From the NCBI GenBank assembly GCA_016938815.1, contig JAFGTX010000012.1:1-47064 (forward strand): a stretch of 47,064 bases of DNA, given 5' to 3'. This document shows positions 1 to 47,064 of the stretch, piece by piece. Origin of the DNA: Clostridia bacterium. Its GTDB lineage: Bacteria; Bacillota; Clostridia; Peptostreptococcales; Acidaminobacteraceae. Numbering within the stretch: position 1 is the first letter of the stretch; every line of letters begins with the position of its first letter. Both the position numbers and the translations under genes were made by a program. Below the pieces are notes generated by a model. That model was not told where the DNA came from. It saw nothing but the letters and a program-made list of their open reading frames with translations, and did not search any database.

Positions 1-2510
1 GCAACAGCAGCATAGATGGCATTCATATACTGTTAGGAATGTTGGATCAAGAACAAGGACTGGTCGCAGCCTTGCTGAAGAAAATTGATTGTCCGGTTGA
101 AGCTTTTACGGCTGCTTTGCGTGAACAGGTGGAAAAATTACCGAAAGTAAGTGGTCAAGATCAAATCTACCTATCCATGGATGGACAAAAATTGCTGATC
201 AATGCTGAAAAAATAGCGGAAAAGATGCAAGATGAATATATCAGTGTAGAGCACATACTCTTAAGTTTGCTGCGTCATGGAAAAAGGGAACTTAAAGAGG
301 TCTTCAATAGCTTCAAGGTAGATGAAGACCGTATCATGAATGCTCTGAAAGAAATCAGGGGATCACGCAGGGTGACTTCTGATCAGCCAGAAAATCAGTA
401 TGATGTTTTGAAAAAATATGGGGTGGACCTTGTGGCACTAGCCCGTGAAAATAAGCTGGATCCTGTTATTGGTCGTGATGATGAGATTAGACGTGCGATC
501 CGCATTCTATCGAGGAAAACCAAGAATAACCCTGTGCTGATTGGAGAACCGGGTGTTGGTAAAACCGCCATTGCGGAAGGTCTCGCTCACAGAATCGTCA
601 AGGGTGAAGTGCCTGATAACCTGAAGGACAAGCGTATTTTTGCGCTGGACATGGGGGCGCTGGTGGCTGGTGCCAAATTCAGAGGTGAATTCGAGGAACG
701 TTTGAAGGCGGTTTTAGATGAAATCCGCAATAGCGAAGGTAAAATCTTGATGTTCATCGATGAACTTCACAACATTGTTGGTGCCGGCAAGACGGAAGGT
801 GCAATGGATGCAGGCAACTTATTGAAACCCCTTTTAGCGCGTGGTGAATTAAGCTGTATTGGTGCGACAACCCTTGGTGAATACAAGAAGTATATAGAAA
901 AGGACACCGCACTTGAAAGGCGTTTTCAACCGATTCTTGTTGAAGAACCGACCGTTGAAAATACGATTACAATACTAAGAGGACTTAAGGAACGCTATGA
1001 AATTTTCCATGGCGTGCAAATTACGGATGAAGCCATCGTCCAAGCGGCAGTGCTTTCCGATCGATACATTTCTGATCGGTTTTTGCCAGATAAAGCCATT
1101 GATTTGGTAGATGAAGCCTGTGCCCTGATCAAAACAGAAATTCAGTCCATGCCAATTGAACTGGATGAAATCTCTAGAAAAATGATGACTTTAGAAATCG
1201 AGATAGAAGCCCTTAAAAAGGATAAAGATCCTCAGGCGCAGGAACGACGTACCAATCTGCAAAAAGAATTGTCTGAACTGAAAACAGTATTCGATGAGCG
1301 CATGGCCACTTATCAGCGTGAAAAAGAATCGGTGGATGAACTCAACAGCCTGAAGGAGGCGTTAGAGCAGTTGAATCATGAAATAGAGATGGCTGAACGT
1401 TCCTATGATTTGAACAAGGCGGCTGAACTGAAATACGGCAAATTGCCTGACTTGCAAAAGAAACTGGAAACCTTACAGGAAAGCTCTGCAACTAAAGAAA
1501 ATGAACTGATTAGAGAAGCTGTGACCGCAGATGAAATCGCGGGCATTGTTGCTAAGTGGACAGGCATTCCTTTAGATAAACTCCTTGAAAGTGAACGTGA
1601 AAAACTTTTGCAGTTGGAAGACATGTTGCACCAAAGGGTGATTGGACAGGATGAAGCGGTGACAAAGGTATCCGAAGCGATTTTGAGATCCAGAGCGGGC
1701 ATCAAAGATCCGACCAAACCGATTGGTTCTTTCCTGTTTCTAGGACCAACAGGCGTTGGTAAGACAGAACTGGCTAAGGCTTTGGCTGAAAACCTATTTG
1801 ATTCAGAGGACAATATGATCCGAATCGATATGTCGGAATACATGGAGCGGCATGCGGTGGCAAGACTCATCGGGGCACCTCCAGGGTATGTAGGCTATGA
1901 AGAAGGTGGACAACTGACCGAAGCGGTCAGAAGAAAACAGTATGCTGTCATCCTTTTTGATGAAGTGGAAAAGGCGCATCCGGATGTTTTCAACGTATTG
2001 CTTCAAGTCTTGGATGATGGTCGCATTACGGATGCTCAGGGCAGAACCGTGGACTTCAAAAATACGGTAATCATCATGACATCCAACATGGGTTCCTATC
2101 AGCTACTGAGTGGTGTGCATGAAGATGGCCATATATCAGAGGACGCGATTAAAGCAGTACACCAAGAGCTTAAAGGTCATTTTAGACCGGAATTTCTGAA
2201 TCGTCTTGACGAGATTGTTCTTTATAAGCCATTGACGGAAAAGGAAATGATGGCTATTGTAGATTTAATGGTAAAGGATGTAGAGGGGCGCTTGGCACAG
2301 CAATATATGACCTTGTCTCTCAGCGAGGCAGCAAAAAGGTATACAGTGTCGGCTGCTTATGATGTCCACTTTGGTGCAAGACCAATCAAAAGATTTTTGC
2401 AGAAAAATGTTGAAACCCTGATTGCAAAGGCAATCATTAAGGGCGAAGTTAAGCCGCATGACCACGTGCGTATTGATGTGGAGGATGGGGTATATAAAAT
2501 CCAGAGATGA
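1..2510 (+). CDS. clpB: ATP-dependent chaperone ClpB, 5'-truncated by the window edge
   Basis: Two AAA+ modules with Walker A ([18 protein letters not shown]), ClpB M-domain coiled coil and N-domain. The reading frame stays open upstream of the ORF-track ATG to the window edge (..[21 protein letters not shown]). Confidence 0.96.
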
Positions 2511-2525
2511 TACGTGAGGTGCCTT

Positions 2526-3773
2526 ATGGATGACAAGATCAGAAAAGAAATCAATCAGACTAGACAAATTCAGAAATTTTCCGCTTACGGTTTTTTAAAG
2601 AACCTGAAATTTTTCGAGCCTTATCTTGTCATCTACCTCTTGGGTAATGGCTATTCACTCTTTCAGATAGGTATTCTCTATTCTATCAGAGAGGCCATTA
2701 TCTATGTATTTGAAGTGCCATCTGGTATTATTGCGGATTATTATGGGCGCAAAAAGGAACTGTATATGTGCTTTGCATTTTATATCATTTCTTTTGTTTT
2801 GTTTTATTTCGGGACAAGCTATTGGAAAGTAGTCATGGCCATGCTCTTTTTCGGTCTTGGAGAGGCCTTCCGATCAGGGACCCATAAGGCGATGATCTAC
2901 ACCTATCTGGAGGCGCGTGGTTGGTCTTCCTATAAAGCGTATGTATATGGCCGTACCCGTTCCTTTTCGCTGATTGGGTCAGCTGTCAATGCGATCGGCG
3001 CCATTGTCCTGATTTTGAACGTGCCAAGTTCGAAATATATTTTCTTGGCGTCGGTCATGCCCTATATTTTGGATTTTGCTTTAATTGCCACTTATCCGGA
3101 TTATTTGGACAGTCCTCAGGGGGATAAAGGTCCTTTAAAGGATGCCTTTAGCATTAAGGGACACCTTTCTGACATTTACAAAAGATTTGCTTTGCGAAAG
3201 ATTGTAATCAATTCAGGCTTGTTCGAAGCGGTCTTTAAAAGTGTGAAGGATATGATTCAGCCGATTTTGGAGATTATGATTGTCACGACCGGTATCGTCA
3301 TCCTCAAATCCATGTCACCAGAAGACAATCTTCATATCATACTAGGCTTGAGTTATGCCGGTATCAACCTGATTAGCGCCTATGCTTCCAAGCATGCTTA
3401 TCTATTGAAAAAACATGCGACATCCTCTCAATTATTGAATCGAGTCTATTTGGCCTTTGCGGCAGTACTCTTCGGTCTTTTCATAGCCATTCGGCTGAAT
3501 TGGGTAGGGGTCATTGTTGTCTTATTCATTGTGATTTATATGCTTAGAGATATTCGAAAACCACTCTTTGTCGATGCTTGTGACGATTATATGGAAAAGA
3601 ACCAAAGGGCAACGGTACTCAGTATTGAGTCTCAACTCAAGGCACTCTTTACGGTTGTATTGGCGCCGAGTATAGGTTTTCTTGCGGATCAATTTGGCAT
3701 TGCGACAGTCATGTTGGCTTCTGGGGTTATTCTGATTTTATTATATACACGATTGAAAGTTGTAAATGAGTAA
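2526..3773 (+). CDS. MFS transporter
   Basis: About 12 hydrophobic segments with an MFS-like motif (GIIADYYGRKKEL). ATG at 2526 is the more likely start than the upstream in-frame codon at 2514. Confidence 0.8.
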   Translation: MDDKIRKEINQTRQIQKFSAYGFLKNLKFFEPYLVIYLLGNGYSLFQIGILYSIREAIIYVFEVPSGIIADYYGRKKELYMCFAFYIISFVLFYFGTSYWKVVMAMLFFGLGEAFRSGTHKAMIYTYLEARGWSSYKAYVYGRTRSFSLIGSAVNAIGAIVLILNVPSSKYIFLASVMPYILDFALIATYPDYLDSPQGDKGPLKDAFSIKGHLSDIYKRFALRKIVINSGLFEAVFKSVKDMIQPILEIMIVTTGIVILKSMSPEDNLHIILGLSYAGINLISAYASKHAYLLKKHATSSQLLNRVYLAFAAVLFGLFIAIRLNWVGVIVVLFIVIYMLRDIRKPLFVDACDDYMEKNQRATVLSIESQLKALFTVVLAPSIGFLADQFGIATVMLASGVILILLYTRLKVVNE

Positions 3774-3822
3774 AGCGTATTAAGGCTTGTTGATTATTTT
3801 ATTACAATAGGAAGTACTTTAT

Positions 3823-3854
3823 GCATACAGAGACATGTTCTGTATGCTTTTTTT
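3823..3854 (+). terminator. Rho-independent terminator
   Basis: GCATACAGA-gacatgt-TCTGTATGC followed by T7. Confidence 0.85.
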
Positions 3855-4130
3855 ATTCTATTAAGATAGTAGAAGCACTCCTAAATAGAAATTACAAAAA
3901 AAATTTAGCAAATACATAAAAATTTCATGGCAAATATAGAAAGTTGTGAATACATCTGTGTGTTTAAATATAAAAGCAAATACCGCGAAATGGTATATTT
4001 TATTAAGTGAAAAATTAAAACATATAATGATTTAAAAGGAATTCAGAATATTGTCACACTTTGTTATTTTTTAAACAATTTATACACTTATAAACCAGCA
4101 GTTTCAATGCTTACAAAAGATGTTACATTA

Positions 4131-4159
4131 TTGAAATGGGTTGGAAAATATGCTATGAT
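4131..4159 (+). promoter_or_regulatory. Putative sigma-A promoter for the NSS transporter
   Basis: TTGAAA-N17-TATGAT. Confidence 0.55.
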
Positions 4160-4221
4160 TAACTTGAAATTATATATTTTATTTAATGATTTCAAACTAT
4201 TTTTTTAAAGGGGGAGAAACA

Positions 4222-5634
4222 ATGGAGAACAACAGAGAAAGTTGGGGATCGAAGCTTGGTTTCATTATGGCGGCTGCTGGTTCAGCGGTCGGTTTAGGTA
4301 ACATTTGGAAATTCCCATTTACTGCAGGTAACAACGGTGGTGGTGCATTTGTACTTATTTACTTAATTTTCGTTATCTTCATCGGCTTCAGTGTTATGTT
4401 AACTGAGTTTGCAGTAGGTAGAAGAAAGAACTTGGCGGCAGTTGGTGCTTACAAGTCAGTGGACAGCCGTTGGACATTTGCCGGCGTTCTTGGTGTACTA
4501 AGTGGATTCTTGATCATGGGCTTCTATCCAGTAGTTGGTGGCTGGGCATTGGCTTACGTGTTCAAAGTATTCGGTGGTTTATTAACAGATCCAGCTGCAA
4601 TTGGCGATGTATTCGGTGGTTTTATTACAAACCCAGTTCAACCGCTAATCTGGATGGTTGCTTACTTATTACTTAACGTAGTTATCGTAGTAAGAGGTGT
4701 ATCATCTGGTATCGAAAAAGCGGGTAAAGTGCTTATGCCTTTGCTATTCGGTATCCTTATTCTAATCACTATCAAAGGTTTGACATTACCTAATGCGATG
4801 GCAGGTGTTGAATTCTTATTCAAACCTGACTTCAGCAAAGTAACTGGTGCAGTTGTACTGGCAGCACTTGGTCAAGCGTTCTTCTCATTATCTCTTGGTA
4901 TGGGTTGTATGATTACTTACGGATCATACTTGAACAAGCAAGAAAACCTTGCATCGAATGCAGCTATTGTAACTGCGATGGATACAGCTGTTGCGTTATT
5001 AGCAGGTTTAGCGATGTTCCCAGCAATGTTCTCATTCGGCATGGAGCCAGCTGCAGGTCCTGGTTTGGTATTCGTAGTTGTACCTTCTCTATTCGCTGAA
5101 ATGGGCGGCCTTGGTGTTGTATTTGCAGCATTATTCTTCGTTGCACTTACTGTTGCAGCCTTGACTTCTTCAGTATCATTACTTGAAGTTGTTGTTGCAT
5201 ACCTAATGGATGAAAGAAAGTTCACGAGAGTTAAATCTGTTATTACAGCTTCAACTATTATGGCATTGATGTGTGTACTTGCATCGCTTTCTCTTGGCGG
5301 TGTTGGTCCAAAATTATTCGGTACAGGCGCATTCGACGTATTCGACTTGTTAACAGATAAAATCTTCTTGGCAATCGGTGGTATGTTGTTATGTATCTTT
5401 GCTGGTTGGAGACTTGATAAAGAAGATCTTAGAAAAGAAATCACCAATGAAGGTGACATTGCATTCGGTATCTTCGAATTCTGGTACGCACTTGTTAAAT
5501 ATGTGATTCCTGTTACAATTGCTATCGTAGCAGTTTCAGGTATCAAATCTGGTTTCGACAGTGGCGTGGGCGCTATTATGGTAATCGGTGTTGCGATTAT
5601 CGCTATCTTCGCTGCAATTTCTAAGAAACTATAG
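4222..5634 (+). CDS. Sodium-dependent transporter, NSS/SNF family
   Basis: N-terminal signature WGSKLGFIMAAAGSAVGLGNIWKFPF. RBS AAAGGGGGAGA precedes ATG 4222, so the upstream in-frame ATG at 4186 is unlikely. Confidence 0.93.
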   Translation: MENNRESWGSKLGFIMAAAGSAVGLGNIWKFPFTAGNNGGGAFVLIYLIFVIFIGFSVMLTEFAVGRRKNLAAVGAYKSVDSRWTFAGVLGVLSGFLIMGFYPVVGGWALAYVFKVFGGLLTDPAAIGDVFGGFITNPVQPLIWMVAYLLLNVVIVVRGVSSGIEKAGKVLMPLLFGILILITIKGLTLPNAMAGVEFLFKPDFSKVTGAVVLAALGQAFFSLSLGMGCMITYGSYLNKQENLASNAAIVTAMDTAVALLAGLAMFPAMFSFGMEPAAGPGLVFVVVPSLFAEMGGLGVVFAALFFVALTVAALTSSVSLLEVVVAYLMDERKFTRVKSVITASTIMALMCVLASLSLGGVGPKLFGTGAFDVFDLLTDKIFLAIGGMLLCIFAGWRLDKEDLRKEITNEGDIAFGIFEFWYALVKYVIPVTIAIVAVSGIKSGFDSGVGAIMVIGVAIIAIFAAISKKL

Positions 5635-5658
5635 AATTTATTTGAAAATGAATGATTT

Positions 5659-5694
5659 AAAAGCTGTTCCTTTTGGAACAGCTTTTCTTTTTTT
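5659..5694 (+). terminator. Rho-independent terminator
   Basis: AAAAGCTGTTCC-tttt-GGAACAGCTTTT followed by a T-rich tract. Confidence 0.9.
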
Positions 5695-5713
5695 CGTGAA
5701 AAGCAAGAATAGC

Positions 5714-5779
5714 AGTTCCTTATATAGGCAGGTGAAGAGGTGACATCAGTCAGATCTTCACCTGCCTATATAAGGAACT
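5714..5779. repeat. 25-bp perfect inverted repeat with 16-nt loop
   Basis: AGTTCCTTATATAGGCAGGTGAAGA ... TCTTCACCTGCCTATATAAGGAACT; no T-tract follows. Confidence 0.9.
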
Positions 5780-5783
5780 ATTA

Positions 5784-5800
5784 GGCTCGCTAAGCGAGCC
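5784..5800. repeat. Short perfect hairpin GGCTCGC-TAA-GCGAGCC
   Basis: 7-bp stem directly adjacent to the 25-bp inverted repeat. Confidence 0.8.
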
Positions 5801-5807
5801 GGTGGAC

Positions 5808-5869
5808 GCACCAGCGTTCACGGCTATTCGTATTTTGAAAAGCCAAGCGCATCAGCGTTCATGGCCATT
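5808..5869. repeat. Two degenerate copies of a 21-bp direct repeat, 41 bp apart
   Basis: gcaccagcgttcacggctatt (5808-5828) versus gcatcagcgttcatggccatt (5849-5869). Confidence 0.75.
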
Positions 5870-5930
5870 ATTCTCCTGACTCTCAAAACTGGAGCGACCA
5901 TGCTATGATTCTAAAAGACATTCCCTACAG

Positions 5931-5964
5931 CTGTAACAATTCTGTGACAAAGGTATGCTATACT
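5931..5964 (+). promoter_or_regulatory. Pho-box-like direct-repeat operator and -10 of the two-component operon
   Basis: CTGTAACAATT/CTGTGACAAAG 11-bp repeat, then N9 after CTGTGACA to TATACT. Confidence 0.6.
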
Positions 5965-5996
5965 GAAGCGAGAGTAGACTGTAATGAGGGGCGTTT

Positions 5997-6665
5997 ATGA
6001 AAAAAAAGATTCTAGTGGTTGACGATGAAACACGTATGAGAATATTGTTGTCGGATTTTCTTACGGCAGAGGGTTATGAAGTCATAGAGGCTTCTAACGG
6101 CAGAGAGGCGATGAACACATTTTGCAGCATGCCAGGTATCCGCCTGATCATATTGGATGTGATGATGCCGGAGCTCAATGGTTGGCAGGTTTGTGAAGAA
6201 ATTAGAACAATCAGTGATGTGCCAATTTTATTTCTTACGGCGATGTCCTCTGAAAACGATGAGATTAAAAGTTTCATTTGTGGCGCAGACGAATTCATCA
6301 AAAAGCCCTTCAGTCCATCGGTACTGGTTCTCCGCGTCAATGCCTTGATTAAGAGGATTTACGGCGAGGAAGATATCATAGAAAAGGGCATGCTCAGGAT
6401 TGATCGGACGTGTAATATGGTATGGGAGACTCATGACTTGATTGAACTCAGTCAGACGGAATTCAAACTGCTGATGTATCTGATACAAAATGAACACGCG
6501 GTTTTGTCGAGAGAACAGATATTAGACAATGTCTGGGGATTTCAGTACGATGGTACGGACAGAACGGTCGATACTCATATGAACCGCTTGCGAATTAAAC
6601 TAAAGAAAAGTAACCATTATATTCGAACGATTCGGGGAATCGGCTATATGTTTGAGGTGATGTGA
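5997..6665 (+). CDS. OmpR/PhoB-family response regulator
   Basis: REC domain (VVDDETRMR, LDVMMPELNGW, KPF) plus winged helix (SREQILDNVWGFQYDGTDRTVDTHMNRLRIKL). Confidence 0.95.
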   Translation: MKKKILVVDDETRMRILLSDFLTAEGYEVIEASNGREAMNTFCSMPGIRLIILDVMMPELNGWQVCEEIRTISDVPILFLTAMSSENDEIKSFICGADEFIKKPFSPSVLVLRVNALIKRIYGEEDIIEKGMLRIDRTCNMVWETHDLIELSQTEFKLLMYLIQNEHAVLSREQILDNVWGFQYDGTDRTVDTHMNRLRIKLKKSNHYIRTIRGIGYMFEVM

Positions 6666-8188
6666 TGCGTTCGGTAAGACAAAAATTATTTATACAAGTT
6701 GGGGTATTGGTGCTCTTGTTGGTCGGATTAACAGTCGTAGCTAACAATTTCTGCTTAGAATCCTACTATACCAGTCAGCTTAAAGATCGGTTGGTAGAAT
6801 ATTACGAAACCATCAACAGCATTGAATCAAGCGCCTATGAAGAAGAACTGAAACAGTTTATCGATATCGAATCTTCCAGTAATGTCGACATTATGATTGT
6901 GAATATCCAAAATGATATTTTATATACTTCTAATAGCTATTTTTTAGATGAAAAAATGATGGAGCGTATTCAAGATATGCAAAGTATGGATGGTGGGAAA
7001 TTTGCTCCCATGTTTGTCCATGAGATTTTGTCAGAAGAAGCTCAGGAAAAACGTGGTCCAGAACCACCCAAAGATCAAAACCATCCGCCGATGAAGCTGG
7101 AAGAATTAGAACGTGTCAATAACTCTGTGACTTTCTATTACGCCTATGGCAACCCACTTTTTGATAATAAAATGTTGGTGCTGGCGGGCACTTTGAACTC
7201 AGGGGACATTATAGAACTTAAAGTGCCTGTGGTTTCCATTCAGAGTAGCATTGATATCATGAATAGGTTCACGATTATCTGTGGTGTGATGTTATTAATT
7301 GTTGCTTTTGCCTATGCTTATATACTTTCATCCACGTTTACAAGGCCCATTACAGAAATCAATGCAACGACAAAGGAAATCAAAGAATTGAAGTTTGGCC
7401 ACAAGTGCGAAGTGCAGACTTCAGACGAAATTGGTGAACTTGCCGCCAATATCAATGATATGTCGGATGTGCTATCAGAAGCCATTGATTCCATGAATCA
7501 AAAGAATGATCAACTGGAAAATCTGGTCAACAATGTTTCTCATGAGTTGAAGACACCTTTAGCGCTTTTACAAGGCTATGCAGAAGGCATTCAGCGACAT
7601 ATCGGCAACGACGAGGTGCGTGCCAGATTTTACTCGGAAGTCATTGTCGATGAAGCGAAAAAAATGAATAGAATTGTAGAAAGTCTTTTGACGATTAAGC
7701 AATTGGAAACAGATGAAATGACCCTGTTTTATAAGGACTTTTCGATCACAGAGCTGATTTCAAAAACGATTGAAAAATACCATCCCATTCTTGAAAAGGA
7801 AGGGTTGAATATAGAATTTTTGGAAGGGCCGGACGACGTTTTGGTGTTCGGTGATGCTTTCTACACCGAGCAGGTATTGATTAATTATGTGTCCAATGCA
7901 ATGCAGTATGTTGAAGCGCCTTACAAAATTAGCATTGATCTCGAAGTGATGGAAGACATTTGCCGCGTCAATGTATTTAACAGTTTTGAACACACCCAAG
8001 AAGAGGTTTTAAAGCCTATTTGGGATGAGTTTTATAAGCTGGATAAAGCTAGAACCAGAGAAAAGGGTGGACATGGCTTGGGGTTATCCATCGTCAAATC
8101 TATACAAGAAGCACATCATCAGGCTTATGGCGTCAAAAGCGAAGCAGAGGGCATCACTTTTTGGTTTGACGTCTTGCGTAGGTCATAA
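6665..8188 (+). CDS. Sensor histidine kinase (HAMP, HisKA, HATPase)
   Basis: VSHELKTPLALLQGYAEGI H-box, GHGLGLSIVKSI G-box, two TM segments and a periplasmic domain. ATG 6665 overlaps the upstream stop (TGATG). Confidence 0.94.
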   Translation: MRSVRQKLFIQVGVLVLLLVGLTVVANNFCLESYYTSQLKDRLVEYYETINSIESSAYEEELKQFIDIESSSNVDIMIVNIQNDILYTSNSYFLDEKMMERIQDMQSMDGGKFAPMFVHEILSEEAQEKRGPEPPKDQNHPPMKLEELERVNNSVTFYYAYGNPLFDNKMLVLAGTLNSGDIIELKVPVVSIQSSIDIMNRFTIICGVMLLIVAFAYAYILSSTFTRPITEINATTKEIKELKFGHKCEVQTSDEIGELAANINDMSDVLSEAIDSMNQKNDQLENLVNNVSHELKTPLALLQGYAEGIQRHIGNDEVRARFYSEVIVDEAKKMNRIVESLLTIKQLETDEMTLFYKDFSITELISKTIEKYHPILEKEGLNIEFLEGPDDVLVFGDAFYTEQVLINYVSNAMQYVEAPYKISIDLEVMEDICRVNVFNSFEHTQEEVLKPIWDEFYKLDKARTREKGGHGLGLSIVKSIQEAHHQAYGVKSEAEGITFWFDVLRRS

Positions 8189-8235
8189 AACAGCTAGTCA
8201 TAGCTATGAACTTCAAGAGATAATCATCAAAGCAT

Positions 8236-8279
8236 AATAAAAAGAACGTGGAACAAGTGTGTTCGACGTTCTTTTTATT
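8236..8279. terminator. Bidirectional terminator between convergent genes
   Basis: AATAAAAAGAACGT-g-GAACA-agtg-TGTTC-g-ACGTTCTTTTTATT. Confidence 0.85.
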
Positions 8280-8333
8280 GTTGAAAAAATTGTTCAAAAG
8301 TTGATCTACTGCATGAACAGTAGACAGAATGGG

Positions 8334-9347
8334 TTATATTGCTTTATTAATTACAGGCTCATTAATAAATCTGCTGCTCGCATCAAAAGCGGTTTGATTT
8401 GAGTAAGCATTAATGGCCTGCTGAATAGCACGTTTTAAGTAATCGCTGAATTCTGAGTTTGAATCACTTTCAGAATCGGATGCAGTACTCGAGTCAGATT
8501 CTGATGTATTTATTGCGGCGGCTTCAATTGAATCAATTGTACCGTCGCCGTTGGTGTCATATTCTGCGATTTCAGCAGCTGAATAAGATGAACTACTATT
8601 GTTCAATGAAGCGAGTAGAGTCGATGTAGCATTGTTGCTGGTCGTTGCATCGTCATCATCGTCTTCAAGCGCTTCTAGTAGTGCTTCGATAGTTGAACTT
8701 GTGCTGTCCTCGACCTCGTTAGTGCCACCTGAAGGTGGTGCTCCCGGTGGTGGTCCACCTGGGCCCATCGGACGATTCGTTATGGAATCGATGCTATCGT
8801 CTTCTTCGGAAACATCATCAGAAGTTCCAGAAGTCGCGTAAGATGAGCTGCCGGTTTCTAATGAAGCAAGTAACGTAGAGATCGCATCATCGCTGATGGT
8901 TGTTTCATCATCGTCGTCATCGTCTTCAAGCGCTTCAAGTAACGCTTCGATTGTTGAACTTGTACTGCTCTCTTCTGTTTCTCCAACACCGCCTGAAGGT
9001 GGTGGTCCTCCTGGAGGTGGGCCGCCTGCTCCTGTTGGACGATTGCCACCTTGTGACATCATTTGTGCTTGAAGTTCACTTGGGTCAGGCATATTGAATG
9101 CGTTGTCTTTTTGAAGACTAACCGCTTCCGATTCACTGATCAAACCATCCTCGTCGGTGTCATATTTGGCAAGGACTTCTTCAGCATCAAAAGATGTTCC
9201 TATGGCTTCTGCTTGCTTTTCGGAATAGGATTCGAGTTCTTCTAAGTCAAGAGATTGGTCATCATTGGTATCGACTTTAGGAGGCTGAGTCCGCTGCGTA
9301 GTTGCATAAACACTTCTATAGGCAGAACTGCTATTAATTTCCATCAT
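8334..9347 (-). CDS. EF-hand domain protein with internal duplication and acidic/Pro-Gly low-complexity segments
   Basis: Three canonical EF loops (DTNDDQSLDLEE, DTDEDGLISESE, DTNGDGTIDSIE); two copies of a GGPPPG..STSSTIEALLEALEDDDDD..STLLASL unit; RBS GAGGTG. Confidence 0.85.
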   Translation of the reverse strand: MMEINSSSAYRSVYATTQRTQPPKVDTNDDQSLDLEELESYSEKQAEAIGTSFDAEEVLAKYDTDEDGLISESEAVSLQKDNAFNMPDPSELQAQMMSQGGNRPTGAGGPPPGGPPPSGGVGETEESSTSSTIEALLEALEDDDDDDETTISDDAISTLLASLETGSSSYATSGTSDDVSEEDDSIDSITNRPMGPGGPPPGAPPSGGTNEVEDSTSSTIEALLEALEDDDDDATTSNNATSTLLASLNNSSSSYSAAEIAEYDTNGDGTIDSIEAAAINTSESDSSTASDSESDSNSEFSDYLKRAIQQAINAYSNQTAFDASSRFINEPVINKAI

Positions 9348-9393
9348 ATAATCACCTCTTTCTGTTTTAGGGTATAGGGATTCCCTTAATAAA

Positions 9394-9427
9394 ATTCTAA
9401 AATAGAAATGTCACAGATTTATTACAA
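9394..9427 (-). promoter_or_regulatory. Pho-box-like direct-repeat operator and -10 of the EF-hand gene
   Basis: Minus strand TTGTAATAAAT/CTGTGACATTT, then N9 after CTGTGACA to TAGAAT; same layout as 5931-5964. Confidence 0.55.
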
Positions 9428-9477
9428 AATGACGATTTCGAAAAAATATTTATAAAATTTCAGCGAGTCATAGCGCC

Positions 9478-9506
9478 TTGACATTTTATGATAGATAGCA
9501 TATACT
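9478..9506 (+). promoter_or_regulatory. Sigma-A promoter for riboswitch and antiporter
   Basis: TTGACA-N17-TATACT. Confidence 0.85.
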
Positions 9507-9528
9507 GGCAGTGTTAGAAATTGAATAG

Positions 9529-9666
9529 CGTTTAGAGGGAGTAACTGCCTTTTTATTAAGGAACCAAATGTCGTCATTACAGAATTCTAGGATTCTCGGC
9601 TTTGGTGACAATCAGTTTGTTGTGTGAGACTCTACAATTAATGGTTAATTGTAGAGTCTTTTTTTT
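9529..9666 (+). ncRNA. yybP-ykoY (manganese) riboswitch with intrinsic terminator
   Basis: Motifs AGAGGGAGTA, TGTCGTCA and CGGCTTTGGTGACA in order; then AGACTCTACAATTAA-tgg-TTAATTGTAGAGTCT and a T-tract. UAGAG near the 5' end can pair with CUCUA of the terminator's left arm. Confidence 0.78.
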
Positions 9667-9708
9667 GTTATAATTTAAGTATGTAGTACAAGAGAGGAGC
9701 ATATCACA

Positions 9709-10707
9709 ATGGAAAGTATCATACATGAATTTTTGAATGGTTTGCCGACGGTTGCCATTGCATTGGCAATTATAGCCATGCTGTACACGTTAAGCAAGGG
9801 GGCTGATATTTTTGTCGATGAGGCTGTGAGTTTATCGGTACACTTTGGCATCCCAAAAGTCATTATTGGTGCCACGATTGTCTCTCTTGGGACAACATTG
9901 CCAGAGGCGTCGGTGTCAGTTATGGCGGCCATTAATGGCAATCCTGATTTGGCACTGGGTAATGCGATTGGCTCCATTATCGTTGATACGGGTCTAATCA
10001 TTGGTTTGGCGTCTTTACTGGGTAAGCTGCCTGTTGATCAAAAGACCATCGATAGACAAGGGAAAATTCAGTGGTTAGCAGTTGTATTATTGGCGTTGGT
10101 TTCGCTGCCTTTCTTTTCGGCGAATGGTGTTGGTCGCGTTCACCAGTGGATGGGATTTGTTTTTATAGCCCTACTGATTGCTTATATCTATATATCGATT
10201 AAGTGGTCACGACAAGACCATGCAGAAATTGATGAGATTCATGAAGAAAAAGCGCCGCTTGCCATGCAACTTTTAAAATTGGGCCTTGGTGTTGCAATTG
10301 TGATTCTTTCATCAAAAGTATTGATTCCAGCGGTAGAAATTGGTGCGTACCGAGTTGGCATCCCTCAAAGTATTATTGCGGCAACGCTGGTTGCTTTTGG
10401 TACAAGTTTGCCTGAACTGGTTACGGCGGTTACTGCTGTAAGAAAGGGTCATGGCGAATTGGCCGTTGGTAACATTGTCGGTGCAGATATTTTAAATGTA
10501 CTTTTTGTAGTAGGTAGTGCTGCGGCAGTGACGGCGGGTGGTTTGGAAGTGCCGACGGTTTTCTTTAAACTTCAAATTCCGACCATGTTATTAATTGTGA
10601 CGGCATTTCGATTTTTCGCAAAAGGCAATGACCAACAAATCAATAAAAAAGAAGGTACTTTTCTCATTGTCATTTACGTAATATACCTGACTTTGAATTA
10701 TCTTTAA
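9709..10707 (+). CDS. Calcium/sodium antiporter (CaCA family, YrbG-like)
   Basis: Two internal alpha repeats: GATIVSLGTTLPEASVSVMAA and ATLVAFGTSLPELVTAVTA. Confidence 0.93.
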   Translation: MESIIHEFLNGLPTVAIALAIIAMLYTLSKGADIFVDEAVSLSVHFGIPKVIIGATIVSLGTTLPEASVSVMAAINGNPDLALGNAIGSIIVDTGLIIGLASLLGKLPVDQKTIDRQGKIQWLAVVLLALVSLPFFSANGVGRVHQWMGFVFIALLIAYIYISIKWSRQDHAEIDEIHEEKAPLAMQLLKLGLGVAIVILSSKVLIPAVEIGAYRVGIPQSIIAATLVAFGTSLPELVTAVTAVRKGHGELAVGNIVGADILNVLFVVGSAAAVTAGGLEVPTVFFKLQIPTMLLIVTAFRFFAKGNDQQINKKEGTFLIVIYVIYLTLNYL

Positions 10708-10726
10708 TGTAAGTAAATAAGAGGCG

Positions 10727-10760
10727 GCATAATGCTTAAAAAGTGTTATGCTGTTTTTTT
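10727..10760 (+). terminator. Rho-independent terminator
   Basis: GCATAATGCTT-aaaa-AGTGTTATGC followed shortly by T7. Confidence 0.75.
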
Positions 10761-10913
10761 ATGGATGAGGAGTTATTTATAAAATTCTTTGGTTTTTGTT
10801 AAGTAATTCTTAATAAGCTGTTTACAGTTTAGACATATATTTCTGTCACAATAAGCTGCAAGGACAATTTTGGGGGATGTTGTGGGAGAAAAATACTTAA
10901 GAAGGTGACGATT

Positions 10914-12935
10914 ATGAAGAAGCAGAAATCTATTAAAACAGGACTCATTCTCATTGTTGTTCTAGGATTGATTTTCGGAGTCAGTGCTACAGCATTCAGG
11001 GCAGTGACAACAATTGAGAAGAACATGAAAGCACAGTTGGGCAATTTTGGTTTGGTTATCGCCGAAGATGCGACTGAGAACGTTAAGCATTCGATGGATG
11101 CAAAGGCTATCATTGATCAGATGATGGCGAGCGAGTTGCAAAAAGCGATGGACTCTGCAAATATCTTATTTAATGAAGCAGGAGATATCGGTGTGGCACA
11201 GTTTGCTCAAATCTTCGGGTTAGCTGAAGTGAATATTTATGATATGAATCTTAAAACGGTAGATTCAAATATGCCGGGGAATTTTGGGGATATACTTTCA
11301 TCAGACCATGCCATTCAGAAGATGTTAGACAATGGGGAAACACAGCTTATAGAGGATATCAGAGAAAGTGTTTCTGATAGTAAATATTATAAATACGGGG
11401 CGATCAGAGTCGGCGATTACATCGTGCAGGTAGGCGAGGATGCGACTGAGATTGTTGCATTACAAGAAAATACATCGGTTGAAACGGTGGTTAATGAAAT
11501 CGCAGCCAAAGATGAGATTTTATATGCTTTGATCATGGATCCAAATGGTGTTGCACTCGCACATTCTGATGAGGAAAAGATCGGTACAAAGTTCACCGAT
11601 GAAAATACATTGACAGCTCTAACTGGAGAGGTTGTCAAAGGCTACTATGAATATGACAAGACGGGTGAAGCAGTGTATGATGTTTTGATGCCGGTCAAAG
11701 ATGAAAAAGGCAATTTGGTAGCGGTGATGAACGTGGGCCTATCGATGAAGGCATTAGAGGAAGCTGTATTTCAAATGATGAAGGGTACCTTGATAGAGAC
11801 CTTGATTGGTATTTTAGTCCTTTCAGCGATCCTTATGTTGGTCGTTAACCGGATGCTTCGACCTCTAGTCAGTGCAGAAATTACGATGTCGAAAATTGCA
11901 AAAGGCGACTTTAGTGATGAAATACCAGAAGAACATTTAGCACGTAACGATGAGTTGGGTAGAATGATGCACGCTCTTAAAAGTATGCAGGACATGTTGT
12001 CCACTATGGTAAAGGGCGTTATGGCCCAGTCTGAAACACTCAATGAATCCAGCGGGGCATTATCTGAATCAACACATGAGGCAACGGCTGCCAGCACAAG
12101 CATTGCAGAGGCCACTGATATGATTTCGAGAATGGCGATGCAGCAAGCAGAGGAAATTACAAAGATTGCAACGCGTACCCATGAGCTGGGTGCCGGTATT
12201 GCTGAAACCAGTAATTATTTGAATGAGTCTTTCGAAAAGACGGACAAAGCCTTGAATTTAGGTGAAGAAGGCCAGTCGGTTGTCAGAGATTTATTGAAAA
12301 ATAATGACATCAGTAATGAAAAACAAAATGAAGTGACTGCATCCATTCAAGATGTAAAACGATATGTTGAAGATGCGGGACAGATTATTGAAATCATCAA
12401 TAGAATCGCGAAACAAATCAATATGTTGGCACTTAACGCTTCCATAGAGTCTGCAAGAGCGGGAGAGGCTGGCAGAGGGTTTGCGGTGGTTGCAGATGAA
12501 ATTCGCGTTCTAAGTGATGAAACGTCAAAGGCAACCGAGCGGATTGAGGGTATTATCGGCAATATGCAGACATCCACAGGACAGGCTGTCACAGATATCG
12601 GTATGATGGAATCGCTAGTAGCATCAACGAATCAGTCGATTGTGACAACGAGTGATCTTTTCAAACACACTTCAGATATTATTGAAGAGATTGGCGAAGT
12701 ACTTAAAAAAGTTGAAAGTCATGCTCAAGCGATTGAAACAAGCAAAGATGTGATTATTACCGCAGTAGACAACATTTCTGCAACGATTCAAGAGGCTTCT
12801 GCGAGCACACAGGAAGTGTCTTCAAGTGTGGAAGAACAGCTGGCCGTTATCGAAGAAGTGGAAGCACATGCGGAACAGGCTAAAGATCTGGCTGTGAAGT
12901 TACAGGGGATGATGAGTCAATTTAAATTGAAATAG
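10914..12935 (+). CDS. Methyl-accepting chemotaxis protein with extracellular sensor domain and HAMP
   Basis: MCP hairpin signature ([43 protein letters not shown]), two TMs. ATG 10914 follows the AGAAGG RBS. Confidence 0.95.
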
Positions 12936-12943
12936 TGATAATG

Positions 12944-12972
12944 AAAAAGGTAGTCAATGAGACTACCTTTTT
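12944..12972. terminator. Bidirectional terminator
   Basis: AAAAAGGTAGTC-aatga-GACTACCTTTTT. Confidence 0.9.
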
Positions 12973-12995
12973 GTATACCGCTAATATCTTTTATG

Positions 12996-14369
12996 TTAAA
13001 TTTCAAAACCTTCATTTAGATGACCGCAATTTTTAGAAATGGCATTCATTGCAGCTGCATTAATTGGGTATGCGATTGGTGAAGCACTAATCAATGGATG
13101 CGTAGCTACTTGGAACGTATTGAGTTCTGAAGCGGTAAGATCCTTTTGAATCGCTAGTGACAGGATATTGATCATCTCACCAACCGAGTCACCGCCTGAG
13201 ATTTGTGCACCTAAGATAACACCCGAGCATTTTGAGAAGATCAACTTAATTTTTGTTTTTCTAGCATTAGGTAATGAACCAGGATGTTTGTCAAGGGTTT
13301 CAAATTCGCCAATCATCATTGAAAAACCAGATTTTTCAGCTTTAGCTTCAGTCATACCTGCAGCAGCATAAGTTGTGCCAAATATCTTTGTTGAAAAAGC
13401 ACTGATTGTACCCTTGTTTTGTCTAATGAGTCTTAGCTGGAAAGCGTTGCAACCAGCAATTTTTGCTTCGGTTGCCGCTGTAGAGGCTAAGAGTACCGGT
13501 GCATTTTCGCCTGTAAAGAAACATTGCTTACTAGCACAGTCGCCAACTGCGAAAATATCATGGTCACTGGTTCTCGTATATTGGTCAACCACGATAGCGC
13601 CTTGATTGTTAATCTCCAAACCAGCATCTTTTGCTAGTTCTGAATTTGGCTTTACGCCCATACCAAGGATGACAAGATCAGCAGGCAAAGTCTCACCGCT
13701 ATCGATTTGAACGCCGTTTACTTTACCGTCGCCAAGGATTTTCTCGATTTTTGTACCAGTTTTAACAACAATACCGTTCTCTGTCATTTGAGCTTCGATT
13801 TCATCTGTGTATTGTTTATCGAAAGCTTGCCATAAGCAGGCATCTGCTAATTCAACCAGCGTCACATTTTTGCCAAGCATTTTCATTTGTTCTGCGAATT
13901 CAACGCCGATGAAACCACCGCCGACGATGACGACATTTTCAGAAGCTTTCGCTTTTTCGTATACTTCTGCGAGATAATCTTCGTTTTTAAGTACTGGGTA
14001 GACATTTTCCAAATCGTGGCCAGGAATGAACTTTGGAACGACTGGAAGTGAACCTGTTGCAATAACTAATTTTTTGTATTGTACACTCAATCCATCACGT
14101 GTCTCAACGATTTTAGCAGTTCTATCAATTTTTGTGACTCTGTCAATAATCAGTTCAACGCCGTTGCTTGTTACAGCACCATCTGGAATGACATTTTTCT
14201 TAGTGTCGCCTAAAGTACCGAATATGTATGGTATACCACAAGGGACCATAACGGAATCTGTGTCTCTAATCAGTGTTACGTTGATGTTACCGTATGCCTT
14301 TTTGGCTGTATTAGCGCTTAAAATACCACCAGCGCTACCGCCGATTACTAATAAATCTGTTTTTTTCAT
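12996..14369 (-). CDS. FAD-dependent pyridine nucleotide-disulfide oxidoreductase (CoA-disulfide reductase/NADH oxidase-like)
   Basis: Rossmann motifs (VIGGSAGGILSA, VIVGGGFIGVEFAEQ, DIFAVGDCA). Start at MKKTDLL after RBS GAGGAGA. Confidence 0.88.
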   Translation of the reverse strand: MKKTDLLVIGGSAGGILSANTAKKAYGNINVTLIRDTDSVMVPCGIPYIFGTLGDTKKNVIPDGAVTSNGVELIIDRVTKIDRTAKIVETRDGLSVQYKKLVIATGSLPVVPKFIPGHDLENVYPVLKNEDYLAEVYEKAKASENVVIVGGGFIGVEFAEQMKMLGKNVTLVELADACLWQAFDKQYTDEIEAQMTENGIVVKTGTKIEKILGDGKVNGVQIDSGETLPADLVILGMGVKPNSELAKDAGLEINNQGAIVVDQYTRTSDHDIFAVGDCASKQCFFTGENAPVLLASTAATEAKIAGCNAFQLRLIRQNKGTISAFSTKIFGTTYAAAGMTEAKAEKSGFSMMIGEFETLDKHPGSLPNARKTKIKLIFSKCSGVILGAQISGGDSVGEMINILSLAIQKDLTASELNTFQVATHPLISASPIAYPINAAAMNAISKNCGHLNEGFEI

Positions 14370-14438
14370 AGTCATTCTCCTCACAAGTAATATTCAGGTT
14401 TTAAAGGTTAGCCTGCAACCATTGAATCCGTGAGTGGT

Positions 14439-14723
14439 TTACAGCAAAATCTTGATGATTTCTTCTGCAATTTCGCTGTTTAAGGAATAAATAATTTCAT
14501 TGGCTTGTCGATTGCCGACAATGATGCCTGCAGATTTCAATTTTGCAATATGTTGTGAAATTGTGGATTGGGGTTGATTCAAGCAATTGTGCATATCAGT
14601 TACGTTGCTTGGACCTGTTCTATAGAGTGTATTTACAATACATAGCCTTACTGGATGAGCCATTGCTTTTAGCCATTCCGCTCTTTCTTCAAATGCTTTA
14701 GGGTTGGTTTTATAGGTTTCCAT
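14439..14723 (-). CDS. ArsR/SmtB-family transcriptional regulator
   Basis: Winged HTH LKAMAHPVRLCIVNTL...CLNQPQSTISQHIAKLKSAGII; internal ATG 14723 has the better RBS (GGAG). Confidence 0.9.
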   Translation of the reverse strand: METYKTNPKAFEERAEWLKAMAHPVRLCIVNTLYRTGPSNVTDMHNCLNQPQSTISQHIAKLKSAGIIVGNRQANEIIYSLNSEIAEEIIKILL

Positions 14724-14756
14724 TTTAATCTCCATTCATTATTCGTCCTTTCATTT

Positions 14757-14772
14757 GTATATTATAATATAC
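14757..14772. promoter_or_regulatory. Candidate ArsR-family operator
   Basis: Perfect 16-bp palindrome GTATATTATAATATAC directly upstream of the ArsR gene. Confidence 0.45.
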
Positions 14773-14821
14773 GGATATAACGATATCAAGCTGTTAATTT
14801 ATATTTTAACAAAAACTAAGG

Positions 14822-14868
14822 TGCTTTCAAAAAAATAAAAGCGCTGATAAACGAGTATTCATCAGCGT
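14822..14868 (-). terminator. Terminator for the Fur-family gene (minus strand)
   Basis: Minus strand CGCTGAT...ATCAGCG hairpin followed by a T-rich tract. Confidence 0.7.
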
Positions 14869-14890
14869 ATAGAATATTTTGGATTCAAGA

Positions 14891-15319
14891 TTATTTTTTT
14901 TTTGCACAGTGTTTGCAAAGACCGATGAGTTCTAATTTATGAGCAGTCAGCTGAAAATCTTTGTCTGCTGCAATCTCTTTCAGTGTTTCCAAAGGACAGT
15001 AATCAATAGCTTCTATTTTACCGCATTGACTGCAAATGAGATGGTGGTGATGGTGGTGACAGCAGATGAGTTTATATTGCATAGCCCCGTTTTCATTCGC
15101 GACTTTATGCAGAAGGTCGAGGGATTCAAGAATCTCCAGATTTCTATAAACCGTAGACATATTGGTTTTCGGATAACGTTTCTTGGTGGCTTCGTAAATT
15201 GTATCTACCAGCAAAAGGGTATCGGCATGCTCTGCCATGACTTGTAAAAGGGCCTTGCGCTGCGCTGTAATTTTATAATGATTCGTTTTGAGAATCTCGA
15301 TTAATTCATAAATAGTCAT
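14891..15319 (-). CDS. Fur-family transcriptional regulator (Fur/PerR/Zur type unresolved)
   Basis: Fur fold with TVYRNLEIL, CCHHHHHHLICSQCGKIEAI and C-terminal CKHC; start at MTIYELIEIL. Confidence 0.92.
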   Translation of the reverse strand: MTIYELIEILKTNHYKITAQRKALLQVMAEHADTLLLVDTIYEATKKRYPKTNMSTVYRNLEILESLDLLHKVANENGAMQYKLICCHHHHHHLICSQCGKIEAIDYCPLETLKEIAADKDFQLTAHKLELIGLCKHCAKKK

Positions 15320-15371
15320 TGTAATCTCTCCTAATGACAGCATAACATATTGCAACCTTACTTAACAAATT

Positions 15372-16193
15372 TTATCCATCGATAATGGGAATGGCAATTT
15401 CAGTGATGCTGATGGTTGGTGCACTGGATATGAAATGATTGAGCAGCATGCGTTCTATGGCATAGTCGGCTAGGATCATGTTTTCTTTTTCTGCATAGGC
15501 CATCAATATAGGATAGAGTTTTGCAGCTTGCTGATGATCACCTTGACAGATATAAGTAAGCCAACGCCCTGCTGGTAGAAAATCGACAAGGGTTTCACCG
15601 AAGAGCAGGGGCTCGTCACTGATGAGATAAAGACCGGTGAATTCGGTTGGATGCCTTGAATCAAGTGAGTTAAGGTCAACAAAAAAACCGATATCACCAA
15701 TAATCAAGCTGGGTGGTAAATGCTCTTGTTGCTCAAATTTCAACATGGCTTTTTCCCATTCCAAAGGTCCGGTCATCTTTTCATTAATTCTGAGAATTCG
15801 CCGAGCAGGGTGGGTTTGGATTGCTATGGTGTCGAGCTTGGGTAGAGAACGAATATGACGAATGGAATTCAAACGTTTTTCGAGACGTGCTTCAAGAAAT
15901 TGCAAGTGGCGAATTTTTTCATGAGTATGTGCCAGCTGGCGTTCCAAAATAGCGTCGTAATCTTCAAATGAGCGATTTTCCAAGTAAGTCTTTATTTCTT
16001 TCATGGGGACGTCAAGGTAGCGAAGATAGACGATGAGACGGAGTTCCTCTATTTTTTCTATGGTGTAATAGCGGTAACCATTGCTTTGTATGCCGCTGTG
16101 CTCAAAAAGTCCTTGGGTCGCATAATAGCGAATCGTACGGGGGGAAACTCCTACGATTTTAGACAGTTCATGGACGCTGAGTTGTACTTTCAT
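15372..16193 (-). CDS. MerR-family transcriptional regulator with C-terminal effector-binding-like domain
   Basis: N-terminal MerR HTH (LSKIVGVSPRTIRYYATQGLF...NGYRYYT). Confidence 0.9.
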   Translation of the reverse strand: MKVQLSVHELSKIVGVSPRTIRYYATQGLFEHSGIQSNGYRYYTIEKIEELRLIVYLRYLDVPMKEIKTYLENRSFEDYDAILERQLAHTHEKIRHLQFLEARLEKRLNSIRHIRSLPKLDTIAIQTHPARRILRINEKMTGPLEWEKAMLKFEQQEHLPPSLIIGDIGFFVDLNSLDSRHPTEFTGLYLISDEPLLFGETLVDFLPAGRWLTYICQGDHQQAAKLYPILMAYAEKENMILADYAIERMLLNHFISSAPTISITEIAIPIIDG

Positions 16194-16227
16194 GGGCTCA
16201 CTCCTTTTTTATAGTCTAACATTTTTA

Positions 16228-16258
16228 TTGACTTGACACTAGGTGTAAGGTTTAGTAT
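16228..16258 (+). promoter_or_regulatory. MerR-type promoter with 19-bp spacer
   Basis: TTGACT-N19-TAGTAT with ACAC-TAG-GTGT dyad in the spacer, between divergent merR and B3/4 genes. Confidence 0.6.
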
Positions 16259-16289
16259 GGATTTAAGAATTGTTTTTTGGAGGGATAAG

Positions 16290-16991
16290 ATGAAATACAG
16301 TGTAGCACCCCATATATTTGAGAAAAATCCTAATGTATGCTTTGGCATCATCATAGGAAAAGGTTTAAAAAACAGTGAAACAACAAATCGGGATAGTGCG
16401 CAGCTAGAAGCGAGCGAATGTCATATCCGGGACATCATCAAGCCGGAAACTTTGAAAACACATCTTGAAATAGCTGTCTATAGAGAAGCTTTGCAAAATG
16501 TCGGCATCAACGCCAACAAATTCATAAACTCTGTAGAAGCCATGAGCAAGCGTATCGTAAAGGGAGGCTCCTTGCCACGGATCAATGCGCTAGTGGATTT
16601 GTGCAATGCGGTGGCGCTTAAGCATGTGGTATCCTTGGGCGCCCATGATTTAAGAGATATCCATGACGATTTATCTGTACGAGTCAGTGTCGAAGGGGAT
16701 TGTTTTCTACCTTTTGGCGAAAAAGAGTATGAAGTCGTGCCACCGGGTGAAGTCGTCTTTACATCGGGCAATGTCGTACAAACGCGGCAATGGTTATGGC
16801 GACAAAGTCAGTTGGGTATGATCGATCTTGAAAGCAGCGACATTGTCTTTCAGTTGGTCGGTTTCAAAGGTGACCATTATGCAGCCTTCCTAGCGGCTAT
16901 GGATGAAGTGGAAGAACTTGCAAAGACTCGATTCGGAGCAGAAACATCACGTTTTATCGTGGACTCTGACCATAGTGGCATTGATTTTTAA
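16290..16991 (+). CDS. B3/4 (PheT-like) domain-containing protein
   Basis: Stand-alone B3/4 layout (NSVEAMSKRIVKGGSLPRINALVDLCNAVALKHVVSLGAHDL). ATG 16290 follows RBS GGAGGG. Confidence 0.8.
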   Translation: MKYSVAPHIFEKNPNVCFGIIIGKGLKNSETTNRDSAQLEASECHIRDIIKPETLKTHLEIAVYREALQNVGINANKFINSVEAMSKRIVKGGSLPRINALVDLCNAVALKHVVSLGAHDLRDIHDDLSVRVSVEGDCFLPFGEKEYEVVPPGEVVFTSGNVVQTRQWLWRQSQLGMIDLESSDIVFQLVGFKGDHYAAFLAAMDEVEELAKTRFGAETSRFIVDSDHSGIDF

Positions 16992-18145
16992 CGGTTATTG
17001 AGTGTATATATTTTAACTGCGATGGAAAGCTGTTCGTAAAAACCACCTTCAAGTTCCGTCATTTCCAATACTTCCTGAATTTTTTTGATGCGATAGCGAA
17101 TGGTATTGGTGTGCTGAAAGAGCACTGCGGCAGTGTTCTTTAGATTCTGGTCGTTTTCGATATAGGCAATGGCTGTTTCAAGTAGCTGTGTATGATGTTT
17201 CCTGTCGTAGATTTGAATGGGTTCGATGATTTGGTTGCAGAAGTTCTGGAGTCGATCATCATCTAAAAAGGGTAACAGGATTTGTTGGATACCGATTTGG
17301 GTGTAGAAACTTGGCTCAGAATCGGTTTTTCGAATGGCTTTAACTGCATAAAATGCTTCGTTGAGTGCGTTTGAAAAGGTTTCGAGACTATGATGTAGAC
17401 CGCTGATACCGATAGTGAACTGTTTGTTGGTGATGTCTAGGGCTTCTATAAGGGCGCCTAATTTCTCAGTCAAGTCTCGCTGGCCCGCCGCTTTGTCTGT
17501 GCAAATCAGTAAAATGCCGTCACGATATTTAAATATAGCATGTTGAGGTTCAAGTCTTACTTGAAACTTGAATAGATTGATACGTCTGATGAGTGATCTG
17601 TCATCGACGTATTTTTTTTCTTTGCAAAAAGCGACCATCAGTCGATTTTCAAAACTGCGGTTCAATTCTAAGGCCAAGGCTCTTACCATACTTCTACTGA
17701 TGGCACCTTTTCTCACAATGTCTATTTTCGTTACGAGTAGCGCATCATCATCTTTTAGGCGAATAGCCTCGTTTATTTCAGCAATGACATCCTCATAATA
17801 GATGGTGTCATCAAACATGAATATAGGGAAATTGCTTTGGTTCCCTAATTCTATAATTTCCGGCGGTAGGCTTTTGATGTAGACATTCTTTATGGCAAGC
17901 CCGCTAGCGTTGCTTTTAACCAGTTCCTTCACAGATGCTACAAGTAATGACAAGTCATTGCGTGCCGCGGTGAAGCTGGTAATCACAAAATCCCCCTGAC
18001 CGAATTCGCCTTCCATATCCCCAACGATTTCATGATCCAGTATGCCGATTTTGTTTATCCTATGGTCGAGTCCCCATCTGCCGCAGAGCAATTGAAATGA
18101 TCCGAAATATTTCAGCTTCAGCGCTTCGATAATTGTAATCGCCAT
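16988..18145 (-). CDS. PucR-family transcriptional regulator
   Basis: PucR-like N-terminal domain and C-terminal HTH (LKNTAAVLFQHTNTIRYRIKKIQEVL). Confidence 0.88.
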   Translation of the reverse strand: MAITIIEALKLKYFGSFQLLCGRWGLDHRINKIGILDHEIVGDMEGEFGQGDFVITSFTAARNDLSLLVASVKELVKSNASGLAIKNVYIKSLPPEIIELGNQSNFPIFMFDDTIYYEDVIAEINEAIRLKDDDALLVTKIDIVRKGAISRSMVRALALELNRSFENRLMVAFCKEKKYVDDRSLIRRINLFKFQVRLEPQHAIFKYRDGILLICTDKAAGQRDLTEKLGALIEALDITNKQFTIGISGLHHSLETFSNALNEAFYAVKAIRKTDSEPSFYTQIGIQQILLPFLDDDRLQNFCNQIIEPIQIYDRKHHTQLLETAIAYIENDQNLKNTAAVLFQHTNTIRYRIKKIQEVLEMTELEGGFYEQLSIAVKIYTLNNR

Positions 18146-18325
18146 TGTAGCCTCCTTTTCTAAACCAGTATATTTATAAGATAAGTATACAATTGCTTTT
18201 AAAATTTTACAAAGAAATTGCGTTTACTTATAAAATAATACAATAGATTGACGTGTTTTCTACACTTTTTTTGTATTATTATTTATTTATCAATATTAGA
18301 TAAAGGTGAAATAGGAGGTATAGTT

Positions 18326-19381
18326 ATGTTTAATGTTAGAGTCTTGAATCATGAAACCATTGAGTCCATTCTTGATATGCAGCAGGTCATTGAAGGGGTT
18401 GAAAAAGTATACACGCTGAAGGCTGAATCGAGAGCTGAAGTATTTCCAATGGTCTTCCATGAGTTTGAGCGTGGTGTGGCTGATATGGATATCAAGTCGG
18501 GTCACTTGAAGGATGCGGATATTTTCGGTTTGAAATTGGTATCTTGGTATGGCGATAATCCCAAACAGCAATTGCCGGCTTTGATCGGTACAACCCTCGT
18601 TTTCGACAGTGCCACTGGCAAACCAATCGGTCTTTTGAGTGCGGATTATATCACTGGAATGAGAACGGGGGCCGCTGCGGCTATCGGTGCAAAGGTGCTG
18701 GCTCGTAAAAATTCGAAAACTTTACTGATGGTAGGTACGGGTCATATTTCTATTTTTGCCATTGCTGCGACGCTTATGACGATGGACCATATCAAGACGG
18801 TGAAAGTTTACGACCCTATGGATAAGATGTGTGCGGAGCGTTTGGTAGGTCATGCAAAAGAAAAATTAGAGCAGGCATTTTTAGCTAAATTAGAGCAGAA
18901 CACCTCTATGTATGAAAGTATCAAGCGTAAATTCGATGTTAGTTTTGAAGTGGTAGAGGATTTGGAGAGTGCTACAGGCGTAAGTGATATTATCTTGACG
19001 GCGACGCCTTCTAGAAAGCCGATGATCATGGCGGCCTGGGTGAAACCAGGTACCCATTTCAGCTGTATTGGCTCGGATATGAGTGGCAAACAGGAAATCG
19101 ACGAGAAAATTTTCGGTACGGCACGTATCTTTGTAGACGATGTAGAGCAGGCAATCCATGTCGGTGAGACAGAGATGGCGATTAATACAGGTACGATTAC
19201 AAAAGCGGATATTATCGCTGAAATAGGTTGCGTTATGACTGGTGATGTCAAGGGTAGACAATCTGATACGGATATCACGGTATTCGATACGACGGGCATT
19301 GCGCTTCAGGATTTGATGACTGCTAAGTTGGCTTTAGATATCGCTGAAGAAAAAAACATGGGTACGATTGTGGATTTATAA
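18326..19381 (+). CDS. Ornithine cyclodeaminase / mu-crystallin family protein
   Basis: GLLSADYITGMRTGAAAAIGAKVLARKNSKTLLMVGTGHI. ATG 18326 with RBS AGGAGGT. Confidence 0.92.
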   Translation: MFNVRVLNHETIESILDMQQVIEGVEKVYTLKAESRAEVFPMVFHEFERGVADMDIKSGHLKDADIFGLKLVSWYGDNPKQQLPALIGTTLVFDSATGKPIGLLSADYITGMRTGAAAAIGAKVLARKNSKTLLMVGTGHISIFAIAATLMTMDHIKTVKVYDPMDKMCAERLVGHAKEKLEQAFLAKLEQNTSMYESIKRKFDVSFEVVEDLESATGVSDIILTATPSRKPMIMAAWVKPGTHFSCIGSDMSGKQEIDEKIFGTARIFVDDVEQAIHVGETEMAINTGTITKADIIAEIGCVMTGDVKGRQSDTDITVFDTTGIALQDLMTAKLALDIAEEKNMGTIVDL

Positions 19382-19404
19382 GGATCGAGATAGGGGGATG
19401 AAAT

Positions 19405-20529
19405 TTGAAAATCAAAGATTTTGGTGTGGAAATATGGATGAATCTTTATGAGAACAATTGTCAGTATAATCTTGCAGAAACTTGTGTGGAATCATTGACT
19501 TTAAATGAATTATTGGAGATGTCCGGTGAAAAGGATGCGGTAATCCGATTTTTGCTTGACATGCAACTGAACTATGGTGCGATAGAAGGCTCAGATGTGT
19601 TACGACACCAGCTGATGAATCTGTATGATTCGGTAAAGGATATTAATAGAATTACAGTGACGCATGGTGCTATTGGAGGCAATGCCTTAGCCATGTTCAC
19701 ATTGGTTGAACCGGGAGACCATGTTATTTCCGTCTTGCCGACCTATCAGCAGCATTACTCTATTCCTGAGTCTCTGGGTGCGGATGTGGATATTTTGCAA
19801 CTGAAACCAGAGCACGACTTCTTGCCTTCCATCGATGAATTGAAGAATTTGATGCGATCGGACACAAAATTGATTTGTATCAACAATCCCAACAATCCTA
19901 CAGGTGCATTGATGGATGAAGGCTATTTGAAGGCGATTGTGGATGTAGCAAAGACAAGTGGTGCCTATATTCTTTGTGACGAGGTTTATCGGGGTCTGAA
20001 CCACGAAGGTGATTATTATACGACATCGATTGTCGATTTGTATGAGAAGGGGATCGCCACTTCAAGTATGTCAAAGACCTATTCGCTTGCGGGTTTGAGA
20101 CTCGGGTGGCTGGTAGGGCCGCTGGATGTCGTGGAACAGGTAAATCGAAGAAGGGACTACAATACAATCAGTTGCGGTAAGATAGATGACTGCTTAGCGG
20201 CTCTTGCGATGCAAAATAAGGATAAGATTTTGCAAAGGAATCGGGCAATCATCCACAAAAATATTGAATTGCTGGATGCATGGGTCAAGAAAGAACCGAA
20301 ATTGTCCTATGTGCGTCCAAAGGCTGGAACCACCGCTTTTATCAAATATGATGGCGATATTTCATCAGAAGATTTTTGCGTAAGACTACTTGAGAAAAAA
20401 GGCGTGATGCTTGTACCGGGTGCGGCGCTTCACATGGAAGGCTACCTTCGAATCGGTTATGCTTACAGTCCGAGCATCTTCAAAATCGGACTTGAGAAAA
20501 TATCTGAATTCCTAAATGAGGAGCTGTGA
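19405..20529 (+). CDS. PLP-dependent class I/II aminotransferase
   Basis: NNPNNPTGALM and SMSKTYSLAGLRLGW (PLP lysine). Apparent TTG start after GGGGG RBS; ATG at codon 12 is the alternative. Confidence 0.92.
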   Translation: MKIKDFGVEIWMNLYENNCQYNLAETCVESLTLNELLEMSGEKDAVIRFLLDMQLNYGAIEGSDVLRHQLMNLYDSVKDINRITVTHGAIGGNALAMFTLVEPGDHVISVLPTYQQHYSIPESLGADVDILQLKPEHDFLPSIDELKNLMRSDTKLICINNPNNPTGALMDEGYLKAIVDVAKTSGAYILCDEVYRGLNHEGDYYTTSIVDLYEKGIATSSMSKTYSLAGLRLGWLVGPLDVVEQVNRRRDYNTISCGKIDDCLAALAMQNKDKILQRNRAIIHKNIELLDAWVKKEPKLSYVRPKAGTTAFIKYDGDISSEDFCVRLLEKKGVMLVPGAALHMEGYLRIGYAYSPSIFKIGLEKISEFLNEEL

Positions 20530-20557
20530 TCCCACTTTAAAACGCATTATTCTAAAA

Positions 20558-20589
20558 AACTGCCTTCGCCGTGTATCGCGAAGGCAGTT
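20558..20589. terminator. Terminator hairpin between convergent genes
   Basis: Perfect 12-bp stem AACTGCCTTCGC/GCGAAGGCAGTT; T-tract best on the minus side. Confidence 0.75.
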
Positions 20590-20594
20590 CTGCT

Positions 20595-21095
20595 TTACAT
20601 ATTAATGGTCGGTTCGAATTTAAATACACTGATCCAATAATCGTTTTCTGGAAAATCGCCACAGTAGTTGAAGCCGGTGTTGCTGTAAAATTCCTTTAAT
20701 TTGGTATTGCCTTCCCAACAATCCAGATAGATGATGCGGTTGGCTTTTTTGGCGATGGTAAAGGCGGCACCGCAGGCTTCTTCTCCTACGCCTTGCGATT
20801 GGTAGTCGGGCCGAACGGCGATGCGGTAAAGGTAGAGGTGGCCTTCTTTCATAATGGGTGGATGTTCCCCACTTTCTATGGTCTTTATAAAAAACACGCC
20901 AGCCACTTTTTCTTCATCGAGGATGACATAAGCTTGGTTGTTCAATATTTCTTCATTGATTATTTCTTCATCCCAAGGGTAATCCCATTGTTGAATCCCC
21001 TTTTCAAGCAAATTTCTTGTCGCGCTATCTAGGACATAGAGTATACCATCTAAATGCGTATGATTGGCTCTGATTATTTTATGAATGGTCCTCAC
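20595..21095 (-). CDS. GNAT-family N-acetyltransferase
   Basis: Motif A region (LYRIAVRPDYQSQGVGEEACGAAFTIAKK). Confidence 0.85.
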   Translation of the reverse strand: MRTIHKIIRANHTHLDGILYVLDSATRNLLEKGIQQWDYPWDEEIINEEILNNQAYVILDEEKVAGVFFIKTIESGEHPPIMKEGHLYLYRIAVRPDYQSQGVGEEACGAAFTIAKKANRIIYLDCWEGNTKLKEFYSNTGFNYCGDFPENDYWISVFKFEPTINM

Positions 21096-21244
21096 TCCTT
21101 ATTTTAGTCTCTGAGATAAGTATAGCGACTTTTAAGCGTAAAAACAAATATCGGTTTTTTTTATATCTCAAAGTAAGCACCTTGCTTTTTTCTAAAATAG
21201 TGGTAGTATGAAAACAATACAAAAAACCATGAAAGGAGGCAGCA

Positions 21245-22078
21245 ATGGATCAATTATTAAAAGAAATCAGAGACTCAAAACGCATTGTGATCAAAGTGGG
21301 CACATCAACCTTAACCCACGAGGGTGGCAAGCTGAATTTGAGACGCATTGAGGCATTGGTCAGAGTGATTGCAGATTTTAAGAATCAGAAAAAAGAAGTT
21401 GTACTAGTTAGTTCAGGCGCGATTGGCGTCGGCGTTGACAAAATGGGGCTCAAAAGCAGACCCAAGACGATGGCTGGCAAACAGGCAGTTGCAGCTGTTG
21501 GGCAATGCGAACTCATGCATTTGTATAGCAAATTATTCTCTGAATATCATTACGCTGTTGGGCAAATATTACTTACAAGAGACGTGGTCGAACACCCCCG
21601 CAAGAGAGAAAACGCAAAAAATACGTTTGAAACTTTAATTAAGGTTGGCGCAGTCCCCGTTGTCAACGAGAACGATACAGTTGCAGTAGAAGAAATTGAG
21701 TGTACATTTGGAGAAAATGATACCCTTGCTGCTATCGTAGCCGAAATCGTAGAGGCGGATTTACTGGTGAACCTTTCAGATATAAGCGGTTTGTTTACGG
21801 CGGATCCAAGAAAAGACAAAGATGCGACGATGATCAGAGTCGTCGAAGAAATTACGGAAGAAATTGAACACTTAGCTGGCGGTGCAGGAACAAGCAGAGG
21901 CACCGGAGGCATGATGAGCAAAATTTCCGCTGCTAAAATTGCCAATGCAGCGGGGGTAACTATGATTATCACCAGTGGAGAGAATCCAAGGGTACTTTAT
22001 GATATTCTCGATGGTGTTCATGTAGGCACTGTTTTTGTGCGTTCAGGAAGAAAAGTTGAATATGAGGAAGAGGTATAA
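21245..22078 (+). CDS. proB: Glutamate 5-kinase (short form without PUA domain)
   Basis: VIKVGTSTLTHEGG, VLVSSGAIGVG, GTGGMMSKISAAKIA; adjacent to proA. Confidence 0.95.
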   Translation: MDQLLKEIRDSKRIVIKVGTSTLTHEGGKLNLRRIEALVRVIADFKNQKKEVVLVSSGAIGVGVDKMGLKSRPKTMAGKQAVAAVGQCELMHLYSKLFSEYHYAVGQILLTRDVVEHPRKRENAKNTFETLIKVGAVPVVNENDTVAVEEIECTFGENDTLAAIVAEIVEADLLVNLSDISGLFTADPRKDKDATMIRVVEEITEEIEHLAGGAGTSRGTGGMMSKISAAKIANAAGVTMIITSGENPRVLYDILDGVHVGTVFVRSGRKVEYEEEV

Positions 22079-23335
22079 ATGAAGACGTTAAGTGAAATCG
22101 GACAAAAGTCCAAGATGGCAACGTATCAGTTAGCCAATGCAACCTCGATAGATAAGGACAAGGCGCTTAAATTGATTTCAGAAGGGCTTATAGAGCATAT
22201 GGATGAAATCGTGGCTGCCAATCAAAAAGACTTGGAAAATGCCAAAAGGAAAGGTATTTCAGGTGCATTACTGGATCGGCTTAAGCTCAATGAAGAACGC
22301 ATTAAGGCCATTTCTGAGGCGGTGCTGGATATCGTCGCACTAGATGACCCCATTGGCGAAGTCATGCATATGTGGAAACAGCCTAATGGCATGACGATAG
22401 GTAAAAAGAGAGTGCCACTTGGTGTTATAGGCATTATTTATGAAGCGCGTCCTAACGTGACGGTGGATGCAGCGGTACTTTGTCTGAAAACAGGGAATGC
22501 TGTGATTCTAAGAGGTGGTAGCGAGGCAATTCATTCCAACATTGCGCTTGGAAGCGTTATGGCGCAGTGTGTTGAAGCTGCAGGCTTACCGGAAGGTACC
22601 ATCCAAATTGTAGAGGATACCAGTCGAGAAACGGCAACGGAAATGATGCGGCTGAACGACTATATCGATGTGCTGATTCCTAGAGGTGGCGCAGGCCTGA
22701 TTCAAGCGGTAGTGAAAAATGCGACAGTACCGGTAATCGAAACAGGTACGGGCAATTGCCATATCTATGTGGATCGAGACGGTGACAAGGAGATGGCAAT
22801 CAACATCATCATGAATGCCAAAACCAGCCGTCCGGGCGTATGCAATGCAGCCGAATCCTTATTGGTTGATGAGGCCGTTGCTGCTGATTTTCTACCTTTG
22901 ATTGCCAAACCTTTATTGGATTTTCCTGTGGAGATTAGAGGCTGTGAGAAGACAAAAGCACTGCTAAGCGCTTATGGAGATGATATTAAATCTGCAACAG
23001 AGGAGGACTATGGCAAAGAATTCCTAGATTATATTTTGTCTGTAAAAATCGTAGCGGACATTGATGATGCCATCGCCCATATCAACAAATACGGCACGGG
23101 CCATTCTGAAGCTATTATTACAACGAGTTATAACAAATCCCAGCAATTCCACCAGCAGGTTGATGCGGCTGCAGTATACGTTAACGCTTCGACGCGGTTT
23201 ACAGATGGTGGAGAATTCGGATTTGGCGCCGAAATCGGTATTAGCACGCAAAAGCTGCATGCGAGAGGCCCTATGGGCTTAAAGGAATTAACAACGACCA
23301 AATACATTATCTTTGGTGATGGTCAAATTAGATAA
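22079..23335 (+). CDS. proA: Gamma-glutamyl phosphate reductase
   Basis: [36 protein letters not shown] and [14 protein letters not shown]. Confidence 0.97.
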
Positions 23336-23339
23336 GCAT

Positions 23340-23371
23340 AACCGCGGATGCAAGACATTCGCGGTTTTTTT
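23340..23371 (+). terminator. Rho-independent terminator
   Basis: AACCGCGgATG...CATtCGCGGTT followed by T-tract. Confidence 0.8.
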
Positions 23372-23448
23372 CGATATTAATGAACATAATGATAATATTT
23401 TGATGACTCAGGATTTTTCTGGGGTAAAATAGATGATGAGGTGATGAC

Positions 23449-24732
23449 ATGAAAAAGAAGATTAGAAAAATAGTACAGGTAGCATTTTTTGTGTTGGTGG
23501 GATTAATGGCGATAAACCATACGCTGGCAGAATCGGGTAAAGCACTGCCACTTATAGGTTCAGCCTCTATTCATGCGGTCTGCCCTTTTGGCAGTGTGGC
23601 GGGACTCTACCAGCTGGTGACCACCGGGACCTTTGTCAAGAAAGTCCAAGGCGCTTCTTTGATTGTGCTTTATTTGGTGCTTCTGCTCAGTCTTTTATTT
23701 GGACCGGTATTTTGTGGTTGGATGTGTCCTTTAGGGGCCATTCAAGAATGGTTTAACGCCTTGGCAAAGAAATTGAAGATACCTCAAAAAAAATTGCCAA
23801 AATCTGTCGATCGCCTATTGCGTCAGCTTAGATATGTGGTCCTCATTATGGTTATGGTCAAGACCGCTCAAGTGGGGGCATTAGCTTTTAACGATATTGA
23901 TCCTTACTATGCCATTTTTAATTTTTGGACAGATGATTTTGTGGTAAGTAGCGGTTATGTATTGATTGTTGTATTGCTTGTAGGTCTTTTTGTCGAGCGG
24001 GCATGGTGTAAATATATTTGCCCTTTTGGTGCTTTGCTAGGCATCACCAATAAATTTCGCATTTTCAAGATAAGACGATCGAAAACAACGTGTATCAACT
24101 GCAAACTTTGTACAGCCAACTGCCCTATGGATATTGTGGTTCACGACCAAGAAGTTGTCAGTAATGCGCAATGTATCAGTTGTATGAAGTGTACATCTGA
24201 ACAGTCTTGTCCAGTAGATAAAACGGTGCAATTAGAAGCCTTTTCTAAAAAGCCTATCCAAATGATGGGAATTGGTGTTACAATTATTTTGGTCATGGTT
24301 ATTGGTGTTTCTGGTGCGATTGCAAGCAACCATTTTCCGACTGAAACAGAAAAGATACCGACGAAATTTGAAGACGGTTCAGGGTATGATCTAGATACGA
24401 TCAAAGGTTCTTATGCCTTTACGGATATTTCGGAAGTTTTTGATATTCCTCTAGACGTGCTTGGAACGGCCTTTGGTATACCGGAAGCGGAATGGACCAC
24501 AATCAAGAATAAAGATCTGAAAGAGCGCTATGGTTCTGAAGAGGGTGAGGCAGGCGAAATTGGTAATGGTTCTGTCAAAATGTTCATTTCTCTTTACAAA
24601 AATCTACCCTATGACTATGAAACGGCAGGCGATTATATACCGCTTAAGGCTTTTGAACTATTAGACGCAGAAGGTAAAATTCCAGAGGATAAGAGAAACT
24701 ATATAGAAAGTCATACAGTGACATTGGAGTGA
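23449..24732 (+). CDS. NapH/YccM-like membrane 4Fe-4S protein with additional C-terminal domain
   Basis: CGWMCPLGAIQEW, CKYICPFGALLG, CINCKLCTANCP, CISCMKC; TM segments; about 110-residue soluble C-terminus. Confidence 0.88.
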   Translation: MKKKIRKIVQVAFFVLVGLMAINHTLAESGKALPLIGSASIHAVCPFGSVAGLYQLVTTGTFVKKVQGASLIVLYLVLLLSLLFGPVFCGWMCPLGAIQEWFNALAKKLKIPQKKLPKSVDRLLRQLRYVVLIMVMVKTAQVGALAFNDIDPYYAIFNFWTDDFVVSSGYVLIVVLLVGLFVERAWCKYICPFGALLGITNKFRIFKIRRSKTTCINCKLCTANCPMDIVVHDQEVVSNAQCISCMKCTSEQSCPVDKTVQLEAFSKKPIQMMGIGVTIILVMVIGVSGAIASNHFPTETEKIPTKFEDGSGYDLDTIKGSYAFTDISEVFDIPLDVLGTAFGIPEAEWTTIKNKDLKERYGSEEGEAGEIGNGSVKMFISLYKNLPYDYETAGDYIPLKAFELLDAEGKIPEDKRNYIESHTVTLE

Positions 24733-24736
24733 TAAA

Positions 24737-25771
24737 ATGTTTGGAACGAAAGAAGTTGTAGTGGTAGATTATAACCCAGATTGGCAGGGCGTATTTTTGA
24801 AGCTAAAGCATCGCATTGATGGGATGATTGGGGATTTGATCATCGGTGTTGAGCATGTAGGCAGCACTTCGGTACCTGGATTGGCAGCAAAGCCCATCAT
24901 TGATTTTGATGTTGTCATTGAGGATTATTCAATGTTTACTGAAATAAAGTCACGTCTGGCGCGTTATGGATTTGAGCACTTGGGAAATCTGGATATTGAG
25001 GATAGAGAAGTCTTTTATAAAGAAGACGATGAATTTGAAATGGATTACCATTTTTACGTTTGTCCACAATATGGCAAGGGGCACATAGAACATATTGCTT
25101 TCAGAGATTATCTGATTGCTCATGCAGATGCCAGAGAGGCTTATGGTGTATTGAAGCGTAGACTGGCTGAAGCGTATCAATTTGACGTGGATACCTATTG
25201 TGATAAGAAGACAGACTTCATCCGAAAGATATTGAATGACACCTTATATCGTTTGGAGATACGCACGCCGCGTCTTTTTGATGTCGATGAAATGGGACGT
25301 TTTTTTGAGGTGGTCATCCCACATACTTTTGTCAAGGAGGGTCTACCATCTGATCATGAAACGGCTTTAGAAGAAATTGTCGAAAAGAAAAAGCAACTCT
25401 TAGGGTATTTGAATAGGGATGTGGCTTCGGATTATTTCATTGCCCTTAAAGAGGGACGCATCGTCGGAACCATTTGGTATGGTCCTTCGGGTGATTTGAT
25501 CAAAGAAGGCTCCTGTGGCACCTTGGGACACTTAGGCGAAATTGGTACGGTTTTCGTATTGCCAGAGTACCAAGGTCAGCGTATCGGTAAACAGATGATG
25601 GCGCATATGAGCACCATTCTTTTGCAAAAAGGTATTTCTGCAGTGACGCTGGACAGCGGTTACGCGCATGCCCAGAAGGTGTGGCAACATTTATTTGGTC
25701 AGCCTAAATTCGTCATGAAGGACCAGTGGGGTGAGGGTATAGATCATATGATTTGGGAAATACAATTATAA
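24737..25771 (+). CDS. GrpB (UPF0157) domain fused to GNAT acetyltransferase domain
   Basis: GrpB/nucleotidyltransferase-like N-terminus (VGSTSVPGLAAKPIIDFDVVI) and GNAT C-terminus (IGTVFVLPEYQGQRIGKQMM) in one ORF. Confidence 0.87.
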   Translation: MFGTKEVVVVDYNPDWQGVFLKLKHRIDGMIGDLIIGVEHVGSTSVPGLAAKPIIDFDVVIEDYSMFTEIKSRLARYGFEHLGNLDIEDREVFYKEDDEFEMDYHFYVCPQYGKGHIEHIAFRDYLIAHADAREAYGVLKRRLAEAYQFDVDTYCDKKTDFIRKILNDTLYRLEIRTPRLFDVDEMGRFFEVVIPHTFVKEGLPSDHETALEEIVEKKKQLLGYLNRDVASDYFIALKEGRIVGTIWYGPSGDLIKEGSCGTLGHLGEIGTVFVLPEYQGQRIGKQMMAHMSTILLQKGISAVTLDSGYAHAQKVWQHLFGQPKFVMKDQWGEGIDHMIWEIQL

Positions 25772-25838
25772 GCCTTTTTTAATATATTCCTGCTATGATG
25801 GACATAGTTTGGGAATAGATGACGAGAGGAGGCAGTTT

Positions 25839-25949
25839 ATGGCAATTTCATTGCTTGTATTGGTTGGCGGCGTGGTGGCTGGTATTGGTGCTGTTGCGGT
25901 AGTAATCGCTGTTGTCAAAACCGCAAAAAGCCGAAATGATGCGGAATAA
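25839..25949 (+). CDS. Small single-TM protein of 36 aa, absent from the ORF track
   Basis: MAISLLVLVGGVVAGIGAVAVVIAVVKTAKSRNDAE, preceded by strong RBS GAGAGGAGG. Confidence 0.6.
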   Translation: MAISLLVLVGGVVAGIGAVAVVIAVVKTAKSRNDAE

Positions 25950-25973
25950 TTGTGCAGGCGTATTATTTTAGGC

Positions 25974-26002
25974 TTTACAAATCTTTTTAGAGTATTTATA
26001 AT
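25974..26002 (+). promoter_or_regulatory. Sigma-A promoter of thi operon
   Basis: TTTACA-N17-TATAAT. Confidence 0.8.
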
Positions 26003-26024
26003 GAAGTTGAATTGAATATGCGTT

Positions 26025-26113
26025 ACTAGGAGTGCCAGTATGGATTGGCTGAGATGGAAATGTTATTTCGGATCCTTGAACCTGATTTAGTTAGAACTAA
26101 CGTAGGGAAGTAA
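26025..26113 (+). ncRNA. TPP riboswitch (THI element)
   Basis: GGCTGAGATGG ... GATCCTTGAACCTGATTTAGTTAGAACTAACGTAGGGAAG; P1 TTAC/GTAA. Confidence 0.95.
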
Positions 26114-26130
26114 TCTATTGCATGATGATT

Positions 26131-26159
26131 ATGGCTTATCCTAGGATAAGCCATTTTTA
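26131..26159 (+). terminator. First thi leader terminator
   Basis: ATGGCTTATC-ctag-GATAAGCCAT followed by a short T run. Confidence 0.85.
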
Positions 26160-26173
26160 CGTCGCAAAATAAG

Positions 26174-26209
26174 ACACTGTCACCCTATGTGGGGAGATGG
26201 TGTTTTTTT
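26174..26209 (+). terminator. Second thi leader terminator-like hairpin
   Basis: ACACtgTCaCCC-tatgt-GGGgaGAtgGTGT followed by T7. Confidence 0.6.
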
Positions 26210-26281
26210 GTTGAAGAAATAGATTTGCTTTATAACCTGAAATCGATGGGATGAGACTATTGGTAGAAATGGAGGTGTGCT

Positions 26282-26473
26282 ATGAAGATTAACGGGAAGG
26301 ATTACGATTACGAGGCGCAAATTTTGTTGAGACTATTGGAAGCGGTGCATGTTAATTGTAATCGCGTGGTTGTTGAGGTGGATGGGGTGATTGTCCCGAA
26401 ATCGGACTATGAAACCTATCTGGTTGATAAAGGGGCTGTGGTAGAAATTGTGGCTTTTGTAGGAGGTGGTTAG
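26282..26473 (+). CDS. thiS: Sulfur carrier protein ThiS
   Basis: Small ubiquitin-like protein ending in GGG; precedes thiF. Confidence 0.9.
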   Translation: MKINGKDYDYEAQILLRLLEAVHVNCNRVVVEVDGVIVPKSDYETYLVDKGAVVEIVAFVGGG

Positions 26474-27103
26474 ATGATTACACAGGCGCAATTCGACGCA
26501 CATTTGATAGAACGACACGGTGCAGTGATGCACGGATGTCTTAAAAATGCAACGGTGGGTGTTGCTGGGATTGGCGGCTTGGGTTCCCATATTGCCTTAT
26601 CGCTTGCGAGGGCGGGGCTGGGTAGATTGATCCTAGTGGACTTTGATGTGGTGGATCTTTCTAATATCAACAGGCAGGCGTATACCATTAAACAGATTGG
26701 TCAATCGAAAGTAGAGGCGATTCAGGCATTGATTCGAGACGTCAATCCGTATATGGATATAGAGGTACACGATGTAAGGGTGACTAGAGGGAACGCGTGT
26801 GAGATTTTCCGTTCAGCAGATGTCGTAGTAGAAGCTTTTGATAATCCAGTTTCAAAGGCAGAATTGACCGAAGCAATTTTACTTGAGACGAAGAAACCGC
26901 TGGTAGCAGCATCGGGCGTTGCAGGTACGGATTCATCCAATTTAATTGCTACTCGGAAGGTGCGACATGATTTTTATCTCTGCGGGGATGGCGTTTCTGA
27001 TATAGAGACGCTGGGCAGTTTAGTCGCACCAAGGGTGATGGTGGCAGCAGGTCACCAAGCCAATATGGCATTACGAATTATTTTAGGAGAAATGAACGCT
27101 TAA
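26474..27103 (+). CDS. thiF: ThiS adenylyltransferase ThiF
   Basis: E1-like [39 protein letters not shown]. Confidence 0.92.
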
Positions 27104-27128
27104 ATTTGAGAAAGTGAGGAAGAATGAT

Positions 27129-27905
27129 ATGGATCAATTAATAGTGGGTGGCGTGGAATTTAAAAGTCGTTTGTTCATCGGTACAGGGAAATACCCTTCG
27201 AAAGCCGTGATTGAAGAGGTGGCGACAGCCAGTGAATCGGAGATGATTACGGTGGCACTTCGTCGTGTGGATCTAGGTGCAGATGAAGAGAATATATTGA
27301 AATACATACCAGAACATTTGACTTTATTGCCGAACACATCAGGTGCTAGGAATGCCGAGGAGGCGATTCGTATTGCGAGATTGGCACGGGCTAGCGGATG
27401 TGGCGACTTCATAAAAATCGAAGTGATTTCGGACAATAAATATTTGTTGCCGGACAACATGGAAACCATCAAGGCAACGGAAGTATTGGCTAAGGAGGGT
27501 TTCATCGTCATGCCTTATATGTCACCGGATTTGATGGCTGCAAAAGCTCTCGTTAAAGCTGGGGCGGCTGCCATTATGCCGCTGGGTTCACCTATTGGCA
27601 GCAATAGAGGCATTCGTACCGAAGAAATCACTCAGATCATCATCAATGAAATCAATGAAGTGCCTATTGTCATCGATGCAGGTATCGGCCGTCCTTCAGA
27701 CGCGGCAAAAGCGATGGAAATGGGTGCGGATGCGGTACTTGTCAATACGGCGATTGCGTCATCAAGTCATCCCCGTGATATGGCTGAAGCCTTTAAATAT
27801 GCGGTTAAGGCGGGCCGCCTAGCTTACTTGTCAAAAATGGGCGCCGTGGGTGTACATGCCTCGGCATCGTCGCCGTTAACAGGCTTTTTAAGCGAGGTGA
27901 AGTAA
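27129..27905 (+). CDS. thiG: Thiazole synthase ThiG
   Basis: [55 protein letters not shown]. Confidence 0.97.
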
Positions 27906-27906
27906 G

Positions 27907-29016
27907 ATGAGTTTTTCAAAAATTGTTGAAAGATATACGCCAGAAGTCATTGCTGAAATGAGTGCTCAAGTGACGGCTGAGCAGGTCCTTGAGGCTATTG
28001 GTAAAGAGACGCTTTCCGAATATGATTTTCTAGCCTTGCTGTCACCTGCCGCTGCCGATTATCTTGAACCGATGGCAGAGCGTGCGCGGAAACTTACACT
28101 ACAGCATTTTGGCAGAAGTGTCCTACTTTATACACCCATGTACATTGCCAATCACTGTGCCAACAAATGCGTTTATTGCAGCTTCAATACGGCAAATGAC
28201 ATTGCACGTATGCAACTGACCATGGAAGAAATAGAGGCGGAAGCCAAGGCTATTCGGGCAGAGGGCTTTAAGCATATACTCATTTTGACGGGCGAGGACC
28301 GACATAAGACACCGGTATCCTACATCGTCGATGCAGTCAAGGTTCTGAAAAAATATTTTGAGTGTATCTCAGTGGAAATTTATCCGCTATTGGAAGAGGA
28401 ATACAGACAGGTCATTGAGGCGGGTGTCAGTGGACTTACGATTTATCAGGAGACTTACGATAAAGAACGCTATCTGTCACTTCACCCGAAAGGTCCTAAG
28501 CGCAATTATGAAAACCGTTTAAATACACCGGAATACGGTGCGAGGGCAGGTATGAACTTCGTCAGTATTGGCGCCCTTTTAGGTCTTTCAGAAGGTGTAT
28601 TTGACGCCTTTATGACGGGACTCCATGGAGACTATTTACAGAGACACTACCCAAGTGTCGAATATGGGTTATCGTTACCGAGAATGCGACCACACATCGG
28701 CGCATTCCAGGATTTTACACCGATTGGTGACCGCTTTTTCGTACAGATTCTACTGGCCTATAAACTGTTTTTGCCGTCCATGAGCATCAACATCTCGACA
28801 AGGGAACTGCCAAGCTTTAGAGAGCACCTGATTCCGATTGGCGCGAACAACATTTCGGCAGGGGTTTCCACGCAGGTTGGTGGTCATACGACAACGGAAG
28901 CTTCTTCAGACCCTCAGTTTGAAATTGCAGATGGTAGAAGTTTGGAGGAAATGAAGCGGGTAATAAAAAATTTGGGTTATCAACCTATTTTGAAAAATTG
29001 GTCAGGTGACTTTTGA
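27907..29016 (+). CDS. thiH: 2-iminoacetate synthase ThiH (radical SAM)
   Basis: Radical SAM CANKCVYCSF motif; thi operon context. Confidence 0.96.
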   Translation: MSFSKIVERYTPEVIAEMSAQVTAEQVLEAIGKETLSEYDFLALLSPAAADYLEPMAERARKLTLQHFGRSVLLYTPMYIANHCANKCVYCSFNTANDIARMQLTMEEIEAEAKAIRAEGFKHILILTGEDRHKTPVSYIVDAVKVLKKYFECISVEIYPLLEEEYRQVIEAGVSGLTIYQETYDKERYLSLHPKGPKRNYENRLNTPEYGARAGMNFVSIGALLGLSEGVFDAFMTGLHGDYLQRHYPSVEYGLSLPRMRPHIGAFQDFTPIGDRFFVQILLAYKLFLPSMSINISTRELPSFREHLIPIGANNISAGVSTQVGGHTTTEASSDPQFEIADGRSLEEMKRVIKNLGYQPILKNWSGDF

Positions 29017-29606
29017 TGATCACGGTGATAAGCAATCGGAAACAGATTCTCTATTCTGATTTGGTATCCCACCTTAAGAAGTGTGCACATCCCCATGTAA
29101 AACGTATTATTCTGAGAGAGAAGGATTTGCCTCTCCAAACGATCGTGAAGAAAATAGAACAGATTAAGTCCGATGAAGCTTTAAAAGCGATACCTCTGTT
29201 CTTGAACGGTCCCTATGATCTTATGGAAACCTATGGGGCGGATGGCCGTCATTACACGATGCAACAATTTCGAGATTTGAATGAAAAGCCACCTTTTCCA
29301 CATGGGGTCTCCATCCATAGTTTGGAAGAAATCCGTTGGATCAATGATTATGACGTGGACTATGTGCTTTATGGACATGTTTTTCCAACGGCCTGCAAGG
29401 CTGGGCTTGGCGCTAGAGGCTATGACAACCTTAAAATACTCATAGAGGCCAGTGTACATCCTCTTGTAGCCCTTGGTGGCATTGATGCGGATAACTATGA
29501 TATTCTGTATCAGCACGGCTGTCATGAATTTGCCATGATGTCTGCACCTATGAAGCAGCTTTCTCCCCATGATTTTTTTGGGCACTTCAAAAGAAATCTG
29601 TTATAA
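29016..29606 (+). CDS. Thiamine phosphate synthase/TenI-like protein
   Basis: VDYVLYGHVFPTACKAGLGARGYDNLK and ALGGIDADN; overlaps thiH stop (TGATG). Confidence 0.85.
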   Translation: MITVISNRKQILYSDLVSHLKKCAHPHVKRIILREKDLPLQTIVKKIEQIKSDEALKAIPLFLNGPYDLMETYGADGRHYTMQQFRDLNEKPPFPHGVSIHSLEEIRWINDYDVDYVLYGHVFPTACKAGLGARGYDNLKILIEASVHPLVALGGIDADNYDILYQHGCHEFAMMSAPMKQLSPHDFFGHFKRNLL

Positions 29607-29636
29607 TCAAGTGACTAGATTTTAGGAGTGAATAGT

Positions 29637-30350
29637 ATGGATTTTGAAAATGGTGCGTTTTCAAATTTACGCATAGAAACCATTGGCAATAAAGAAATTT
29701 ACATTACCGATAGACACCAATATGTGTTGCCGATTTGGACGGCATACAGTAACGAGAATGCTGCAAGCTACGTTTTGGTGTCTATCGATTACCATCCGGA
29801 TACCAATCCACCTTTCTGGCAGGTTTTGACTTTGAAGGCGACCTTGGATAACCGGGAAGATGATCCTGCCTATTTTAATAGGCTACTGGAAAAGAAAATC
29901 CATTCACTTGACCGATACGATATAGGAAAAGTGATTGCGGCGGTTGAGGAATTGAACAATGACGAGCATATCAACACGGCGATGGCACTGGGCGTATTAT
30001 CTGACTATCATATGCTCAACTGCATGGATGTGCATAAGTATGAATCGGGACGACATTATTTGATTGATAAAAAGTATTTTGGTTTATTGGAAGATGGGAT
30101 GTTTCAATCTGTAAATTTTGAGTTGCCACCCCGTCCTTTTATACTAGATATCGATTTAGATTACTTTATGCGCACCTCTGATTTTGATATCAAGAAGGAT
30201 GCTTATTTCGCTAAGTTAGTTGAAGATGCTGAAATAATAACGGTTGCACGCTCGAAAAAATACTTTGAATATCTCAAGAAAGAGGCTTTTTCGATTGATG
30301 CATGTGAGTCCTTACTGCTGGATTGCTTCAGGAGATATTTGGAAAAATAA
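29637..30350 (+). CDS. UPF0489 family protein
   Basis: SIDYHPDTNPP and FILDIDLDYFM motifs. Confidence 0.75.
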   Translation: MDFENGAFSNLRIETIGNKEIYITDRHQYVLPIWTAYSNENAASYVLVSIDYHPDTNPPFWQVLTLKATLDNREDDPAYFNRLLEKKIHSLDRYDIGKVIAAVEELNNDEHINTAMALGVLSDYHMLNCMDVHKYESGRHYLIDKKYFGLLEDGMFQSVNFELPPRPFILDIDLDYFMRTSDFDIKKDAYFAKLVEDAEIITVARSKKYFEYLKKEAFSIDACESLLLDCFRRYLEK

Positions 30351-30373
30351 ATATGTAAATTTTATTTTTTATA

Positions 30374-30402
30374 TTGACATAGGCAAAAGACGACCGTATA
30401 AT
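30374..30402 (+). promoter_or_regulatory. Consensus sigma-A promoter of the argG leader
   Basis: TTGACA-N17-TATAAT. Confidence 0.92.
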
Positions 30403-30429
30403 GAGTCTCAAAGATAAATAAAAATTCAT

Positions 30430-30698
30430 TAGTGTTGACGTAGAGATAATATATGGAAAGTGGTCCAGCGATTTGGGGAATGGTGTGAGCCCAAACATAA
30501 ACGGAACATATTGAGAACTCTAAAGAGCTTTTGGTAAGAAATACGTAGCGTATGTAAGACCAAACGGATCCCAACCGTTAGCGTGGGTAGGTATCGAAGC
30601 AAGTGCTTCCGTACTGAACAGAGAGAACAATTAACAATGTTAATTAGGGTGGTACCGCGGATCTTCCGTCCCTTACGAGGGGATAGGAGGATTTTTTT
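30430..30698 (+). ncRNA. T-box leader upstream of argGH
   Basis: T-box AGGGTGGTACCGCG (30646-30659), stem I apical TTTGGGGAATGGTGTGAGCCCAAA, terminator ATCTTCC..GGAGGAT plus T7. Confidence 0.93.
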
Positions 30699-30765
30699 AT
30701 TGCGTGAAACTCGTTAATCTAATGAATTCTTAGTCTTCAAAACTGAAAAACTAGGAGGAATAGAA

Positions 30766-31995
30766 ATGAAAAACAAGAAAGTAGTATTGGCGTATTCGGG
30801 TGGATTGGACACATCGGTAATTTTGAAATGGTTGGAAGTAGAGCATGGTTATGACGTCATAGCAGTATGTATTGATGTCGGTCAGAAAGAAGATTTTGCC
30901 GAAGTGAAGAAAAAAGCCTTGATGACAGGTGCAAAGAAAGTCTATGTCTTAGACGTTCAAAAAGAGTTTGTAGAAGAATATTTATATAAAGGCATCAAAG
31001 CAGGTGCTATTTATGAAAATGATTACTTGTTAGGGACTGCTTATGCAAGACCACTTATCGCTAAAAAATTGGTAGAAGTGGCTGAAATGGAAGGTGCAGA
31101 AGCGATTGCCCACGGCGCGACGGGTAAAGGTAACGACCAAGTGCGATTTGAGGCCGGTATTAAAGCTTTGGCACCACATTTGAAAATCATCGCACCATGG
31201 AGAACTTGGACCCTTAAATCACGTGAAGATTGTATCGACTATGCGGTTAAATATAACATTCCTGTCAACGTTACGAAAAAATCGATCTATAGCCGTGACG
31301 AAAACCTATGGCATATCAGCCATGAGGGTGGCGAGCTTGAGAATCCAGAAACACCACACCACGAAAGCGTTTATATGTGGGTGACACCACCGGAATTGGC
31401 ACCAGAGAAAGCGGAAAACTTCACGATTACATTTGAACAAGGTGTGCCGGTTGCTGTCGATGGTAAGCCATATGGTTCGGTAGAACTGATTCAACACCTG
31501 AACGATATCGGTGGCAAACATGGCGTAGGCGTTATTGACATCGTAGAAAACAGACTGGTAGGCCTTAAGTCTCGTGGTGTTTATGAAACACCGGGCGGCA
31601 CCATCATCTATGAAGCACATAAGGCCCTTGAAAAATTGGTTCTAGACCGTGCAACACTAAGCTATAAAAATATGGTGGCACAGAAGTATTCTGAACTCAT
31701 CTACGACGGTATGTGGTTCTCGGATCTCATGGGCGCCTTGACATCCTTTGTTGAGACAACTCAAGTCAATGTCAGCGGTGAAGTACAGATGAAGCTTTAC
31801 AAAGGCAGTTGTACATCTATTGGTTCAACATCTTGCAACAGCTTATACAGCGAAGAGTTTGTAACCTTTGGTGAAGACGATGTTTACAACCAACAAGATG
31901 CGGAAGGTTTTATCAACTTATTTACATTACCACTTAAGATGAAGGCCTTAAAGGCAATCGAAAAAGAAAATAAGAATGAAAGTGAGTCAGCATAA
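30766..31995 (+). CDS. argG: Argininosuccinate synthase
   Basis: [51 protein letters not shown]. Confidence 0.98.
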
Positions 31996-33386
31996 TGGCA
32001 AAGATGTGGGATGGTCGCTTCTCTACATCAACTCATGTGTTAATGGAACAATTCAATAGCTCGATTCAGGTAGATAAGCGATTGGTATTTCACGATATCA
32101 AAGGGTCTGTGGCCCATGTTAAGATGCTTTGCCGTATAGGGTTGTTGACGGTTCAAGAGAAGAATGACCTAATTGAAGGGTTGAAAGCAGTTGAAGAAGA
32201 TTTTAAAAATGGGGGCGTCGTTTTAACCGACGCTCTTGAAGATATCCATATGGCCGTTGAAACCTTTTTAACGGAAAAAGTCGGCGATGTTGGCAAGAAA
32301 CTCCATACGGGAAGAAGTAGAAATGATCAAGTAGCGCTAGATATGCGATTTTTTACAAAGGATGCGGTTGAAGAAACCAAAGCCCTAGTGAAAGATTTGA
32401 TTGAGGAGCTCTTAGCCATTAGCAAGGTTTCCATCGATGTGATCATGCCTGGATTCACACATCTACAAAAAGCGCAACCGATACGTCTGAGCTATCATCT
32501 GATGGCTTATATCGAAAAGTTCAAGCGTGACTATCATAGACTGGACGATGCTCTGGCGCGTATGGATGAATCACCGCTAGGTGTGGGCGCCTTTGCAGGT
32601 GTCAACTACCCAAGCGATCGATTTTTCATTCAAGAAGAACTGGGCTTTGCAGGGGTTTGCATGAATGGTATGGATGCAGTCAGTGACAGGGATTATCTAT
32701 TGGAAGTCATGAGCGCTTTTGCAATTGTCATGACGCATCTCAGTCGACTCGCTGAGGAAATTATCATCTGGTCTTCCAACGATTTCAGTTACATCAGTGT
32801 AGGAGATGATTTTTCCACTGGCAGCAGCATTATGCCTCAGAAAAAAAATCCGGATGCAGCAGAGTTGATTCGTGGTAAAACCGGTCGTGTCACAGGACAA
32901 TTAATGACACTTCTGACGGTTATGAAAGGACTACCTCTAGCTTATAATAAAGACATGCAGGAAGATAAGGAAGCCTTTTTTGACAGCTTGGATACGACTC
33001 AGATGTCCTTGAAAGTGATGACAGAAATGCTTAAAACGACGACCTTCAATCAAGAGAAGATGCTACAGGCAACCAAGGACGGTTTCCTCAATGCAACTGA
33101 CTTGGCGGATTACCTAGTGAGTAAGGGATTACCTTTCCGTGAGGCGCATAAGGTGGTGGGCAGTCTTGTCAAAGCATGCATCGACGCGGGAACAGATTTG
33201 GAATCTTTGTCGAAAGGTGTCTACGAAGCCCATGACATAGAAGTGAATGATGCCTTATACAAAGTCTTGAAGATCGAAAATTGTGTCGAGAGCAAGGTGT
33301 CTTACGGTGGTACCAGCAAGGGTTCTGTGCTTCATATGATCGAACAGATCGACCTTTGGTTGGGCCTTGAATTAATAAAAGCATAA
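31995..33386 (+). CDS. argH: Argininosuccinate lyase
   Basis: TGRSRNDQVALDMRF and GSSIMPQKKNPDAAELIRGKTGR; 1-nt overlap with argG. Confidence 0.98.
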   Translation: MAKMWDGRFSTSTHVLMEQFNSSIQVDKRLVFHDIKGSVAHVKMLCRIGLLTVQEKNDLIEGLKAVEEDFKNGGVVLTDALEDIHMAVETFLTEKVGDVGKKLHTGRSRNDQVALDMRFFTKDAVEETKALVKDLIEELLAISKVSIDVIMPGFTHLQKAQPIRLSYHLMAYIEKFKRDYHRLDDALARMDESPLGVGAFAGVNYPSDRFFIQEELGFAGVCMNGMDAVSDRDYLLEVMSAFAIVMTHLSRLAEEIIIWSSNDFSYISVGDDFSTGSSIMPQKKNPDAAELIRGKTGRVTGQLMTLLTVMKGLPLAYNKDMQEDKEAFFDSLDTTQMSLKVMTEMLKTTTFNQEKMLQATKDGFLNATDLADYLVSKGLPFREAHKVVGSLVKACIDAGTDLESLSKGVYEAHDIEVNDALYKVLKIENCVESKVSYGGTSKGSVLHMIEQIDLWLGLELIKA

Positions 33387-33444
33387 TGCATTCTCAATAA
33401 AACTTTGCTATAATGAGTCAAACTGAAGAGTGAGGAATGAGACC

Positions 33445-34281
33445 ATGGAACGTATTCAAGTTGACTTACACATGCATACAGTGGCATCAGACGGCACACA
33501 AACGCCCCAGGCGCTGCTGGACGAAGTGATTGAGAAAGATATAAAGATATTTTCGGTGACCGACCATGATTCGGTTGATAGCATTGCTGAAATGATGGTG
33601 CTGGCGAAAAAAACAGACCGAGTGTTTATTCCTGGTGTAGAAATTTCCGCTATGTATGATGATAAGGAAATTCACCTTTTGACTTATGGCCTGCTACCTG
33701 ATCATGAAATGCTGATGGGCATTCTGAAACGTAATAGAGCTATTCGCGAGGCCTTCAACATCAAAATAATTGAGCATATTAAAAAGGTTAAGCATTTCGT
33801 ATCCCTTGAAGCCTATTTAAATTATGAACGTGACCCAAGTTGGGGTGGCTGGAAAGCAGAAAATTATCTGCGTGATATTGGCGCTATCCATCACCTTGGA
33901 GATTTGTTCGCCATGCTTCATGATATGGAAGAACAAATGGTTTTTCCTTTGGCGCAGGATATTCTTCCAAAGCTGAAAAGTGCCGGTGCAACGGTATTTT
34001 TAGCCCATCCACCGGCTTACTGTGGTGGCGAATTGGTGCCGGAATCTATGTTGGATGAGTTGACAGAGATGGGGATAGATGGTATTGAGTGCTTTAGTCC
34101 TTATTACAAGCTAGGAGACCAGTCGGATTATTATGTTTCCTACTGTAAAACGCACGATTTGATGATCAGTTGTGGCTCGGATTACCATGGCAGCTTTATT
34201 GCTACGCGGCATATGGGACATCCTAATAAAACATTAAATGAATTGAAGATTGATCAATTATTGAAAAACACATCTCTATAG
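33445..34281 (+). CDS. PHP domain-containing phosphoesterase
   Basis: VDLHMHTVASDGT, SVTDHDS, ISCGSDYHG. Confidence 0.9.
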   Translation: MERIQVDLHMHTVASDGTQTPQALLDEVIEKDIKIFSVTDHDSVDSIAEMMVLAKKTDRVFIPGVEISAMYDDKEIHLLTYGLLPDHEMLMGILKRNRAIREAFNIKIIEHIKKVKHFVSLEAYLNYERDPSWGGWKAENYLRDIGAIHHLGDLFAMLHDMEEQMVFPLAQDILPKLKSAGATVFLAHPPAYCGGELVPESMLDELTEMGIDGIECFSPYYKLGDQSDYYVSYCKTHDLMISCGSDYHGSFIATRHMGHPNKTLNELKIDQLLKNTSL

Positions 34282-34294
34282 GATGTGTTTTTTC
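34264..34294 (+). terminator. Rho-independent terminator overlapping the PHP stop codon
   Basis: AAAAACACATC-tctatag-GATGTGTTTTTT. Confidence 0.8.
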
Positions 34295-34397
34295 ACGTAT
34301 AAAATTAATTTTCCGTAGTATACAGAAAATACTGAAAATTTCTTCGAATTATGTTTTAATTAAAATGGAGAATAAATTATAATGAAGGGGTGCTTTC

Positions 34398-35831
34398 ATG
34401 TTTAAAACAATTGATGAGGTAAAAGGATTCATCCAGAAGGAACAGATTCAGATAATCGATTTCAAGATAATCGATATGATTGGTCGTTGGCACCATTTGT
34501 CAATTCCGGTTGCTCGTTTCACTGAGTCCGTATTGACAAATGGCATAGGCTTTGATGGCTCAAGTTATGGATTTTTGACGGTTGAGAAATCCGATATGGT
34601 CTTTGTGCCAGATTTGTCTACGGCCTTTGTAGATCCATTTGTCGATGTGCCAACCCTTGTGATGATAGGTGATATTTATCGTTTGGATAATGGCAAGCGT
34701 ATCCGATTTGAAGACGATCCCCGCTATATCGCCAAGAAGGCGGAAGAATTGTTAAAATCTAAAGGGATTGCTGATACGGTACTTCTTGGCCCTGAATTTG
34801 AGTTTTATGTTTTAGATCATGTTTCTTATAAAAATGAGACCAATCATATGGAAGTACTTCTAGATGCAGAGCAAGGAGAGTGGAATGCCGGACGTCATGA
34901 TTATCAGAACCTAGGTATTCATGTTCGTAATCATGGGGGTTACCATGTAGATTATCCTTTTGACAGCAGTTATCAGTTGAGAAGTGAAGTGACGCTTTTA
35001 TTGGAAAAAAATAACGTACCGGTGAAATACCATCATTCGGAAAACGGCGGTCCCGGACAGGTTGAAATAGAGGTAGAATTCGCACCCCTTCTGGAGATGG
35101 CTGATCGTACCATGAAGTTGAAATACATTTTAAGAAATGCGGCCTACCAAGCCAACAAGACAATTTCATTCATGCCAAAACCCTTTGTAGATGAATGTGG
35201 TAGTGGTATGCATATCCATATGCATATGTTCAAAGATGGACAGCCGATATTCTATGATGCAGAGGGTTATGCAGGTTTTAGTCAAACGGCACTTTATGCT
35301 ATCGGTGGTATTTTGAAGCATGCGCCAGCCTTGATGCCATTCACCAACCCGAGTACCAATTCTTACAAGCGTTTGGTACCAGGCTATGAAGCGCCGGTAA
35401 GCATTTGCTATGCGCTTTCCAATAGAAGTGCGGTCATCAGAATACCGGGTTATGCAACCGAGCCTATGAAAAAGCGGTTTGAAGTGCGTTCGCCGGATGC
35501 AACCTGTAACCCATACCTAGCCTATGCGAGTGTGATCTTGGCGGCTATTGATGGTATCGAGAATAAGATCGACCCTGTAGCAGAAGGTTTTGGTCCATAC
35601 GATGTCAACCTTTACCAATTGAGCGATGAAGAAAAAGCTAAAGTGAAAGGTCTACCAACGAATCTTGTGGAGGCTTCAGAAGCTTTGAAGCTGGATGATC
35701 AGTTTTTGACCAAAGAGGGTGTTTTTAGCAAAAACTTGATTCAGAACCAGCATAAGCGCATTTTGGCAGATCACTATTATATTGCCAAGTTACCTCATCC
35801 TGAAGAGTTCATCAAATATTATAACTTATAG
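34398..35831 (+). CDS. glnA: Type I glutamine synthetase
   Basis: FDGSSYGF, KPFVDECGSGMHIHMHMF, NPSTNSYKRLVPGYEAP, RFEVRSPDATCNPYLA. Confidence 0.95.
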   Translation: MFKTIDEVKGFIQKEQIQIIDFKIIDMIGRWHHLSIPVARFTESVLTNGIGFDGSSYGFLTVEKSDMVFVPDLSTAFVDPFVDVPTLVMIGDIYRLDNGKRIRFEDDPRYIAKKAEELLKSKGIADTVLLGPEFEFYVLDHVSYKNETNHMEVLLDAEQGEWNAGRHDYQNLGIHVRNHGGYHVDYPFDSSYQLRSEVTLLLEKNNVPVKYHHSENGGPGQVEIEVEFAPLLEMADRTMKLKYILRNAAYQANKTISFMPKPFVDECGSGMHIHMHMFKDGQPIFYDAEGYAGFSQTALYAIGGILKHAPALMPFTNPSTNSYKRLVPGYEAPVSICYALSNRSAVIRIPGYATEPMKKRFEVRSPDATCNPYLAYASVILAAIDGIENKIDPVAEGFGPYDVNLYQLSDEEKAKVKGLPTNLVEASEALKLDDQFLTKEGVFSKNLIQNQHKRILADHYYIAKLPHPEEFIKYYNL

Positions 35832-35856
35832 AACGTGGTTATTCACATTGCCATAC

Positions 35857-35890
35857 AAAAAAACCAGTTGCCGATGCAACTGGTTTTTTT
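35857..35890. terminator. Bidirectional terminator
   Basis: AAAAAAACCAGTTGC-cgat-GCAACTGGTTTTTTT. Confidence 0.93.
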
Positions 35891-35921
35891 CATGATAAAA
35901 GGAAGGTGAATAAAAAAGGGC

Positions 35922-37505
35922 TTAGTCATCAGCGGCTGCAATAATATCTTCGATATTTGAAATGAAAATATCGACAATTTTTGGATCAAAGTGTTTGCCT
36001 TTTTCGTCTTTGATGTATTCAAGGGTGCTTTCTATTGAAGAGGCCTCCTTGTAGACCCTCTCATGGGTCATGGCATCAAAAACATCGATGATGGCAAGCA
36101 TTCTGGAGTAAAGGGGAATCCCTTGTCCGGAAAGACCACTCGGATAGCCGGTGCCATCCCATTTCTCATGATGGTTGAGAGCTATCTCTGCGGCAACCTT
36201 CAAGATTTCCAAATCGGATTTGGAAAGGATTTTATAGCCGATGACAGGATGTTCCTTAACGACTTCAAATTCGTCTGGCGTCAATCTGCCAGGTTTTTTC
36301 AAGATATTGTCCGGGATGGCTATTTTTCCGACGTCATGCATGGTGCTGGCAACTTTAAGAACTTCACATTCCGAATAAGAGAAATGCATGTGGAGTGCCA
36401 GTTTGTACATCATTTCGGATAAACGCTTAACGTGTCCTGACGTTTCGTCGAAATGCTTTTCTACGACTTCGCCGAGGGTGATGATGATTTCCTTTTGAGT
36501 GGTGGAGATCATGTTGGTCAGGATATAGTTATCCAAAGCGACGGAATAATTCGTCAAGAAGAGGTTGATGAGGTCGAAATCAAAAACATCTTGTTCCCCT
36601 TCAATGAAAATATAGTTGTTCAAGTTGTTTTTACTGCTGGTCTTGATGATGAAACCATTGCCAACGTAGGTTATGCTGGTACCGTTATCGTAATTGTTCT
36701 GCATGTGGACAGAAATGTTCTTCAGCTCTTCAACTTCCTGAATGCTCTTGCCGATATAAGGTTCATACTTGCCAGTTGCCGCAACGATTGTAGGGATATC
36801 GCGCTTATCCAGTGTCACAAAACCACCCATGGATTTGAAGTGGTCGTCACGGAAATAGATCAGTTCCGGCGTATTCTTATAGAATTCAGAAAGCTGCGAA
36901 AGGATGCTGGTCAAAAACTCAGTGAGGGAGTTATGCTTGAACAGGTTGGCGCTGGTTTGAATGATTTTTTCCAAACCACGTCGATGATTGTCTAGTTTGT
37001 TTAAGTCTCTGTAGTTTCTGAGTGCAGAATACAAGGTCGTATAGAGGCGCTTGACCGTCATTTCGGTTTTCAGTCGATAATCATTGATATCAAAATCTCT
37101 GATGACTTGCTCTTCAGGTGCCTCGCCTGGCTGCCCTGTCCGAAGGATGATACGCGTCATGTGATTTTTTAGGGTATTACGCATGTATTCTACTACTTCG
37201 AGGCCAGAATGGTGTTCTTCCATGACCACGTCCAGAAAAGCGACCGCAATATCGGAATGGTCCCGTAGGACTTTCTTGGTTTCGTCACCGCTGAAGGTAT
37301 CAATAAAGGATAAGCCCAGTCCATCAAATTCAAAATCATTTAGAATCATTTTGGTAATGGTGTGTACCTCTTCATCATCGTCAGCAATTAGAATTTTGTA
37401 GGTACCCATTTGTGCTTGCTTTTTTTCTTCATGGTGCTTGGCTTGGTCTGTTGGTTCGGATAAAAAATCAAAATTTACGTTGTCCAAATTAATTTTATTG
37501 GTCAT
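35922..37505 (-). CDS. Response regulator with DUF3369 and HD-GYP domains
   Basis: REC (IADDDEEVH, AFLDVVM), RTGQPGEAPEEQVIRDFDINDYRLKTEMT, HD (MHDVGKIAIPD) and GYP (HHEKWDGTGYPSGL). Confidence 0.94.
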   Translation of the reverse strand: MTNKINLDNVNFDFLSEPTDQAKHHEEKKQAQMGTYKILIADDDEEVHTITKMILNDFEFDGLGLSFIDTFSGDETKKVLRDHSDIAVAFLDVVMEEHHSGLEVVEYMRNTLKNHMTRIILRTGQPGEAPEEQVIRDFDINDYRLKTEMTVKRLYTTLYSALRNYRDLNKLDNHRRGLEKIIQTSANLFKHNSLTEFLTSILSQLSEFYKNTPELIYFRDDHFKSMGGFVTLDKRDIPTIVAATGKYEPYIGKSIQEVEELKNISVHMQNNYDNGTSITYVGNGFIIKTSSKNNLNNYIFIEGEQDVFDFDLINLFLTNYSVALDNYILTNMISTTQKEIIITLGEVVEKHFDETSGHVKRLSEMMYKLALHMHFSYSECEVLKVASTMHDVGKIAIPDNILKKPGRLTPDEFEVVKEHPVIGYKILSKSDLEILKVAAEIALNHHEKWDGTGYPSGLSGQGIPLYSRMLAIIDVFDAMTHERVYKEASSIESTLEYIKDEKGKHFDPKIVDIFISNIEDIIAAADD

Positions 37506-37510
37506 AGCAA

Positions 37511-39970
37511 TTACTCCTTGTCAAATTCTATAGTAAATACAGTGCCACTTTCTGGTTCACTATCACAGTTGATTCTGCCGTTTAGCTGTCCTGTGACGAT
37601 GTTGTAGACAACATTAAGTCCAAGACCGCTACCACCGCGTCCGCGATTGGTTGTGTAAAATGGTTCGAAAATGTGTTTTTTTACTTCTTCTGTCATGCCT
37701 ATGCCATCATCGCTATAGACCAATTTGATGGTGTCTTTTCCCTCAACTACTTCAATGATGACGTGTCCGTCTGTTTTGCCGTTAAAGCCATGAATAATGG
37801 AATTCATAATAAAGTTGGTGAGGATCTGTGAAAAAGCACCGGAGTAGCTAAATAGCATAAGGTCTTTAGGGCACCGTATTTCAAAGGTATGACCCTTGTT
37901 TTTGTATTCGTGTTTCAAGCTTAAAAGAATGGATTGGATATAATCGTAAACGTTAAAATGTAGCTTGCTTTCGATGGATTGGTTGACTGCAATTTCCTTG
38001 AAGCTTTTAACTAAGTTGGAAGCCCGGTTGAGGTTGCTGGAAAGAATACTGCCGGTCTCGCTGACACTGGTAATATAGTCAATAAGGGTTTCCTTGCTCA
38101 TTCTATTGTGAGAAAGATCGTCTACGGCTGTTTGGCTATGCTTTTCAAGCAAGGATGCTGCAGAGACAGCAACACCAAGTGGTGTATTGATTTCATGTGC
38201 AATGCCGGAAACGAGACTTCCAAGGGAAGCGAGTTTTTCCTTATCAACCAATTCGGTCATGACGCGTTCAAGTTCTTCTGTACGCTGCTTGACTAGATCT
38301 TCTAGACGTTCTTTTTCGCTTGCGTTTAGCTGTTCTATTTCTTCTTGTGCTTGAATGAGCTCGGTAATATCTGTATTAGCACCGATAATCATAATGATGT
38401 TGCGGTAATCATCAAGGACAGGAATCATCGTCACAGTGGCGATTTTTCGGTTACCTACAGCATCGTAATATTCATTTCTTGCATAAAGCTTTTCTTTTTT
38501 CTGTAGGGTTTCATTGATGAGTCTTTGCCAAAAGTTTATGGTTTCTTGTGTGCCAAAGAGTTTTGAAAAATGTTGCCCAATGACGTCCTCACGCTTGATG
38601 TTCAATACCTCCTCTATCGGTTGATTGACTGAAAGGAGAATGCCTTGTGGCGAAAGACTGTAGATCATCGCATCCACACTTTCCACCAGTGAGCGGTAAC
38701 GTTCCTCTTTAAATTTGATTTCTTCAAAAGAGTTTTTAAGGTCTTTTCCGAGGGTGACGATAGCCGTTGACAAATCATGCACTTCTCGGACATGTACGTT
38801 GGTGCTAGGCATAGGTGCGTCCCAAGAACCACTGGCGATTTTCACCGCAGCGTGGGTACTGTCTATAATTGGGTCGGTGACATGGGTCAATATGGCTAGG
38901 CCTGAAGTAAGGCCGATAATAGCAATTAGAATCTGAATGCCGAACATCACGTTATTTCTATCTCGTACGACGCCCATGAGGTCGCTTTCAGGAATGATGA
39001 CGACGATACGCCAGTTCAAGGCAGTTGGTTCTCTTAAATGAGACACGAGCATGTAATGATTGGCACCGTTGAATTTAGGCTGTAGTACAGTATCGTAATC
39101 AAGATAGCGATCCTGCAGCAAATCAGCTGAAGCGCTGATTAGTGGATTGCTGCTCTCGCTAACCAGTGTTAATTTTGCACTAGGTGGGTCACCTGGAATA
39201 ATGGTGAGCGTATTCTCTTCACCTGAATGCGCGATGATTTCGTTGTCATGATTGACGATGTATATGACACCCTTACTGTCTGTCGTATTTTCTTTAAGAA
39301 AATTATTGATGCCATTGAGAGTGACATCTGTTGCCATAACACCTTTTAAACTGCCATCGGCATTGAAGACTGGTGAAACGAAGGTCATAGAAGATTCCAT
39401 GATTTCATCATAGTTGACGTAAATATCTGAAATTTGCTCAATTGGGCTGTCTTTTACCGGGGCATACCAAGGTCTTGTACGTGGGTCGTAGTGATCGTAC
39501 TGGGCAAGTACCGGCGTGTCTATGGTTTTACCGCTGTAAATGGTCAACAAATCATCAGACCGCGCATCTTTAAGAAGCAAATTGTAGCCTTCAGAGGAAA
39601 AGCGGTAACCGACAAAATTGCCATTTTCATCACCATAACTGATGGCGGTGATTTGTGGGGTGTTTTGTTGCAATCGAGTTGCGGCTTTATAAAGGTAGTG
39701 CTCTATATCTTCGAAAGTATCAGCGTCGAGATCTCTCATCACTAAGTCACTGCCAAGGATGCTGTTGACATTGAGAGGCTCAACCAAAAAATAGGACAAA
39801 CGACTTTGTGTTGTCTCGTTGAGGGCCTGAACGATTTTTTGACCATGTTCACGGGCAAGAAATGCATAGTCCAGCTTGCTGATGATAGCCTGTATGGAAA
39901 GTATAAGGATGATAAGAGCTATGAAAGGTAAAATAACTGCATATTTTAGTGAGTAGTATTTCGATTTCAT
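37511..39970 (-). CDS. Membrane histidine kinase (Cache-like sensor, HAMP, PAS, HATPase)
   Basis: Extracellular sensor between TMs, PAS (YRSLVESVDAMIYSLSPQG), GIAHEINTPLGVAVSAASLL H-box, GRGGSGLGLNVVYNIV. Confidence 0.93.
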   Translation of the reverse strand: MKSKYYSLKYAVILPFIALIILILSIQAIISKLDYAFLAREHGQKIVQALNETTQSRLSYFLVEPLNVNSILGSDLVMRDLDADTFEDIEHYLYKAATRLQQNTPQITAISYGDENGNFVGYRFSSEGYNLLLKDARSDDLLTIYSGKTIDTPVLAQYDHYDPRTRPWYAPVKDSPIEQISDIYVNYDEIMESSMTFVSPVFNADGSLKGVMATDVTLNGINNFLKENTTDSKGVIYIVNHDNEIIAHSGEENTLTIIPGDPPSAKLTLVSESSNPLISASADLLQDRYLDYDTVLQPKFNGANHYMLVSHLREPTALNWRIVVIIPESDLMGVVRDRNNVMFGIQILIAIIGLTSGLAILTHVTDPIIDSTHAAVKIASGSWDAPMPSTNVHVREVHDLSTAIVTLGKDLKNSFEEIKFKEERYRSLVESVDAMIYSLSPQGILLSVNQPIEEVLNIKREDVIGQHFSKLFGTQETINFWQRLINETLQKKEKLYARNEYYDAVGNRKIATVTMIPVLDDYRNIIMIIGANTDITELIQAQEEIEQLNASEKERLEDLVKQRTEELERVMTELVDKEKLASLGSLVSGIAHEINTPLGVAVSAASLLEKHSQTAVDDLSHNRMSKETLIDYITSVSETGSILSSNLNRASNLVKSFKEIAVNQSIESKLHFNVYDYIQSILLSLKHEYKNKGHTFEIRCPKDLMLFSYSGAFSQILTNFIMNSIIHGFNGKTDGHVIIEVVEGKDTIKLVYSDDGIGMTEEVKKHIFEPFYTTNRGRGGSGLGLNVVYNIVTGQLNGRINCDSEPESGTVFTIEFDKE

Positions 39971-40115
39971 GTGCTACCTCCTGGTATTCGTATAGTGGAC
40001 CTATACCCTAAATTGTATTAATTACAAAGGATTTAATAAAAAAATTAGAAAAATTCCAAAAAAATATTTCATGAAAATTGGTATGATTAGAGTAGAGAAA
40101 GAAGGGATGATGCGA

Positions 40116-40991
40116 ATGAAGAAAAAAGCAATTTATGCGGATATGATTTTATTACTGGTTGCCTTGCTATGGGGGACCACTTTTGTAGGCGGGAAGTACG
40201 CTTTGAACTATTTTACGCCCTTATACATCATTTCTATACGTTTTGTTTTGGCGTTTATGATGATGTCCATCGGATTCAGAAAAGAGACACGGTCACTAAC
40301 CAAGCAAGATATCAAGGCAGGGGTCATCGTTGGTACGATTCTATTCATAGCCTTTGCGACACAGCTGGTAGCACTTCAATACACGGCAGCAGGAAAGCAG
40401 GCATTTTTGGCGGGGACTTATGTGGTCATGGTGCCTTTTATCTCCTGGTGGCTGCACAAGAAAAAACCGGATAATTCCTCGTTTTTAGGAGCCTTTATCT
40501 GTTTCTTGGGCATTGGGTTATTGACGCTGAATGGGTCTTTGACCATTGGATTTGGCGATAGCCTGACGCTTTTCAGTTCCCTCTTTTTCGCGGGACATAT
40601 TATTTCAAACGGTCATTTTGTAGATGAAATAGGACCGGTTAAACTTACCATTGTGCAGTTCGGGACGGTAGCACTTCTGGCTACGACCTCAGCGCTGATC
40701 TTTGAACCGATGCCGAAAATGATTGAAGCAAATGGTCTCTTTGCAGTGCTCTATCTAGGTGTTTTTTGTACTGGTGTGGCTTATTTTCTCCAAACGATTG
40801 GTCAGAAATACGCACATTCAACCCATACGGCAATAATTTTGAGTCTAGAGGCCGTATTTGGTAGTATTTTAGCACTCATTGTACTGAATGAGGTGTTTAC
40901 CTTTAAGATGGTCTTGGGTTGTCTATCCATTTTGGCAGCAATCCTCATCATTGAGTTAAATGGCAGCAGTAAGGAAGAAACTTCCCTCTAA
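40116..40991 (+). CDS. DMT superfamily transporter (EamA domain)
   Basis: About 10 TM segments, ALLWGTTFVGGKYAL, C-terminal EamA repeat. ATG 40116 has the better RBS spacing. Confidence 0.9.
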   Translation: MKKKAIYADMILLLVALLWGTTFVGGKYALNYFTPLYIISIRFVLAFMMMSIGFRKETRSLTKQDIKAGVIVGTILFIAFATQLVALQYTAAGKQAFLAGTYVVMVPFISWWLHKKKPDNSSFLGAFICFLGIGLLTLNGSLTIGFGDSLTLFSSLFFAGHIISNGHFVDEIGPVKLTIVQFGTVALLATTSALIFEPMPKMIEANGLFAVLYLGVFCTGVAYFLQTIGQKYAHSTHTAIILSLEAVFGSILALIVLNEVFTFKMVLGCLSILAAILIIELNGSSKEETSL

Positions 40992-40999
40992 TTGGAAGG

Positions 41000-41041
41000 G
41001 ACGTCAAAAAGTTGTGGAATCCTTTTTGACGTCTTTTTTTA
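41000..41041 (+). terminator. Rho-independent terminator
   Basis: GACGTCAAAAAG...CTTTTTGACGTC followed by T-tract. Confidence 0.9.
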
Positions 41042-41113
41042 TTGTATGTATTATGTTAGAGTTATAGCAAAAGCACGGAGAAAAGAAAGAATCATCAAAT
41101 ATTGGAGGCGGCT

Positions 41114-42361
41114 ATGCAATCATTTTTTATGAATAATCGTGAGAACTTATGTCATTTTCTTGAAGATCAAGAAGCATTGGTTCTGTTTTCTGGAAAATCG
41201 CTAAAAAGTTCAGCGGACGCATTTTATCCATTTAGAGTCAACAAAAATTTTTATTATGCGACAGGTCTCAAAAGGGAGAATTTTGCGGTAGCCTTATTAA
41301 GACGTGGCGATGAAGTGGCGGTTAAGCTCTTCATCGAGGCAGGCGATGAACACGCTGAAAAGTGGTATGGCAGAAAGATGAAGAAAGAGATGGCTCAAAG
41401 GGTTTCGGGCATTGAGGATATCGTCTACATCGATGCTTTTCATACATGGTTGAACAATGAAATATACGAAGGCCGATTGAAAAAGCTGTATTTGGACCTT
41501 GAAAAGATATCCTGGCAGGAACCGGATGGTTTTGTTCATCGGGAGGCGGCTGAGATTAAATCGCGCTATCCGTTTTTAGTATTGGATAGCATTCATCCTT
41601 ATATTTCTGAGTTGCGGACAAGAAAATATGACTTTGAACTGGAGGCAATGAGGCAGGCAATAAAAATGACGGAGATAGGGCTGGAAAAAGTGTTGCAGGA
41701 CCTCAAACCAGGGGTATACGAATACCAGTTGGCATCGACTTTCCTTCATGAGGTGCAGATGGCGGGCGGCGATGGTCTTTCTTTTGATACGATCGCAGCA
41801 TCCGGAGATGATGGCGTCATCCTCCATTATGTTGAGAACAACAAGCCGGTGGCCGGTGGGACCTTGCTGCTCTTTGATTGTGGCGCCCAATATAATGAAT
41901 ACTGTGCCGATATTACAAGAACCTATCCTGCATCAGGCACATTTTCTGAAAGACAGAAGCTGATCTATAACATTGTTTTGAAAGCGGAAGAGGCGTGTAT
42001 AAAGGCTGCAAAACCGGGTATGACTTTTGAATCCTTGAATGCGGTCTGTAAAGCGGTTCTTACTGCAGAGTGTAAAGCGATTGGTCTGATTAAGGATGAC
42101 GAAGAATTATCCAAGTACTATTACCACGGTGTGAGTCATTTTCTCGGTCTGGATGCCCATGACGTAGGCAGTCGACAAATGATTTTTGAAGAGGGCATGG
42201 TGATTACCGTGGAACCGGGACTCTATATTGCGGAAGAGGGCATCGGCATTCGTATTGAGGACGATGTGCTAATTACAGAATCAGGTGGCGTAGACCTTTC
42301 AAAAGGCATCATCAAGACGATTGAAGAAATTGAGACATTTATGGCTATGTGGCATAAATAG
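41114..42361 (+). CDS. M24-family Xaa-Pro aminopeptidase
   Basis: Metal-site motifs LLFDCGAQYNEYCADITRTYP, HGVSHFLGLDAHDVG, MVITVEPGLYI. Confidence 0.92.
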   Translation: MQSFFMNNRENLCHFLEDQEALVLFSGKSLKSSADAFYPFRVNKNFYYATGLKRENFAVALLRRGDEVAVKLFIEAGDEHAEKWYGRKMKKEMAQRVSGIEDIVYIDAFHTWLNNEIYEGRLKKLYLDLEKISWQEPDGFVHREAAEIKSRYPFLVLDSIHPYISELRTRKYDFELEAMRQAIKMTEIGLEKVLQDLKPGVYEYQLASTFLHEVQMAGGDGLSFDTIAASGDDGVILHYVENNKPVAGGTLLLFDCGAQYNEYCADITRTYPASGTFSERQKLIYNIVLKAEEACIKAAKPGMTFESLNAVCKAVLTAECKAIGLIKDDEELSKYYYHGVSHFLGLDAHDVGSRQMIFEEGMVITVEPGLYIAEEGIGIRIEDDVLITESGGVDLSKGIIKTIEEIETFMAMWHK

Positions 42362-42385
42362 GTATGAATTTTACGGGAGGCAATT

Positions 42386-43405
42386 ATGAAAAATGTATAT
42401 TTTAAGCGGTATGAAGGCAATGATCCAGAGATTTTAAGCCAATTGGCACAAGTCTTGTTCGAACATATGGTGGAAGTAGAAGGGGTGACGCTGGAAAAGC
42501 AGGTACCTATTAAAGTCCATTTTGGGGAAAAGGGCAATGTGACCTATGTGCCAGCAGAGAGCTACAATGGATTGATTGCATCGCTGAAAAAGCGTGGTAT
42601 CGAAACGTCTTATATCGAAACCAACGTCCTTTATAGAGGTTCTAGAACTACAAGAGACAATCACTTGAAGTTGGCGGAGGATCATGGATTTACACAGATT
42701 CCTATCACGATTGCCGATGGTGAGATGGGCGAGTCGGTTTACGAAGTGAAAATCGATAAGACCTATTTTGAATCGGTGAAACTGGGTGCTGCTTTTGAGG
42801 ACTACAAGCAGATCCTTGTGACAGCTCATTTCAAGGGTCACGGTACAGCTGGATTTGGAGGTGCCTTAAAGCAATTGGCCATGGGCTTTGCATCTAGAAG
42901 CGGGAAAATGGCCCAACATTCCAAACAGACACCGAAGGTCAATATCGCAAAATGTACGGCTTGCGGCCTGTGTCTTACAAAATGTGACGTTGAGGCGATT
43001 AAGGTCAATGATTTCGCAGTCATTGATGCAAGCAAATGTGTAGGCTGTGCTGGTTGTATTGCGATTTGTCCGGTGGGTGCCATCACCAATGACTGGGGTG
43101 GTGAAAACTTCAAGGAGAAAGTGGCGGAATATGCTTATGGTGCAGACCTCAACAAAAACAACCTGTACATCAACTTTTTAATGAACATCACCAAAGAATG
43201 TGATTGTATGGGTCAGCATTACGATCCGATTGCCAACCATATTGGTGTATTTGCTTCCATGGATCCGGTGGCCCTTGATACCGCATGTCTTGACATATTG
43301 CAAAAAGAACACGGAACACCCCTATTTGAAAGTGGTCGTGTCACTCTAAATCATGCTAAAAAAATCAGCTTTGGCGATGCTGATTATCAATTGATTGAAT
43401 TGTAA
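42386..43405 (+). CDS. DUF362 domain-containing 4Fe-4S protein
   Basis: DUF362-like body with two ferredoxin motifs (CTACGLCLTKC, CVGCAGCIAICP). Confidence 0.88.
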   Translation: MKNVYFKRYEGNDPEILSQLAQVLFEHMVEVEGVTLEKQVPIKVHFGEKGNVTYVPAESYNGLIASLKKRGIETSYIETNVLYRGSRTTRDNHLKLAEDHGFTQIPITIADGEMGESVYEVKIDKTYFESVKLGAAFEDYKQILVTAHFKGHGTAGFGGALKQLAMGFASRSGKMAQHSKQTPKVNIAKCTACGLCLTKCDVEAIKVNDFAVIDASKCVGCAGCIAICPVGAITNDWGGENFKEKVAEYAYGADLNKNNLYINFLMNITKECDCMGQHYDPIANHIGVFASMDPVALDTACLDILQKEHGTPLFESGRVTLNHAKKISFGDADYQLIEL

Positions 43406-43424
43406 ATTTTATGTGAATTGACTT

Positions 43425-43449
43425 AAACCCCAACTGGCTTGGGGTTTTT
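43425..43449 (+). terminator. Rho-independent terminator
   Basis: AAACCCCAA-ctggc-TTGGGGTTTTT. Confidence 0.88.
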
Positions 43450-43491
43450 CTGTGCGCAAAATGGGGTAACTATATGGCAAAGTGATGTGAT

Positions 43492-46124
<2,633 letters not shown>

Positions 46125-46246
46125 AATATAAATTTATTGGCCTTTCTGGTTATTTTATTTTTGGAGGGGTAGAATCATTGTTGACGTTATCTTGTTACTC
46201 ATGTCTATACATTGGTATGGAATAACATAGGAAAAGGAGGGTTTAT

Positions 46247-46762
46247 ATGGGTAAAAAAGCGGTTGAAATAGCAAATCTAGATGTTGGAAAATTGATTGAA
46301 ATGTTAAATGCGGCATTGGCAGAAGAGTGGCTGGCCTACTATCAATACTGGATTGGCGCAAGAGTCATGGAAGGTCCAATGCGCAGTGAAATTGAACCTG
46401 AGTTGTTGTTGCATGCTACAGAGGAATTAGGACACGCTGAATTGGTGGTCAACCGTATTATACAGTTGGGTGGGACGCCGATTCTGAATCCGTCAGATTG
46501 GTTGAAACATGCAGAATGTGCCTATGAAACACCAAATGATCCTTATGTTGAGGCGATACTGAAGCAGAACTTAACAGGTGAGAGATGCGCGATTCAGCGC
46601 TATGAAGGCATTGCTCGGTATACGAGTGGCAAGGATTTGGTGACTTATGAAATGGCAATCACGATTTTGAATGACGAGCTGGAGCATGAGCATGATATTG
46701 AAGATTTCTTGAATGACATTAATAGAATGCGGGAAGACCTTCTCAAGTTAAAGATGGATTAG
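46247..46762 (+). CDS. Ferritin-like (Dps-like/DPSL) protein
   Basis: Four-helix di-iron pattern (LAEEWLAYYQYW, HATEELGHAEL, LTGERCAIQRYEG, LNDELEHEHDIEDFL). Confidence 0.85.
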   Translation: MGKKAVEIANLDVGKLIEMLNAALAEEWLAYYQYWIGARVMEGPMRSEIEPELLLHATEELGHAELVVNRIIQLGGTPILNPSDWLKHAECAYETPNDPYVEAILKQNLTGERCAIQRYEGIARYTSGKDLVTYEMAITILNDELEHEHDIEDFLNDINRMREDLLKLKMD

Positions 46763-46774
46763 GATGGTGAAGGT

Positions 46775-47064
46775 ATGACTGCTAGGAATAAGTATAAGAA
46801 GATCTTTGATGTGATGAATCTAGCAGTAATTATTGTTGAGAACTACAAAGTAATAGATGCAAATGAAGAGGCGATTCATTTATTATGTAAAAAGAAAGAG
46901 CGCGTGCTTAATAGTTCGCTTTTGGAACTGCTGGGCATGTATGAGAACGATTTGAAAGCCAAAGGTGCCTTGGAGATATCACTGAATGATGGTTATAAAA
47001 AGAAGCAATTGTCTGTTCAGACGGTAGCGCTTGAGGAAGAAGTGGAGAAACCGGATAATCCAAC
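46775..47064 (+). CDS. PAS-like domain protein, 3'-truncated by window edge
   Basis: MTARNKYKKIFDVMNLAVIIVENYKVIDANEEAIHLLCKKK resembles a PAS start; open frame to window end. Confidence 0.5.
   Translation, partial: MTARNKYKKIFDVMNLAVIIVENYKVIDANEEAIHLLCKKKERVLNSSLLELLGMYENDLKAKGALEISLNDGYKKKQLSVQTVALEEEVEKPDNP

Follow-up and report, generated by a model that had tools for sequence, protein, structure and literature searches.

A shared direct-repeat operator very probably joins a two-component system and an EF-hand protein gene in one small regulon of a Clostridia bacterium

In the genome of a Clostridia bacterium of the family Acidaminobacteraceae, the genes of a two-component system (TCS), encoding a response regulator (RR) and a sensor histidine kinase (HK), converge on a gene for an EF-hand protein, and this locus raises the question of whether the TCS controls the EF-hand gene as well as itself. 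The features of the locus, which lies in the 47,064-nucleotide stretch of DNA analysed here (the window), are collected in Table 1. The RR belongs to the OmpR/PhoB family, given that its receiver (PF00072) and Trans_reg_C winged-helix (PF00486) domains score above cut-off, and the phospho-acceptor Asp in LIILDVMMP and the Lys in KKPF are seen; its scores fall under the cut-offs of the NCBIfam equivalogs listed below. According to Pfam, the domains of both RR and HK are complete. A model of the HK sensor, built from 18 sequences (pTM 0.64), resembles the extracellular PAS-like domains of WalK (TM 0.61-0.66 by target length), but no structural match for this fold is significant, the best being to a WalK model (E 1.5e-3), and for this reason we propose no ligand or signal for the kinase.

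The EF-hand protein, predicted to bind calcium, scores 33.2 bits against PF00036 (cut-off 25.4) and has loops of the form D-x-[DN]-x-[DN]...E. By eye, the canonical 12-residue loop can be recognized three times, as DTNDDQSLDLEE, DTDEDGLISESE and DTNGDGTIDSIE; the linkers are acidic and of low complexity or rich in Pro/Gly, and no signal peptide is obvious by eye. Assignment to the XopAW family of type III effectors was rejected, since the match is limited to the EF-hand part and reaches 30.3 bits against an NCBIfam cut-off of 120.

Table 1. Coordinates of the genes and promoter elements of the locus in the window
Feature	Positions	Strand	Evidence
RR-gene operator, 11-bp direct repeat CTGTAACAATT-CTGTGACAAAG	5931..5952	+	Read in the sequence; unique exact genome match class
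RR-HK operon -10 hexamer TATACT	5959..5964	+	9 nt past the repeat; spacing same in relatives
Response regulator (RR), OmpR/PhoB family, receiver and winged helix	5997..6665	+	PF00072 4e-26, PF00486 1.5e-26; start codon at 5997
Sensor histidine kinase (HK)	6662..8188	+	Extracellular sensor, HAMP, HisKA, HATPase_c (Pfam); overlaps the RR stop codon
EF-hand protein, 337 aa	8334..9347	-	PF00036 2.7e-8; sequence; start at 9347
EF-hand gene -10 hexamer TAGAAT	9394..9399	-	9 nt past the repeat; same TAGAAT and spacing in the G012 EF-hand gene
EF-hand-gene operator, 11-bp direct repeat TTGTAATAAAT-CTGTGACATTT	9406..9427	-	Read in the sequence; genome pattern searches

The 11-bp tandem repeats that the first-pass annotation had placed upstream of the RR and EF-hand genes are correct to the base, and direct reading bears out the octamer CTGTGACA common to both operators as well as the gap of 9 nt between it and the -10 at each. 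Both promoters thus share the form TGTAAYA-N4-TGTGACA, an 11-bp direct repeat followed by 9 nt and then the -10. A general sigma-70 scan found no -35/-10 pair at either -10 hexamer, which fits the claim that the repeat takes the place of the -35. This is the layout of Pho-regulated promoters, in which the Pho box replaces the -35 and lies about 10 nt before the -10.

By itself the octamer is weak, unconvincing evidence, CTGTGACA occurring four times in the window where 1.1 are expected. The joint 22-bp pattern is far more telling, with two matches in the window at up to three mismatches where shuffled sequences predict 0.04. In the whole genome (3,215,692 bases in 438 contigs), which was scanned by pattern searches instead of a full matrix scan, the only exact 22-bp matches are the RR and EF-hand promoters; four further matches carry two or three mismatches each, and a control search with the reversed pattern gave none in the whole 3.2 Mb. 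The motif is therefore not frequent at random positions. When the full architecture was sought with up to two mismatches, 28 matches were obtained against 21 in the reversed control, indicating that the weak matches are mostly noise, and a larger regulon in this genome was rejected on the same grounds. A one-mismatch match lies at C318:11063, about 250 bp upstream of a gene without an assigned role.

Homologous loci in the order were found by protein similarity alone, with the HK and the EF-hand protein as queries, and then read, the scan pattern TGTRAYANNNNTGTGACA having been set from the two sites of the window before any relative was read. Acidaminobacter sp. JC074 (G024), of the same family and another genus, has orthologues of the EF-hand protein (61% identity over 95 aa; L047) and of the RR (52%; L048) encoded about 104 kb apart, and TGTRAYANNNNTGTGACA matches without mismatch upstream of both. 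The promoter of the former reads TGTGATAAAACTGTGACA-N9-TATACT, and that of the latter has the operator, 9 nt and then the -10 TACAAT. In a scan of 20 whole genomes these two promoters were the only places in the 6.1 Mb of G024 at which the full architecture was found with no mismatch, the order-1 model expectation for exact sites being 0.09-0.70 (full architecture and refined pattern). The G024 RR site also reads in reverse, towards a divergent VTC operon. In another relative, G062, the promoter of the RR orthologue (58% identity; L174) reads TGTAACCTTACTGTGACA-N9-TATAAT, and that of a divergent VTC-DUF4956-CotH operon reads TGTGACAAAGCTGTGACA-N9-TAAATT.

A refined pattern, TGTRAYNNNNYTGTGACA, has two exact matches each in the window's own genome (G000), G024 and G062 and none in G003 (order-1 model expectations 0.27, 0.70, 0.34 and 0.18, respectively), all at the RR, EF-hand or VTC promoters named, these counts being partly circular in that the pattern was adjusted to take in the G024 and G062 sites. 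Only the TGTRAYANNNNTGTGACA scan and the genome scan for the full architecture are therefore nearly independent.

The operator is also kept, in degenerate form, in G012, where an EF-hand gene lies directly downstream of a homologous RR-HK pair; its 11-bp repeat is degenerate, and TAGAAT follows after 9 nt. The conservation has limits: the most similar RR orthologue (59%), that of G003, is preceded by a degenerate sequence, CGTTATAGAGTTGTGACA, whose -10 is poor, and G003 lacks an EF-hand gene. A profile search of the order matched the EF-hand protein in 3 of 395 genomes, with orthologues in G024 and G012 only; apparent matches in G018, G028 and G015 were low-complexity and vanished under the profile search. 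The operator is thus kept in G024 at orthologous genes now far apart, but the neighbourhood is not: the partner gene changes and the operator stays. The annotation's adjacent, self-contained module accordingly describes the window's own genome and does not extend to others, where the EF-hand gene is rare or, as in G062, the partner is the VTC-DUF4956-CotH operon.

This comparison is the strongest evidence, at the level of sequence, for the predicted shared regulation. Because the same DNA signal stands at both promoters and is kept in relatives even where the genes have moved apart, the TCS and the EF-hand gene very probably belong to a single small regulon that works by a familiar type of switch, and we consider it highly likely that the phosphorylated RR activates both its own RR-HK operon and the EF-hand gene through the shared operator. 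OmpR/PhoB-family regulators bind tandem half-sites that recur about once per helical turn, and 11-bp direct repeats are present here and kept in relatives. The phosphorylated RR would bind as a head-to-tail dimer to TGTRAYA-N4-TGTGACA, an operator that would replace the -35 and whose final half-site stops 9 nt short of the -10. The bound RR would recruit RNA polymerase to its own operon, giving positive feedback, and likewise to the EF-hand gene. In the window's genome the predicted regulon would be very small, comprising RR-HK, the EF-hand protein and no more than a handful of weaker sites. In relatives the RR clade would keep the operator at its own promoter, while the target would be a relocated EF-hand gene (G024) or the VTC-DUF4956-CotH cell-surface operon (G062); the G024 RR may control both kinds of target. 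The first reading of the locus, a regulator activating its own operon and the EF-hand gene, was thus largely right, with corrections to the Pho naming and to adjacency; the binding protein, the activating sign of regulation and the stimulus are what we infer.

Binding of both sites mainly by another OmpR/PhoB-family regulator (WalR or a C325 or C221 paralogue), which would make the window RR merely a member of that regulator's regulon, seems rather unlikely. The WalR/VicR box has the same scaffold (PMC4168254), and in the window's genome the same geometry recurs with other TCS regulators: a WalR-like TGTAATA-N4-TGTAATA, N9, TATAAT is found at C333, and TGTCACA-N4-TGCCATA-N9-TATACT precedes a small exported-protein gene next to the C325 TCS, so that some cross-binding is possible. 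However, the WalR consensus has W where the second half-site, TGTGACA, invariably has G, the site linked to the paralogue resembles TGTCACA, and in the window's genome, G024 and G062 it is the RR clade whose own promoters carry TGTGACA sites.

We judge it unlikely that the RR acts as a repressor at both sites, on its own operon (negative autoregulation) as well as on the EF-hand gene. Position alone is no proof of activation, and OmpR-family proteins can repress, but both promoters lack a -35 match and have a reasonable -10 at a constant distance of 9 nt from the end of the last half-site, and this spacing is the commonest across homologous loci. A half-site ending at a fixed distance before the -10, with no -35, is the arrangement of PhoB-type activator-dependent promoters.

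The operator could also be read as the palindromic target of an unrelated CRP/FNR- or TnrA-like regulator, TGTNA-N8-TNACA being an imperfect inverted repeat. TGTNAYA-N4-TGTNAYA is matched on both strands, and each TGTNACA half-site is a palindrome in itself, so the direct-repeat and inverted readings coexist in the same DNA. The spacing to the -10 and the arrangement in relatives favour the direct repeat; an oriented -10 spacing and a link to OmpR/PhoB-type TCS genes across genera would be unexpected for such a regulator, and the TnrA consensus requires N7 instead of the N8 of the operator, making this reading very improbable. Chance resemblance of two unrelated promoters, to which the recurrence of the octamer in the window might point, is already contradicted by the genome-wide uniqueness of the sites and by their retention in two further genera, one of which carries them at unlinked genes, and its probability is close to nil.

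If regulation by the window RR is as proposed, the locus represents a small regulon that is new but of a familiar kind, and an uncharacterised bacterial EF-hand protein gains a concrete regulatory context. The shared operator would also tie this protein to the VTC-DUF4956-CotH surface genes of relatives, which offers a functional clue.

With regard to known systems, PhoB sites span 22 bp and consist of 11-bp direct repeats (PMC3978041) with TGTCA half-sites (PMC3264566). The window operators resemble the enterobacterial Pho box in being 22-bp sites of 11-bp direct repeats linked to an OmpR/PhoB-family regulator and differ at base 4 of the half-site, which is G or A here and C in PhoB. The RR scores 189.8 bits as a PhoB equivalog (cut-off 296.2), and the HK scores 166.3 as PnpS of PnpS-PhoR (cut-off 400). 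The pst operon of the same genome (stretch L101) has no operator, as judged by a search of intergenic DNA for TGTNAYA-N4-TGTNAYA with up to two mismatches, and membership in the Pho regulon was therefore rejected, as it was on the PhoB and PnpS scores. "Pho-box-like", the term used in the first-pass annotation, holds for the geometry and not for the regulon, the closest Firmicute box being that of WalR/VicR. In L101 another HK gene adjoins the pst genes.

The VicR/WalR (YycF) box of Firmicutes, TGTWAHA-N4-TGTWAHA (PMC4168254), is the closest described, its half-sites having the same length and the same spacing as those here. Among HK families, WalK gives the best match, and its extracellular domains are the nearest to the sensor model. 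Nevertheless, the scores are far under the equivalog cut-offs (RR against YycF, 158.1 vs 340 bits; HK against WalK, 172 vs 725 bits), and although the first half-site fits the WalR consensus at both window sites, the second (TGTGACA) breaks it. In addition, where these genomes have WalR-like sites, the repeats read TGTAAYA and belong to other genes. WalRK identity was accordingly rejected, and membership in a WalR regulon is not favoured.

Parallels are also found in homologous TCS loci of the order, which have the same 11-bp repeat, 9 nt and -10 beside homologous RR-HK genes, mostly with TGTCACA half-sites. Downstream of these sites lie genes whose products are small exported proteins, some with weak similarity to DUF2680 and elsewhere a DUF2202 protein, or, in G012, the EF-hand protein, G012 being the only such locus with an EF-hand gene. 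With the 9-nt gap and the -10 included and up to three mismatches allowed, 17 of 26 target promoters (RR, EF-hand and exported-protein) matched, compared with 6 of 113 others (p=7e-11, an optimistic value since some targets were chosen after sequence inspection, and the promoters are phylogenetically non-independent). Among the 14 gap lengths tested in homologous loci, N9 was the commonest at up to one mismatch (18 sites vs 2-12 for the others). This operator/-10 architecture is regular enough that sequence by itself allows very small regulons to be predicted.

The two groups also differ in their regulators. In a tree of 38 regulators, the RRs of the window's genome, G003, G024 and G062 form one clade (support 98/89; 98% of bootstraps), whose recognition helix reads THMNRLR or TTINRLR, whereas TGTCACA systems mostly have TH[IV]KRLR. 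Among sites with at most one mismatch, Asn is paired with TGTGACA in 7 of 7 cases and Lys with TGTCACA in 8 of 9, the exception being G012a (nominal p=0.0014, relatedness ignored). Because the published DNA contacts of PhoB are at other residues (T194, V197, R201 and R219; PMC3264566), we take this correlation as a lead only, and we found nothing in the literature on such recognition-helix covariation or on DUF2680 with two-component systems. Tentatively, these regulators may represent an undescribed WalR/PhoB-like lineage of the Acidaminobacter-related family whose regulon of two genes changes its effector (EF-hand, VTC-DUF4956-CotH or, in sister lineages, DUF2680-type exported proteins) and retains the operator and promoter geometry, base 4 in the half-site varying with the residue in the recognition helix. 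If so, the swapped effectors would be candidates for one shared envelope function, and specificity could be switched by one residue. An operator kept at unlinked Acidaminobacter genes, an exchangeable effector and a possible Asn/Lys specificity switch are, in our view, the most interesting aspects of this system.

VTC-DUF4956-CotH operons have been reported to accompany Gram-positive pel clusters as accessory genes (PMC7112168). In both G062 and G024 they are divergent from the RR orthologue, with a TGTGACA operator between; the genome of the window has no DUF4956.

Directly upstream of a gene of the Na+/Ca2+-exchanger family there is a candidate yybP-ykoY manganese riboswitch (RF00080), which scored 30 bits against a cut-off of 45 (E 1.2e-6) and which, together with the terminator-like hairpin that follows it, suggests that the exchanger gene is controlled by Mn2+. 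Near the response-regulator promoter, a long, near-perfect inverted repeat lies between that promoter and an SNF transporter gene, and no further copy of it was found in the same genome; 23 bp at 5778-5800 are also present on contigs C297 and C292. Farther along the window, a TPP riboswitch stands 5' of predicted thiamine biosynthesis genes.

Window features, with positions on the forward strand
Feature	Positions	Strand	Remarks
Inverted repeat	5713-5780		arms of ~24 bp
RF00080 match	9537-9621	+	below cut-off
Terminator-like hairpin	9626-9660		after RF00080 match
Na+/Ca2+-exchanger-family gene	9709-10707		immediately 3' of RF00080 match
TPP riboswitch	26018-26125	+	RF00059, 69 bits

The same genome carries a further two-component system on contig C325 (locus L102, at 2515-4621 of that locus) with a small exported-protein gene (4745-5191 of L102), whose promoter reads TGTCACA-N4-TGCCATA-N9-TATACT. 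Together they appear to form a paralogous module with operator letters differing from those in the window.

Among the relatives, a locus of genome G154 (L161) has TGTAACAAAACTGTGACA-N9-TATAAT at 5257-5289, immediately 3' of the histidine kinase gene. The transcript that it is predicted to drive holds only very short ORFs (34 aa) and is possibly a small RNA or small-protein message controlled by a regulator of the same kind. In G053 (locus L050, 3828-5192) a histidine kinase gene contains two in-frame TAG codons and is apparently broken; G042 holds an intact relative.

A WalR-like site, TGTAAYA-N4-TGTAAYA-N9-TATAAT, was detected in the window's genome (C333:1444-1476) and in G024 (Acidaminobacter sp. 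JC074), G034, G006, G037, G039, G046 and G048, located 5' of exported-protein genes wherever flanking genes were read; it is probably a WalR target conserved within the order.
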